This document shows positions 1-44,651 of a DNA stretch of 44,651 nt, piece after piece (positions within the stretch are counted from its first letter, which is position 1; every line of letters starts with the position of its first letter). Below the pieces are notes generated by a model. The model worked only from the letters and a program-made list of their open reading frames with translations. It was not told the origin of the DNA and searched no databases. Position numbers and translations under genes: made by a program. Source of the DNA: Acidobacteriota bacterium (GTDB lineage Bacteria; Acidobacteriota; Terriglobia; Terriglobales; Acidobacteriaceae); assembly GCA_023265315.1 (NCBI GenBank), contig JAHFUA010000006.1, positions 1-44,651 of the forward strand, given 5' to 3'.

Positions 1-235
1 CCGGCAGCCGGTTTCCCCTGCCCCAGTGACCGCGACCATCGAGATCGGACCCGAATTCCTGGAAGAGAAGATCAGGGCCTTCAAGCAGCACACCAGCCAG
101 TCGCCGCTGTTCCAGCTTTTCGAGACCATGGTGCGCAAGCGCGGAACCAAGGAACTTTTTCACCTGGCCGCGACCATGGCTCCGCGCCCAATGCAGCTGG
201 AAACCGACCTGTTCGAGGGGGTGAAGGAAGATTGA
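1..235 (+). CDS. C-terminal end of a probable PIG-L (LmbE-like) family deacetylase (5' truncated by the window)
   Basis: The reading frame is open from base 2 to the TGA at 233-235, so this is the end of a longer gene that starts outside the window. A GTG at 26 is available but is probably not the true start. About 77 residues are visible. They include KIRAFKQHTSQ followed by ELFHLAAT, which resembles the helical C-terminal part of PIG-L/LmbE N-acetylglucosaminyl deacetylases (K-x-A-x-x-x-H-x-S/T-Q). The zinc-binding AHPDD motif of that family would lie upstream and cannot be checked. The stop codon lies inside the left arm of a 21-bp inverted repeat. The family call is an inference from a short tail. 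Confidence 0.5.
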   Translation, partial: RQPVSPAPVTATIEIGPEFLEEKIRAFKQHTSQSPLFQLFETMVRKRGTKELFHLAATMAPRPMQLETDLFEGVKED

Positions 236-299
236 GTCATGGATTCATTGGTTTTCAATGACCCACAATGACCCAATGAATCCATGACTCAATTCTCAA
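230..299. repeat. Family A palindromic repeat, copy A1 (possible bidirectional terminator)
   Basis: Perfect 21-bp inverted arms at 231-251 and 273-293 (key core GAGTCATGGATTCATTGG) enclose a 21-bp spacer. It separates two convergent genes. The upstream gene's TGA lies in the left arm, and the M61 gene's stop begins 10 bases after the right arm. It shares the ATGACTCAATTCTC edge with copy A2, and a close variant of it with A3. Confidence 0.85.
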
Positions 300-302
300 T
301 TG

Positions 303-2195
303 CTACTTCAAGCTTGGCGCCAGCGGCTTGATGATCTCTCCCAGCATATCCGGCGTGTTCGAAATGCGCTCCAGCTCGGGATATTTCTCGCCTCCGTGAT
401 AGTTCACCCCGTAGGTGTTCTGGAACGCGCCGCTCTGGACCAGCAGGTGGATGGGCTGGGTACCTTTCTTGGCGGCGCGGATGGCGTCGTGCAGCTCGGT
501 CGCGGAATAGGCGCGCCCATTGACGCCGAGCAGCTTCATTCCCGGTCCGATGCCGGCTCGCCAGGCCGGAGAGTCGGGCAGAACGTCTCTCATTGTGGCC
601 TCCGGCTCGCGGATCACCATGCCCAGCGAGTAGCGCACATCGGTCACATGATCCAGGGTCTCAACTCCCTGGTACACGGCAGATGGCGTTTCCCTGTAAA
701 CCAGCCTCCAGCCGCCGCGCTCGATGCCGGCCATGGGCGCGTGCGGCGCGGTGGAGTTCAAGAGCGTGCTGAGGAACGTGCGCCAGTCATGGGCCACAAC
801 CTGGTTGAGCGTGTTCACCACGTCGTCGAAGGTGTAGGTCTTCAACTCGGGTCCGCTGTCGGGTCCGTCGAAGAAGAGGCGGCAGAAGTCGTTGAGCGAG
901 CGCCGTCCCTTGGTCAGCTCGCGGATCGTGGTATCAACGTCGAGCCAGAGCAGCGTGCCTTCATCGTAGAAATCCACGCTGCGCCGCGCAGCCTCCCACT
1001 CGCGCGGGGCTTCGTAGAGGATCTGCGCCGCGACCGCGGTATCGATCAAGGGTCGCCAGGTGCGCCCGGACGTGGTGTCCAGTTGCGCCGTGGAGTTCGC
1101 CAGGTGCTCCCGAAATTGCTCGGGCTTCCACAGGCCGCTGCGCCCGGACAAGATCGTGCCCAAATATTGCGTGAGTCCTTCGTACACCCACAGCAGCTCG
1201 CCTTTCATCGGCTCCTGGTAATTGCCGGTGGCCAGGCCGGCAGGGCGGCGATATTTGCCATTCCAGGAATGGGTGAACTCGTGCGGGAGCAGGCCGCCTC
1301 CCGAGGCATAAAGATAGCCGTCCACGAAGGCGCGCTCGCGCATGCGGTCATCGCTCGCTTGATGGTGCTCCAGCCCGAAATGCGCCACGTGATCGCTCAG
1401 GCTGATAAGAAAATCGTAGTGCCCGTAGTGGCGCACGCCGAAGAGCGCGCCGGTCTCGCGCACCAGTTGCGAATACTCGCCCACCACGTCGGCAGGGATG
1501 TCGAGCGCGGCTTCGCTGTCGGCCGCCAGGTCGAGGCGGTGCGCCGGACTGATCTCGGTCGCCAGGGGCACCACCCGGAAGTGCGCGCCGGAAAGCACCG
1601 GTGAATCGATCAACAGGTTGAGAGCGACTGGCTTGAATTCAACGGTGTCACCCGTGTGCGCGGCGACTTCGAGAGGCGTGGCGAATTTCCATCCTGCCGG
1701 CAGGCGCAGGCTGGCAGCGTACGTCAGATCGCGGGGCGACTTCCCCTGCGGATAGAGCAGCAACTGGTTCCAATTGATCATCGCCAGTTGCTGCGTGACG
1801 GAGGCCGCCGAGGAAAACCCTTCCTCCTTCACCTGCCCGAGGTAGTCCAGCGCGATGTCGAGCGTGGATGTCCCCTGCGGGACGTCCACATGGAAGGCGT
1901 ACATATCCACGTCGTCGCGGCGCCAGGCCAGCGGCTTGCCGCCGGCGGTGATCCTCAGTCCAGCGAGATTGATGATCGGTCCGGTGGGACCATGCTCCCC
2001 CGGGATCCACTGGGGATAAAAGAGCGTCATAGCCCCGGGGGTGGCCGGAACCACGAGTCTGGCATGCAACAAGTTGCGCGGTGCGTCCGTGGCATCGACC
2101 GCAAGCGTAATCGTACCCGGAGGATTTGCGGCAAGGAGAGGTAAGCAGAAGACGCCGAACAGCAGCAGGGGAACAACCGCAGAACGCTTTCGCAT
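303..2195 (-). CDS. M61 family (glycyl aminopeptidase-type) metallopeptidase with C-terminal PDZ domain, secreted
   Basis: Probable zinc aminopeptidase acting outside the cytoplasm. From the ATG at 2195 the protein has 630 residues. This start has a GGAG five bases upstream; an in-frame TTG at 2213 does not. Residues 1-22 form a signal peptide (basic MRKR, then a leucine-rich core ending LLAA). An M61-type N-terminal domain follows, then the zinc motif HEFTH at 305-309, and the third-ligand Glu in the WVYEGLTQYLG segment about 20-25 residues later. The C-terminus holds a PDZ-like domain (about 525-600; DVLPDSPAWRAGIGPGMKL). Family M61 proteins commonly have this peptidase-PDZ order. It converges with the upstream gene across repeat A1. 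The substrate cannot be inferred. Confidence 0.9.
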   Translation of the reverse strand: MRKRSAVVPLLLFGVFCLPLLAANPPGTITLAVDATDAPRNLLHARLVVPATPGAMTLFYPQWIPGEHGPTGPIINLAGLRITAGGKPLAWRRDDVDMYAFHVDVPQGTSTLDIALDYLGQVKEEGFSSAASVTQQLAMINWNQLLLYPQGKSPRDLTYAASLRLPAGWKFATPLEVAAHTGDTVEFKPVALNLLIDSPVLSGAHFRVVPLATEISPAHRLDLAADSEAALDIPADVVGEYSQLVRETGALFGVRHYGHYDFLISLSDHVAHFGLEHHQASDDRMRERAFVDGYLYASGGGLLPHEFTHSWNGKYRRPAGLATGNYQEPMKGELLWVYEGLTQYLGTILSGRSGLWKPEQFREHLANSTAQLDTTSGRTWRPLIDTAVAAQILYEAPREWEAARRSVDFYDEGTLLWLDVDTTIRELTKGRRSLNDFCRLFFDGPDSGPELKTYTFDDVVNTLNQVVAHDWRTFLSTLLNSTAPHAPMAGIERGGWRLVYRETPSAVYQGVETLDHVTDVRYSLGMVIREPEATMRDVLPDSPAWRAGIGPGMKLLGVNGRAYSATELHDAIRAAKKGTQPIHLLVQSGAFQNTYGVNYHGGEKYPELERISNTPDMLGEIIKPLAPSLK

Positions 2196-2268
2196 GAAGG
2201 CTCCGGCGCACAAGAATAATCGTGGTATCAGGGATTGTGCAACCGGAACGAGCGCCGCCGGCTACCAG

Positions 2269-2511
2269 CTATTTCTTGCCGGTCTTCTTGGTCTCCTCCG
2301 CCGCCCCCGTGATGCTGGCCATCACCTTGTCGAAGGCTTCCTTCTTCGACATCGGGCCGCGTCCGCCTTTGTTCTTGCGGTAATTGTGTTCGTGGTTGCA
2401 GGTGCGGCAGCGGACCTTCTGAACCTCTTCTCCGGCCATGGAGACCACCGCGTGGGTGGAGCTCAGTTTGCAGCGCGAGCAGTAATCGTCGATGTCGTCG
2501 CCGAGGCGCAT
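2269..2511 (-). CDS. Small zinc-ribbon protein, 80 aa, function unknown
   Basis: The ATG at 2511 follows a near-perfect AAGGAGG ribosome binding site with a four-base spacer. I therefore prefer it to the longer frame that opens at 2556. The protein starts MRLGDDIDDYCSRCKL and carries two CxxC knuckles (CSRC and CRTC), which should bind one zinc ion. After the second knuckle comes a basic NYRKNKGGRGP stretch and a lysine-rich tail (KKTGKK). The basic surface suggests nucleic acid or ribosome contact, but this is a guess. I recognise it only as a conserved hypothetical type seen in Acidobacteria and delta-proteobacteria. It lies divergent to tmk. Confidence 0.75.
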   Translation of the reverse strand: MRLGDDIDDYCSRCKLSSTHAVVSMAGEEVQKVRCRTCNHEHNYRKNKGGRGPMSKKEAFDKVMASITGAAEETKKTGKK

Positions 2512-2624
2512 AAGGCCTCCTTGGACTCGAAAAGCAACGAGATCGGAGTTTAGCACAGCGAGCGCCGACGCGCAGCGGCTGGCAGCGCTCAGTCAACTCC
2601 GCGCACGGATGTTATGATTCCCGC

Positions 2625-3344
2625 GTGCCAGCGAGGAAAACGCGCGGGAAATTCATCACCATCGAGGGTCTGGACGGCTGCGGCAAGAGCACGCAACTCG
2701 AGAGGCTCGCGGCGGTGCTGCGCGCCGACGGGGTCAAGGTGCTGGAGACGCGCGAGCCCGGCGGCACTCCCGTGGGCGAGAAGATCCGCGCCGTACTGCT
2801 CGATTCCCGCACCTCCGGCCTTTCGCCCCGGGCCGAGCTGGCGCTGATGTTCGGCGCGCGCGCCCAGCACGTGGACGAGGTGATCCTGCCGGCGCTCGCC
2901 GATGGCATTTGGGTATTGTGTGATCGCTTCACCGATTCCACCGAAGCCTACCAGGGCGGCGGCCGCAAGCTGGGCAGCGAGCCCGTGCTGGCGCTGCACA
3001 AGCTGCTGTGTCATGACCTCCAGCCCGACCTGACCATCCTCATGCTCTCGGATGTTGAGGCCAGCGTGGCGCGGGCGCGCCGCCGCAACCTGGCGCGCGT
3101 CCCCTCGGTCGCGCCGGCGACGGAGGCGCAACCCAACGATGAGAACCGCTTCGAGCAGGAAAGCCGCGCCTTCTTCCAGCACGTTGCCACCACGTACAAG
3201 GCGATCGCAAAACGCGAGCCGAAGCGCGTGTTCGCGGTGGATGCACGCCGCGCGCCGGATGTCGTCCACCAGGAAATCGTGGCCGCTGTGAGGCAGCGGC
3301 TGGTCGTCGGCTGTCGGTCATCGGTCGTCGGCCGGAAATCCTAA
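2625..3344 (+). CDS. tmk: Thymidylate kinase
   Basis: Phosphorylates dTMP to dTDP with ATP in the cytoplasm. The start is GTG 2625 (MPARKTRGKFITIEGLDG); no better start is in frame. The P-loop is GLDGCGKS at residues 15-22. REPGGTP (43-49) and the CDR motif with D100-R101 are the family's substrate-binding elements. A lid region with RRRN follows. The 239-residue length exceeds the usual 200-215. The last 14 residues (LVVGCRSSVVGRKS) are encoded by a GGTCGTCGG repeat that runs past the stop codon, so the natural end of the enzyme probably lay just before it. holB follows, as it often does in other bacteria. Confidence 0.95.
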   Translation: MPARKTRGKFITIEGLDGCGKSTQLERLAAVLRADGVKVLETREPGGTPVGEKIRAVLLDSRTSGLSPRAELALMFGARAQHVDEVILPALADGIWVLCDRFTDSTEAYQGGGRKLGSEPVLALHKLLCHDLQPDLTILMLSDVEASVARARRRNLARVPSVAPATEAQPNDENRFEQESRAFFQHVATTYKAIAKREPKRVFAVDARRAPDVVHQEIVAAVRQRLVVGCRSSVVGRKS

Positions 3345-3463
3345 TGACCGAAAGCCGGCCCGCGAGAGCGCTAACTTTGCTATCGTTGGTGGTTGGTCCT
3401 TGGTCCTTGGCCCTCGGCCGATCATCTCCACGGCCGACGACCGACGACCAACGACCGACGACG
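3302..3463. repeat. Family C repeat (GGTCGTCGG/CGACGACC inverted arms) between tmk and holB
   Basis: The left arm (3302-3334) iterates GGTCGTCGG/GTCGGTCATC. The right arm (3431-3463) is an approximate inverted copy built from CGACGACCGACGACC. Between them lies a short tandem of TTGGTCC (about 3390-3408). The left arm encodes the end of Tmk, and the right arm ends six bases before the holB ATG. Confidence 0.8.
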
Positions 3464-3468
3464 AGCCC

Positions 3469-4566
3469 ATGCCCTTCTCTGATTTCTACGGCGACGCTGA
3501 AACCGTGACGCGCCTGCGCGAGATGCTGGCGCGCGATCGCCTGCCGCACGCCATCATCCTGGCAGGAGCGCGGGGCGCGGGGAAGTACAAGCTGGTGCAG
3601 ATGACCGCCAAGACGCTCAACTGCCTCAAGCGCCCGCTCGGCGACGGCCTGCCGGATTTCTGCGGCGCCTGCTCCAACTGCCTTCGGATCGCCGAGGCGG
3701 ACGATCTCGCCGCGCGTTTCGCCGAGGCCGTGGCCGCGCGCGAGGACATGCGCGAGGCCGACAAGCGCGACACCCGCCTGCTCATCCAGACGCATCCTGA
3801 CGTGCTCATCATCCCCCCCGATCCGCCGCAGATGATGATCAAGGTCGGCCAGGTGCGACGGGTGATCGAGACCATCTATTTCCGCCCGTCGGAAGGCCGC
3901 GAGGCCGTGTACATCTTCACCGATTCCGCCTTCATGAAGGAGGCCGCCAATTCCCTGCTGAAGATCCTGGAGGAGCCGCCGGGGTTCGCCACCATCTTCC
4001 TGCTGACCGAGAATCCGGGCGAACTGCTGCCCACCATTCGCTCGCGCGCCATCACCCTGACGCTGGCAGCGCTGCCCGCAGCCGACATCGAGGCCTGCCT
4101 CACCCGCATGCGCCCGGAGTGGAACCCCAGGCAGCGCGCCCTGGTGGCGCGGCTTTCCGGCGGGGCGGTCGGCGCCGCGCTTTCCTTTGACCTCACCGCC
4201 TATACCACCGCGCGCAAGGACGCGCTCGCGCTGCTGACCACCGCCACCCATCCCCAGGACCACAGCGAGCTGTTCAAGGTCACGGAAACCTACCGCGCCG
4301 GCGCTGAAGGCAAGGACAAGACCGAGGAATTGATCCGCACGCTGTACTGGCTGCTCGAAGACCTTCTGTTCCTGAAGTCGGGCACGCCGGAGCTGGTGCG
4401 CAACACGGACCTCGCCTCCGATCTGGGCCGGATCGCGCAGAGTGTGGAATTCGCCTGGATCGCCGCCGCGTCTGAGCGCCTGGGTGAAGTGGAGTCCGGC
4501 ATGCGCCGCAACCTGCTGCGCTCGCTTTCCCTCGACGCCTTCGTCGCCGCACTGGAACGCGCTTAG
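3469..4566 (+). CDS. holB: DNA polymerase III delta' (clamp loader) subunit
   Basis: Clamp-loader subunit that helps load the beta clamp during replication. I start it at ATG 3469 (MPFSDFYGDAETV), because the frame upstream is repeat DNA. The protein has 365 residues. An AAA+ P-loop-like segment GARGAGKY occupies 33-40; the usual Ser/Thr after Lys is Tyr, consistent with delta' often being a poor ATPase. A zinc module has C52, C65, C68 and C71. The family hallmark LLKILEEPP is present, followed by a sensor/arginine-finger region reading TIRSRA instead of the common SRC. No clear ribosome binding site is seen, so translation may depend on readthrough from tmk or on the repeat context. Confidence 0.93.
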   Translation: MPFSDFYGDAETVTRLREMLARDRLPHAIILAGARGAGKYKLVQMTAKTLNCLKRPLGDGLPDFCGACSNCLRIAEADDLAARFAEAVAAREDMREADKRDTRLLIQTHPDVLIIPPDPPQMMIKVGQVRRVIETIYFRPSEGREAVYIFTDSAFMKEAANSLLKILEEPPGFATIFLLTENPGELLPTIRSRAITLTLAALPAADIEACLTRMRPEWNPRQRALVARLSGGAVGAALSFDLTAYTTARKDALALLTTATHPQDHSELFKVTETYRAGAEGKDKTEELIRTLYWLLEDLLFLKSGTPELVRNTDLASDLGRIAQSVEFAWIAAASERLGEVESGMRRNLLRSLSLDAFVAALERA

Positions 4567-4590
4567 AAACGGCGTTTACCGCACAATTCA

Positions 4591-4619
4591 TTGTCACGCC
4601 GCTGAGGCTGTGATACGGT
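4591..4619 (+). promoter_or_regulatory. Candidate sigma-70-type promoter for hfq
   Basis: TTGTCA (4591-4596), a 17-bp spacer and TACGGT (4614-4619) with an extended TGA just before the -10. This predicts a start near 4626 and a leader of about 125 bases before the hfq ATG, long enough for regulation, although I see no convincing structure in it. Confidence 0.45.
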
Positions 4620-4749
4620 ATGGGCAGAGTCAACCGCTCGAAACTCCTGGGTCATTCCTGAGACGATCGCGTAGCGCGCTGTCGGTAACGACGATGCGAG
4701 GCGCTGTGGGTGCTGCCTGGGGAGGTCGGGTACCAGCCGGAGAAGCGCC

Positions 4750-5142
4750 ATGAAAGACGGAAGGGATTCCACCGCAGTGCGCCGGGCCCCTGAGGCGGCG
4801 GACGATTTCGCCAATCGCAAGCTGATCCGGCCCTCGCTCAGCCGCTCGGAAGGCAACCACCTCCCCGGCGAGCGCCGCGACCGCGACCGCCCCATCGTCG
4901 CCAAGAAAACCCCGCCTCCCGAGCAAACCCACGCCGAGAATTTCTATTACCAGAAGCAGATTCAGGCCAAGACGCGGATGGTCGTGGTCCTCCGCGATGG
5001 CGAGGAGGTGCACGGGGTTATCGAGTGGTACGACAAGAACTGCCTCAAGATTATTCGCCTCTCTGGCCAGGGCAACCTGCTGATCTACAAGCCCGCCATC
5101 AAGTACATGTTCAAGGAAGCGGAAGAGCCGGAGAAGGACTGA
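4750..5142 (+). CDS. hfq: Hfq-like RNA chaperone with a long N-terminal extension
   Basis: The C-terminal half is an Sm/Hfq fold. FYYQKQIQAKT (65-75) corresponds to the N-terminal helix, VVVLRDGEEVHGVIEWYDKN (78-97) to Sm1, and LLIYKPAIKYM (110-120) to Sm2, with YKPA (113-116) in place of the classical YKHA. Such proteins form hexameric rings that pair small RNAs with mRNAs. The protein is 130 aa and the core takes only about residues 64-121. The first 60 residues are charged, proline-containing and probably disordered, whereas most Hfq proteins start directly at the core. ATG 4750 has GGAG eight bases upstream, which supports the long form. The gene stands alone between holB and dcd rather than next to miaA/hflX. 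Confidence 0.8.
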   Translation: MKDGRDSTAVRRAPEAADDFANRKLIRPSLSRSEGNHLPGERRDRDRPIVAKKTPPPEQTHAENFYYQKQIQAKTRMVVVLRDGEEVHGVIEWYDKNCLKIIRLSGQGNLLIYKPAIKYMFKEAEEPEKD

Positions 5143-5233
5143 ACCGTCACGAGTTCCCAGGTCGCGAGTGATTAGCTGCAGTCACCCACCGCAGCCGGCC
5201 AAAAGCGAAAGTCCCCAGAACTAACAGCTGCCC

Positions 5234-5791
5234 TCACGCAGTCACTTTCGGCAGCACGATCCCCTTCTGCGCCTGGTACTTTCCCTTGCGGTCCTTATAG
5301 CTGGTCTCGCAGGGCTCATCTCCCTGGAAGAAGATGATCTGGCACAGGCCCTCGTTGGCGTAGATCTTGGCCGGCAGAGGGGTGCTGTTCGAGATCTCGA
5401 GCGTGACGAAGCCTTCCCACTCCGGCTCGAACGGCGTGACATTCACGATGATGCCGCAGCGCGCATAAGTGGACTTGCCCACGCAGATGGTGAGCACGTC
5501 GCGCGGGATCTTGAAGTACTCCACCGAGCGCGCCAGCGCGAACGAGTTGGGCGGGATGATGGCGCAGCTCGACCGCACGTTCACGAACGACCTCTCGTCG
5601 AAGTTCTTGGGGTCGATCATGGCCGAGTTCACGTTGGTGAAGATCTTGAACTCGTCGGCCACCCGCAGGTCGTAGCCATAGGAAGACAGGCCGAACGAGA
5701 TCACGGAGTTCGCCACCTGCTTCTCCGCGAAAGGGTTGATCATGTCGTGTTCCAGCGCCATCTTGCGGATCCAACGGTCGCTCTTCAGCAT
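5234..5791 (-). CDS. dcd: dCTP deaminase
   Basis: Deaminates dCTP to dUTP, feeding dTMP synthesis. ATG 5791 gives [12 protein letters not shown], the canonical family start, and has GAGG six bases upstream; the frame upstream to 5824 adds nothing conserved. At 185 residues it matches the family. The KSTYAR segment (106-111) and the VTLEISN segment with the putative catalytic Glu132 are visible. The C-terminal lid (YKDRKGKYQ, 165-173) is present. I see nothing pointing to a bifunctional deaminase/dUTPase. It is divergent from the HU gene, and together with tmk it puts two pyrimidine-nucleotide genes within 3 kb. Confidence 0.95.
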
Positions 5792-5877
5792 GCTTGTCCT
5801 CATCTGTGGCCGGCGGGTCGCCACGAGTCCATTCAGGCAAGGAAGGGTGAGGCCATCTTAAACGCGAAGCGCCGCCG

Positions 5878-5906
5878 TTGACAACAGTCGCTATCTCCTC
5901 TAGCAT
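5878..5906 (+). promoter_or_regulatory. Promoter of the HU/IHF gene
   Basis: A consensus TTGACA (5878-5883), a 17-bp spacer and TAGCAT (5901-5906), followed by a leader of about 50 bases to the GTG start at 5964. It is one of the two best promoter matches noted in the window. Confidence 0.65.
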
Positions 5907-5963
5907 CTGTTACTTGGCGACTTTCGAGGCCAACGGGCGCAAACCCCGGCCGTGGAGCAGCGC

Positions 5964-6233
5964 GTGATCAAGCTCGACATCATCAATGAAGTGGTGACCA
6001 AGACCGGCATCACCAAGACCAAGGCGGAACTGGCGGTCGAGACCGTCTTCGAGGGCATGAAGAAAGCCCTGGCCCGGGGAGACCGCATCGAACTGCGCGG
6101 GTTCGGAGTGTTCAACGTGCGCCCGCGCAAGACCGGCATTGGCCGCAACCCGCGCACCGGCGCCGAAGTCAACATCCCTCCCGGCAAGGCGGTGCGCTTC
6201 AAGCCCGGCAAGGAATTGCAATCGATCGACTAG
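5964..6233 (+). CDS. HU/IHF family DNA-binding protein
   Basis: Small histone-like dimeric protein that bends DNA. I prefer GTG 5964 (MIKLDIINEVVTKTG, 89 aa) over GTG 5952, because GGAG at 5954-5957 lies six bases before the former and nothing lies before the latter. The family pattern is complete. It has an N-terminal helical dimer half, GFGVF in the middle, and the DNA-contacting arm RNPRTGAEVNIPPGKAVRF with its conserved RNPRTG and Pro. The closest type is IHF-alpha/HU of the kind common in Acidobacteria, and the sequence alone does not separate HU from IHF. A strong promoter lies upstream. Confidence 0.92.
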   Translation: MIKLDIINEVVTKTGITKTKAELAVETVFEGMKKALARGDRIELRGFGVFNVRPRKTGIGRNPRTGAEVNIPPGKAVRFKPGKELQSID

Positions 6234-6292
6234 AACGCGGCGGACGGCCCGCACCCTCGGGGCGCGCGCCGCATCTCCAAGCCTTTTCTGCC

Positions 6293-7297
6293 ATGTCTGA
6301 GCCGAATCCGCCACTGGCCCCTTCCACCTTCGAGCTGTACCGGCCGGTGGAAGTGTTCGTCGCGCCTCTGCCCCTGAAGCGGCGCTACTGGCTGCACGCG
6401 CTGCTGCTCCTGCTGACCATCTTCAGCACGCTGGTGGTAGGAGCGCGTCTGCAATACAACTTCGACCACAACCTGCCGGCGTTCTCGCTGGAGGATTCGA
6501 TTTTCCCGTGGCGATGGGCCATCGGCAATCCCTCGCACCTGCTGTTGGGTATTCCCTTCTCCGCCACCCTGCTGCTGATCCTGCTGGCGCACGAGATGGG
6601 ACACTTCCTATACTGCGTGCGCTACCGCGTCTGGGCCACGCTGCCCTTCTTCATCCCCGCCCCCACGCTGATTGGAACATTCGGGGCGTTCATCCGGATA
6701 CGCTCGCCCATCCGCTCACGGGCCGCGCTGTTCGACATCGGCATCGCCGGCCCCATCGCCGGGTTTGTGGTTGCGGTGGTGGTGCTGGCTTTCGCGCTGA
6801 CATTCTCGAAACCCATGGCCTATATGGCTGCGGGATCGGACATCCATCTCGGCTATCCGCTGATCTTCCACCTGGTGCGGGGGGCGCTGGCGCTGGTGGC
6901 GCCAGCAGGCAGCCAATTGCATCTGAGCCTGCGGCACGTTTATCTGCATCCCACCGCCGTCGCTGCCTGGGTGGGGATGTTCGCCACCGCGCTCAACCTG
7001 CTGCCGGGCGGCCAACTCGATGGCGGTCACATCGTGTACTCGGTCGCCCCGCGCATTCACCGCCGGGTCTCGCGCATCACCGTCCTGCTGCTGGTCCTGA
7101 TGACCATCTTCTGGTTCGGATGGCTGGTCTGGTCGGTGCTGCTGATGGCCACCGGCATGCGCCATCCCCAGGTGCCTGTCGAGCCGAACCTCGACCCTCA
7201 GCGCCGGATACTGGCCATTTTCGCGGTCGTCATGCTGGCGCTGACCTTCATCCCCGCGCCCTTCGGCGGCACCGGCGTGCTCTCGCTGTTCAGGTAA
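6293..7297 (+). CDS. M50 family (site-2-protease-like) membrane metalloprotease
   Basis: Polytopic intramembrane zinc protease. The zinc motif HEMGH lies at residues 100-104 inside a hydrophobic helix. The third ligand lies in the second family motif, NLLPGGQLDGGH, beginning at N235 with Asp243. The protein has 334 residues, several transmembrane segments (about 32-50, 85-105, 150-170, 265-285, 308-325) and no PDZ domain, so it resembles the plant EGY/S2P-like branch rather than RseP. Such proteases cut membrane-bound regulators; no anti-sigma factor partner is encoded nearby. It starts 59 bases after the HU gene and may share its transcript. It converges with priA. Confidence 0.88.
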   Translation: MSEPNPPLAPSTFELYRPVEVFVAPLPLKRRYWLHALLLLLTIFSTLVVGARLQYNFDHNLPAFSLEDSIFPWRWAIGNPSHLLLGIPFSATLLLILLAHEMGHFLYCVRYRVWATLPFFIPAPTLIGTFGAFIRIRSPIRSRAALFDIGIAGPIAGFVVAVVVLAFALTFSKPMAYMAAGSDIHLGYPLIFHLVRGALALVAPAGSQLHLSLRHVYLHPTAVAAWVGMFATALNLLPGGQLDGGHIVYSVAPRIHRRVSRITVLLLVLMTIFWFGWLVWSVLLMATGMRHPQVPVEPNLDPQRRILAIFAVVMLALTFIPAPFGGTGVLSLFR

Positions 7298-7304
7298 GTT
7301 TTTG

Positions 7305-7387
7305 GCCGCGGATTCACGCGGATAAATGCGAATTTCTTTAAGACTTATAGGCCCTCAATCCGGGTTTTTCCGCCTTCAATCCGCGGC
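7305..7387. repeat. Inverted repeat of the GCGGATT type between convergent genes
   Basis: Perfect 10-bp arms GCCGCGGATT (7305-7314) and AATCCGCGGC (7378-7387). The left side continues as CACGCGGATAAATGCG, a degenerate tandem of GCGGAT. It fills the 99-base gap between the stop codons of the M50 gene and priA, and may act as a shared terminator. Confidence 0.6.
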
Positions 7388-7396
7388 GAGGGAAGT

Positions 7397-9826
7397 TCAT
7401 AGCAGCGACACCGGGTCCACGTCCACCACCAGCTTGCCACGCGGGATCTTCTCGACGGCAGCGAAGTCCAGCAGGGCGCGCAGGGCGGCGTTCAGCCGCT
7501 CGCGGCTCTGCGACTTCAGGATGAAGTGATAGCGGTATTCGCTCTTCAGCCGCGCCAGCGGCGCCGACGCCGGACCCAGTACGCGCACTCCCTGAGGCGG
7601 ATTTTTCTCCAGCCAGCGGCCCAGCAGGCCGGAATATTCCAACGCCTGCGCCAGCTCGTCCGAGCGCACCAGCACGTTGGCCAGCGCCGTGAAGGGTGGA
7701 TAGTGCATCCAGCGGCGGTACTGCCGCTCTTTTTCGTAGAACCCGCGGTAATCGTGCCGCCCGGCGAAGCGGACGGCGTAGTGCTCGGGGAAGTATGTCT
7801 GCAGGATGACCTTGCCGGGGGTCGAGCCGCGTCCGGCGCGTCCGGCCACTTGGGTGAGCAGTTGGAAGGTGCGCTCAGCAGCCCGGAAATCGGGAAAGCC
7901 GAGGGCAAAATCCGCGCCCACCACGCCCACCAGCGTGACGCCATGGATATCGTGGCCCTTGGCAATCATCTGCGTGCCCACCAGCAGGTCGAGTTCACCG
8001 GCATGGAGGGCGGAGAGCACGCGCTCAAAATCCCCGCGGCCGCGCACCGTGTCGCGGTCGAGCCGCCCGATGCGCGCCGTTGGAAAGGTCCCATGCAGCA
8101 GGTCTTCCAGCTTCTCCGATCCCGTGCCCAGAAAATAGATGTACTGGCTCGCGCACTTCGGACAGACCTTGGGCACCGGCGCCTGATAGCCGCAGTAATG
8201 GCACATCAGGAGCTGCGCCCGGCGATGGTGGGTGAGCGCGATGGCGCAGTTCTTGCACTGCACCGTCTCGCCGCAGGAGCGGCAGAGAACCACCGGGGAG
8301 TATCCGCGACGGTTGAGCAGGATCATCGCCTGCTCACCGCGATCGAGCCTGCCGCGGATCTCCTCCACCAGCCGCCGCGAAAAGACATGATCTTCTCCCG
8401 ACTGCTGGAACTCGGCGCGCATGTCCACCAGCTCGACCTCCGGTAGCGGGCGCTGCTCGACGCGCTCAGCGAGTTCCAGCAGAGCGTACTTACCGCTATG
8501 GGCGTTGTGGAACGACTCCATCGCGGGCGTGGCCGAGCCCAGCACGACCGCCGCGCCACAAATCTTTCCCCGCATGACAGCCACGTCGCGACCGTGATAG
8601 CGCGGCATTTCTTCTTGCTTGTAGGAGCTGTCCTGCTCCTCGTCCACGACGATCAGGGCGAGATCGCGCACGGGCGCGAACACCGCCGAACGTGTCCCCA
8701 CCACCACCCGTGCGTCGCCGTTGCGGATGCGGTGCCATTGCTCGGCCCGCTCGGCATCGGTGAGGGCGGAGTGCAGGATGGCCACCTGGTCTGCGAAAAT
8801 CTCATGCAGGTTGGCGGCGGCCTGCGGCGTCAAACCGATCTCAGGCACGAGCAGGATCGCCGACCGGCCCGCCGCCAGCAGGTCCTGCATGGCCGCCAGG
8901 TACACCGCGGTCTTGCCTGAGCCGGTGACGCCGAACAGCAGCGTGACCGAGAACTGCTTCTCTTCGGCTCGTTTACGAATCTGTTCGAGAGCCGCCGCCT
9001 GCGCCGGGTTGAGCGGAAAGTCCAGCGCTGGCTTGCCTGCGAGGCGGGAAACCGCAAATTCCGCCGGTTCTTCGACGATCTCCACGATCCCGCGCCGCGC
9101 CAGCGTCGCGAGCGTGCTCGGCGGCACCTCGAGGCTGCGCAGATGCTCTACCGGGGCCCGGCCGCCGGCCGCGGCCAGAGTCTCAACCAGCTTGCGCTGA
9201 TTGTCGTTGAGCTTGCCGCTGATTTCTTTCAGTTGGGCGATGCGGCGGGTGCGCCGGGCATCGCGCGCGCTGGAAATATCCTCGGCGGTGATCCAGCCCT
9301 TGCGCGCCATTCCCGCCAGCAGCTCGCGCCCGGCTCGAAGGGCGCTGCGCAGGGTCTGTTCTCGCGCGCCGTCTCGCGCGGCAAGGTAATCGAGCACGCG
9401 GTATTCGAGCATCTGCTCGTCCGCAGACCTCTTGGATCGCCGCGAGGATCCGCGTTCTGCCGATTGGTGTAGCGCCGCCCATCCCGCCTCGGTGATGCGG
9501 AACGCCCGCGCCCGCTTTACCTCCGCGCCCAGCGGCAGCATGGTGCGGAAGACTTCGCCGAGCGGCGCCAGATAGTAGTGGGAGATCCATTCCCCCAGGC
9601 GCATCAGTTCGGCGTCGAGCACCGGGGCCGCGTCGAGGATTTCTAGGACGTGCTTCGCCTCGACCGAAGGCGTGCGGTCGTGCAGCGCGGTCACCACTCC
9701 CGGCAGCCGCAGGTTGCGAAAGGGCACCAGCACGCGTCCGCCGACCACCGGCTCTGCCCCGTTCAGCCGGTAGGTGAAGCAGGTCTCCAGCGGGACGGGA
9801 AGCGCGACATCGCAGAATTGCGGCAT
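7397..9826 (-). CDS. priA: Primosomal protein N' / replication restart helicase
   Basis: 3'-to-5' DNA helicase that reloads the replisome at stalled forks. The 809-residue protein starts MPQFCDVALPVPLETCFTY, the usual PriA N-terminal 3'-DNA-binding domain. The helicase core has Walker A GVTGSGKT near residue 297 and the Walker B variant VVDEEQDSSYKQ near 392. The zinc-binding insert has eight cysteines in four CxxC or near-CxxC pairs (CRSC, CKNC, CHYC, CPKC) at about 515-560. VGTQMIAKGHD is a later helicase motif. No strong ribosome binding site is visible at the ATG. It lies last in the long minus-strand run, behind a family B repeat. Confidence 0.96.
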   Translation of the reverse strand: MPQFCDVALPVPLETCFTYRLNGAEPVVGGRVLVPFRNLRLPGVVTALHDRTPSVEAKHVLEILDAAPVLDAELMRLGEWISHYYLAPLGEVFRTMLPLGAEVKRARAFRITEAGWAALHQSAERGSSRRSKRSADEQMLEYRVLDYLAARDGAREQTLRSALRAGRELLAGMARKGWITAEDISSARDARRTRRIAQLKEISGKLNDNQRKLVETLAAAGGRAPVEHLRSLEVPPSTLATLARRGIVEIVEEPAEFAVSRLAGKPALDFPLNPAQAAALEQIRKRAEEKQFSVTLLFGVTGSGKTAVYLAAMQDLLAAGRSAILLVPEIGLTPQAAANLHEIFADQVAILHSALTDAERAEQWHRIRNGDARVVVGTRSAVFAPVRDLALIVVDEEQDSSYKQEEMPRYHGRDVAVMRGKICGAAVVLGSATPAMESFHNAHSGKYALLELAERVEQRPLPEVELVDMRAEFQQSGEDHVFSRRLVEEIRGRLDRGEQAMILLNRRGYSPVVLCRSCGETVQCKNCAIALTHHRRAQLLMCHYCGYQAPVPKVCPKCASQYIYFLGTGSEKLEDLLHGTFPTARIGRLDRDTVRGRGDFERVLSALHAGELDLLVGTQMIAKGHDIHGVTLVGVVGADFALGFPDFRAAERTFQLLTQVAGRAGRGSTPGKVILQTYFPEHYAVRFAGRHDYRGFYEKERQYRRWMHYPPFTALANVLVRSDELAQALEYSGLLGRWLEKNPPQGVRVLGPASAPLARLKSEYRYHFILKSQSRERLNAALRALLDFAAVEKIPRGKLVVDVDPVSLL

Positions 9827-9843
9827 GGTCGGAAGGGCAATTT

Positions 9844-9926
9844 AACCACAGAGGGCACAGAGGTACACGGAGGGAAAAGCGCGGGCATGGTTCATATGCT
9901 CTGTGATCCTCTGTGTCCTCTGTGGT
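9844..9926. repeat. Family B repeat, copy B1 (ACCACAGAGG...CCTCTGTGGT)
   Basis: An imperfect long hairpin. AACCACAGAGGGCACAGAGG starts the left side, and CTCTGTGTCCTCTGTGGT ends the right. It fills most of the gap between the udg stop and the priA start. A second copy lies at 40802-40929. This type of CCACAGAGGACACAGAG repeat is known from several phyla. Confidence 0.85.
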
Positions 9927-9938
9927 CAGATTCTTGAA

Positions 9939-10709
9939 TCAGTCGGCGCCCCGGCGCGGCTTCAGCCCCAGGTACTCCATCACCATCTGCAGGTCTTTCC
10001 ACGTCTCTTTTTTCTGGCGGGGATCGCGCAACAAGAACGCCGGATGGTAGGTCACAGCCAGACGCGTGCCGCGGAAATCGAACCAGCGGCCGCGCAGCTT
10101 GGCCATAGGCTCGTTCAGGCCGAGCAGGCAGCGCGCCGCCACCGCGCCCAGGGCCACGACCGCCTTGGGCTGGATCACGGCGATCTGGCGCAACAGAAAT
10201 GGTGAGCAGGTCTCGATCTCCTCTCGCTCCGGCGTGCGGTTGCCCGGCGGGCGGCACTTCACCACGTTGGCGATGTAAACCTGCTCGCGCTTCAGACCCA
10301 TCGCCTCGATCATCTTGTTGAGCAAATGCCCGGCGCGTCCGACGAACGGCCGCCCTTGCTCGTCTTCATCTGCGCCCGGCCCCTCGCCGACGAACATCAG
10401 CTCAGCGTTGGCATTGCCTTCGCCGAAGACGATAGTCTTTCGTCCCAGGCGTGCCAGTACACAGCGCGTACACTCGCCCAGGTCTTCCTTGATGAGTCGT
10501 AGCGCCTCAGCACAGTCGGCGACTGCGGCCTCCGGCTGGGGCGCGACAAAAAGGTCGGGCGTGGCGACGCAGGTGGAAATCGGCAGGGTCTCCGGCTGCT
10601 CAACTGCAGAGACGTTAGGTGCAACCTCTCTCCTGTAGAAGTCGTATATCCCCAAATCGCGGTAATACTGCAGGCGGGCGGTGAGGAGTTGCTGAGTATG
10701 GGAATCCAT
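9939..10709 (-). CDS. Family 4 uracil-DNA glycosylase (4Fe-4S)
   Basis: Removes uracil from DNA. ATG 10709 overlaps the coaBC stop as TGATG, so I take it as the start (256 aa) rather than the longer frame. Four cysteines fit the iron-sulfur ligands: C80 and C83 (ECTRC), C152 (KCRPPGN) and C168 (ETC). The glycosylase motifs GEGPGADED (108-116) and YHPAFLLR (221-228) are present. The family is typical of thermophiles and many deep-branching bacteria. About 70 residues before the iron-sulfur domain are poorly conserved. It could be confused with a family 5 enzyme, but GEGPG-x-x-E-D fits family 4 better. It is translationally coupled to coaBC. Confidence 0.92.
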   Translation of the reverse strand: MDSHTQQLLTARLQYYRDLGIYDFYRREVAPNVSAVEQPETLPISTCVATPDLFVAPQPEAAVADCAEALRLIKEDLGECTRCVLARLGRKTIVFGEGNANAELMFVGEGPGADEDEQGRPFVGRAGHLLNKMIEAMGLKREQVYIANVVKCRPPGNRTPEREEIETCSPFLLRQIAVIQPKAVVALGAVAARCLLGLNEPMAKLRGRWFDFRGTRLAVTYHPAFLLRDPRQKKETWKDLQMVMEYLGLKPRRGAD

Positions 10710-11935
10710 CAGCGACGTGTGCCGGCGGGGGCAGCCTCGGACCGCTGCTGCTTGATGCGCACCACCGTATCGAGCACGCGGTGCGCGACTTCCCACTTGG
10801 TGGTCTCGGGAACGTCGATGGTTTCGGCGGGCGTGATGATGGTGACCGCGTTGCGCTCCGAATCCATGCCAATGCCCTGGCGCGAGACGTCGTTCACCAC
10901 GATGGCGTCGAGCGATTTGGACGCCAGCTTGCGGCGCGCATTCTCGAGCGCGTTCTCGGTTTCGGCGGCGAAGCCGACGACGATCTGCAAGCTGCGTTTC
11001 GACGCCACTTCCGCCAGGATATCGGAAGTCGGCTCGAGTTCCAGTGACAGCGCGCCGCGGCGCTTGATCTTCTGCGGCGAGCGCTGTTTCGGCTTGTAGT
11101 CGGCGACCGCGGCGGCTTTGATGACGATGGTCGCGTCCCCCATCCGCGACAGTACGGCCTGCCGCATCTCTTCCGCAGTCTCGACCGGGACCAACTCGGC
11201 TGCGCCGGGCGCGCTTAGCGCGGTCGGGCCGCTTACCAGCACCACGCGTCCGCCGCGCCGCAGGGCCGCTTCCGCCAGCGCGTATCCCATGCGGCCGCTG
11301 GAGCGGTTGCCGATGTAGCGCACCGGATCAATGGGCTCGCGCGTCGGTCCGGCGGTGATAAGCACGGTTTCCCCGGCGAGGTCCTGCGCCGCGCCCAGCG
11401 CCTGCATCACCGCCGCTACGATGGTTTCGTTGGCCGCCAGCCGGCCCGGACCGGTCATGCCGCAGGCGAGGTAGCCGGCATCGGGCTCGACCACATGCAC
11501 CCCGCGCTGCTTCAGGATTTCGACATTGGCGCGGGTCGCCGGGTGGTCCCACATGTTGACGTTCATCGCGGGCGCGACCACAACCGGCGCTGTAGTAGCG
11601 AGGTAAAGCGTGGAAAGGAAGTCGTTGGCGATCCCCTGCGCGAACTTGGCGAGGACATCGGCGGTGGCCGGCGCGACCAGCAGCGCGTCGATCGACTGCG
11701 CGATCGCGATGTGCTCCACTGCGGAGTCGATGTTGGGCTGCCCGGCACCCGCTGCGAACAAATCGGTAATGACCTTTTCACCGCTGAGGGCGGCGAAGGT
11801 CAGCGGCCGCACGAACTCCTGCGCCGCCCCGGTCATGACCACCTGCACCCGCACGCCGCGGTCCTGGAGCTGGCGTACCAACTCCGCCGCTTTATAGGCC
11901 GCGATCCCTCCGCTGACCCCGAGTGCGATCTTCAT
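10709..11935 (-). CDS. coaBC: Bifunctional phosphopantothenoylcysteine decarboxylase / phosphopantothenate-cysteine ligase
   Basis: Carries out two successive steps of coenzyme A synthesis, on FMN and CTP. In the 408 aa, the N-terminal CoaC flavoprotein domain (about 1-185) opens with MKIALGVSGGIAAYKAAEL and has PAMNVNMWDHPA near residue 122. The C-terminal CoaB domain (about 190-395) has TAGPTREPIDPVRY, GNRSSGRMG and AAAVADYKPK. Both halves look complete. The gene follows rpoZ across a family D repeat, giving gmk-rpoZ-coaBC, a conserved order in many bacteria, with udg and priA next. Confidence 0.96.
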   Translation of the reverse strand: MKIALGVSGGIAAYKAAELVRQLQDRGVRVQVVMTGAAQEFVRPLTFAALSGEKVITDLFAAGAGQPNIDSAVEHIAIAQSIDALLVAPATADVLAKFAQGIANDFLSTLYLATTAPVVVAPAMNVNMWDHPATRANVEILKQRGVHVVEPDAGYLACGMTGPGRLAANETIVAAVMQALGAAQDLAGETVLITAGPTREPIDPVRYIGNRSSGRMGYALAEAALRRGGRVVLVSGPTALSAPGAAELVPVETAEEMRQAVLSRMGDATIVIKAAAVADYKPKQRSPQKIKRRGALSLELEPTSDILAEVASKRSLQIVVGFAAETENALENARRKLASKSLDAIVVNDVSRQGIGMDSERNAVTIITPAETIDVPETTKWEVAHRVLDTVVRIKQQRSEAAPAGTRR

Positions 11936-12001
11936 GGATTGATTCTACCCCGCGGAGCGCAGCGAAGGGCCTCAGGAAAGAGGACCCATTGTAAGATGCG
12001 C

Positions 12002-12091
12002 AGGTCCCTCGCAAGCTCGGGATTTCGGCAGCGGGCTCCCGCTCCCATTCGCTGCGCTCATGGCCGCTCACGCCCGCTAAGAGGCCTCAAC
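12002..12091 (-). repeat. Family D repeat, copy D1 (after rpoZ)
   Basis: Read on the minus strand it starts TTGAGGCCTCTTAGCGGGCG and ends in CTGCCGAAATCCCGAGC followed by GAGGGA. The rpoZ TAG stop lies inside the first 20 bases. Relative to D4, this copy has an extra stretch of roughly 30 bases (about 12038-12067) in the loop of the GCGGGC/GCCCGC hairpin. Confidence 0.8.
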
Positions 12092-12325
12092 TTCGCCCTT
12101 ATTGATCGCCTGTTCCAGGATCTCGTTGGCGACCTCGGCGGCCGAGCGCGGCGCCTCCATCGTCCACTTGACCTTGCCGGCGGCGATCTCCTCCTGCGCG
12201 ATCTTGCAGGGCTTGCGGGAATGCGTATCCACCAGCGGGCGCGATCCCGATTGCAGTTGGCGAGCACGGCGCGCGGCGACCAGGATGTAACGGTAGTTGC
12301 TGTCGAAGCCGTCCATCAGCTTCAT
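12077..12325 (-). CDS. rpoZ: RNA polymerase omega subunit
   Basis: Small subunit that helps fold and place the beta' subunit. The ATG at 12325 has AGAGG eight bases upstream. The protein of 82 residues contains the conserved YRYILVAARRARQLQ helix and IAQEEIAAGKV, typical of Acidobacteria and delta-proteobacteria omega. Its last codons (EVEAS) and TAG stop are encoded by the start of a family D repeat, so the C-terminal few residues may be repeat-derived. It lies between gmk and coaBC, the usual order. It is also the site where (p)ppGpp would act in some bacteria; I do not see the diagnostic MAR motif. Confidence 0.9.
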   Translation of the reverse strand: MKLMDGFDSNYRYILVAARRARQLQSGSRPLVDTHSRKPCKIAQEEIAAGKVKWTMEAPRSAAEVANEILEQAINKGEVEAS

Positions 12326-12344
12326 GCTGTGACCTCTCTCACTT

Positions 12345-12404
12345 CAAGATCCCGAGCTTGCGCTCGGGATTCGGCAACGGGTTCACGCCCGCTACGCGCC
12401 TCAA
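12345..12404 (-). repeat. Family D repeat, copy D2 (after gmk)
   Basis: On the minus strand it runs from TTGAGGCGCGTAGCGGGCG to CCCGAGCGCAAGCTCGGGATCTT. It starts three bases after the gmk TGA and ends about 20 bases before the rpoZ start. It has GCGGGC-type and CCCGAGC/GCTCGGG hairpins. Confidence 0.85.
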
Positions 12405-12406
12405 CT

Positions 12407-13111
12407 TCAACGTCCGCCGGGAGTTGCGGACAGAGCAAAGGACTCCAGAATGGGCTGGAGCGTCGGGCGCATGTGAGCTTGCCGGTGACGCTCCGCGGTG
12501 ACCAGCCATTTCTTTTCTTCGGGGGAACGCGGCCCGCCCGCGCGACGAACCCGCACGGCCAGCACGATGGCCTTGAGCTCGTCGATGGACCGCTCAAGCT
12601 GGTCGTTAACAAGAATATAGTCGTAATTCCCGTAATTCTCAATCTCCTTGGCGGCGGTCACCAGCCGCCGCTGGATTACCTCCTCCGACAGCATGCCCTC
12701 GGCGTGGCTGCGCCGGCGCAGGCGGCGCTCCAGTTCCTTGCGCGTCGGCGGCAGGATGAAGATGCTCACCGCGTCGGGGAGCTTCTGCTTCACCTGCCGC
12801 TCGCCCTGCACGTCGATGTCGAGCAGCAGGTCGTGGCCGCGCTCGCGGGCGCCCTCGAGGAAGCGGTTGGCGGTGCCGTAGTAGTTGCCGAAGACCTCGG
12901 CGTGCTCCAGCAACGCATCCTCCGCCAGCAGGCGCTCGAACTCCTGGCGCGAGATGAAGAAGTACTCGTGACCATCGTGCTCGCTGCCGCGCGGCGGGCG
13001 CGTGGTGTAGGAGACGGAAAACTCCAGATTGCTGACCGCCTTGCGCAGCTCACTCACCAGCGTCGATTTCCCCGAACCCGACGGCGCCGAGATGATGTAG
13101 ACGGTGGTCAT
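12407..13111 (-). CDS. gmk: Guanylate kinase
   Basis: Phosphorylates GMP/dGMP with ATP. The ATG at 13111 overlaps the yicC stop by four bases (ATGA). The P-loop APSGSGKST lies at residues 9-17. The GMP-binding YTTRPPRGSEHDGHEYFF region spans roughly 35-52, and DIDVQGERQVK follows near residue 98. The 234-residue length is longer than the usual 200-210 because of a C-terminal tail after the kinase fold (about 205-234: HRQAHMRPTLQPILESF and on), which I do not recognise. The yicC-gmk-rpoZ order is widely conserved. Confidence 0.95.
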   Translation of the reverse strand: MTTVYIISAPSGSGKSTLVSELRKAVSNLEFSVSYTTRPPRGSEHDGHEYFFISRQEFERLLAEDALLEHAEVFGNYYGTANRFLEGARERGHDLLLDIDVQGERQVKQKLPDAVSIFILPPTRKELERRLRRRSHAEGMLSEEVIQRRLVTAAKEIENYGNYDYILVNDQLERSIDELKAIVLAVRVRRAGGPRSPEEKKWLVTAERHRQAHMRPTLQPILESFALSATPGGR

Positions 13112-13995
13112 TCCACGTTCTGCACCTGCTCCCGCGATTTCTCGATCTCGGACTTCATGGCCAGGCCCAGCTCGGTGATACGCAGGCCCTCGCCGGAGAC
13201 CCCCGAGGTCTTCGACAGCAGGGTGTTGGCTTCACGGTTCATCTCCTGCAGCAGGAAATCCAGCTTCTTGCCGGCCTCGCCGCCTTCATCCAGCACGCCC
13301 AGAAAATGCTGGATGTGGGTGTTGAGACGGACAATCTCTTCCTGGATGTCGCTGCGTTCGGCCAGCAGCGCGGCTTCCTGCAGGATGCGGTCGGGGTCGG
13401 CGTGGCTGCCGATCAACTCCTTCATGCGGGATTGTATTTTTTCCAGGTAAGCACGCGCAACCGCGTCGCACAGCTTCCCGACCTCCGCCGTCGCGCTCCT
13501 CAGGCGGGCCATGCGCTCGCGCAGTTCCCGCTCGATGCCGTGTCCTTCCTCAACGCGCATGCGGTCGAGTTGCGCAATGGCTTCGGCCAATCCTGCGAGT
13601 ACGCGGGCTCCGGTCTCCGCATCGAGCTCGGCTTCGCCCGAGCTGAGCGCGCCGGGCATGCGGAGCACGGCATTGAGGTCGGGCTCGCCGGAAATGCCGA
13701 ACTCCCGCGCGGCCTGCCGGAAAGCCTGCACGTACCCGCCCACCAGTTCGCGGTTCACCGCCAGCGCCGCCGCCCCGGCGCCGTCGAGTGCGAGCGTCAG
13801 CTCAACGTGTCCGCGCGCGACCCTCTCCTTCAGCACGCGCCGCAGCTTCATCTCCAGCGCATCCGATTGCGGCGGCATGCGCAGGTGGAGGTCCAGGAAG
13901 CGGTGGTTCACCGACTTCAGCGCCAGCGTAAAGCTCGCATCCGGGCGCACCTGCCCTTTGAACTGGGCGAAGGCGGTCATGGAGCGGATGGGCAT
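13108..13995 (-). CDS. yicC: YicC family endoribonuclease-like protein
   Basis: Member of the YicC/YloC family, some of whose members are reported as RNases acting on small RNAs. The 295 aa comprise an N-terminal YicC domain beginning RSMTAFAQFKG with LKSVNHRFLDLHLRMP (typical S-V-N-x-R-x-L/F-D), and a C-terminal DUF1732 domain ending LLQEMNREANTLLSKT, then EIEKSREQVQNVE. It starts three bases after the upstream ABC transporter stop and overlaps gmk, so it sits in a tightly packed operon. Confidence 0.93.
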   Translation of the reverse strand: MPIRSMTAFAQFKGQVRPDASFTLALKSVNHRFLDLHLRMPPQSDALEMKLRRVLKERVARGHVELTLALDGAGAAALAVNRELVGGYVQAFRQAAREFGISGEPDLNAVLRMPGALSSGEAELDAETGARVLAGLAEAIAQLDRMRVEEGHGIERELRERMARLRSATAEVGKLCDAVARAYLEKIQSRMKELIGSHADPDRILQEAALLAERSDIQEEIVRLNTHIQHFLGVLDEGGEAGKKLDFLLQEMNREANTLLSKTSGVSGEGLRITELGLAMKSEIEKSREQVQNVE

Positions 13996-13998
13996 GGG

Positions 13999-15849
13999 CT
14001 AGCTTTCCGGACCCGCGGACATCTTGTAGGGCTCCGCATCCAGGAACTGTAGATCATACAGCCGGCGGTAGGTGCCCAGACGGCTGAGCAGGTTCTCGTG
14101 CGTGCCGGTATCGGCGATCTGGCCGTTCTCCAGCACCACGATGCGGTCGGCGCGGCGCACGGTGGAGAGCCGGTGCGCGATCACGAACACGGTGCGCCCC
14201 ACCATCAGGTTCTGCAGCGCCGACTGCACCAGCGCTTCCGACTCGCTGTCGAGAGCCGAGGTGGCCTCGTCCAGAATCAGGATGGTAGCGTCCTTCAGCA
14301 GAGCGCGCGCGATGGCGATGCGCTGGCGCTCCCCGCCGGAGAGCATCAGCCCGCGCTCCCCGATGATGGTGTCGTATCCCTCGGGCAGCCTCTGGATGAA
14401 GTCGTGGGCGAGGGCCGCCTTGGCGGCCGCGATCACGGCATGGTTGGAGACGTGGGGCTGTCCGTAGGCGATGTTGTTGCGCGCCGTGTCGTTGAACAGG
14501 ATGGTGTCCTGGGTGACGATGCCGATCTGCCGCCGCAGCGACGCCAGGGTGACCTCGCGCACGTCGTGGCCGTCGATCAGGACGCGCCCGCCGCTCACGT
14601 CGAAGAAGCGCGGGATCAGGTGCACCAGCGTGCTCTTGCCGGCGCCGCTCGAGCCCACGATGGCCAGCACTTCGCCCCTCTTGACTTCCAGCTCGATGTC
14701 GCGCAGCACCTCGCGGTCGCCTTCCCCACTCACGCCGTAGGAGAAGTTCACGTGCTCAAAGCGGACGCTGCGGCTGAAGTTCGGCAGCGTGGCCGCGTGG
14801 GGCTTCTCGTGAACATCGTCTTTCTCGTCCATAAAGGAGAACAAAGTCGCGGAGGCGCCCAGCGCCTGCTGGAAGCTGTTGTTATACAGCGCAAACTTCC
14901 GCACCGGGTCGTACAGCTTGTAGATGGCGAAGATGAAAGCCAGGAAGGTGCCGGGCGTGAACACCTGGTGGTTGATGCGGTCGCGGCCCAGCAGCAGCAG
15001 CATGCCGACGGCCGCCGCGCCGAACAGGTCCATCAGCGGCGAACTCAGGGCGACGGCGCGCACCGAGTGCATGTTGGCGTGGAACAACCGCCGGGAGGCG
15101 CCATGAAAGCGCAGGCTCTCCCAGAGCTCGGTGCCGAACGCCTTCACGATGCGGTTGCCGGTGATGGTCTCGTGGAGGATGTTTTGCACGTCCGCCAGCT
15201 TGTCCTGGCCGCGACGGGTGGTGTGGCGCACGCGTTTGCCGATTCGCCCCGCAGAAACCACGATGAACGGGACGAACAGTAGCAGCACCCATGCCAGCTT
15301 GCCGCCCAGCGAAATCACGACCCCCATGGTGAACAGCAGCACGAACACCTGCTGCAGGGATTCGGCCAGCACCGAGCCCATGGCCACCTGGACACGCTCG
15401 ACGTCGTTGACGATGGTCGAAAGCAGAGTGCCCGTGGAATAGCGCGTGAAGAAGCCCACGGAACGGCGCAGGATGGCGTTGTACAGGTCGTTGCGCAGGT
15501 CGGTGATGAGGCCGAAGCCGGCGTAGTACACCAGGTAGGTGCTGGCGTAATCGCAGATCCCCTTGATCAGGGTGGCCATTACCAGCGCGAATGCGACCAT
15601 TGTCCACGCATTCTTGAAGTGCTCAGGAACGAACTGCTGCAGGTAGAGCGTGTACTGGGTGCCGGGAAGGCGCGCCAGCACGATGTCGTGGCTGCCCGCA
15701 TCCGGCCGCAGAACGCGGTCGAGGATGGGGCCGATCAGCAGCAGCCGGAAGGCGTCAGCCGCGCCCACACCCGCGGCCAGGGGAACCGAGAACAGCAGTT
15801 GCGGGATGTAACGGCGGACGTAATGGAGCAGCCGGATCAGAGGCCGCAT
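13999..15849 (-). CDS. MsbA-like ABC transporter, fused permease and ATPase (lipid A/lipid flippase type)
   Basis: Half-transporter that would dimerise in the inner membrane and flip lipid A-core or another lipid. I start it at ATG 15849 (MRPLIRLLHYVRRY), which has GAGG four bases upstream; the frame runs open into rapZ but shows no family sequence. The protein has 616 residues, with six transmembrane helices in the first 330. The nucleotide-binding domain has Walker A GSSGAGKST near 396, signature LSGGERQRIAIARALL near 501, Walker B ILILDEATSALD near 520 and the H-loop AHRLSTV near 556. LptB and LptC/A genes lie in the same run, which supports a role in LPS transport. Export of another substrate cannot be excluded. 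Confidence 0.88.
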   Translation of the reverse strand: MRPLIRLLHYVRRYIPQLLFSVPLAAGVGAADAFRLLLIGPILDRVLRPDAGSHDIVLARLPGTQYTLYLQQFVPEHFKNAWTMVAFALVMATLIKGICDYASTYLVYYAGFGLITDLRNDLYNAILRRSVGFFTRYSTGTLLSTIVNDVERVQVAMGSVLAESLQQVFVLLFTMGVVISLGGKLAWVLLLFVPFIVVSAGRIGKRVRHTTRRGQDKLADVQNILHETITGNRIVKAFGTELWESLRFHGASRRLFHANMHSVRAVALSSPLMDLFGAAAVGMLLLLGRDRINHQVFTPGTFLAFIFAIYKLYDPVRKFALYNNSFQQALGASATLFSFMDEKDDVHEKPHAATLPNFSRSVRFEHVNFSYGVSGEGDREVLRDIELEVKRGEVLAIVGSSGAGKSTLVHLIPRFFDVSGGRVLIDGHDVREVTLASLRRQIGIVTQDTILFNDTARNNIAYGQPHVSNHAVIAAAKAALAHDFIQRLPEGYDTIIGERGLMLSGGERQRIAIARALLKDATILILDEATSALDSESEALVQSALQNLMVGRTVFVIAHRLSTVRRADRIVVLENGQIADTGTHENLLSRLGTYRRLYDLQFLDAEPYKMSAGPES

Positions 15850-15943
15850 CGCGCCTCGAAGCTGGTGAGGAGTAGGGGCAAACTTACATTCTACCGGATT
15901 AAGCCCCGCTTGCTTCGGCACCGAAGGGAAAGAACCTTTTCCG

Positions 15944-16879
15944 CTACCGCGGGCTGTCGCGGTGGATTGCTTTGACGCGGTAACCCGCCCGGGCCAGCCG
16001 CTTGTAAACCTCTTCCGCAATAAACACCGAGCGGTGCTGCCCGCCCGTGCACCCGAACCCGATGGTCAGATAGCTCTTGCCCTCGTTGACGTAATGCGGC
16101 AGCAGGTAGATGAGCAGCTCGGAAATGCGGGAGATGAACTCCCGCGTCTGCGGGAAGGAGCGGATGTACTTGGCCACCCGCGGGTGCCGTCCGGTATGAG
16201 GGCGGAACTCGGGCACAAAGTGCGGGTTGGGCAAAAAGCGCACGTCGAACAGCAGGTCGGCTTCCTCGGGCACGCCCTGCCGGTAGCCGAAGCTCACACA
16301 GGAGACCAAAATGTTCTTGTCCGTGGCCTGCCGCTGGAAGCGCTCGGTCAGGTGTGCGCGGAGCTCGTGCACGTTGAACTTGGAGGTGTCGATCACCACG
16401 TCCGCCAGATTGCGCAGCGTGGAAAGCCGGCGGCGCTCGGCGGTGAGCGAAGCCTTCACCGGCGACGAGGTCCCCAGCGGATGCGGGCGGCGCGTCTCGC
16501 TGAAGCGCCGCAGCAGGGATTCGTCGGTGGCTTCCAGGTAGACCACGGTCGTCGGCAGCAGCTTCTTGACCGAGTGCAGGATGGCCGGCAGCTTGTCCAG
16601 ACGCTGCCCTTCGCGCACGTCCACCACCAGCGCCGCGCGTTCGATCTCCGAGTGCAGCACCAGCTCGGCGAAATGCGGGATGAGGTCCACCGGCAGGTTG
16701 TCCACGCAGTAGAAGCCGAGGTCCTCGAACGCCTTGAGCGCCGAACCCTTGCCCGAGCCGCTGATGCCGGTGATCAGCACCATCTCGGGCTGACGGCGGC
16801 GTGACCGAGGGCGCCCGTCGCTCCCGGCAGCCGGCTTGGAAGCGGCCCGCCGCTTCCTTTTCACCGAATGGCGCGGCAT
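15944..16879 (-). CDS. rapZ: RapZ family RNase adapter / P-loop nucleotide-binding protein
   Basis: RapZ in E. coli binds the small RNA GlmZ and steers RNase E to control glucosamine-6-phosphate synthase. The N-terminal half here has the P-loop GISGSGKG (38-45) and GFYCVDNLP (55-63). The C-terminal half has the conserved SVSFGYR-like CVSFGYRQGVP, FDVRFLPNPHF and IGFGCTGGQHRSVFIAE motifs. At 311 aa it has a basic extension of about 30 residues (KRKRRAASKPAAGS) before the P-loop, longer than in E. coli. The usual neighbour ptsN is not in this cluster; rpoN and hpf are. RNA binding is likely but unproven in this phylum. Confidence 0.93.
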   Translation of the reverse strand: MPRHSVKRKRRAASKPAAGSDGRPRSRRRQPEMVLITGISGSGKGSALKAFEDLGFYCVDNLPVDLIPHFAELVLHSEIERAALVVDVREGQRLDKLPAILHSVKKLLPTTVVYLEATDESLLRRFSETRRPHPLGTSSPVKASLTAERRRLSTLRNLADVVIDTSKFNVHELRAHLTERFQRQATDKNILVSCVSFGYRQGVPEEADLLFDVRFLPNPHFVPEFRPHTGRHPRVAKYIRSFPQTREFISRISELLIYLLPHYVNEGKSYLTIGFGCTGGQHRSVFIAEEVYKRLARAGYRVKAIHRDSPR

Positions 16880-16970
16880 AAGCTCGATGGTAGCAGAACT
16901 ACAGGATTAGACGATGGGGGCGCGTCTAAGGTTTACGCCCGGCGGATGCCACCGCCCAAATCCCGGCGAT

Positions 16971-18119
16971 TTATCTCGCTCCCGCCTGCTTCAGCAACTC
17001 GATCACCTGCTCGTTCTGCGGCCGGGCCGAGGCCCGAGCAAGCACACTAGCGCCATTCGACATGCGTGCATTGGGGTCGGCGCCCTTTTCGAGCAGCATC
17101 TGCACGATAGCAGTGTGTCCGCCGGCGGACGCTTCCATCAGGGCGGTGCGGCCGTCGCGAGCGCGGGCGTTCGGATTGGCGCCGTGCTCGAGCAGCAACT
17201 GGACGGCGCCGGTGTTGCCCGCGTCCGCCGCCTGCATCAGCGGAGTGGTGCCGTTCGAGCTGGGCGCGTTGGAATCGGCATGGTGGGCCAGCAGCGCCTC
17301 GACCGTCCCCGGATCGCCGCTCTCGGCGGCCAGCAGCAGCGGCGTTGTTCCGTTATTGTTGCTGGCGTTGGGATCCGCGTCGTGCTCGAGCAACTGACGG
17401 AGGGTGCGCTCGGCGCCGCGGGCAGCAGCATGATGCAGGGCTGTCCAGCGGCGTCGGTCGCGCGCATCCACCATGAGCCGCAGTTGGCTGGGAGCGCCGG
17501 TCCGCCGCTTGCGGGCGCCGAGCTTGTCGGCGTTTTCGGCGGCACCCAGCAAGGCAGACACCGTGCTGGGATCGTCACCCGCGGCGGCAATCATCAGTGC
17601 TGAGGTGCCGATCTTGTCCTGCGCGAGATAATCCGCTGCCGTGCCCAGCAGGATGCGAACGAGGTCGGTGCGGTGGGCATCGGCGGCAAGGATCACCGCG
17701 TTCCACCCATTGGCGTCCTTGACGCTGACGTCAGCGTGCCGGGCCAGCAGCAGGCGCAGGATCTCCGGACTGCCGTCATCGGCGGCGGTCAGCAACGCCG
17801 TCCAGCCCATGGCATCGCGGGCGTTGACGTCGGCGCCGGCAATGATGAGCATGCGCGCCAGCGCCGCATCCGTGCCCTCCGCCGACTTCATCAACGCCGT
17901 CACCCCGTGCTCGTCGCGGGCGTTGGGATCGGCGCCTTGTGCCAGCAAATGTTGGACCCGGGTGCGATCGTCGCGCTCCACCGCGGCCAGCAACGAGTCG
18001 TTGAGCTTCTTGGTTTCTTCGGCGGAGAGCGGTGGCGGGGCAGCGGGTTGTGGCGTAGTTTGTCCTGCCGCCAACGGCAGCAAGAGCAGAATCCAGAACA
18101 GTTGACGGAATAACCGCAT
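16971..18119 (-). CDS. Secreted ankyrin-repeat protein
   Basis: From ATG 18119 (382 aa) it begins with a signal peptide (MRLFRQLFWILLLLPLAAGQ) and a proline-rich stretch. Then come about nine ankyrin repeats, recognisable by DPNARDEHGVTALMKSA, ADVNARDAMGWTALLTAA, DPNASNNNGTTPLLLAA and NPNARARDGRTALMEA. The fifth repeat region carries a basic insert (KLGARKRRTGAPSQLRL). The GTG at 18149 would add ten residues but breaks the signal sequence. Ankyrin stacks bind other proteins, and the partner is unknown. Its place between hpf and rapZ is unusual, because this cluster normally encodes cytoplasmic regulators. The periplasmic location is inferred from the signal peptide alone. Confidence 0.85.
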   Translation of the reverse strand: MRLFRQLFWILLLLPLAAGQTTPQPAAPPPLSAEETKKLNDSLLAAVERDDRTRVQHLLAQGADPNARDEHGVTALMKSAEGTDAALARMLIIAGADVNARDAMGWTALLTAADDGSPEILRLLLARHADVSVKDANGWNAVILAADAHRTDLVRILLGTAADYLAQDKIGTSALMIAAAGDDPSTVSALLGAAENADKLGARKRRTGAPSQLRLMVDARDRRRWTALHHAAARGAERTLRQLLEHDADPNASNNNGTTPLLLAAESGDPGTVEALLAHHADSNAPSSNGTTPLMQAADAGNTGAVQLLLEHGANPNARARDGRTALMEASAGGHTAIVQMLLEKGADPNARMSNGASVLARASARPQNEQVIELLKQAGAR

Positions 18120-18192
18120 CAGCTCGCCGATGCCATTGTAGGGCGACACGCGTGCAGAAATGTGTGTACTAATTGCTGTGTTCTGAAAACCA

Positions 18193-18218
18193 AACGGGGC
18201 ACCTCTCTGTGCCCCGTT
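18193..18218 (-). terminator. Intrinsic terminator downstream of hpf
   Basis: A perfect 10-bp stem (AACGGGGCAC / GTGCCCCGTT) with a six-base loop. On the minus strand it is followed by TGGTTTT. It lies 37 bases after the hpf stop and ahead of the ankyrin gene, so it should reduce read-through into the ankyrin-rapZ genes. Confidence 0.75.
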
Positions 18219-18222
18219 AAGC

Positions 18223-18254
18223 CTGACTCCTGACTACCGACTCCTGACTCCTGG
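18223..18254. repeat. Tandem CTGACTCC repeat after hpf
   Basis: Iterations of CTGACTCCTGACT and ACCGACTCCTGACTCCTG directly after the hpf stop codon and before the terminator hairpin. They are short tandem units with a period of about 8-9 bases. Confidence 0.7.
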
Positions 18255-18848
18255 TTACGGCGCTTCGATCAGCTCCATTTTGCCGTCTTTGGTGCGATGG
18301 AGCACTTTCACCCGCCCCTGGTTGTCGCGGAACACGAACACATCGCGGTCGCGGAACTCGGCTTCTTTGATGGCTTCTTCCAGAGTCAGCGGGCGCAGGG
18401 CCACGGAGCTGTCGTCGCGTGTCACATGAGCTTCTGCGGTCCGCACCACGGCGGGATAGGTGTGCACCACCACCGGCACGGCGGTCGAAAGATTATTCCC
18501 GACGGCGGCCTGCTGCTCGGCGGCGGTGGCCTCCCCATTCCACTTTTTCTTGGGCTGGCGCTTCTTGTCCCTCCAGCGCCCTTTGTATTTGAGCGCCTGG
18601 CTCTCGATGCGCTCCAGGGCTTCGCCCACGGCGGAATTCATGTCCCCGGCTTCGGCGATGCCGACAATGGGATGGGTGCGAATCGTGATGGTGATCTCGG
18701 CGATGTGGCGGTGTTTCTCTGCCGCGAGGATGACGTTGGTCTTAAATGCGGTACCCAGGATTTTTTGCAGCTTGGCAAGGCCTTGATCGATCTGCTTGCG
18801 GACGGCGGGAGTGGCTTCGTACTGCCTGCCGGTATATTCCACGTTCAT
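18255..18848 (-). CDS. hpf: Ribosome hibernation promoting factor, long form
   Basis: Binds the decoding region of the 30S subunit and joins ribosomes into inactive 100S dimers. ATG 18848 has an excellent AAAGGAGG site. The N-terminal S30AE domain (about 1-100) opens MNVEYTGRQYEATPAVRKQI and has the basic LKYKGRWRDKKRQPKKK end. A variable linker follows. The C-terminal dimerisation domain (about 140-197) has RPLTLEEAIKEAEFRDRDVFVFRDN and VLHRTKDGKMELIEA. Length (197 aa) and the second domain identify the long type. It lies right after rpoN, which suggests co-expression. Confidence 0.95.
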   Translation of the reverse strand: MNVEYTGRQYEATPAVRKQIDQGLAKLQKILGTAFKTNVILAAEKHRHIAEITITIRTHPIVGIAEAGDMNSAVGEALERIESQALKYKGRWRDKKRQPKKKWNGEATAAEQQAAVGNNLSTAVPVVVHTYPAVVRTAEAHVTRDDSSVALRPLTLEEAIKEAEFRDRDVFVFRDNQGRVKVLHRTKDGKMELIEAP

Positions 18849-19006
18849 AAAGCCTCCTTTGTCCCGTGCCCTAGCCCAAAGGGGATTCAGGACTGGTTCA
18901 CGACGGAGTCACTTTGGCCACGCTGGTTGCCAACAGCGGAATCTGCCAAGGTGACTCGCCCCGGAAGCTGCGGGCTGCTCCCGCCGCGTCCTGGGCCGAC
19001 AATGGC

Positions 19007-20767
19007 CTAGTTTTTCACTCTGCGCTGATGGGTGCTCGGGATGCGCATGTCCTCCCGATATTTCGCGACCGTGCGACGAGTGACCTGGATGCCCTGCGAC
19101 TGCAGGATGCGGGTGATCTGCTCGTCGGTGAGCGGCCTGGCAGGATCCTCTTCCTCGATCAGTTTCTTGACCCGGCGTTTGAGGATGAGGAGCGAGGTGT
19201 TGGAGCCCTCAGGTCCATTCACGCTCTCACTGAAGAAGTACCGCAGCTCGAACACTCCCTGGGGAGTGTGCGCGTACTTGTTGGCGACGGCGCGGCTGAC
19301 GGTGGAGGGATGGACGCCAATCTCCTCCGCCACTTCCTTGATCATCATGGGCTTGAGCTGATCGATGCCGAAATCCAGGAAGTCGCGCTGCCGGCCGATA
19401 ATGGCGTAGCACACCTTCACGATAGTCTGCTTGCGCTGCTCGATGTTCTTGATGAGCTGGATGGCTGACTTGTAGCGCTCCTTGACGTAGGTGCGCACGT
19501 CCTTCTCGGCGGTGTCGCGGCTCAGCAAGCGCCGGTAGGCGGGATTCAGACGAAGCTGCGGAACATCGTCGTCGTTCATCACCACCACCCACTCGTCGCC
19601 CTGCTTGACGAAGGCCACGTCCGGCTCGATCAAGCGCGCGTCGCTGCGGTTGTAGCGCAGCCCGGGCCGCGGGTCCAGTGTCTTGATGTAGTCCAGGGCC
19701 GCCATCACCGCCTCCAGCGGGCGCCCGATGGCCTTCGAGATTTCGCGGTACTGCTTGTTCTGCAGCGGACGCAGGTGCTCGTCCACGATCACCGTGGCAT
19801 CCTCGAGCACCTGTTCGGTGTCGCCGTTCAGCCCGTGGGACTTGCGGAACTGCTGCTGGTACTTGAGCTGGGCGAGCAGACACTCGCGCAGGTCGCGTGC
19901 CGCCACCCCCACCGGATCCATCTGGCGTACCAACTCGATGGCTTCGTGCAGGTCCTCGCGGCTGAAGCCGGGACGCGGGAACTCCAACAGCTTGCGCTCC
20001 ACCTTGGCGTCAGGCGCGGCGCCGGCCTCGGCTTCGACCTCGGCAGGTTCCAATTCACCAACCGCTTCTTCCACCGCAACGCTGCTGCCGTCGGTCTCAG
20101 TCTCGAAGATGCCTGCGGCCTCCTGGAGCGGACTTGACGCCGCCGGCAGGCTCGCGGCGTCCAGGGCATCCGGCTCCGCTTCGGCGGCAATTTCCGAGAT
20201 CACGGACTCCGCCGCCTCGTCCTTTTCTCCCGGCTGCACCGGCAGGCCCAGCAGCTCTTCATCGCTGGCGATCAGATATCCATCTTCATTCAGGTTGCCG
20301 ATCACCTGTTCGGCAGCCTCGCGCACCCTAGCGGACACATTCATGGCGCCGAGCTGCCACGTCAGGTGGTCGGTGAGGGTGCTGGGACGCGAAAGGAAAT
20401 TCTCGAAAGAAGGCTTCTCGATGATCTCCGAAGCCGGGCTGCGATAACCCGGGTCCAAATAATCCTGGAAGAAAGACCCAAAGTCGATCTCCTCAAACGG
20501 GTCTTTATTCTCCCCCTCCAGCACCGGCTCATCGGCCGCCTGGGAAGGATCGCGTTCCCGGTCTTCTTCCCGGGCCGCCACTTCGTCGAGCAGGGGGACC
20601 GAGGATTCCAGCTCCTCCAACACCGGGTTCTCCACCATCTCGGCGGTGATCATGTCCCTGAGCTCCAACTTGTTCAGAGCCAGGACGCTGACCATCTGCA
20701 CCAGGCCCGGGGTAAGGATCTGCTTCTGGGTGACCTTCAGGTTCAGTCTGGGCTGGAGTAAGACCAT
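19007..20767 (-). CDS. rpoN: RNA polymerase sigma-54 factor
   Basis: Alternative sigma factor needing AAA+ activators and reading -24/-12 promoters. Region I at the N-terminus is LNLKVTQKQILTPGLVQMVS and on, with AEMVENPVLEELE. A long acidic, alanine-rich region II (roughly 60-265, with EVEAEAGAAPDAKVERK) separates it from the core-binding domain (MDPVGVAARDLRECLLAQL). The DNA-binding part has an HTH (EIGVHPSTVSRAVANKY) and the RpoN box RRTVAKYRED near the end. At 586 aa it is longer than E. coli RpoN (477 aa), mostly because of region II. The lptB-rpoN-hpf order is conserved across many Gram-negatives. Confidence 0.96.
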   Translation of the reverse strand: MVLLQPRLNLKVTQKQILTPGLVQMVSVLALNKLELRDMITAEMVENPVLEELESSVPLLDEVAAREEDRERDPSQAADEPVLEGENKDPFEEIDFGSFFQDYLDPGYRSPASEIIEKPSFENFLSRPSTLTDHLTWQLGAMNVSARVREAAEQVIGNLNEDGYLIASDEELLGLPVQPGEKDEAAESVISEIAAEAEPDALDAASLPAASSPLQEAAGIFETETDGSSVAVEEAVGELEPAEVEAEAGAAPDAKVERKLLEFPRPGFSREDLHEAIELVRQMDPVGVAARDLRECLLAQLKYQQQFRKSHGLNGDTEQVLEDATVIVDEHLRPLQNKQYREISKAIGRPLEAVMAALDYIKTLDPRPGLRYNRSDARLIEPDVAFVKQGDEWVVVMNDDDVPQLRLNPAYRRLLSRDTAEKDVRTYVKERYKSAIQLIKNIEQRKQTIVKVCYAIIGRQRDFLDFGIDQLKPMMIKEVAEEIGVHPSTVSRAVANKYAHTPQGVFELRYFFSESVNGPEGSNTSLLILKRRVKKLIEEEDPARPLTDEQITRILQSQGIQVTRRTVAKYREDMRIPSTHQRRVKN

Positions 20768-20876
20768 CGCGTGTGTACGGCTTCCAGATTCCTGTTGTAA
20801 CCTATCCGGGCGTTGCGGCCTAGATGACTACGGTACCCATCGCCGGGCTGCCGTGCGATTACCTCTGCAATCTTGC

Positions 20877-21605
20877 CTAAACCAGCGAGAAACTTTCGCC
20901 TAGATAGACCCGCTTGACCTCGGGGTCGTTGCCTAACTGCTCCGGAGTACCCGTGCGGAAGATACGGCCCTCGTTGATGATGTAGGCGCGGTCGGTGACC
21001 GAGAGGGTCTCGCGCACGTTGTGGTCGGTCACCAGCACTCCGATCCCGCTCGCCTTCAGGTCGAAGATGATCTTCTGCAAGTCCAGGACGGCGATGGGGT
21101 CGATCCCGGAAAAGGGCTCGTCCAGCAGCATGAACGAGGGCGAGATGCACAGGCAGCGCGCAATCTCGACCCGGCGCCGCTCGCCGCCGGAGAGCGCGTA
21201 GCCCCGGTTCTTGCGGATCACCCCCAGGCCGAGCTGATCGATCAGTTTTTCCAGCCGCTCCCGGCGCTCGTGCCAGGAGATGGGTTGCGCTTCCAGCACC
21301 GCCAAGATGTTTTCCTCGACCGTCAGCTTGCGAAAAATCGAGGGCTCCTGCGACAGGTAGCTGATGCCATAGTTGCGCGCCCGCAGGTACATGGGCACGT
21401 CGGTGATGTCGTTGCCATCCAGCAGCACCCGCCCGGTGTCCGGCGGCGCCAGCCCCACGATCATGTAGAAGCTGGTGGTCTTACCGGCACCGTTCGGGCC
21501 CAACAGACCTACTACTTCCCCTTGGCTGATGCGGAGAGTAACGCCATTGACCACCCTGCGACCGCGGTATGATTTGCTGATCTCGTCAGTCGCCAGAGTC
21601 TGCAT
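20877..21605 (-). CDS. lptB: LPS export ABC transporter ATPase
   Basis: ATPase powering LPS extraction from the inner membrane together with LptF/LptG, which are not in the window. The 242 aa have Walker [10 protein letters not shown] (36-44), signature [13 protein letters not shown] and Walker [14 protein letters not shown], with the family's [15 protein letters not shown]-loop. Its ATG directly abuts the stop of the lptC/A gene (no spacer), so the two are coupled. rpoN follows after 109 bases. Confidence 0.95.
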
Positions 21606-23849
21606 TCACTTGCCCGTATGGGTCTGGGTGACGGTGCGAGTCGCACTCTCACTACCTGCCAGCACCGTATCACTGCGACTGTAGAAAGTCAACGAATCGC
21701 CGGTGATAACGCCGCGTTCGGCATCAAAAATGCTAGGACGTCCACCCCTCAGGACGTATTTACCATCCGCTGCCGTGTAAGTCATTGTATTTCCTACCGC
21801 TTTTCTGGAAGGTTGCTGGACGACCACGTGTCCTCGGGCCACAATTTCCTCAATCTGACTGGCATCGGACGTGCCCTGCGTCGCACTGCTCTGGCCCCGG
21901 GGCTTGAGGAGAACGTCAGCATCGTCGGCGCTCATCGTCCCCTCTGTTGACTTAAGCAATACCCCCCCATGGAAGACCGCCCGGCGCTGTGGGTCGGAGT
22001 AGGTCAGTGAGGAGGCGGTTACCGTGACCGGCGTCCCCTTGGACTTGCCGTCGTTCTGGACAAAGACCGTGGAAACCGCCTGCCTAGCGCCTTTGGCCTT
22101 CAGGACGCGGTCGGCGCGGTCGAATTCGATCAGCGGCGCCTCCACGATGTTGCTACCTTGCCACAGACGCGCCGAGCCGGAGTAGGTCGCGGTGCTGGTC
22201 TGGCGGCGGGCGGTCATGCTGTCGGCGGTCACGTGGATGGGTTCGGCCCCCCCCAGCAGCGCCCCGCCTGGCTGCGGCCGCGTCTCCCGGTAGGTGGTCT
22301 TGACCTCACCTTCGGCGAAGGCGTCGCCGGTGCGCCGGTTGAGCTTAAGCACGCGGGCGGTGGTCGCGCCGCCGGCTTCCATCCAGCGGGGCGAGCCGGT
22401 CAGCACCAGGGTTTCATCGCCCGGAGTGTAGTGCGCCTGGTTGGCCGTGGCGCTGCGCTGCGCGTCGTTATACCGCACATTGCCCTGCTGAACCACGCTC
22501 GCGATGCCGCCGTCGCTGGGATTGAATGCCACGTCCAGGGTCTGGCTGGTGCTTACCTTGTCGGGTTGTCCCGGTGTCGCGCCGACAATTTTGGCATCCG
22601 GCTCACCATGCACCGCGCGCAGACGGCTGTCCGCGTCGAAGCTCATGTCGAAGCGCCCGGCGGTAATGACGGTATCGCCCTGGGTGGCGGCCGGTGCTTG
22701 CGGGCGTATCGTGATCCTGGCCGTGCCGCCGGTCACGGCCCGCTCCAGTCGTCCCTCGGCGAGGAACAGGTCGAGCACGTCGGAGGCCAGCTCGACGGAT
22801 TGCGCGGCCTGCTTGGCGGTTGCGCGCTGGTCCTGGATGAACCGCACACCATCCGTCGCTTTGACCTGGGTGAGGACATTCCGCGGGCCGAAGGCCAGTG
22901 TGGCGCGTCCCGCGGCACCGTGAAACGGCGATGGTCCCTCCTGCTGGAACTTCACACCTCCGAAGAGCACGCCCGACTGGATCTCGTTCTTGGGTCCCAG
23001 CGCGAAGTCGCCCTGGGCGGCCTCGACGCGGGCCGGGTTGGCGCCCCGTGTGAGGCCGCGCAGGTCGCCGGCAGCGGCCATGCGGGAGATACTGTTGTCG
23101 TCGCGCAGGTAGAGCGTAAGCTGGCGGGCGTCAATATCGGACGCCGGGCGCTCAATGCGCGCGGCCTCCAGCACCGCCCGCCGCGGGTTCTGCGTGATGA
23201 TCGCGTGCCGCGCCAGGATCGTTGCCCCCTCCAGCGTCTCGACCTGCACCTGGGAGCCCAGCGTTAGCGTGTTCGATTTCGCATCGTAGGTCGCGCCCAA
23301 GGCGCTACCGGTGGCCTGCGGGATGCGGAATTCGATCTTCTCGCGCGTCGCTGCCGCGCCCGTCTTCTGGTTGAAAGTCAGGCCGCTGGTTTTTAGGTGG
23401 ATGGGATTCTTCAGCTCCACGGGCGCCGCCTGGTCGGGACGTACCGGGCCTTGCGCATCGCCCTCCAGATCGATGGCCACATCGCCGTGGGCGATGATGT
23501 CCCCTGAATTGGGGTCATATTCGAAACTGTTGCCGTAGATCTGGTCGAAGCGGTCGGAGCGGCGACCGTACACCAGGATGCTCACGTCGTGCAGCTCGGC
23601 CCTGCCGCCCTCCTTGTACTGCACGGCCTTGGAGGCGTGCACGGTGAAGATCGTCCGCCCGGCTTCGGACTTTGACAGCGTGAAGCCCTGCGTGCTCTGC
23701 TGGATTTCGACGCCCATGCTGCCGGGCGCGCGCTCTGCGACCCGCCAGGCGTGAATGCGTCCGTAGAGGTAGTAGGCGAGGGAGATCGCAATCACGAAGA
23801 TGGCCGCCGCCGCAAACCATTTGCGCAGGCGCTTGGGGTCCAGAGGCAT
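21606..23849 (-). CDS. LptC/LptA (OstA) fusion-type LPS export protein
   Basis: Large bridge protein for LPS transport. It has 747 residues. An N-terminal membrane anchor (about 11-30; FAAAAIFVIAISLAYYLYG) leads into an LptC-like beta domain (MGVEIQQSTQGFTLSKSEAG, FTVHASKAVQYKEGG, about 45-180). Then come repeated OstA-type beta-jellyroll units with LTYSDPQRRAVFHGGVLLKS and MTYTAADGKYVLRGG near the C-terminus. In E. coli LptC (191 aa) and LptA (185 aa) are separate; here one chain spans both and is about twice their sum. It abuts lptB and belongs to the same operon. The exact number of jellyroll units was not determined. Confidence 0.85.
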   Translation of the reverse strand: MPLDPKRLRKWFAAAAIFVIAISLAYYLYGRIHAWRVAERAPGSMGVEIQQSTQGFTLSKSEAGRTIFTVHASKAVQYKEGGRAELHDVSILVYGRRSDRFDQIYGNSFEYDPNSGDIIAHGDVAIDLEGDAQGPVRPDQAAPVELKNPIHLKTSGLTFNQKTGAAATREKIEFRIPQATGSALGATYDAKSNTLTLGSQVQVETLEGATILARHAIITQNPRRAVLEAARIERPASDIDARQLTLYLRDDNSISRMAAAGDLRGLTRGANPARVEAAQGDFALGPKNEIQSGVLFGGVKFQQEGPSPFHGAAGRATLAFGPRNVLTQVKATDGVRFIQDQRATAKQAAQSVELASDVLDLFLAEGRLERAVTGGTARITIRPQAPAATQGDTVITAGRFDMSFDADSRLRAVHGEPDAKIVGATPGQPDKVSTSQTLDVAFNPSDGGIASVVQQGNVRYNDAQRSATANQAHYTPGDETLVLTGSPRWMEAGGATTARVLKLNRRTGDAFAEGEVKTTYRETRPQPGGALLGGAEPIHVTADSMTARRQTSTATYSGSARLWQGSNIVEAPLIEFDRADRVLKAKGARQAVSTVFVQNDGKSKGTPVTVTASSLTYSDPQRRAVFHGGVLLKSTEGTMSADDADVLLKPRGQSSATQGTSDASQIEEIVARGHVVVQQPSRKAVGNTMTYTAADGKYVLRGGRPSIFDAERGVITGDSLTFYSRSDTVLAGSESATRTVTQTHTGK

Positions 23850-23885
23850 GTCTGAGTTCTATCTTACGCGAGGAAGGGGGCGGCA

Positions 23886-23913
23886 GTTGGCTCTGGGCTG
23901 TTGGCTCTGGGCT
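23886..23913. repeat. Tandem duplication of a 14-mer
   Basis: GTTGGCTCTGGGCT occurs twice without a gap in the 97-base interval between recJ and lptC/A. Nothing else is seen there. Confidence 0.8.
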
Positions 23914-23946
23914 TGTAGCGCCGGCGTCTCGCCCCCACATAGTTCT

Positions 23947-25701
23947 TCAGGCGCTGGGCACGGCTGCTTTCGCCGCCATCGCGTAATCCCGCAGCGAGAG
24001 CCGTATCCCGCCGAACTCGGGATTCGAGTTCTTCTCCACCGTGAAGGCGATGTCCAGCACGTCACCGGCGACCAGCGGCTCCTTCTCAGTGCGCTCCACC
24101 ATCCGCCAGCCCATGGCATCGAAGGCGTGGAACTGCGCGCGGCCGTTGTTGCCGGGCGTCTCCTTCACCACGCGCAGCTTGAGATGTTTTTCCTTGAGCA
24201 CCTTCGGCGGCAGGCCGAGGCGCACACCGCGGGCGAAGAACACCGGCTCGGGATTGCCCATGCCGAAGGGACGCAGTTGCTCAACCATAGCGTGTAGCTG
24301 TGGAGTGACCTGCTCGAGCCCGAGTTCCGCATCCACCGCCAAGACCTGCTCGAAGTCGGCGGGCGTGAGCCGGGAGCGGGCGTAGCGGTCGAGCGCCTCG
24401 CACAACTCCGGCAGGCGCTCCGACGGCAGCGCGAATCCTGCGGCGTGCGCGTGCCCGCCAAAACGGGTGAACAGACCGGCGCAGGATTCGAGCGCATCCA
24501 GCAGGTGGAACGCGTCGATGGACCGTCCGGAGCCATGCGCCTCGTCGCCATCGCGCGCCACGACCAGCGCCGGACGCCCGGTCCGCTCCATCACCCGCGT
24601 GGCGCAGATGCCGACCACGCCGCGATGCCAGCCCTCGCCGTCGATGACCATGCAGTAGCGCTCGCGCAGCCCGGCATCGCTATCAAGACGCTTGCGTATC
24701 TCTGCCATGATCCGCTGCTCTTCGGCCTGGCGCTCGGCGTTGAGCCGGTCGAGATGCTCGGCCAATTCGCGGGCGCGCGCCTCGTCGCGCGTGGAGAACA
24801 GCTCCACGACGTCCTGAGCCACGTCCATACGCCCGGCGGCATTGATGCGCGGCGCGAGACGAAAGGCCACGTCGCCGGAGTTGATCGCTTGCCCGGAATC
24901 GAGCGCCGACACCGCGATCAGCGCCTTCAGCCCCGGGTTGACGGCATGCCGCAGGCCATCGAGGCCGAGGCGCGCGATCACGCGGTTCTCGCCGACCAGG
25001 TCCACGGCATCGGCAACGGTGGCAATGGCGACCATCTTCAAGAAGGACGGCAACAGGCGCGCGCGGCCGCTCTCTTCCAAGAGCGCCTGCACGATCTTGA
25101 ACGCCACCCCGGCCCCGCACAGCTCCTTGCACGGATACCCGCAACCCGGCTGATTGGGATTGAGCACGGCCAGCGCTCCCGGCACGCCCTGCCCGACTTC
25201 GGGCAGGTGATGGTCGGTCACGATCAGGTCCACACCCACGCGGTGCGCGGTTTCCGCCGCGGCAAAGGCGCGGATGCCGGTATCCACGCTGATGATCAGC
25301 CGCACACCCTCGGCCGCGGCGCGCTCGATCACCTCGTCCTTCATGCCGTAGCCTTCGCGGATGCGGTGCGGCACGTGGAAATCGGCGGCGCCGCCGCAGA
25401 GCTCGATGGCCGTCTTCAGGATGACGACGGCCGTGGTGCCGTCCACGTCGTAGTCGCCGTAGATGAGCACCTTCTCTTGGCGCGCGATGGCCGCCCGCAG
25501 GCGCTCCACCGCCGTCTTCATGCCCAGCATGAGGTAGGGAGAGTTCAGGTCCGCCAGAGAGGGATGGAGAAAGCGCGCGGCTTCTTCCGGACCGTGTACG
25601 CCACGCACCACAAGCAGGCGCGCTACCAGCGGATCGAGATTAGCTTCGGAAACCAGGCGGCTGAGGAGGGATTCGTCCGCCGCTTTCAGGGTCCAGCGCA
25701 C
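23947..25701 (-). CDS. recJ: Single-stranded-DNA-specific 5'-3' exonuclease
   Basis: Degrades single-stranded DNA in recombination and mismatch repair. Of the 584 aa, the DHH phosphoesterase domain has GDYDVDGTTA near residue 80, the SVDTGI motif near 140 and DHH in VTDHHLP near 162. The DHHA1 domain has GGHAHAAGF near 413, and a C-terminal OB-like domain ends the protein (DILDIAFTVEKNSNPEFGG type). All core metal-binding motifs are present. The 154-aa gene upstream ends four bases before this start, so they are probably one transcript. Confidence 0.95.
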   Translation of the reverse strand: MRWTLKAADESLLSRLVSEANLDPLVARLLVVRGVHGPEEAARFLHPSLADLNSPYLMLGMKTAVERLRAAIARQEKVLIYGDYDVDGTTAVVILKTAIELCGGAADFHVPHRIREGYGMKDEVIERAAAEGVRLIISVDTGIRAFAAAETAHRVGVDLIVTDHHLPEVGQGVPGALAVLNPNQPGCGYPCKELCGAGVAFKIVQALLEESGRARLLPSFLKMVAIATVADAVDLVGENRVIARLGLDGLRHAVNPGLKALIAVSALDSGQAINSGDVAFRLAPRINAAGRMDVAQDVVELFSTRDEARARELAEHLDRLNAERQAEEQRIMAEIRKRLDSDAGLRERYCMVIDGEGWHRGVVGICATRVMERTGRPALVVARDGDEAHGSGRSIDAFHLLDALESCAGLFTRFGGHAHAAGFALPSERLPELCEALDRYARSRLTPADFEQVLAVDAELGLEQVTPQLHAMVEQLRPFGMGNPEPVFFARGVRLGLPPKVLKEKHLKLRVVKETPGNNGRAQFHAFDAMGWRMVERTEKEPLVAGDVLDIAFTVEKNSNPEFGGIRLSLRDYAMAAKAAVPSA

Positions 25702-25704
25702 GGG

Positions 25705-26169
25705 TCAGTGCTCGTCGTCCTGCTCGGGCTCGTCGAAGACGATGCCGCCGTACTCCTCGGCCATGTCCACCAGGCGCTGATAGCGGTCGTACCACTCGGT
25801 GGAGGACTCGAAGAGGAATACCGTGCCCTGATGCGGCCAGCCGAGCTGCACGAATCCGGTTTTGCCGATGTAGGTGCGCAGCCAGCGCGCTTCCTCGATG
25901 TCCTCTTCGTCGGGATAGGCGGCGTTCTTCAGCCGGTCCACCAGGAAATCGAGGTCTTCCTTCTCCAGCACCACGTCACTCATGGTGAGGAAAGTGGCGC
26001 CGGCGTGCTTGGCCAGCTCGACGAAATCCTTCCAGCTCTCGGGATTGTCGCTGGAGTCCCACATCACGCTGGGCACTTCCTCGCCCACGTAGGCGTGGAA
26101 GCGCAGCATGCCGTGGCCTTCGATGAAGGCGGTCATGTCGTCTTTCAGGTTGGTGAGATCGTCCGGCAT
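25705..26169 (-). CDS. Conserved acidic hypothetical protein, 154 aa
   Basis: I do not recognise a family. The protein is soluble and strongly acidic (ends FDEPEQDDEH), with no signal peptide or membrane helix. Visible segments include GHGMLRFHAYVGEEVPSVMW, a helical WKDFVELAKHAGATFLTM, and an aromatic-rich strand region (FVQLGWPHQGTVFLFESSTEWYDRY). The mix looks like a small alpha/beta fold. It is spaced by three bases from recJ, which suggests joint expression and perhaps a role linked to DNA repair, but that is only context. GC content and codon use match the neighbours. Confidence 0.75.
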   Translation of the reverse strand: MPDDLTNLKDDMTAFIEGHGMLRFHAYVGEEVPSVMWDSSDNPESWKDFVELAKHAGATFLTMSDVVLEKEDLDFLVDRLKNAAYPDEEDIEEARWLRTYIGKTGFVQLGWPHQGTVFLFESSTEWYDRYQRLVDMAEEYGGIVFDEPEQDDEH

Positions 26170-26236
26170 GGGGTCGCAGCACTTCGACGAACGATATTCT
26201 ACGCTACTCTCGGAAGGGCTCTGTGTCCAGACGGGT

Positions 26237-26458
26237 TCATGTTGCGGATCGCTTTGAGAACTTACTTCTTAGTGCCATAACACCCTCAATCACAGAAAAG
26301 TAGAAGATCGCGTTGACGAACGCAAACAGGGGATAATTGTCCCCGTTCTCAGGGGTGAGAACGGCCATGGCGATAACACTTGGAAGACCGACAATCGCGC
26401 ACCAAATGCCAACCGTTGAATGCCAGCCGCAACCAAATGTTTCATGAGGGTTGCTCAC
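26237..26458 (-). CDS. Possible small two-helix membrane protein, 73 aa
   Basis: It starts with GTG overlapping the stop of the aldehyde dehydrogenase gene (GTGA) and ends at 26237. Two hydrophobic stretches (about 16-34, IWCAIVGLPSVIAMAVL; about 43-61, LFAFVNAIFYFSVIEGVMAL) predict a hairpin in the membrane, with a basic end (RSKFSKRSAT) that would stay inside. Base composition is visibly lower in GC than the neighbours, so it may be acquired DNA. No ribosome binding site is evident, and coding status rests on the hydrophobic pattern and the stop-start overlap. Function unknown. Confidence 0.45.
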   Translation of the reverse strand: MSNPHETFGCGWHSTVGIWCAIVGLPSVIAMAVLTPENGDNYPLFAFVNAIFYFSVIEGVMALRSKFSKRSAT

Positions 26459-28245
26459 TCGGCGATGGTGAACACGTCGTGCTGCGCGGCCAGATCGCGC
26501 GCTGCGGGGGTGATGATGGTTTTGCTGCCGATCAGGATCTTTTCTTTGCGTTTAAGCGCGACGCGGATCTCCTCCTCGCTCACAAAGTCCACGGGACGCG
26601 GCTTGGGGCGCGAGACCGGAGGCGCCGCGGCTGGCGTTGGTGCTGGCTTTGCGGCAGCCGGAGTGGGCGTTGGAGCAGCAGTAGCCGGCGCGGGCTTGCC
26701 CGTCTTCTTCGCGAGAAAGCGCTCGATGGCGTGGGCGACGGCCACGCGATCCGGGGCGCCGCTGGCAGCAAGCGGAGCACCCTCTTCTTTCTGGCCGGCC
26801 TGGCAAGCGCACGCAGTGGCAGTCGCAGCCGGCGCCGCAACTCCGGTCACGGGCGCGACTTCTTTCTGCGTCACCGGCCGCGCTTCATACGCAACCCGGC
26901 GCAGGTTGATGAGGTGGAGCGGCGAGATATTGTCGGAGGTGATGTTGCCGCCCACGGCGCCGCAGCCCAGCGTCATCGCCGGAAAAAGATTGGTGGAGGC
27001 GCCGATTGATCCCTGCGGCGCCGGGCTGTTCACCACGATCCGCCCGGCCGGCATCTTGAGACCGTACTCGCGGATCACGGCATCGTCGCGGCCGTGGATC
27101 ACGCAGGTGTGTCCCAGGCCGCCAAAGCGCAGCAGCGCCAGGCAAGTGTCGAATCCAGCGCTGCGGTCGCGCGTGAAATAAAGTGCCAGCACGGGCGAGA
27201 GCTTCTCCGCCGAGAGCGGATGCTCGCGTCCCACTCCCTTCAGCAGCGCCACCAGCACGCGCGTGCTATCCGGCACTTTGAATCCCGCCAACTCCGCAAC
27301 ACGCTGAGCCGACTTGCCCACAAACTTGGGATTGATGGTGTGCTGCTCCAGGTTGACCATATCGCGGCCGAGGCGCTGGATCTCGTCTTCGCTGAGGAAG
27401 TGCGCGCCGTTTCGCTTGAGTTCCTCGGTCACCTGGTCGCGGATCGCTTCTTCCGCCACAATCGCCTGCTCCGACGAGCAGATGGTGCCGTTGTCGAAGG
27501 TTTTGCCGAAGACCACGTCGGCCACGGCCTTCTTCACATCGGCGCTGCGGTCGATGAACACGGGCACGTTGCCTGGACCGACACCGAACGCCGGTTTGCC
27601 CGAGCTGTAGGCGGCGCGCACGATCCCCATCCCGCCGGTGGCTAGGATCACGCTGGTGCGGCGGTGCTTCATCAGCTCCTGGGTGCCGGCCAGCGTGGGA
27701 ATCGTGAAGCAGCAGATCACGTCCGAGGGCGATCCCGCTTTGATGGCCGCGTCGCGCATGATGCTGGTGATCTCGCAGGTGCAGCGAAACGCCGTGGGAT
27801 GCGGGCTGAGCACGATGGCGTTCCGTCCCTTAAGCGCGATCAGGATCTTGTAGATGGCAGTGGAAGTGGGATTGGTGGAGGGCAGCACCGCCGCCACCAC
27901 CCCCACCGGAGCCGCCACTTCGATGACGCCCTGCTCGCGGTCCTCGCGCACGATGCCCACGGTCTTCATCCCGCGGAGGGCCTGGTACACGCGCTCGGAG
28001 GAGAACAGGTTCTTCTGCACCTTGTCGGCGACCACGCCGTAGCCGGTCTCCTCGACCGCCAGGCGCGCGATTTTTTCCGCCGCGGCCGTGGCCGCGGCCG
28101 CCATGGCGTCGATGACGCGGTCCACCTGCTCCTGAGTGAAATGCTGGAATTCGAGAAAGGCGTTGTAGGCGCGCTCGATCAGCTCGCGGGCTTCAGCGAC
28201 GGAGCGCGAGTCCTTGTCAGCGGCGGGTTGGACGACAGCAGCCAA
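26455..28245 (-). CDS. CoA-acylating aldehyde dehydrogenase (PduP/EutE/AdhE-N type) with a C-terminal tail
   Basis: Would oxidise a short aldehyde to its acyl-CoA with NAD+ and CoA. The core (about 1-470) has the [19 protein letters not shown] segment, [26 protein letters not shown], and the nucleophile C256 in [11 protein letters not shown]. The end of the core is [21 protein letters not shown]. After an Ala/Pro-rich linker (about 480-549, with a short CACQ cysteine cluster) comes a 47-residue tail containing [15 protein letters not shown] and [11 protein letters not shown]. Linker plus short amphipathic tail is how cargo is often targeted into microcompartments. The BMC-H gene lies directly upstream. 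The substrate aldehyde is unknown, as no signature enzyme is nearby. Confidence 0.88.
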
Positions 28246-28308
28246 GATCTTCTGAGCGGGTGAAAACCGAGGTCCTTCGCGACCGTTTCCCGCGCCGGAG
28301 GAGACGGG

Positions 28309-28391
28309 AAGCTCCCTCGCTCCGCTCGGGATTTCGGCGGCGGGCTCAGACGCCCGCCAAACGCCTCACCCTCGGTCGCTCAGGATGACAA
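28309..28391 (-). repeat. Family D repeat, copy D3, joined to a GTCATCCTGAGCG element
   Basis: On the minus strand it begins TTGTCATCCTGAGCG (28377-28391). It continues GAGGCGTTTGGCGGGCG, then TCTGAGCCCGC and CCGAAATCCCGAGCGGAGCG (28309-28370). It lies just after the BMC-H stop at 28402 and before the dehydrogenase start. A BMC-ALDH transcript must run through it. Confidence 0.8.
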
Positions 28392-28401
28392 CTTACTTTA
28401 G

Positions 28402-28710
28402 TTATCCCAGCGCGCCCTTCTTCGCCGGTCCGGCCTTGCCGGTGAGCATGGGCATGGCGGAGTCAAGATCGCCGTGCGGACGCGGAATGACGTGCACGGC
28501 CACCAGCTCGCCGACGCGGCGGGCAGCAGCGGCGCCGGCATCGGTCGCGGCTTTCACCGAGGCCACGTCGCCCCGCACCAGCACCGTGACGTAGCCCGCT
28601 CCGATGTACTCCTTGTGGACCAGCGTGACGTTGGCGGCCTTGACGGCGGCATCGGCCGCCTCGATCGAGCCCACCAGGCCCTTGGTTTCGATCATCCCCA
28701 GCGCTTCCAT
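28402..28710 (-). CDS. Bacterial microcompartment hexameric shell protein (BMC-H)
   Basis: Shell tile of the PduA/EutM/CcmK type. The single BMC domain covers almost the whole 102 residues: [20 protein letters not shown], then [19 protein letters not shown], then [14 protein letters not shown]. The pore loop reads I36-G37-A38-G39, against IGSG in PduA. A short C-terminal tail (about 82-102) ends [13 protein letters not shown] 28710 has GAGG five bases upstream. It is the only shell gene in the window: no BMC-P (EutN/CcmL) or BMC-T gene is seen. It has its own promoter and is followed by the acylating aldehyde dehydrogenase. Confidence 0.95.
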
Positions 28711-28755
28711 GAGTGCCTCGACAAGCGAGAGATTCTGCGCGCGTGCAAGCGGCTA

Positions 28756-28784
28756 AAGCTATCACGCACGGCGACAAGGGTCAA
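28756..28784 (-). promoter_or_regulatory. Promoter of the BMC-H / aldehyde dehydrogenase genes
   Basis: On the minus strand: TTGACC (28784-28779), a 17-base spacer and TAGCTT (28761-28756) with an extended TGA before it. The predicted leader is about 40 bases. It lies between the gene and repeat A2. Confidence 0.6.
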
Positions 28785-28798
28785 ACCGGATTGGGCCA

Positions 28799-28876
28799 TG
28801 GAGTCATTGAGTCGTTGAGCCATTAGGACCTGGTTCAATGAAGTCAATGACTCAATGGCTCAATGACTCAATTCTC
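28799..28876. repeat. Family A repeat, copy A2
   Basis: The left part has GGAGTCATTGAGTCGTTGAG. The right part has TCAATGACTCAATGGCTC and ends ATGACTCAATTCTC as in A1. The arms can pair imperfectly. It lies between the divergent BMC-H and DUF507 genes. Confidence 0.85.
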
Positions 28877-28943
28877 CGGCCGGCCACGCTCCTGACGCGT
28901 GTGATATTCTTTTTGTCCAAACGATCCCCGCGGGACGCGCACG

Positions 28944-29222
28944 ATGATCCTTTCCAAAGAATACGTGGCCTACATGGCCCGAGAGGTCACCAAGCAACTG
29001 CTCAAAGGCGAGTTCATCGAGACCACGGACGAGCCGGCGACGCTGCAGCGGGTCCACGCCGCGCTGCTGGAAGAGTTGAGCCTGGAAGACCGCATCAACG
29101 ACGAAGTGCGCGCCATCCTCGAGCAATATTCCGACGAAATGCGCAAGACCGGCGCCAGCTACCAGGAGATGTTCAAGAGGGTGAAGGGCGAACTGGTGCG
29201 CAAGTACAAGGCCGTGCTGTAG
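28944..29222 (+). CDS. DUF507 family protein (first paralogue)
   Basis: A 92-residue, largely helical, charged protein starting MILSKEYVAYMAREVTKQLL. The centre has EELSLEDRINDEVRAILEQY, and the end MFKRVKGELVRKYKAVL. The family has no assigned function and often occurs as two adjacent genes. A second, longer member lies at 31819-32130, with the pattern E-x-R-I-D/N-D-x-V/A shared in the middle. No signal peptide or metal motif is present. The gene is bracketed by repeats A2 and A3, the latter beginning at the stop codon. It is divergent from the BMC gene and convergent with the amidase gene. Confidence 0.85.
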   Translation: MILSKEYVAYMAREVTKQLLKGEFIETTDEPATLQRVHAALLEELSLEDRINDEVRAILEQYSDEMRKTGASYQEMFKRVKGELVRKYKAVL

Positions 29223-29223
29223 A

Positions 29224-29332
29224 TTGAGTCATTGACTCATTGATTCATTGAACCATTGGGCTGAGGCTCGAGTGCCCGTTAATGATCCAGTGAATCAATG
29301 AGTCAATGAGTCAATGGCTCAATGATTCAATT
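29224..29332. repeat. Family A repeat, copy A3 with clear 8-bp periodicity
   Basis: The right part repeats TCAATGAG, TCAATGAG, TCAATGGC, TCAATGAT, TCAATT in exact 8-bp steps (29295-29332). The left part is the approximate inverse (GATTGAGTCATTGACTCATT). The stop codon of the convergent amidase gene lies in the last unit, and the DUF507 stop immediately precedes the left part. Confidence 0.9.
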
Positions 29333-31597
29333 CCCCTGCTGCCCGCCCAGGCTGGCGACCACCTTGCCGCGCCGGGCGGCCACGAGGTAGCGGGCGATGC
29401 CGTGGTAGAGCGCGTCCGCGACTGCCTCCTGCCCTTCCGCCGTACTCAATTTGTGCTCGTCGGCGGGACTGGTGACGAATGCCACCTCGGCCAGGATAGA
29501 AGGCATATCGGCGTCGAGCAGCACCACGAACGGCGCCTGTTTCACGCCGCGATTTAGTACGCCCTTTTCGCCGCCGAAAGCGCGGTAGAGCTCCTGCTGC
29601 ACCTGCACGGCGAGCTTGTGGGATTCGCTGAGCTTCTGGTCCTCGGCCACCGGCTTCAGGACCCCGGTCTTGGCAGGGCTCTCACGCCCCGAAAAGGAGA
29701 CCTTGACCGGGGAAGGACTACTGGCCACGTAGTAGGTCTCGACCCCACGCGCGCCTGGGTCGTCGCTCGAGTTGGCATGGATGGAGATGAGAAGGTCAGC
29801 GCCGGCCTGGTTGGCAATCTCCGCCCGGGCCTCGAGCGGAACGGTGAGATCGCTGGTGCGCGTGTAGACCACTTCTGCGCCCAGGTGGCTGGCCAGCAGG
29901 CCGCCCAGCCGCTTCGCGATCTCCAAGGTCAGGTCTTTTTCTTTCAGGCCGCTGTGACCGATGGCGCCGTCCTCGGTGCCGCCGTGGCCGGGATCAATGA
30001 CAACCTTGGGGCGGCGGGTGAGGGCGGCGTGCGCTGCGGGCGGGCGTATCTCCGCGCTCGGAACTTTCTTCGGTGGCGCCGCTTTCGGAGTCGCGGGGGG
30101 GCGGTTTGGTGCCTGCGTGCCGCGGATCACGATCATCAGCCGGTAGGGCTCGGCGGAGGAGAGCACGGCGGAGTATTCGGCGGGCGTGGCCAGGTCGATT
30201 ACGATGCGCACCGCGGCGGCCTCGCGCATACCGACGCGGACGCGGTTCACCAGCCCATCGTTCACCGGGATGGCGAGGCCTTCGCGCGATTTCCCCAGCA
30301 TGTCCCCCGCCAGTTGCGTGTTCTCCAGGTCAAAGTAGATGCGCTCGGGACTCTTCAGCCTTCCCGCCTCCCACCGCGCTGGAGCTTCCAGGAAAAGGGC
30401 GATGGTGGTGCCCTCCGGCTTCGACCAGGAGCGGATGGCCAGCAGTTGCGAGGGACCGGCGGCGGGCGCGGGACCCGATGCGACCTCGGGAGCGGCGCTG
30501 GCGGCCGGCTCTGCACTGGGCGCCGGGATGGGCGGCTCCGGCGCTGGAGTCACGCCAGGGACGGGCGTCGCGGTGCGTGGGGCAACCACCGCAGGTCTGA
30601 GATGATGGAGCAGCTGGCGGACGTGCGACCCGCGCCACACGACCGCCTCGGTGCCGCCGACCAGCACTGCGATGGCGGCGGCGATGATGGCCAGCGTCCG
30701 CCCCAGCCGGCGGGGTTCAGCGCCTCCGATCACGGCAAAAGCCGGCGCCGGCCAATCGGCTACGATCGCCGCCGGCGTCTCGACCCAAGCGGGGATTTCT
30801 GCGGTCTCCGGCAGCGGAACGGCCGGTTCGGGCAGAACTGGTACGGCAGCCGCTTCCGGAATCTCGCCCAGGTCAACGGAGAAAGCCTCGACCGCCGGCG
30901 CAGGGACTTCCAACCTCTCGACAGGCTCGGGAGCGAGTGCCGGCCGCTGGTGGACTTCGTGCGACCACAACGCCTCGATGACCAGTCCGGCCAGCAGCTT
31001 GAGGGCGCGGATGTCGCGCTCGCCGAACACTCCCGCCCATCCGGAAAAGACCACGATGATGCCGAGCACGTCCTGCTGGCGGCGCAAGGGCACGACCAGG
31101 ATGGAGCGAATGCCCAGGTTGCGGCACACCCAGAGGTCCACGCGCCGGTCGTGTTCGGTATCGTCGCAGAGCTGGACCTCGCCGCTGCTCAGACACTCGC
31201 CGCAAACCACGGATTGCGGATTCACATACGCGCCCAAGTCCGGCGCAATCAGCCCGGACCGCCCGCGGCAGACGACATTCTGGCCCTCGCGCAGGGCGAT
31301 GGCGGCGGCGCCGGCTGCGGTGAGGCGGCGCGCCCCGTCGGCGATGAACTGCAGCGATTGCTCCAGGTTGAGGTGTGCGGCCGCGATCCGGCTCTGGGCA
31401 GCCAGCACCGCCGACAAGGTATCGGAGTCCTTACGCAGCTCTTCCGCTGCTTCCCGGTGGGTCTTCTGCGCCTGCAGATAGGCGAAGGCGAGCAACCGCT
31501 GGATGGGATCCGATTCGGTGGCGTATGGTCTGGGAAGCTCGGGCAAACCACCACGCCAGCCCGACACCCCCAATTCAGGAGTGGACCTGTGTCTCAT
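29327..31597 (-). CDS. N-acetylmuramoyl-L-alanine amidase with GAF, transmembrane and AMIN domains
   Basis: Cleaves the bond between MurNAc and the stem peptide of murein. From ATG 31597 (756 aa; ATG 31633 or an even longer frame is possible, with no clear ribosome site at any) it has a helix-rich start and a GAF domain (about 75-210, with IRSILVVPLRRQQDVLGIIV). A Pro/Ala linker and one transmembrane helix follow (about 298-318, LAIIAAAIAVLVGG). An AMIN domain (about 380-495) precedes Amidase_3 (about 527-750). The zinc ligands and catalytic residue fit: His in VVIDPGHGG, Glu in LKEKDLTLE, His in LISIHANS, Glu in ILAEVAFV. Topology predicts GAF inside and amidase outside. AMIN-amidase (AmiC-like) is common; the fused GAF is not. 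Confidence 0.9.
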   Translation of the reverse strand: MRHRSTPELGVSGWRGGLPELPRPYATESDPIQRLLAFAYLQAQKTHREAAEELRKDSDTLSAVLAAQSRIAAAHLNLEQSLQFIADGARRLTAAGAAAIALREGQNVVCRGRSGLIAPDLGAYVNPQSVVCGECLSSGEVQLCDDTEHDRRVDLWVCRNLGIRSILVVPLRRQQDVLGIIVVFSGWAGVFGERDIRALKLLAGLVIEALWSHEVHQRPALAPEPVERLEVPAPAVEAFSVDLGEIPEAAAVPVLPEPAVPLPETAEIPAWVETPAAIVADWPAPAFAVIGGAEPRRLGRTLAIIAAAIAVLVGGTEAVVWRGSHVRQLLHHLRPAVVAPRTATPVPGVTPAPEPPIPAPSAEPAASAAPEVASGPAPAAGPSQLLAIRSWSKPEGTTIALFLEAPARWEAGRLKSPERIYFDLENTQLAGDMLGKSREGLAIPVNDGLVNRVRVGMREAAAVRIVIDLATPAEYSAVLSSAEPYRLMIVIRGTQAPNRPPATPKAAPPKKVPSAEIRPPAAHAALTRRPKVVIDPGHGGTEDGAIGHSGLKEKDLTLEIAKRLGGLLASHLGAEVVYTRTSDLTVPLEARAEIANQAGADLLISIHANSSDDPGARGVETYYVASSPSPVKVSFSGRESPAKTGVLKPVAEDQKLSESHKLAVQVQQELYRAFGGEKGVLNRGVKQAPFVVLLDADMPSILAEVAFVTSPADEHKLSTAEGQEAVADALYHGIARYLVAARRGKVVASLGGQQGN

Positions 31598-31818
31598 GAG
31601 TGTGAAGCTGTCTATTCTTATCCTGATTGGCATCTGAGTGAAAGGGCCAAGTGGGCCAGGGGAGCACCGCGAGAGTACTATCTTCGGATTGGCACCTTTG
31701 GGCGAGCACCATTCCGGGACGAGCACTCCCTCCCGCGAACCGCGCGCCGGCTGGGGATCCGGCAGCACCCGGCGACAGGAAAACGCCGTATCGGGCGTGC
31801 TATCATCGACATCCGTAC

Positions 31819-32130
31819 ATGGTGAGACTGCCGGAGATCGAGCGCCCCTCGGGCCTGCGGCTCAGCCGCGACAAGCTCAACAAGCTGGCGCACAGCGTCA
31901 CCGACGCGCTGGCCGCGCTGGACGTGGTGGAGTTCATCGAGGACCGCAACACCATCCGCCTGGAGGTGCGCCGCATCCTGGAAGAAGTGCTCAAGGAAGA
32001 GGCCCGGATCGACGCTGCCGCCCGCCAAAAGATCGAGAGCCAGAAGCGCACCATCCTGGAAGGCACCCAGGAATGGGACATCCTCTACCGCAAGTACTAC
32101 AACGAGGGGGTCAAGAAGCTGGGCATTTAG
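31819..32130 (+). CDS. DUF507 family protein (second paralogue)
   Basis: 103 residues from ATG 31819: MVRLPEIERPSGLRLSRDKL opens it, then DVVEFIEDRNTIRLEVRRIL, and EARIDAAARQKIESQKRTIL, ending YYNEGVKKLGI. It is helical and charged, longer than the first paralogue and not interchangeable with it. A TGCTATCAT (31798-31806; extended -10) lies only 12 bases before the ATG, so the transcript may be nearly leaderless; no ribosome site is seen. The frame extends upstream to 31651, but that part is not family sequence. Function unknown. Confidence 0.85.
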   Translation: MVRLPEIERPSGLRLSRDKLNKLAHSVTDALAALDVVEFIEDRNTIRLEVRRILEEVLKEEARIDAAARQKIESQKRTILEGTQEWDILYRKYYNEGVKKLGI

Positions 32131-32246
32131 CGCGCCCGCCGCTTTGGCCTCCCACCCATCCCGCCGTCGGCCCCCGACTCGCACGGTTGACCGCCTGCCC
32201 GCACCCGGCATAGCCTCATGCGATGCGTTTGTGAGGGAGGCTCCTC

Positions 32247-32696
32247 ATGCTGGCTGCGCAACGGCTGGTGCGCCTGATCGAGACCCACTCCGATGGCCTG
32301 GCAGCGTCTCTGCTGGAGAGGACCAGGCAATCGGAGAAGACCAGGAACTACATCGACAAAGTTCCACCCGAGGACCTGCGGCAGCGGGTCCACGAGATCT
32401 ACCACTACCTGGGAGAGTGGTTGATCACCAAGAAGGAAGCCGACGTCGAGCAGCGCTACCTGGAGATCGGCGCCCTGCGCTGCCGCCAGGGTGTCCTGCT
32501 CAGCCAGCTCATCTGGGCCATCCTGCTGGTGAAGGACAATCTGTTCGAATTCCTCAACCGCGAGGCTGTCATCGAACGACCCAGCGAGGTCTTCGGCGAA
32601 CTGGAGATCCTGCAACTGCTGGATCAGTTCTTCGAGCAGGCGGTGTATTACGCGGCGGTCGGCTACGAGCGCTCCCGCAGCCAGGTGGCGGCCTGA
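32247..32696 (+). CDS. All-helical single-domain protein resembling the RsbRD N-terminal (RsbT co-antagonist) domain
   Basis: 149 residues with a good GAGGGAGG ribosome site six bases before ATG 32247. The segment YLEIGALRCRQGVLLSQLIW, followed by AILLVKDNLFEFL, matches the pattern of the RsbRD_N-type helical domain, which in other proteins sits in front of STAS domains or histidine kinases. Here there is no output domain. It could be a stand-alone sensor or a partner of a protein encoded elsewhere. The family assignment is from memory of the pattern and moderately sure. queG starts 13 bases downstream. Confidence 0.6.
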   Translation: MLAAQRLVRLIETHSDGLAASLLERTRQSEKTRNYIDKVPPEDLRQRVHEIYHYLGEWLITKKEADVEQRYLEIGALRCRQGVLLSQLIWAILLVKDNLFEFLNREAVIERPSEVFGELEILQLLDQFFEQAVYYAAVGYERSRSQVAA

Positions 32697-32708
32697 TGTC
32701 GTGCTGGG

Positions 32709-33776
32709 ATGCCGAGCTCTGTCGCCCAACTCGAAGCGCTGGTCAAGGAGGCCGCCATCGAAGCCGGCTTCGATCTGGCCGGGATTGCCCCGGCGCGGCT
32801 CGGCGATTCGCGCGAGCTGCGCTTCTTTTCGGACTGGATCGCCGCCGGACGTGCCGGCGAAATGGCTTACCTCGAAGCGCGCGACGACCAGAGACGTCTC
32901 AAGCGTGCATCGCTCGAGCACGTCGCTCCCTGGGCGCGCTCGGTGATCGTCTGCGGGCTGAACTACAACACGGCGCATCCTCGCTCGACCGAGTACCACG
33001 ATCCCGAGCGAGGATGGATTTCGCGTTATGCCTGGGGGCCGGCCGACTACCACGAAGTGGTCATGGACCGCCTGCGTCGCGTGGAAGCTCGTCTGCGGGA
33101 GGCAGTCGCCGATCCGGCGCTCGAGACCCGCTGCTACGTTGATACCGGGCCGGTGGTCGAGCGCGTGTTTGCCGCCTATGCCGGGGTGGGGTGGATCGGG
33201 AAGAACACCTGCCTGATCAACCAGCGTCTGGGCTCATGGCTGTTCCTGGGCGTGATCCTCACCTCGCTGGAGTTGGCTCCTGACCTGCCGGCCCTGGACC
33301 GCTGCGGCTCCTGTACCCGCTGCCTGGATGCCTGTCCCACGCAGGCGTTTGTTGCTCCCCACGAGCTGGATGCCACGCGCTGCATCTCCTACCTCACCAT
33401 CGAGAAGCGCGGCGCCATCCCCGAAGAGCTGGGCCCAGACATGGGAAACCACGTCTTCGGCTGCGATATCTGCCAGGACGTCTGCCCCTGGAACCGCAAG
33501 GCTCCCGCCTCCTCCGCGCCGGAATTCCAACCGCACCCGGAGCGCGTCCATCCCGCATTAGTGTGGCTGGCTTGCCTCTCGGAAGAGGACTTTCGCGCCG
33601 CCTTCCGCGGCTCCCCAATCAGGCGCGCCAAACGTTCCGGTCTCCGGCGGAATGCGGTGGTGGCCATGGGCAATAGCGGCCAGCGCGGCTTCGTGCCTCT
33701 CCTGCGGCAACTGGTTCACGATTCGGATCCGGTTGTGGCCGAGCACGCGGAATGGGCGCTGCGCCGGCTGGGATGA
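32709..33776 (+). CDS. queG: Epoxyqueuosine reductase
   Basis: Cobalamin- and iron-sulfur-dependent enzyme that reduces epoxyqueuosine to queuosine in tRNA. Of the 355 aa, the cobalamin-binding N-terminal half contains ARSVIVCGLNYNT and the family YVDTGPVVERVFAAYAGVGWIGKN stretch (in two parts around residue 140-165). The ferredoxin-like part has CGSCTRCLDACP (from C199) and CDICQDVCPWN (from C252). HEAT-like repeats end the chain (NSGQRGFVPLLRQLV and on). No other queuosine gene is in the window. Confidence 0.95.
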   Translation: MPSSVAQLEALVKEAAIEAGFDLAGIAPARLGDSRELRFFSDWIAAGRAGEMAYLEARDDQRRLKRASLEHVAPWARSVIVCGLNYNTAHPRSTEYHDPERGWISRYAWGPADYHEVVMDRLRRVEARLREAVADPALETRCYVDTGPVVERVFAAYAGVGWIGKNTCLINQRLGSWLFLGVILTSLELAPDLPALDRCGSCTRCLDACPTQAFVAPHELDATRCISYLTIEKRGAIPEELGPDMGNHVFGCDICQDVCPWNRKAPASSAPEFQPHPERVHPALVWLACLSEEDFRAAFRGSPIRRAKRSGLRRNAVVAMGNSGQRGFVPLLRQLVHDSDPVVAEHAEWALRRLG

Positions 33777-33875
33777 CAATGTAGCTTACGGCTGCCTGTG
33801 ACGCTTATCATGGCAACGTTCTCAGCGAGGAGTAGAATTCTCACTGGGAAGCAGAATGATTTGTGGAGGTTTGGA

Positions 33876-34067
33876 ATGTTCGAAGGGCTCTTTCAGCCGA
33901 TGCACCTGCTGGTGATCCTGGTGATTGCGATGCTTGTGTTCGGTCCAAAAAGACTAGGAGATATTGGTAAGGGTCTGGGCGAGGGGATCAGGTCCTTTAA
34001 GAAAGGCCTGGCGGATGAGCCGCCGGAGAAAAAGCAGTCAGGCCAGAATACCAAGCAAGCAAGCTGA
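33876..34067 (+). CDS. tatA: Twin-arginine translocase subunit TatA/TatE family
   Basis: Pore-forming subunit of the Tat system. ATG 33876 has GGAGG six bases upstream, so I reject the longer frame from 33798. At 63 aa it has a short outside N-terminus (MFEGLFQP), a single membrane helix (about 9-22; HLLVILVIAMLVFGP), the FGPKRLGDIGKGLGEGIRSF hinge and amphipathic helix, and a charged tail. The family motif FGPKKLP is conserved as FGPKRLG. No tatC is adjacent. GC is a little lower than in the neighbours. Confidence 0.92.
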   Translation: MFEGLFQPMHLLVILVIAMLVFGPKRLGDIGKGLGEGIRSFKKGLADEPPEKKQSGQNTKQAS

Positions 34068-34161
34068 CCATAGCACCGGGGCATTCTTGATGCGGCTTTG
34101 CGAGGGCAGCCTGCTGCGTCTCTACACAAGACTAAGGAAATCATCAATCACAAGTAAGAAG

Positions 34162-34186
34162 CCCCTCCCAGCCATGCCGGGAGGGG
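34162..34186 (-). terminator. Terminator downstream of cspA
   Basis: CCCCTCCC (34162-34169) and GGGAGGGG (34179-34186) form an eight-base GC stem with a nine-base loop. On the minus strand it is followed by CTTCTTACTT, a modest T-rich run. It lies 58 bases after the cspA stop and before the end of the convergent tatA. Confidence 0.65.
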
Positions 34187-34244
34187 TGAGGATCGGAAGC
34201 GGATCGGGCGGGGGGACCCCCACGCTCCGCGATGAGCTAATTAC

Positions 34245-34448
34245 CTACACGCGGACAACGTTCGCCGCCTGGAAACCCTTGGGGCCCTTCAGCAGATCGA
34301 ACTCCACGGTCTCGCCCTCGTTGAGCGTGCGGTATCCGTTCTCCTGAATAGCAGAGAAATGGACGAACACGTCCTCGCCGGTGGACCGTTGTATAAAACC
34401 ATAGCCTTTCGCGCCGTTAAACCACTTCACTGTACCCCTCTCTCTCAC
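34245..34448 (-). CDS. cspA: Cold shock-domain protein
   Basis: Single-stranded nucleic acid-binding protein, 67 aa. Both RNA motifs are complete: KGYGFIQ (RNP1) and VFVHFSAI (RNP2). It begins [15 protein letters not shown]. The start is GTG 34448, with AAAGGAG about seven bases upstream. As in many cold shock genes, the region upstream is long and gene-free, so a structured leader is possible. It need not be cold-inducible, since many family members are constitutive. Confidence 0.93.
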
Positions 34449-34943
34449 AAAGAAACTCCTTTCGCCTCAGCTCTGTTATGGAATTCTCTCCGCCGCCCGG
34501 AGGGACCGGCGTCTGGGTCGCCCATAACGCGTGATCCACCAGGTCCGACGGGAAGAGAAGGGGTTGCTGCTTTGTCTTCCAGCCTGTGCGCAATGAAAAG
34601 GCGCTGCAAGGCGACGGCATGGTAATCGTCCAACCACGCCCCACCTTCAGCAACCCGGATCTCCCTGCGTGAAGTTCGACTGCGAAGTACAAGACAATCA
34701 ACCCAAATTGCTGGCCAACCAGCCCGGGATTCCCCTTGCGGGAAAGTGCCCGAGGGCATGATAAGCAGGAACTTACCTTCTTTCAAGAGGGAACCGCAGG
34801 CGCCGTGCCGTTTTCGGTGATCAGGCCGTCCGGGGTGATTGGCGGTGCGATTTCCGATTGGTGATTGACGATCGCCCTGGAATTGGTGCACATCAGAAAT
34901 CGCAGATCCGCAAATCACAAATCCTTCCTGCTAGGATTGGTTT
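34449..34943. other. 495-base interval without a supported gene (cspA leader region / yihY upstream)
   Basis: Open frames here (for example a minus-strand frame to 34918) have no recognisable sequence and cover repeat DNA, so I do not call them genes. The cspA promoter and leader must lie in the left part, but I found no convincing -35/-10 pair. The right part (34844-34925) holds a repeat. Confidence 0.6.
34844..34925. repeat. GATTTGC/GCAAATC-type degenerate repeat upstream of the YihY gene
   Basis: GCGATTTCCGATTGGTGATT on the left and AAATCGCAGATCCGCAAATC then ACAAATCC on the right. The two sides are roughly inverse. It ends about 20 bases before the next start codon. Confidence 0.6.
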
Positions 34944-35831
34944 ATGTCCGGCAATCCCAGCAGCGCTCCGGTAGACGCCACGCTTGCGGCGCCCGCGAAG
35001 GCGGTTGAACCGCGGTCCGCACCGCTCAAGCCGCTGCCCTTTGCGCGGCGGCTGATGCTGACGGTCGGATACCTGATGCGCACCGACGTCCACACCTTTG
35101 CCTTCTCCGTGGCTGCCAACGCCATCCTTTCGTTCTTCCCCTTCATGGTCCTGCTGATGACCCTGATCCGCCGCGTCTTCCATTCCAAGCCCATGTACGA
35201 CGTGGTGATCGCCCTGCTGCGGGACTACCTGCCCACCGGCCAAGAGTTCATCGTCCGCAATCTCAACGTGCTGATCTACGCCCGGCAGCGCGCGGCGATC
35301 GCTTCGCTGGTCATCCTGCTCATCACCTCGACCGGGGTTTTCCTGCCGCTCGAGGTAGCGCTCAACAAGATCTGGGGGTTCCCCAACAACCGCAGCTATC
35401 TCGGGAACCTGCTGGTCTCGCTGGGACTGGCCTTCGGCGGCGGATGCCTGGCGCTGATCTCCATCGGCCTCAGCGCCGGCCACCGGTCGTTGCTGCTGTG
35501 GATGACCCACGGCCAAGCCCTCCTGCCCGTGCGCATCTCCACCTTCGTGATCATGAAGGCGTGCGCGCTGGTCACCACCATCGTCATCTTCTTCCTGATC
35601 TACTGGCTGCTGCCCAACGGCAAGACCCCGGCCCGGGCGGTGCTGCCGGCGGCCATCGTGGTGGGTCTGGTCTGGGAAGCGTCGAAGTACCTCTACATCC
35701 TGCTGCTGCCCTGGCTGAACTTCGCCGAGGTGTACGGCCCGTTCTCCATCTCGGTCACGCTGATGTTCTGGGCGTTTCTCTCGGGGCTGCTGCTGCTGGG
35801 AGGGGCGCACCTCTCCGCCGCCAACCAATGA
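34944..35831 (+). CDS. YihY/BrkB family integral membrane protein
   Basis: 295 aa with a Pro/Ala-rich cytoplasmic start and about six membrane helices (near 50-75, 110-135, 155-175, 195-220, 230-255, 265-290). The family landmarks are FAFSVAANAILSFFPFMVLL in the first helix region and the closing GPFSISVTLMFWAFLSGLLL. It was once annotated as ribonuclease BN in other bacteria, a name now considered wrong for this family. No substrate is known; a transporter or scaffold role is possible. It is followed after 176 bases by a secreted protein gene with no clear link. Confidence 0.88.
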   Translation: MSGNPSSAPVDATLAAPAKAVEPRSAPLKPLPFARRLMLTVGYLMRTDVHTFAFSVAANAILSFFPFMVLLMTLIRRVFHSKPMYDVVIALLRDYLPTGQEFIVRNLNVLIYARQRAAIASLVILLITSTGVFLPLEVALNKIWGFPNNRSYLGNLLVSLGLAFGGGCLALISIGLSAGHRSLLLWMTHGQALLPVRISTFVIMKACALVTTIVIFFLIYWLLPNGKTPARAVLPAAIVVGLVWEASKYLYILLLPWLNFAEVYGPFSISVTLMFWAFLSGLLLLGGAHLSAANQ

Positions 35832-36007
35832 CGAGACGCCCACACGGACAACGCCGGGATGGCGGCGCTACTTTCCGGGCTACAATCAGTCGCCCCTGAC
35901 GGCGCTAAGCTGGCGACGCCGTTATGGGGATGGTCGGTAGCAAATCGCCGGACAGCAACTTGCAGCCAGGTTTCGCCATCTAACGAGGAGATTCCTAAAA
36001 ACCCTTT

Positions 36008-36862
36008 ATGCGCCCTCTCAAGATACTGTTTCCCACTCTCGGGCTGTTGCTGCTCAGCCTGCCGGCGGTTGCCCAGAAAGGCGAAGGCCCGCTCGACCCT
36101 TCGCAGCCGACCGGTATCACTCCGCAGGAGATCATCCAGAAGTTCGCCGCCAAGGAAACCCAGTTCAAGGAAGCGCGTGACAACTACACCTATCGGCAGT
36201 CAATCAAGATCGAGACCCCGGAAGATGGCGGCAGGTTCGAGCAGACTTGGGACGTGCTATTCGACGATAACGGCCGACGGGTCGAGAACGTGGTCTTCGC
36301 CCCGCAGTCCTCGCTCAGCCTGGTCAGCATGTCGCGTGAGGACTTTGAGGACATCCGCAACGTGCTGCCGTTCGTGCTCACCAGCGCCGAGATCCCGCTC
36401 TACGACATCAGCTATGTCGGCCGCCAGCGCGAGGACGAACTCACCACCTACGTGTTCGACTTGCGGCCCAGGCAAATCCAGCAGGGGAAGCGCTACTTCG
36501 ACGGCCGCATCTGGGTGGATGACCACGATTTCCAGATTGTGAAGACTCACGGCCGGACGGTGCCGGAGTTCCGCGCCGGCAACACCAAGGGCAAGCGGGT
36601 CAAGCCCGGCCAGGAAAATCTGTTTCCCGCCTTTACTACCTGGCGGGAACAGATTGACGGGCAGTACTGGTTCCCCACCTACACCCGCGCCGACGACACC
36701 TTGCGCTTCGCCACCGGCGACGTGCGCATCCGCGAGATCATCCGCTACGAGAACTACAAGCGCTTCGGCTCCAAAGTGCGCATCACCTACGAAGGCCAGG
36801 AGCTCCCGCCGGCGCAGCAACCTCCCAAGGGCGGGCAGAATGGCCAGCAGCCGCCGAAGTAG
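36008..36862 (+). CDS. Secreted LolA-like hypothetical protein
   Basis: 284 aa with a signal peptide (MRPLKILFPTLGLLLLSLPAVAQ, cleavage probably after AVA). The mature part starts with a helix (EIIQKFAAKETQFKEARDNY), then long beta strands. RIWVDDHDFQIVKTHGRTVP and FGSKVRITYEG resemble the half-barrel of LolA/outer-membrane lipoprotein-sorting-type proteins. The end is low complexity (PAQQPPKGGQNGQQPPK). No lipobox is visible, so it is likely soluble and periplasmic. A GAGGAG lies about 17 bases before the ATG, farther than usual. A bidirectional terminator follows. Confidence 0.7.
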   Translation: MRPLKILFPTLGLLLLSLPAVAQKGEGPLDPSQPTGITPQEIIQKFAAKETQFKEARDNYTYRQSIKIETPEDGGRFEQTWDVLFDDNGRRVENVVFAPQSSLSLVSMSREDFEDIRNVLPFVLTSAEIPLYDISYVGRQREDELTTYVFDLRPRQIQQGKRYFDGRIWVDDHDFQIVKTHGRTVPEFRAGNTKGKRVKPGQENLFPAFTTWREQIDGQYWFPTYTRADDTLRFATGDVRIREIIRYENYKRFGSKVRITYEGQELPPAQQPPKGGQNGQQPPK

Positions 36863-36960
36863 CCTCACGTTTCACGTGATCCGCGGTGGAAAAAAATGTG
36901 AGCCCGGGGCAGCTCTCAGGCCATCTACACCGGCAGGTTTATATTGGGGGTAATAAAACG

Positions 36961-36986
36961 AAGGGCGGTGGACACCCACCGCCCTT
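36961..36986. terminator. Bidirectional terminator between convergent genes
   Basis: AAGGGCGGTGG and CCACCGCCCTT form a perfect 11-base stem with the loop ACAC. GGGTTTCTT follows on the plus strand, and CGTTTTATTA on the minus strand. It lies between the LolA-like gene and the HNH gene. Confidence 0.8.
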
Positions 36987-37004
36987 GGGTTTCTTAGCAC
37001 TGTG

Positions 37005-37514
37005 CTAATAAAACAGATACTTCCGCCACTTGGCATCGGAGCGGCCGATCATGCGCATGATGTGGCGGCTGGTGTGGAGATTGAAGGCTCGCGGCTCCCG
37101 CAGCAGCTTCATGCCGGCTTCGGCCGGCATGCGGTCGCCTTTCTGCCGGTTGCAGGCATGGCAACAGGCGACCAGATTCTCCCAGGTGGAGAGACCTCCG
37201 CGGGAGCGCGGGGCCACGTGATCGAGGGTCAATTCGCTCGAGGGCAGCACCTCACCGCAGTACTGGCAGGTGTTGCGGTCGCGCAGCAGAATGTTCTTGC
37301 GCGAGAGGGCGCGTGTCTGGTGGGGGATGCGGCGGTATTCCAGCAACCGGATCACCGAGGGCATGCGGATTGCCAGCCTCGCCGAGTGCAGGTAATGTCC
37401 GTTCTCCTCCTCGGTCATGGCGACGCCCTTGAGCACCAGCACGATGGCGCGGCGCGCGGCGCACACGTTGATGGGCTCGTAGGAAGCGTTCAGCACCAGC
37501 ACCGGAGTATGCAT
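37005..37514 (-). CDS. HNH endonuclease family protein
   Basis: 169 aa from ATG 37514 ([17 protein letters not shown], the family's usual start). An in-frame ATG at 37598 with AAGG upstream would overlap the end of comF by eight bases and add 28 unconserved residues, so it remains possible. The zinc-anchored HNH motif is complete: CQYC (83-86), [11 protein letters not shown] (98-108), [12 protein letters not shown] (111-122) and the final zinc-binding Cys. The C-terminus ([19 protein letters not shown]) is the conserved acidobacterial form. Function is unknown; such stand-alone HNH proteins are common and are not restriction enzymes by default. Confidence 0.9.
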
Positions 37515-37590
37515 CGGGTTATGACCGTTGCTGCCCTCATGCAAGGCCACGGGCTGCAGCCCGCCCATGCGTCCCGGATTAGGCTCGTGC

Positions 37591-38409
37591 CTATGCATAT
37601 GCCTTCAGCGCCCTGGATTCTTCGACCTCTTCCGGGATTGCCCACGCCACTTCGGACTTGAGGACGCGCGCCACCGTGGCCACGAACACGCGGTCGGCGC
37701 CCGCGCGGCGCAGGACTCGCGCGCATTCCCGCACCGTGGCGCCGGTGGTGAACACGTCATCAACCAGCAGCACGTCCTGACTCCTGATTGGCTTCGGCAA
37801 GGTCACCAGGAACGCGCCACGAACATTCTCCTGGCGCTGGTGGTCGGTGAGTCCGGTCTGGCTCTCGGTGGCGCGCCGGCGCTCAAGGACGCCGACGCCG
37901 GTCTTGAGCGTCAGCCCGCTGCGGTTGAGTTTCTTCAACGCCGCGCGCGCGATCTCTTCCGCCTGGTTGAAGCCGCGCTGGCGGAGCTTGCGGTTGTGCA
38001 GCGGCACCGGGACAACGACCGCCGATTGGAATTCGCTTCCCAACCCCTGGATGACCTCAGCCAGCATGCGCCCTAGCACACCCGCGGCCGGACGCACGCG
38101 ACCGTACTTCAGCAGGTGGATCAGCTCGCGCAGGCCGCCGTCATAGCTGCCATAGGCCATGGCCCGCACGAACGGAGGAACGGTTGTGCGGCATTCGCCG
38201 CAGACAGGCTCCGCGTCCGCGTGCGGGGTAAAGATGCGCTCTCCGCAGACGGCGCACAGGCGTCCACTGATGGGCGTGATGCCGCTTAGGCAGGCGTCAC
38301 AAACGGGGAGTCGCGCGATCCTGGTCAGGGGAGCCTGGCAGAGACGGCAATCGGAGGGCAACAGTGTGGCGAACAGGCTTTGCGCCGCCGCATCGAACAG
38401 CGAACCCAT
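37591..38409 (-). CDS. comF: ComF family phosphoribosyltransferase-like competence protein
   Basis: Homologue of the ComF protein needed for DNA uptake in naturally competent bacteria. I start it at ATG 38409 ([20 protein letters not shown]), 272 aa, because the longer open frame lacks family sequence. The N-terminal zinc part has four Cys pairs: 21/24, 37/40, 52/55 and 70/73. The C-terminal phosphoribosyltransferase fold has [22 protein letters not shown] and [14 protein letters not shown]. No other competence gene is in the window. The HNH gene follows immediately on the same strand. Confidence 0.92.
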
Positions 38410-38743
38410 GCGCTGTTGGCCCGCGCGGTGCTCCCTGCTGCACGTGTCGGCGGTAGATCCCTGGCCCGTGGCCCGGCTTAGGTCACTACTGCTGAAGACA
38501 CCCCTCCTCCTCCGATGCTCCCGGCCGGAAGTGCCGGGAGTCCACCAGAAAACCGCTTTCAAGTATAGCGAGATATGAACCCGGGGTGCAACGCGCCTGG
38601 AGACGCTCTTGCTGCCTAAAATCCGGCCTCGTCCTGCCGTTACCGCCGAAACCACCCCCGTAGCCGGGAGATTTCCTTGTAAAATCACGGTGCTGTTTGC
38701 GGTCCTTGGCACACATCCCACAATTCGCAGCGACGAGGAGTTC
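38410..38743. other. 334-base divergent intergenic region between comF and the OPT gene
   Basis: I see no gene here. It holds a candidate comF promoter on the minus strand (38562-38591) and, near the OPT gene, a TAAAAT hexamer (38680-38685) without a matching -35. Confidence 0.6.
38562..38591 (-). promoter_or_regulatory. Candidate promoter for comF
   Basis: On the minus strand: TTGCAC (38591-38586), an 18-base spacer and TATACT (38567-38562). It would give a leader of about 145 bases before the comF ATG. Confidence 0.5.
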
Positions 38744-40795
38744 ATGAGCCCTCAAACCACGGCTCCCCCGAAAGAGGCGCCCCGGAAGTTTCAGCCGTTC
38801 GTCCCTCCCAGCATGGAGATGAAGGAGTTCACGGTGCGGGCCGTGCTGATCGGCCTGCCGTTGACCGCCATCCTTGGCTTTGCCAACGCCTACCTGGGGT
38901 TGAAGGCGGGCATGACCATTGCCGCCACCTACCCCGCGGCGGTCATCGGCATGTCGCTCTTGCGCTTGTTCAAGGGCTCCATCCTGGAGGAGAACATCAC
39001 CCGGACGATCGGCTCGATCGGCGAGTCCGTAGCCGCGGGCGCAGTATTCACCATCCCGGCGTTCGTGCTGGCTGGGGTTTGGCCGGCGTTCGACATGGAA
39101 CACGCCTATTGGCCCTCGGTAGCGCTGATGGCCGTGGGCGGGACGCTGGGCATTCTGTTCGTGACCCTGCTCCGGCGGGTGATGGTCGAGGACCCGGAGC
39201 TGCCCTATCCCGAATCGGTGGCGGCCTCGGAGATCCACAAAGCCGGCCAGCAGGGCGCACGGGCCGCCAAGATCCTGTTCGCCAACATGGGCTTCGGCGC
39301 CGTCATGTACTTCCTCTCGCAGATCAACCTGTTCTGGTACACGCGCACCGTGCTGGTGCGGATCCCGGCGATGCTGAACGGCCTGCGCATCGGGCGCAGC
39401 GCCAGCGCCCCGACGGTCGCTACCGGCGGCCTGACTACGTTTTCTACGCCGGCCATCAGTCCGGCCTATCTCGGGGTCGGCTACATCATCGGACCGCGCC
39501 TGGCGTCGCTCAACTTCGCCGGCGGCGTGCTGGCCTGGGGACTTCTGGTCCCGCTTCTCGTCTATTTCCTCGGCCCTGGCATCCAGGCCAACCTGCCGCC
39601 TGGTACGACCATGAATTGGAGCGCGCTGGCCTTCAATATGTGGTACTCCATCGTGCGGCCCATCGCGGTGGGCGGAATGCTGGTGGGCGCGGGATTTACC
39701 CTGTTCCGCATGCGCGCCCAGCTCGGTGTCGGCATGAAGCGCGCCGTTTCCGACCTGAAGAAATCCGCCACCGCGCATCAGCCCATCACCGACCGCACCG
39801 AGCGTGACCTCAACGCCAAGGCCGTCTTCGGCGGAATTGCCGCCGTCTTCCTCTGCATGATCGCGCTCTACTTCTACTTCGCGGGCACGTTGCCGGGGGC
39901 GGTGGTCGCTGCCATCGTCATGGTCATCCTTGGCTTCTTTTTCGCCGCCGTGTCCGGCAATTTGGTGGGGATGATCGGCTCCTCCAACAATCCCGTCTCG
40001 GGCCTCACCCTGTGCACGCTGGTGGTGGCCGCGTTGCTGATGGTAGCGCTGGGCGTCAAGGGACCGAGCGGCGTGGCCGCGGTGCTCGGCGTGGCCGCGG
40101 TGGTGTGCGTTTCCTCCGCTGTCGCCGGCGAAATGCTGCAGGACTTGAAAGTCGGACACATCCTGGGCGGGACGCCCTCGAAGATGCAGATCGGTGACCT
40201 GTTTGGCATCGTCGTCGCCAGCCTGGTGCTGTTCTTCCCGCTCATGATGCTGCACAAGGCCTACACCTTCGGCAGTGCCGCGCTCTCGGCCCCGCAGGCC
40301 GGGCTGATGGCCATGTTGGCGCAGGGAATCGTGGGCGGCAACATGGCGTGGCCGCTGGTGGTGGTCGGAATCTTCCTGGGATTCGCAGCCGTCATGGTGC
40401 AGGTGCGCAGTCCCATGCTTTTCGCCGTGGGCATGTATCTGCCGCTGGAGACCACCTTCGCCATCTTTCTGGGCGGCGTGGTGCGCTGGCTCACCGACCT
40501 GCTGCGCGACCGCCGCGGCTTCAACGATGCCCAGAAAGCTCGTGTGGATAATGCCGGCGTGCTCACCGCCTCCGGCCTCATCGCCGGCGAGGCGCTGTGC
40601 GGCATCGTGATCGCCGCCATCATCGCGCAGAAACTTTCGCACGGCGGCGCCGCCCAGTTGTTCCAGCTCTCGCCCGGCAACGCCTGGATTTCCGGCCTGA
40701 TCGGGTTGGCCGTGCTGGTCGCGGTCATGGTCAAGCTGCCGCTGGCCAGCGCCGGCAGCCCCGACGAACCCGCTCCGCCAACGGCTATCATGTGA
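38744..40795 (+). CDS. OPT family oligopeptide/metal-chelate transporter
   Basis: 683-residue polytopic inner-membrane protein. ATG 38744 has GAGGAG three bases upstream; upstream frame residues are not family-like. The OPT pattern starts after the PFVPPSMEMKEFTVRAVLIG stretch, with AYLGLKAGMTIAATYPAAVIG, TIGSIGESVAAGAVFTIPA, and later the SSNNPVSGLTLCTLVVAALL loop. About 14-16 membrane helices are likely. Family members carry oligopeptides or iron-chelate compounds with protons; the substrate here is unknown. It is a single gene followed by repeat B2. Confidence 0.92.
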   Translation: MSPQTTAPPKEAPRKFQPFVPPSMEMKEFTVRAVLIGLPLTAILGFANAYLGLKAGMTIAATYPAAVIGMSLLRLFKGSILEENITRTIGSIGESVAAGAVFTIPAFVLAGVWPAFDMEHAYWPSVALMAVGGTLGILFVTLLRRVMVEDPELPYPESVAASEIHKAGQQGARAAKILFANMGFGAVMYFLSQINLFWYTRTVLVRIPAMLNGLRIGRSASAPTVATGGLTTFSTPAISPAYLGVGYIIGPRLASLNFAGGVLAWGLLVPLLVYFLGPGIQANLPPGTTMNWSALAFNMWYSIVRPIAVGGMLVGAGFTLFRMRAQLGVGMKRAVSDLKKSATAHQPITDRTERDLNAKAVFGGIAAVFLCMIALYFYFAGTLPGAVVAAIVMVILGFFFAAVSGNLVGMIGSSNNPVSGLTLCTLVVAALLMVALGVKGPSGVAAVLGVAAVVCVSSAVAGEMLQDLKVGHILGGTPSKMQIGDLFGIVVASLVLFFPLMMLHKAYTFGSAALSAPQAGLMAMLAQGIVGGNMAWPLVVVGIFLGFAAVMVQVRSPMLFAVGMYLPLETTFAIFLGGVVRWLTDLLRDRRGFNDAQKARVDNAGVLTASGLIAGEALCGIVIAAIIAQKLSHGGAAQLFQLSPGNAWISGLIGLAVLVAVMVKLPLASAGSPDEPAPPTAIM

Positions 40796-40801
40796 AGGAT
40801 T

Positions 40802-40929
40802 AACCACAGAGGACACAGAGGTACACGGAGGAATGCTCTTCCTTCTCCGGATGCTCGGGATCTGAGATTCGGGCCTGTTCGATTTGAATCGCTCCGTGTT
40901 CCTCTGTGCTCCCCTGTGTCCTCTGTGGT
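40802..40929. repeat. Family B repeat, copy B2
   Basis: The left arm AACCACAGAGGACACAGAGG (40802-40821) pairs through about 16 bases with the right arm ending CCTGTGTCCTCTGTGGT (40913-40929). It separates the OPT gene from yggS, whose start follows 12 bases after the repeat. Confidence 0.85.
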
Positions 40930-40940
40930 AAAACCCCCCG

Positions 40941-41687
40941 GTGTCCATTGCCGACAATCTCGCCCGCGTACGCCAGCGCCTTGCCGATGCGGCGCGTCGC
41001 GCCGGCCAGCCCCCGGAAGAGATCGCGCTGATGGCGGTGACGAAAGCCTTCCCACCCGAGAACATCCGCGAAGCCTACGCCGCCGGACAGCGCCTGTTCG
41101 GCGAAAATCGCGTACAGGAGTTCGCGGAAAAAGCGCCGGCGCTCACGGATTTGTCGGGCATCGACTTCCACCTCATCGGCCACCTGCAATCCAACAAGGC
41201 TGCCAAGGCCGCCCATATCTTTGCCGGGATCGACTCTCTCGACTCCCTGCACCTGGCGGAAAAGCTGAACGCTGCCGCCGGCAAAGCAAGCAAACGCCTG
41301 CCAGTGCTCATTGAGATCAACGTGGGCGGTGAGCAAGCCAAGTCCGGCATCCACGTGCCCGCACCGCCCGATTCCTACGAGCTCGAAGAACTGCTGCAGG
41401 CGGCGCCGCGATTGGAGCACCTAAAATTTTGCGGCCTGATGACCATCCCGCCCTTCACGGAAGATCCGGAAGGCGCGCGGCCTTATTTCCGCCTGCTCCG
41501 CCGTTTGCGTGATCAGATTGCCGCCCGCAAGCTTCCCGGGGTCGGCATGGATACGCTGTCCATGGGCATGTCGCACGACTTCGAGATTGCCATCGAAGAA
41601 GGCGCCACCTGCGTGCGCGTGGGCACGGCCATCTTCGGACCACGTCCCGGTTCGGAATGGGCCCACAGCGAAGGCACAGAAACTTGA
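40941..41687 (+). CDS. yggS: YggS family pyridoxal phosphate homeostasis protein
   Basis: PLP-binding protein of the COG0325 family that maintains cofactor and amino acid balance. It starts at GTG 40941 (248 aa). The PLP lysine is K35 in MAVTKAFPPE. GENRVQEFAEK, HLIGHLQSNKA, LIEINVGGEQAKSGI, GLMTIPPF and LSMGMSHDFEIAIEEGATCVRVG(T) are the conserved barrel elements. No ribosome binding site is clear before GTG; the repeat occupies that region. A family D repeat overlaps its stop codon. Confidence 0.94.
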   Translation: MSIADNLARVRQRLADAARRAGQPPEEIALMAVTKAFPPENIREAYAAGQRLFGENRVQEFAEKAPALTDLSGIDFHLIGHLQSNKAAKAAHIFAGIDSLDSLHLAEKLNAAAGKASKRLPVLIEINVGGEQAKSGIHVPAPPDSYELEELLQAAPRLEHLKFCGLMTIPPFTEDPEGARPYFRLLRRLRDQIAARKLPGVGMDTLSMGMSHDFEIAIEEGATCVRVGTAIFGPRPGSEWAHSEGTET

Positions 41688-41744
41688 GGCGCTTAGCGGG
41701 CGTCTGAGCCCGCTGCCGAAATCCCGAGCGTAGCGAGGGATCTT
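41684..41744 (+). repeat. Family D repeat, copy D4 (after yggS)
   Basis: TTGAGGCGCTTAGCGGGCG starts at the yggS TGA (41685-41687 lies in it). Then come TCTGAGCCCGCTGCCGAAAT, CCCGAGCGTAGCGAGGG and ATCTT. AGCGGGC/GCCCGCT gives a seven-base hairpin. Confidence 0.85.
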
Positions 41745-41787
41745 GCGAATCGAAGGGACGGTGTAATAGGGTGCAGATGGTCCGGCC

Positions 41788-42114
41788 TTGATCCCCATTC
41801 GCGACACTCCCCAGGGCGCCACCTTCGCCGTCCGCGTGCAGCCGCGCGCTCGCAAGAACGCCATCGTGGGCGAGATTGGCGACGCCCTCAAGCTGGCCCT
41901 CACCGCCCCGCCCATCGAGGGCCGCGCCAATGAGGCCTGCATCGAGTTTCTGGCGGAATTTTTGAAAGTCCCGCGCTCCTCCGTTACCATAGCCGCCGGC
42001 CAATCCAGCCGGAACAAAGTCATTCGCGTGCGCGGTCTCACCAGCGCGCAAGTCGAAGAGCGGTTGCGGCGCGCCACGGGCGAGAGCGGACTCACAGTTC
42101 ATGTGTCGAGGTAG
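41788..42114 (+). CDS. DUF167 (YggU) family protein
   Basis: 108 aa from TTG 41788; an in-frame TAG at 41767 and the absence of other starts leave little choice. The family pattern is plain: VRVQPRARKNAIVG, LTAPPIEGRANEACIEFLAE, then VTIAAGQSSRNKVIRVRG. The protein is small, basic and soluble. Its function is unknown, although it commonly occurs next to yggS or yggT, as here. It follows yggS and a family D repeat. Confidence 0.93.
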   Translation: MIPIRDTPQGATFAVRVQPRARKNAIVGEIGDALKLALTAPPIEGRANEACIEFLAEFLKVPRSSVTIAAGQSSRNKVIRVRGLTSAQVEERLRRATGESGLTVHVSR

Positions 42115-42116
42115 TG

Positions 42117-42262
42117 AAAGGTGAAAGGGCACGGCTTCCAGCCGTGCCGCAAAGGTCCAAAATGAACCGGCCTTTAGGCCCTGCGGGAGTTTCCCTCAGC
42201 GGCTAAAGCCTGGGTTCTTACTTGGCTACTACGGCACGCCTGAAGGCGTGCCCCTTCACAGG
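42117..42262. repeat. Family F composite palindromic repeat
   Basis: Three nested hairpins. GGCACGGC/GCCGTGCC (42128-42148) and GGCACGCC-TGAA-GGCGTGCC (42233-42252) are perfect. Between them is CCGGCCTTTAGGCC. The outer ends GTGAAAGGGCACG and CGTGCCCCTTCAC also pair, with one mismatch. It lies between two plus-strand genes. Confidence 0.85.
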
Positions 42263-42323
42263 CTACATCTACTCCTGAGTCGCTCTGGACCGTGGACTGG
42301 GCGCCCCTGCTAAGGAGGATACG

Positions 42324-43607
42324 TTGAGCTTGGCCGAGCGCTTGCGCGAGATACGCACCGGCTTCGAGCGCCCCTTCTGGGTCGCCAACAGCAGCGAGAT
42401 TTTCGAGCGCCTGTCGTACTACGCGGTTTTTGCCGCTCTCGCCCGCTACCTCCACGAAGCGTTGCAATTCCCCACCGCGCAGGCAGCAAGTCTGAGCGGC
42501 ATTTTTGGCGGCGCCGTGTGGGTGATGGCGATCTTCGGCGGCGCGCTCGCCGACCGCATTGGTTTCCGTCGGGCTCTTTCCCTGGCGTACTTCCTCCTGA
42601 GCTGCTCCTATTTTCTGATCGGTTCCATCGGAGCATCATGGCTCGCGCCGGTGCGCAACGCCGTCCCCCTCGGGCCGATGGTCGGCGTCATTCTTTTCCT
42701 TCCCGCTTTCGGAGTGGCGCTGGTGAAGCCCAGCGTGGTCGGCACCACCGCGCGCGCCTCCCGGGAGAACGTGCGTTCCCTCGGATATTCGATCTACTAC
42801 ACCATGGTCAACATCGGCAGCACCCTGGGACCGTTCCTCGCCGGCTGGGTGCACCAGCGGATGCGGGTGGAAAACGTCTTCCGCCTGGCCGCGCTCAGTG
42901 TCTTGCTGATGTTCGTGGCCGTGCTGGTCTTCTTCAAGGAACCTCGCGGCGGCGGTGAACCGCAAGCCTCGGGCATTGGCCAGGTTGCGCGCAACCTCTT
43001 CACCGTCCTCCGCAACCTGCGTTTCGTCGTCTTCCTGCTCATCTTCAGCGGTTATTGGATCGTCTTCTGGCAGCAGTACCTGATCCTGCCGATCTATATC
43101 CACGACTACGTGGACGCCCGGGCGAACACGGAGATGATCCTCATCACCGATCCCTTGATGGTGATTACGCTGACGGTGGCCGTGAATGCCCTCACGCGGA
43201 AGATTCCCTCTTTCCGCGCGATCACCTTGGGAACGCTGGTGACCGCGATCGCCTGGCTCATCATCGCCGCGCGGCCCAGCGTTCTCACAGCCGTTCTGAC
43301 CCTGGCTGCTGTGGCGCTGGGTGAAATCATCCTGTCGCCGCGCTATTACGAGTACATCTCCCGCCTGGCGCCTGCCGGACAGCAAGGCACCTATCTGGGC
43401 TTCGCCTTCCTGCCCATCGGGATCGGGTCTTTAATTGGCGGATGGTTTGCCGGACTGCTGCTCCATCACTTCGGCGAGGTCCAGCACCAGCCGCAGAAGA
43501 TCTGGTGGGTCGTAACCGCCGTGGGTGTGGCAACGGCGCTGCTCCTCTGGATTTACGACCGGCTTGTCGAGCCGGCGAAATCTGAGGCGACAAGAGCCTC
43601 CGCGTGA
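42324..43607 (+). CDS. MFS transporter resembling the POT (proton-dependent oligopeptide) family
   Basis: 427 aa from TTG 42324, with an excellent AAGGAGG site six bases upstream. It has about 12 membrane helices. The first helix region carries NSSEIFERLSYYAVFAALAR, matching the POT signature E-x-x-E-R-x-x-Y-Y (E25, E28, R29), which in true POT proteins couples protons to peptide uptake. The rest is shorter than most POT proteins (about 450-500 aa), so the substrate is uncertain. The next gene overlaps its stop by four bases. Confidence 0.82.
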   Translation: MSLAERLREIRTGFERPFWVANSSEIFERLSYYAVFAALARYLHEALQFPTAQAASLSGIFGGAVWVMAIFGGALADRIGFRRALSLAYFLLSCSYFLIGSIGASWLAPVRNAVPLGPMVGVILFLPAFGVALVKPSVVGTTARASRENVRSLGYSIYYTMVNIGSTLGPFLAGWVHQRMRVENVFRLAALSVLLMFVAVLVFFKEPRGGGEPQASGIGQVARNLFTVLRNLRFVVFLLIFSGYWIVFWQQYLILPIYIHDYVDARANTEMILITDPLMVITLTVAVNALTRKIPSFRAITLGTLVTAIAWLIIAARPSVLTAVLTLAAVALGEIILSPRYYEYISRLAPAGQQGTYLGFAFLPIGIGSLIGGWFAGLLLHHFGEVQHQPQKIWWVVTAVGVATALLLWIYDRLVEPAKSEATRASA

Positions 43608-44326
43608 GTATGCCTGATCACGCCAATTCCTGGGTGAGGCGTATCCGCGAGGACTTGCGCTGCGGCGGATTGCCCGAGCATGCCCAGGGCGTGCAGTGGT
43701 TCTTCAAGGAAGAAGTCCGCTCGCACGGATGGTACACCGCCGATCTGCGCCGCTTCGCGCGCAAGACCAGCCGCGCGATCCAGGCGACGGACGGCCTCGA
43801 CACCTTGTTGCAGGTTGCCGACCGGCTCTTCGCCGGCGAGGTGCTCGAAGAAAAAGTCTTCGCCGTATTGCTGCTGGAGAAGTCCGTCGCCAGGTTTGGC
43901 GAACGCGAGTTCAGGCTGTTCGAAAGTTGGCTCGACCGCGTCAGCAGTTGGGCTGATCACGACGCGCTGGTGCATTATCTGATCGGCCCGCTGGTCGCTG
44001 CCGAGCCTCACCGCACGGCTCGCGTCGTGCGCTGGGCCAAGTCGCGGAATCGCTGGCGCCGGCGCGCGGCTGCGGTATCGCTGATCCGCGGCGCGCGGGA
44101 GCGGATGTTCTTCCCGCAGATCGTCCGCGTCTCCGAAGCCCTTCTCGCCGACCAGGACGACATGGTCCAGAAGGGCCTGGGATGGCTGCTGCGCGAAGCG
44201 GCTAAGGCCGATCCCAAGACGACCGTTCCCTATCTGCTCCGCATCCGCGACCGCGCACCGCGCCTGGTCCTGCGCACCGCCTGCGAGACGCTGCCCGCCG
44301 CGACGCGCGCCCGCGTGCTTTCCTGA
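43604..44326 (+). CDS. DNA alkylation repair protein (AlkD-like, HEAT repeats)
   Basis: Removes alkylated bases from DNA without base flipping, as shown for AlkD. It starts with GTG 43604 overlapping the transporter stop (GTGA); ATG 43610 is an alternative. The 240 aa are helical HEAT-like repeats. W116 and D120 in SSWADHDALVHYLIGPL and W194 in KGLGWLLREAAK fall at the same spacing (4 and 74 residues) as the catalytic W109, D113 and W187 of AlkD. Arginines near 152-154 would correspond to R148. The residue comparison is from memory. Confidence 0.9.
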   Translation: MSMPDHANSWVRRIREDLRCGGLPEHAQGVQWFFKEEVRSHGWYTADLRRFARKTSRAIQATDGLDTLLQVADRLFAGEVLEEKVFAVLLLEKSVARFGEREFRLFESWLDRVSSWADHDALVHYLIGPLVAAEPHRTARVVRWAKSRNRWRRRAAAVSLIRGARERMFFPQIVRVSEALLADQDDMVQKGLGWLLREAAKADPKTTVPYLLRIRDRAPRLVLRTACETLPAATRARVLS

Positions 44327-44327
44327 A

Positions 44328-44454
44328 TGTCATCCTTCGCGAGCCGAAGGCGAGCGGAGGATCTGGCGAAATAGCGGGCACCACCCCTGCCGGTGGCGCC
44401 GCCGTCGCCGTCAGATTCTCCCCTCAAGCTCCGCTCGACGGAAGAATGACGTTC
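44328..44454. repeat. Inverted pair of GTCATYCTTC-type elements
   Basis: TGTCATCCTTCGCGAGCC with GGAGGATCTGGCG (44328-44368) on the left and GATTCTCCCCTC with CGGAAGAATGACG (44412-44453) on the right. They are approximately inverse. The element begins two bases after the alkylation repair gene stop. It is related to the start of repeat D3. Confidence 0.65.
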
Positions 44455-44508
44455 CATTGAGGAGGTCAGTCGCGGCGGGGCCATCGTTGCAAAGCAAAAG
44501 GCACAGAA

Positions 44509-44651
44509 TCAGAAACCCAGAGTCTCATCTGCCGACGGGCCGTAGATGGCCGGCACCGGCTGGCCATTCAGACGCAGGTATACCCCGAGCTGGGCGCGGT
44601 GATGCACGATGTGGTTGAGGAACATCTGCCGGTAGGCAAGAAAACGTGACC
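44509..44651 (-). CDS. C-terminal end of a DinB family protein (5' truncated by the window)
   Basis: On the minus strand the frame is open from the window edge to the TGA at 44509-44511, giving 46 residues. RQMFLNHIVHHRAQLGVYLR and PVPAIYGPSADE are typical of the last helices of DinB/DfsB-like four-helix proteins, with the NHxVHHR histidines as metal ligands. DinB proteins of this type are often thiol-linked or damage-related, and the function here is unknown. The rest lies outside the window. Confidence 0.85.
   Translation of the reverse strand, partial: SRFLAYRQMFLNHIVHHRAQLGVYLRLNGQPVPAIYGPSADETLGF

Follow-up and report, generated by a model that had tools for sequence, protein, structure and literature searches.

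Wall amidases are dangerous enzymes, normally kept off by a blocking helix of their own and freed by LytM activators. In the window studied here, the whole stretch of 44,651 nucleotides of an Acidobacteriota contig, one gene encodes an amidase in a single chain with a GAF domain, and an earlier note had proposed that the two are hard-wired to each other across the membrane. The gene raises the question of whether the GAF domain is a genuine part of the protein and, if it is, how it could bear on an enzyme that would lie on the other side of the membrane.

Domain order and conservation of the fused protein

The gene is an 813-codon open frame on the minus strand (29327-31768) starting with GTG, from which the residues are numbered here. 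ATG codons at Met46 and Met58 (the latter at 31597, the start chosen in the earlier note) are both possible alternatives and the true start is not settled; the relatives have only a short N-terminal stretch ahead of a conserved helix. This helix-like motif (residues 90-110, 31439-31501, minus strand) reads IQRLLAFAYLQAQ in the window protein and DALQALLAFSALHQQVR in relatives, and has a mean pairwise identity of 0.57 in 29 proteins. The motif around LLAFAYxxQQ is conserved ahead of the GAF domain in the fused proteins, is found at other places in a few paralogues (L061, L071, L125 and L127), and is possibly a docking helix.

The domains follow in the order GAF, Pro/Ala-rich linker, hydrophobic helix, second linker, AMIN and Amidase_3, all on the minus strand. 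The GAF domain (residues 133-264, 30977-31372) matched Pfam GAF_2 with an E value of 5e-17, above the gathering score, and scored 62.8 bits with PF13185 and 49.5 bits with PF01590 (cut-offs 28.6 and 22.4, respectively). Linker 1 covers residues 270-352 (30713-30961), and the single strong hydrophobic segment between GAF and AMIN, with a hydropathy of 2.3, is at residues 359-377 (30638-30694), where a single transmembrane (TM) helix is predicted, as in relatives. Linker 2, also rich in Pro and Ala, spans residues 384-436 (30461-30619) and is followed by the AMIN domain (residues 444-540, 30149-30439; PF11741, E 8e-10, above the gathering score) and the Amidase_3 catalytic domain (residues 589-792, 29393-30004; PF01520, E 4.2e-50, 170.6 bits against a cut-off of 27), which has AmiA (8c2o) and AmiC (4bin) as relatives in the PDB. 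The reading of GAF, TM helix, AMIN and Amidase_3 as one chain was thus confirmed by Pfam matches and the hydrophobic segment within one frame.

The same domain order is kept in 29 further proteins from relatives, giving with the window protein 30 proteins from 14 genera (a count of the genus labels across the 30), throughout within the family of the window genome, and the search of relatives gave many matches spanning GAF and amidase together. The alignment set consisted of the window protein and 28 translated relatives (29 proteins), L138 being read in addition. Mean pairwise identities in the 29 proteins were 0.59 for GAF, 0.61 for AMIN and 0.62 for the amidase, compared to 0.13 and 0.12 for linkers 1 and 2, which vary in length (64-172 and 28-83 residues, respectively). 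The homologues do not begin at the TM helix and, as the GAF domain is about 0.6 identical while the linkers are at about 0.12, it is neither decayed nor separate but has been maintained within the protein. L045 in genome G174, a relative of the fusion, has an in-frame TAG and is either a decayed copy or a sequence error.

The amidase tree groups the GAF-fused proteins in a single clade (82/93), with the window protein on a long branch inside it. The backbone of the GAF tree is poorly resolved, and there the fusion label requires four changes. The fusion is missing from some genomes of the family, and in 149 genomes sampled evenly across the phylum, matches passing an E value of 1e-62 came from the window genome and a single relative only. 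A scan of genome contigs gave one distant amidase only. A description of the architecture was not found in a search of open-licence PMC papers, which is weak evidence of absence; one paper naming both GAF and AMIN domains has, judging by its title, a different topic.

No conserved gene partner or operon was found for the window copy; most of the relatives share one neighbourhood, which the window copy does not. Two DUF507 genes (28944-29222 and 31852-32124, both plus strand), adjoining in 11 of the 12 relatives searched, are split in the window genome by the GAF-amidase gene in opposite orientation. The gene thus occupies a new position in this lineage, in agreement with the missing shared neighbourhood. 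The region 28797-29332 contains, between genes, inverted arrays with a unit of 8 nt, TCAATGAN. The pattern has 13 matches in the window against 0.13 expected and 80 in the genome, compared to 0 for the reversed control, and the stretch 29218-29332 folds into a long hairpin (z -6.95). These arrays are a REP-like family. Genes of an aldehyde dehydrogenase and a BMC shell protein, part of a bacterial microcompartment locus, lie side by side (26455-28245 and 28402-28710, both minus strand), and a protein encoded at 32247-32696 (plus strand) has a weak RsbRD_N match (E 1e-4), slightly below the cut-off.

The GAF cysteines and the membrane-linked GAF family

The five cysteines named in the earlier note, C167, C189, C192, C201 and C215, are all present in the GAF domain. 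Their conservation in the fused proteins extends to four of them, C201 (29/29), C192 (27/29), C215 (20/29) and C167 (16/29), but not to C189, which is private to the window protein. All four are found together in 29 of 42 related GAF domains, a paralogue set from the same genomes which includes L062, actually a fused protein truncated where its contig ends. Three distant plasmid-borne GAF domains, from Paraburkholderia, Paenibacillus and Methylobacterium, have Tyr in place of C167 and keep C192, while C201 is replaced by Ser in two of them and C215 varies. Redox or metal sensing by the cysteines is possible. Single-sequence AlphaFold models, made with no alignment, had mean pLDDT values of 42.0 for the GAF domain alone and 40.5 for the full protein and were unusable.

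In related genomes the same GAF subfamily is joined via a single TM helix to TonB_C, to Sel1 or to AMIN alone, and some GAF paralogues are tail-anchored, with the TM helix at the very C-terminus. Members with the GAF-linker-TM layout and TonB_C, Sel1 or AMIN as output are found among L061, L064-L068, L073, L074 and L109-L127. Based on sequence comparison, the GAF domain is a member of a family which has multiple paralogues and up to four conserved cysteines, and in which the amidase is one among several predicted outputs. That TonB_C, Sel1 and AMIN all occur with this GAF points to an input from the cytoplasm which would be common to several functions of the envelope. It is conceivable, although we consider it doubtful, that this lineage-specific family relays one cytoplasmic cue (redox or metal) through the inner membrane to several envelope effectors, including a LytM-independent amidase.

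Amidase regulation and the possible role of the GAF domain

The Zn ligands and the catalytic Glu of the amidase, H595, E610, H664 and E761, are invariant in 29/29 fused proteins. In enzymes of the AmiA type a blocking helix keeps the enzyme inactive by coordinating the Zn through Glu167, and binding of a LytM domain to the adjacent interaction helix sets it free (PMC10268282). At the site of these two helices the window protein has a degenerate insert (residues 682-738, 29555-29725, minus strand), and some of the fused proteins, e.g. L138 and L051, have short inserts. When aligned with AmiA and AmiC, the latch column was Glu in 27/27 TPR-AMIN amidases of related genomes compared to 9/29 in the GAF class, and the hydrophobic positions of the interaction helix, conserved in the TPR-AMIN type, were lost in the GAF class. 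The aligned column weakened the outcome of a first motif count, according to which the REN motif was missing from the whole GAF class.

The AmiA-type regulatory module thus appears degenerate in the GAF-fused class, a statement which fits the class more than the window copy. With both the latch Glu and the interaction helix degenerate, the fused amidases are probably not gated by activators of the EnvC/NlpD type. The window protein has a Glu (GRES) at the latch column, in an insert within which the alignment is loose, and some residual autoinhibition may therefore remain in it. The window genome has one M23/LytM-type gene. Its three Amidase_3 genes are that of the GAF fusion, one on contig C66 for a TPR-like/AMIN/amidase protein and one on C109 for a protein of 502 aa.

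The best explanation, which we put forward tentatively and at somewhat less than even chances, is a membrane-anchored amidase that is placed or clustered via its cytoplasmic GAF domain. The peptidoglycan amidase would be anchored in the inner membrane, N-in and C-out, with AMIN binding the cell wall and an Amidase_3 domain that, judged by its residues, would be catalytically complete. Tethering and placement, and not activators of the EnvC/NlpD type, would probably keep the enzyme in check. The GAF domain would most likely act by dimerising or by docking onto a partner in the cytoplasm. A ligand, a metal or thiol oxidation at the conserved cysteines may be what switches it, and its state would set the location and density of the amidase in the membrane. 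The topology, the activity, the dimerisation or docking of the GAF domain and any ligand are what we infer from the protein and its relatives. A class of amidases without the catch, tied to the inner membrane and carrying a conserved cytoplasmic domain of sensor type, would represent a different way of limiting wall cutting.

GAF domains often dimerise, and the domain could be a constitutive dimerisation or anchoring module which holds the amidase as an inner-membrane dimer and senses nothing. The cysteines are indeed not strict, the position of C167 being Leu in 13/29 and C215 missing in 9/29 of the fused proteins. However, the TM helix alone would suffice as an anchor, and the conservation of C201 and C192, together with the set of four in most related GAF domains, goes beyond the needs of a scaffold, so that we regard a purely structural role as rather unlikely.

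Transmembrane allostery, the view of the earlier note, in which the GAF domain, on a ligand or redox change, would shift the TM helix and turn the amidase on or off, seems improbable. A conserved GAF domain of sensor type and an enzyme on opposite sides of a TM helix in one chain agree with it. On the other hand, the GAF-TM linker consists of 64-172 and the TM-AMIN linker of 28-83 Pro/Ala-rich, variable and hardly conserved residues, and there is no HAMP domain or coiled coil to transmit motion. As linkers so long and variable make a rigid lever unlikely, the coupling cannot be called hard-wired. The same anatomy could also serve signalling in the opposite direction, with the GAF domain relaying to a cytoplasmic partner what AMIN and the amidase sense of the wall; a GAF-TM-AMIN relative without the amidase (L061) exists. 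Fully conserved catalytic residues would be superfluous in a pure receptor and no conserved cytoplasmic partner gene was found, and such a role is therefore very unlikely.

Placement of the amidase via the GAF domain depends on a cytoplasmic GAF domain and on AMIN and the amidase lying outside. This is a reasonable reading because no signal peptide precedes the GAF domain and because AMIN and amidase domains act on the wall. The charges flanking the TM helix do not confirm it: the positive-inside rule is not followed in the fused class, with a mean of 1.7 K/R before and 2.3 after the helix (15-residue flanks, in a count including L007, which was picked wrongly). In the GAF-TM paralogues the flanking charges mostly fit the rule. 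The topology claimed in the earlier note is thus backed by the domain types and by the fact that no signal peptide is present, and left unconfirmed by the charges, which do not favour an outside C-terminus and would allow an unexported amidase half acting as a regulator in the cytoplasm. There is a precedent in the Amidase_3 homologue CwlM, named as a regulator of peptidoglycan synthesis in the title of PMC12797351. With AMIN as a wall-binding domain, intact catalytic residues and a lone TM helix behind a cytoplasmic N-terminal domain, which puts the C-terminus outside, we give a cytoplasmic regulator hardly any chance. Chance readthrough of a GAF gene that is decayed or separate, for which the uncertain start codon and nothing beyond it speaks, is practically ruled out by the alignment and by the architecture and GAF identity shared with 29 relatives.

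Comparison with known amidases and GAF enzymes

The catalytic fold, the Zn ligands and the catalytic Glu are shared with E. coli AmiA, AmiB and AmiC (8c2o, 4bin), and the combination of AMIN with Amidase_3 is found also in AmiB and AmiC. About 350 residues, including the GAF domain, are ahead of the only strong hydrophobic helix and, unlike the secreted soluble AmiA, AmiB and AmiC, the window protein is not secreted and has an N-terminal GAF domain, a linker and an internal TM helix. The regulatory domain of the GAF class is degenerate and lacks the hydrophobic LytM-interaction helix of these division amidases. The NCBIfam equivalog scores for AmiA, AmiB and AmiC, 134, 121 and 91 bits, respectively, were below the cut-offs of 700, 400 and 532. 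The term AmiC-like is therefore apt for the catalytic domain, which resembles those of AmiA, AmiB and AmiC, and not for the whole protein, which is no secreted AmiC.

The TPR-AMIN-Amidase_3 paralogue, of which the window genome has its own copy (contig C66, L001), is 36-51% identical in AMIN and amidase, but differs at the N-terminus, where it has a signal-like segment and a TPR-like region, and in its AmiA-type regulatory motif, which is complete (REN together with the interaction helix). The minimal Amidase_3 enzymes without a regulatory insert (5emi and CwlV, 1jwq) share the catalytic core, whereas their solved constructs are without GAF, TM helix or AMIN.

The free Met-R-sulfoxide reductase has a GAF fold with catalytic cysteines in the pocket region. 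The GAF domain described here gave a weak profile match with this enzyme (yebR, 1vhm; E 5e-4) and differs from it in being part of a fused membrane protein. The GAF-TM proteins with TonB_C, Sel1 or AMIN share with the window protein the GAF subfamily, the conserved cysteines, the linker and the single TM helix, whereas their outputs beyond the helix are others, and some of the GAF-TM paralogues carry an N-terminal PilZ domain or zinc ribbons.
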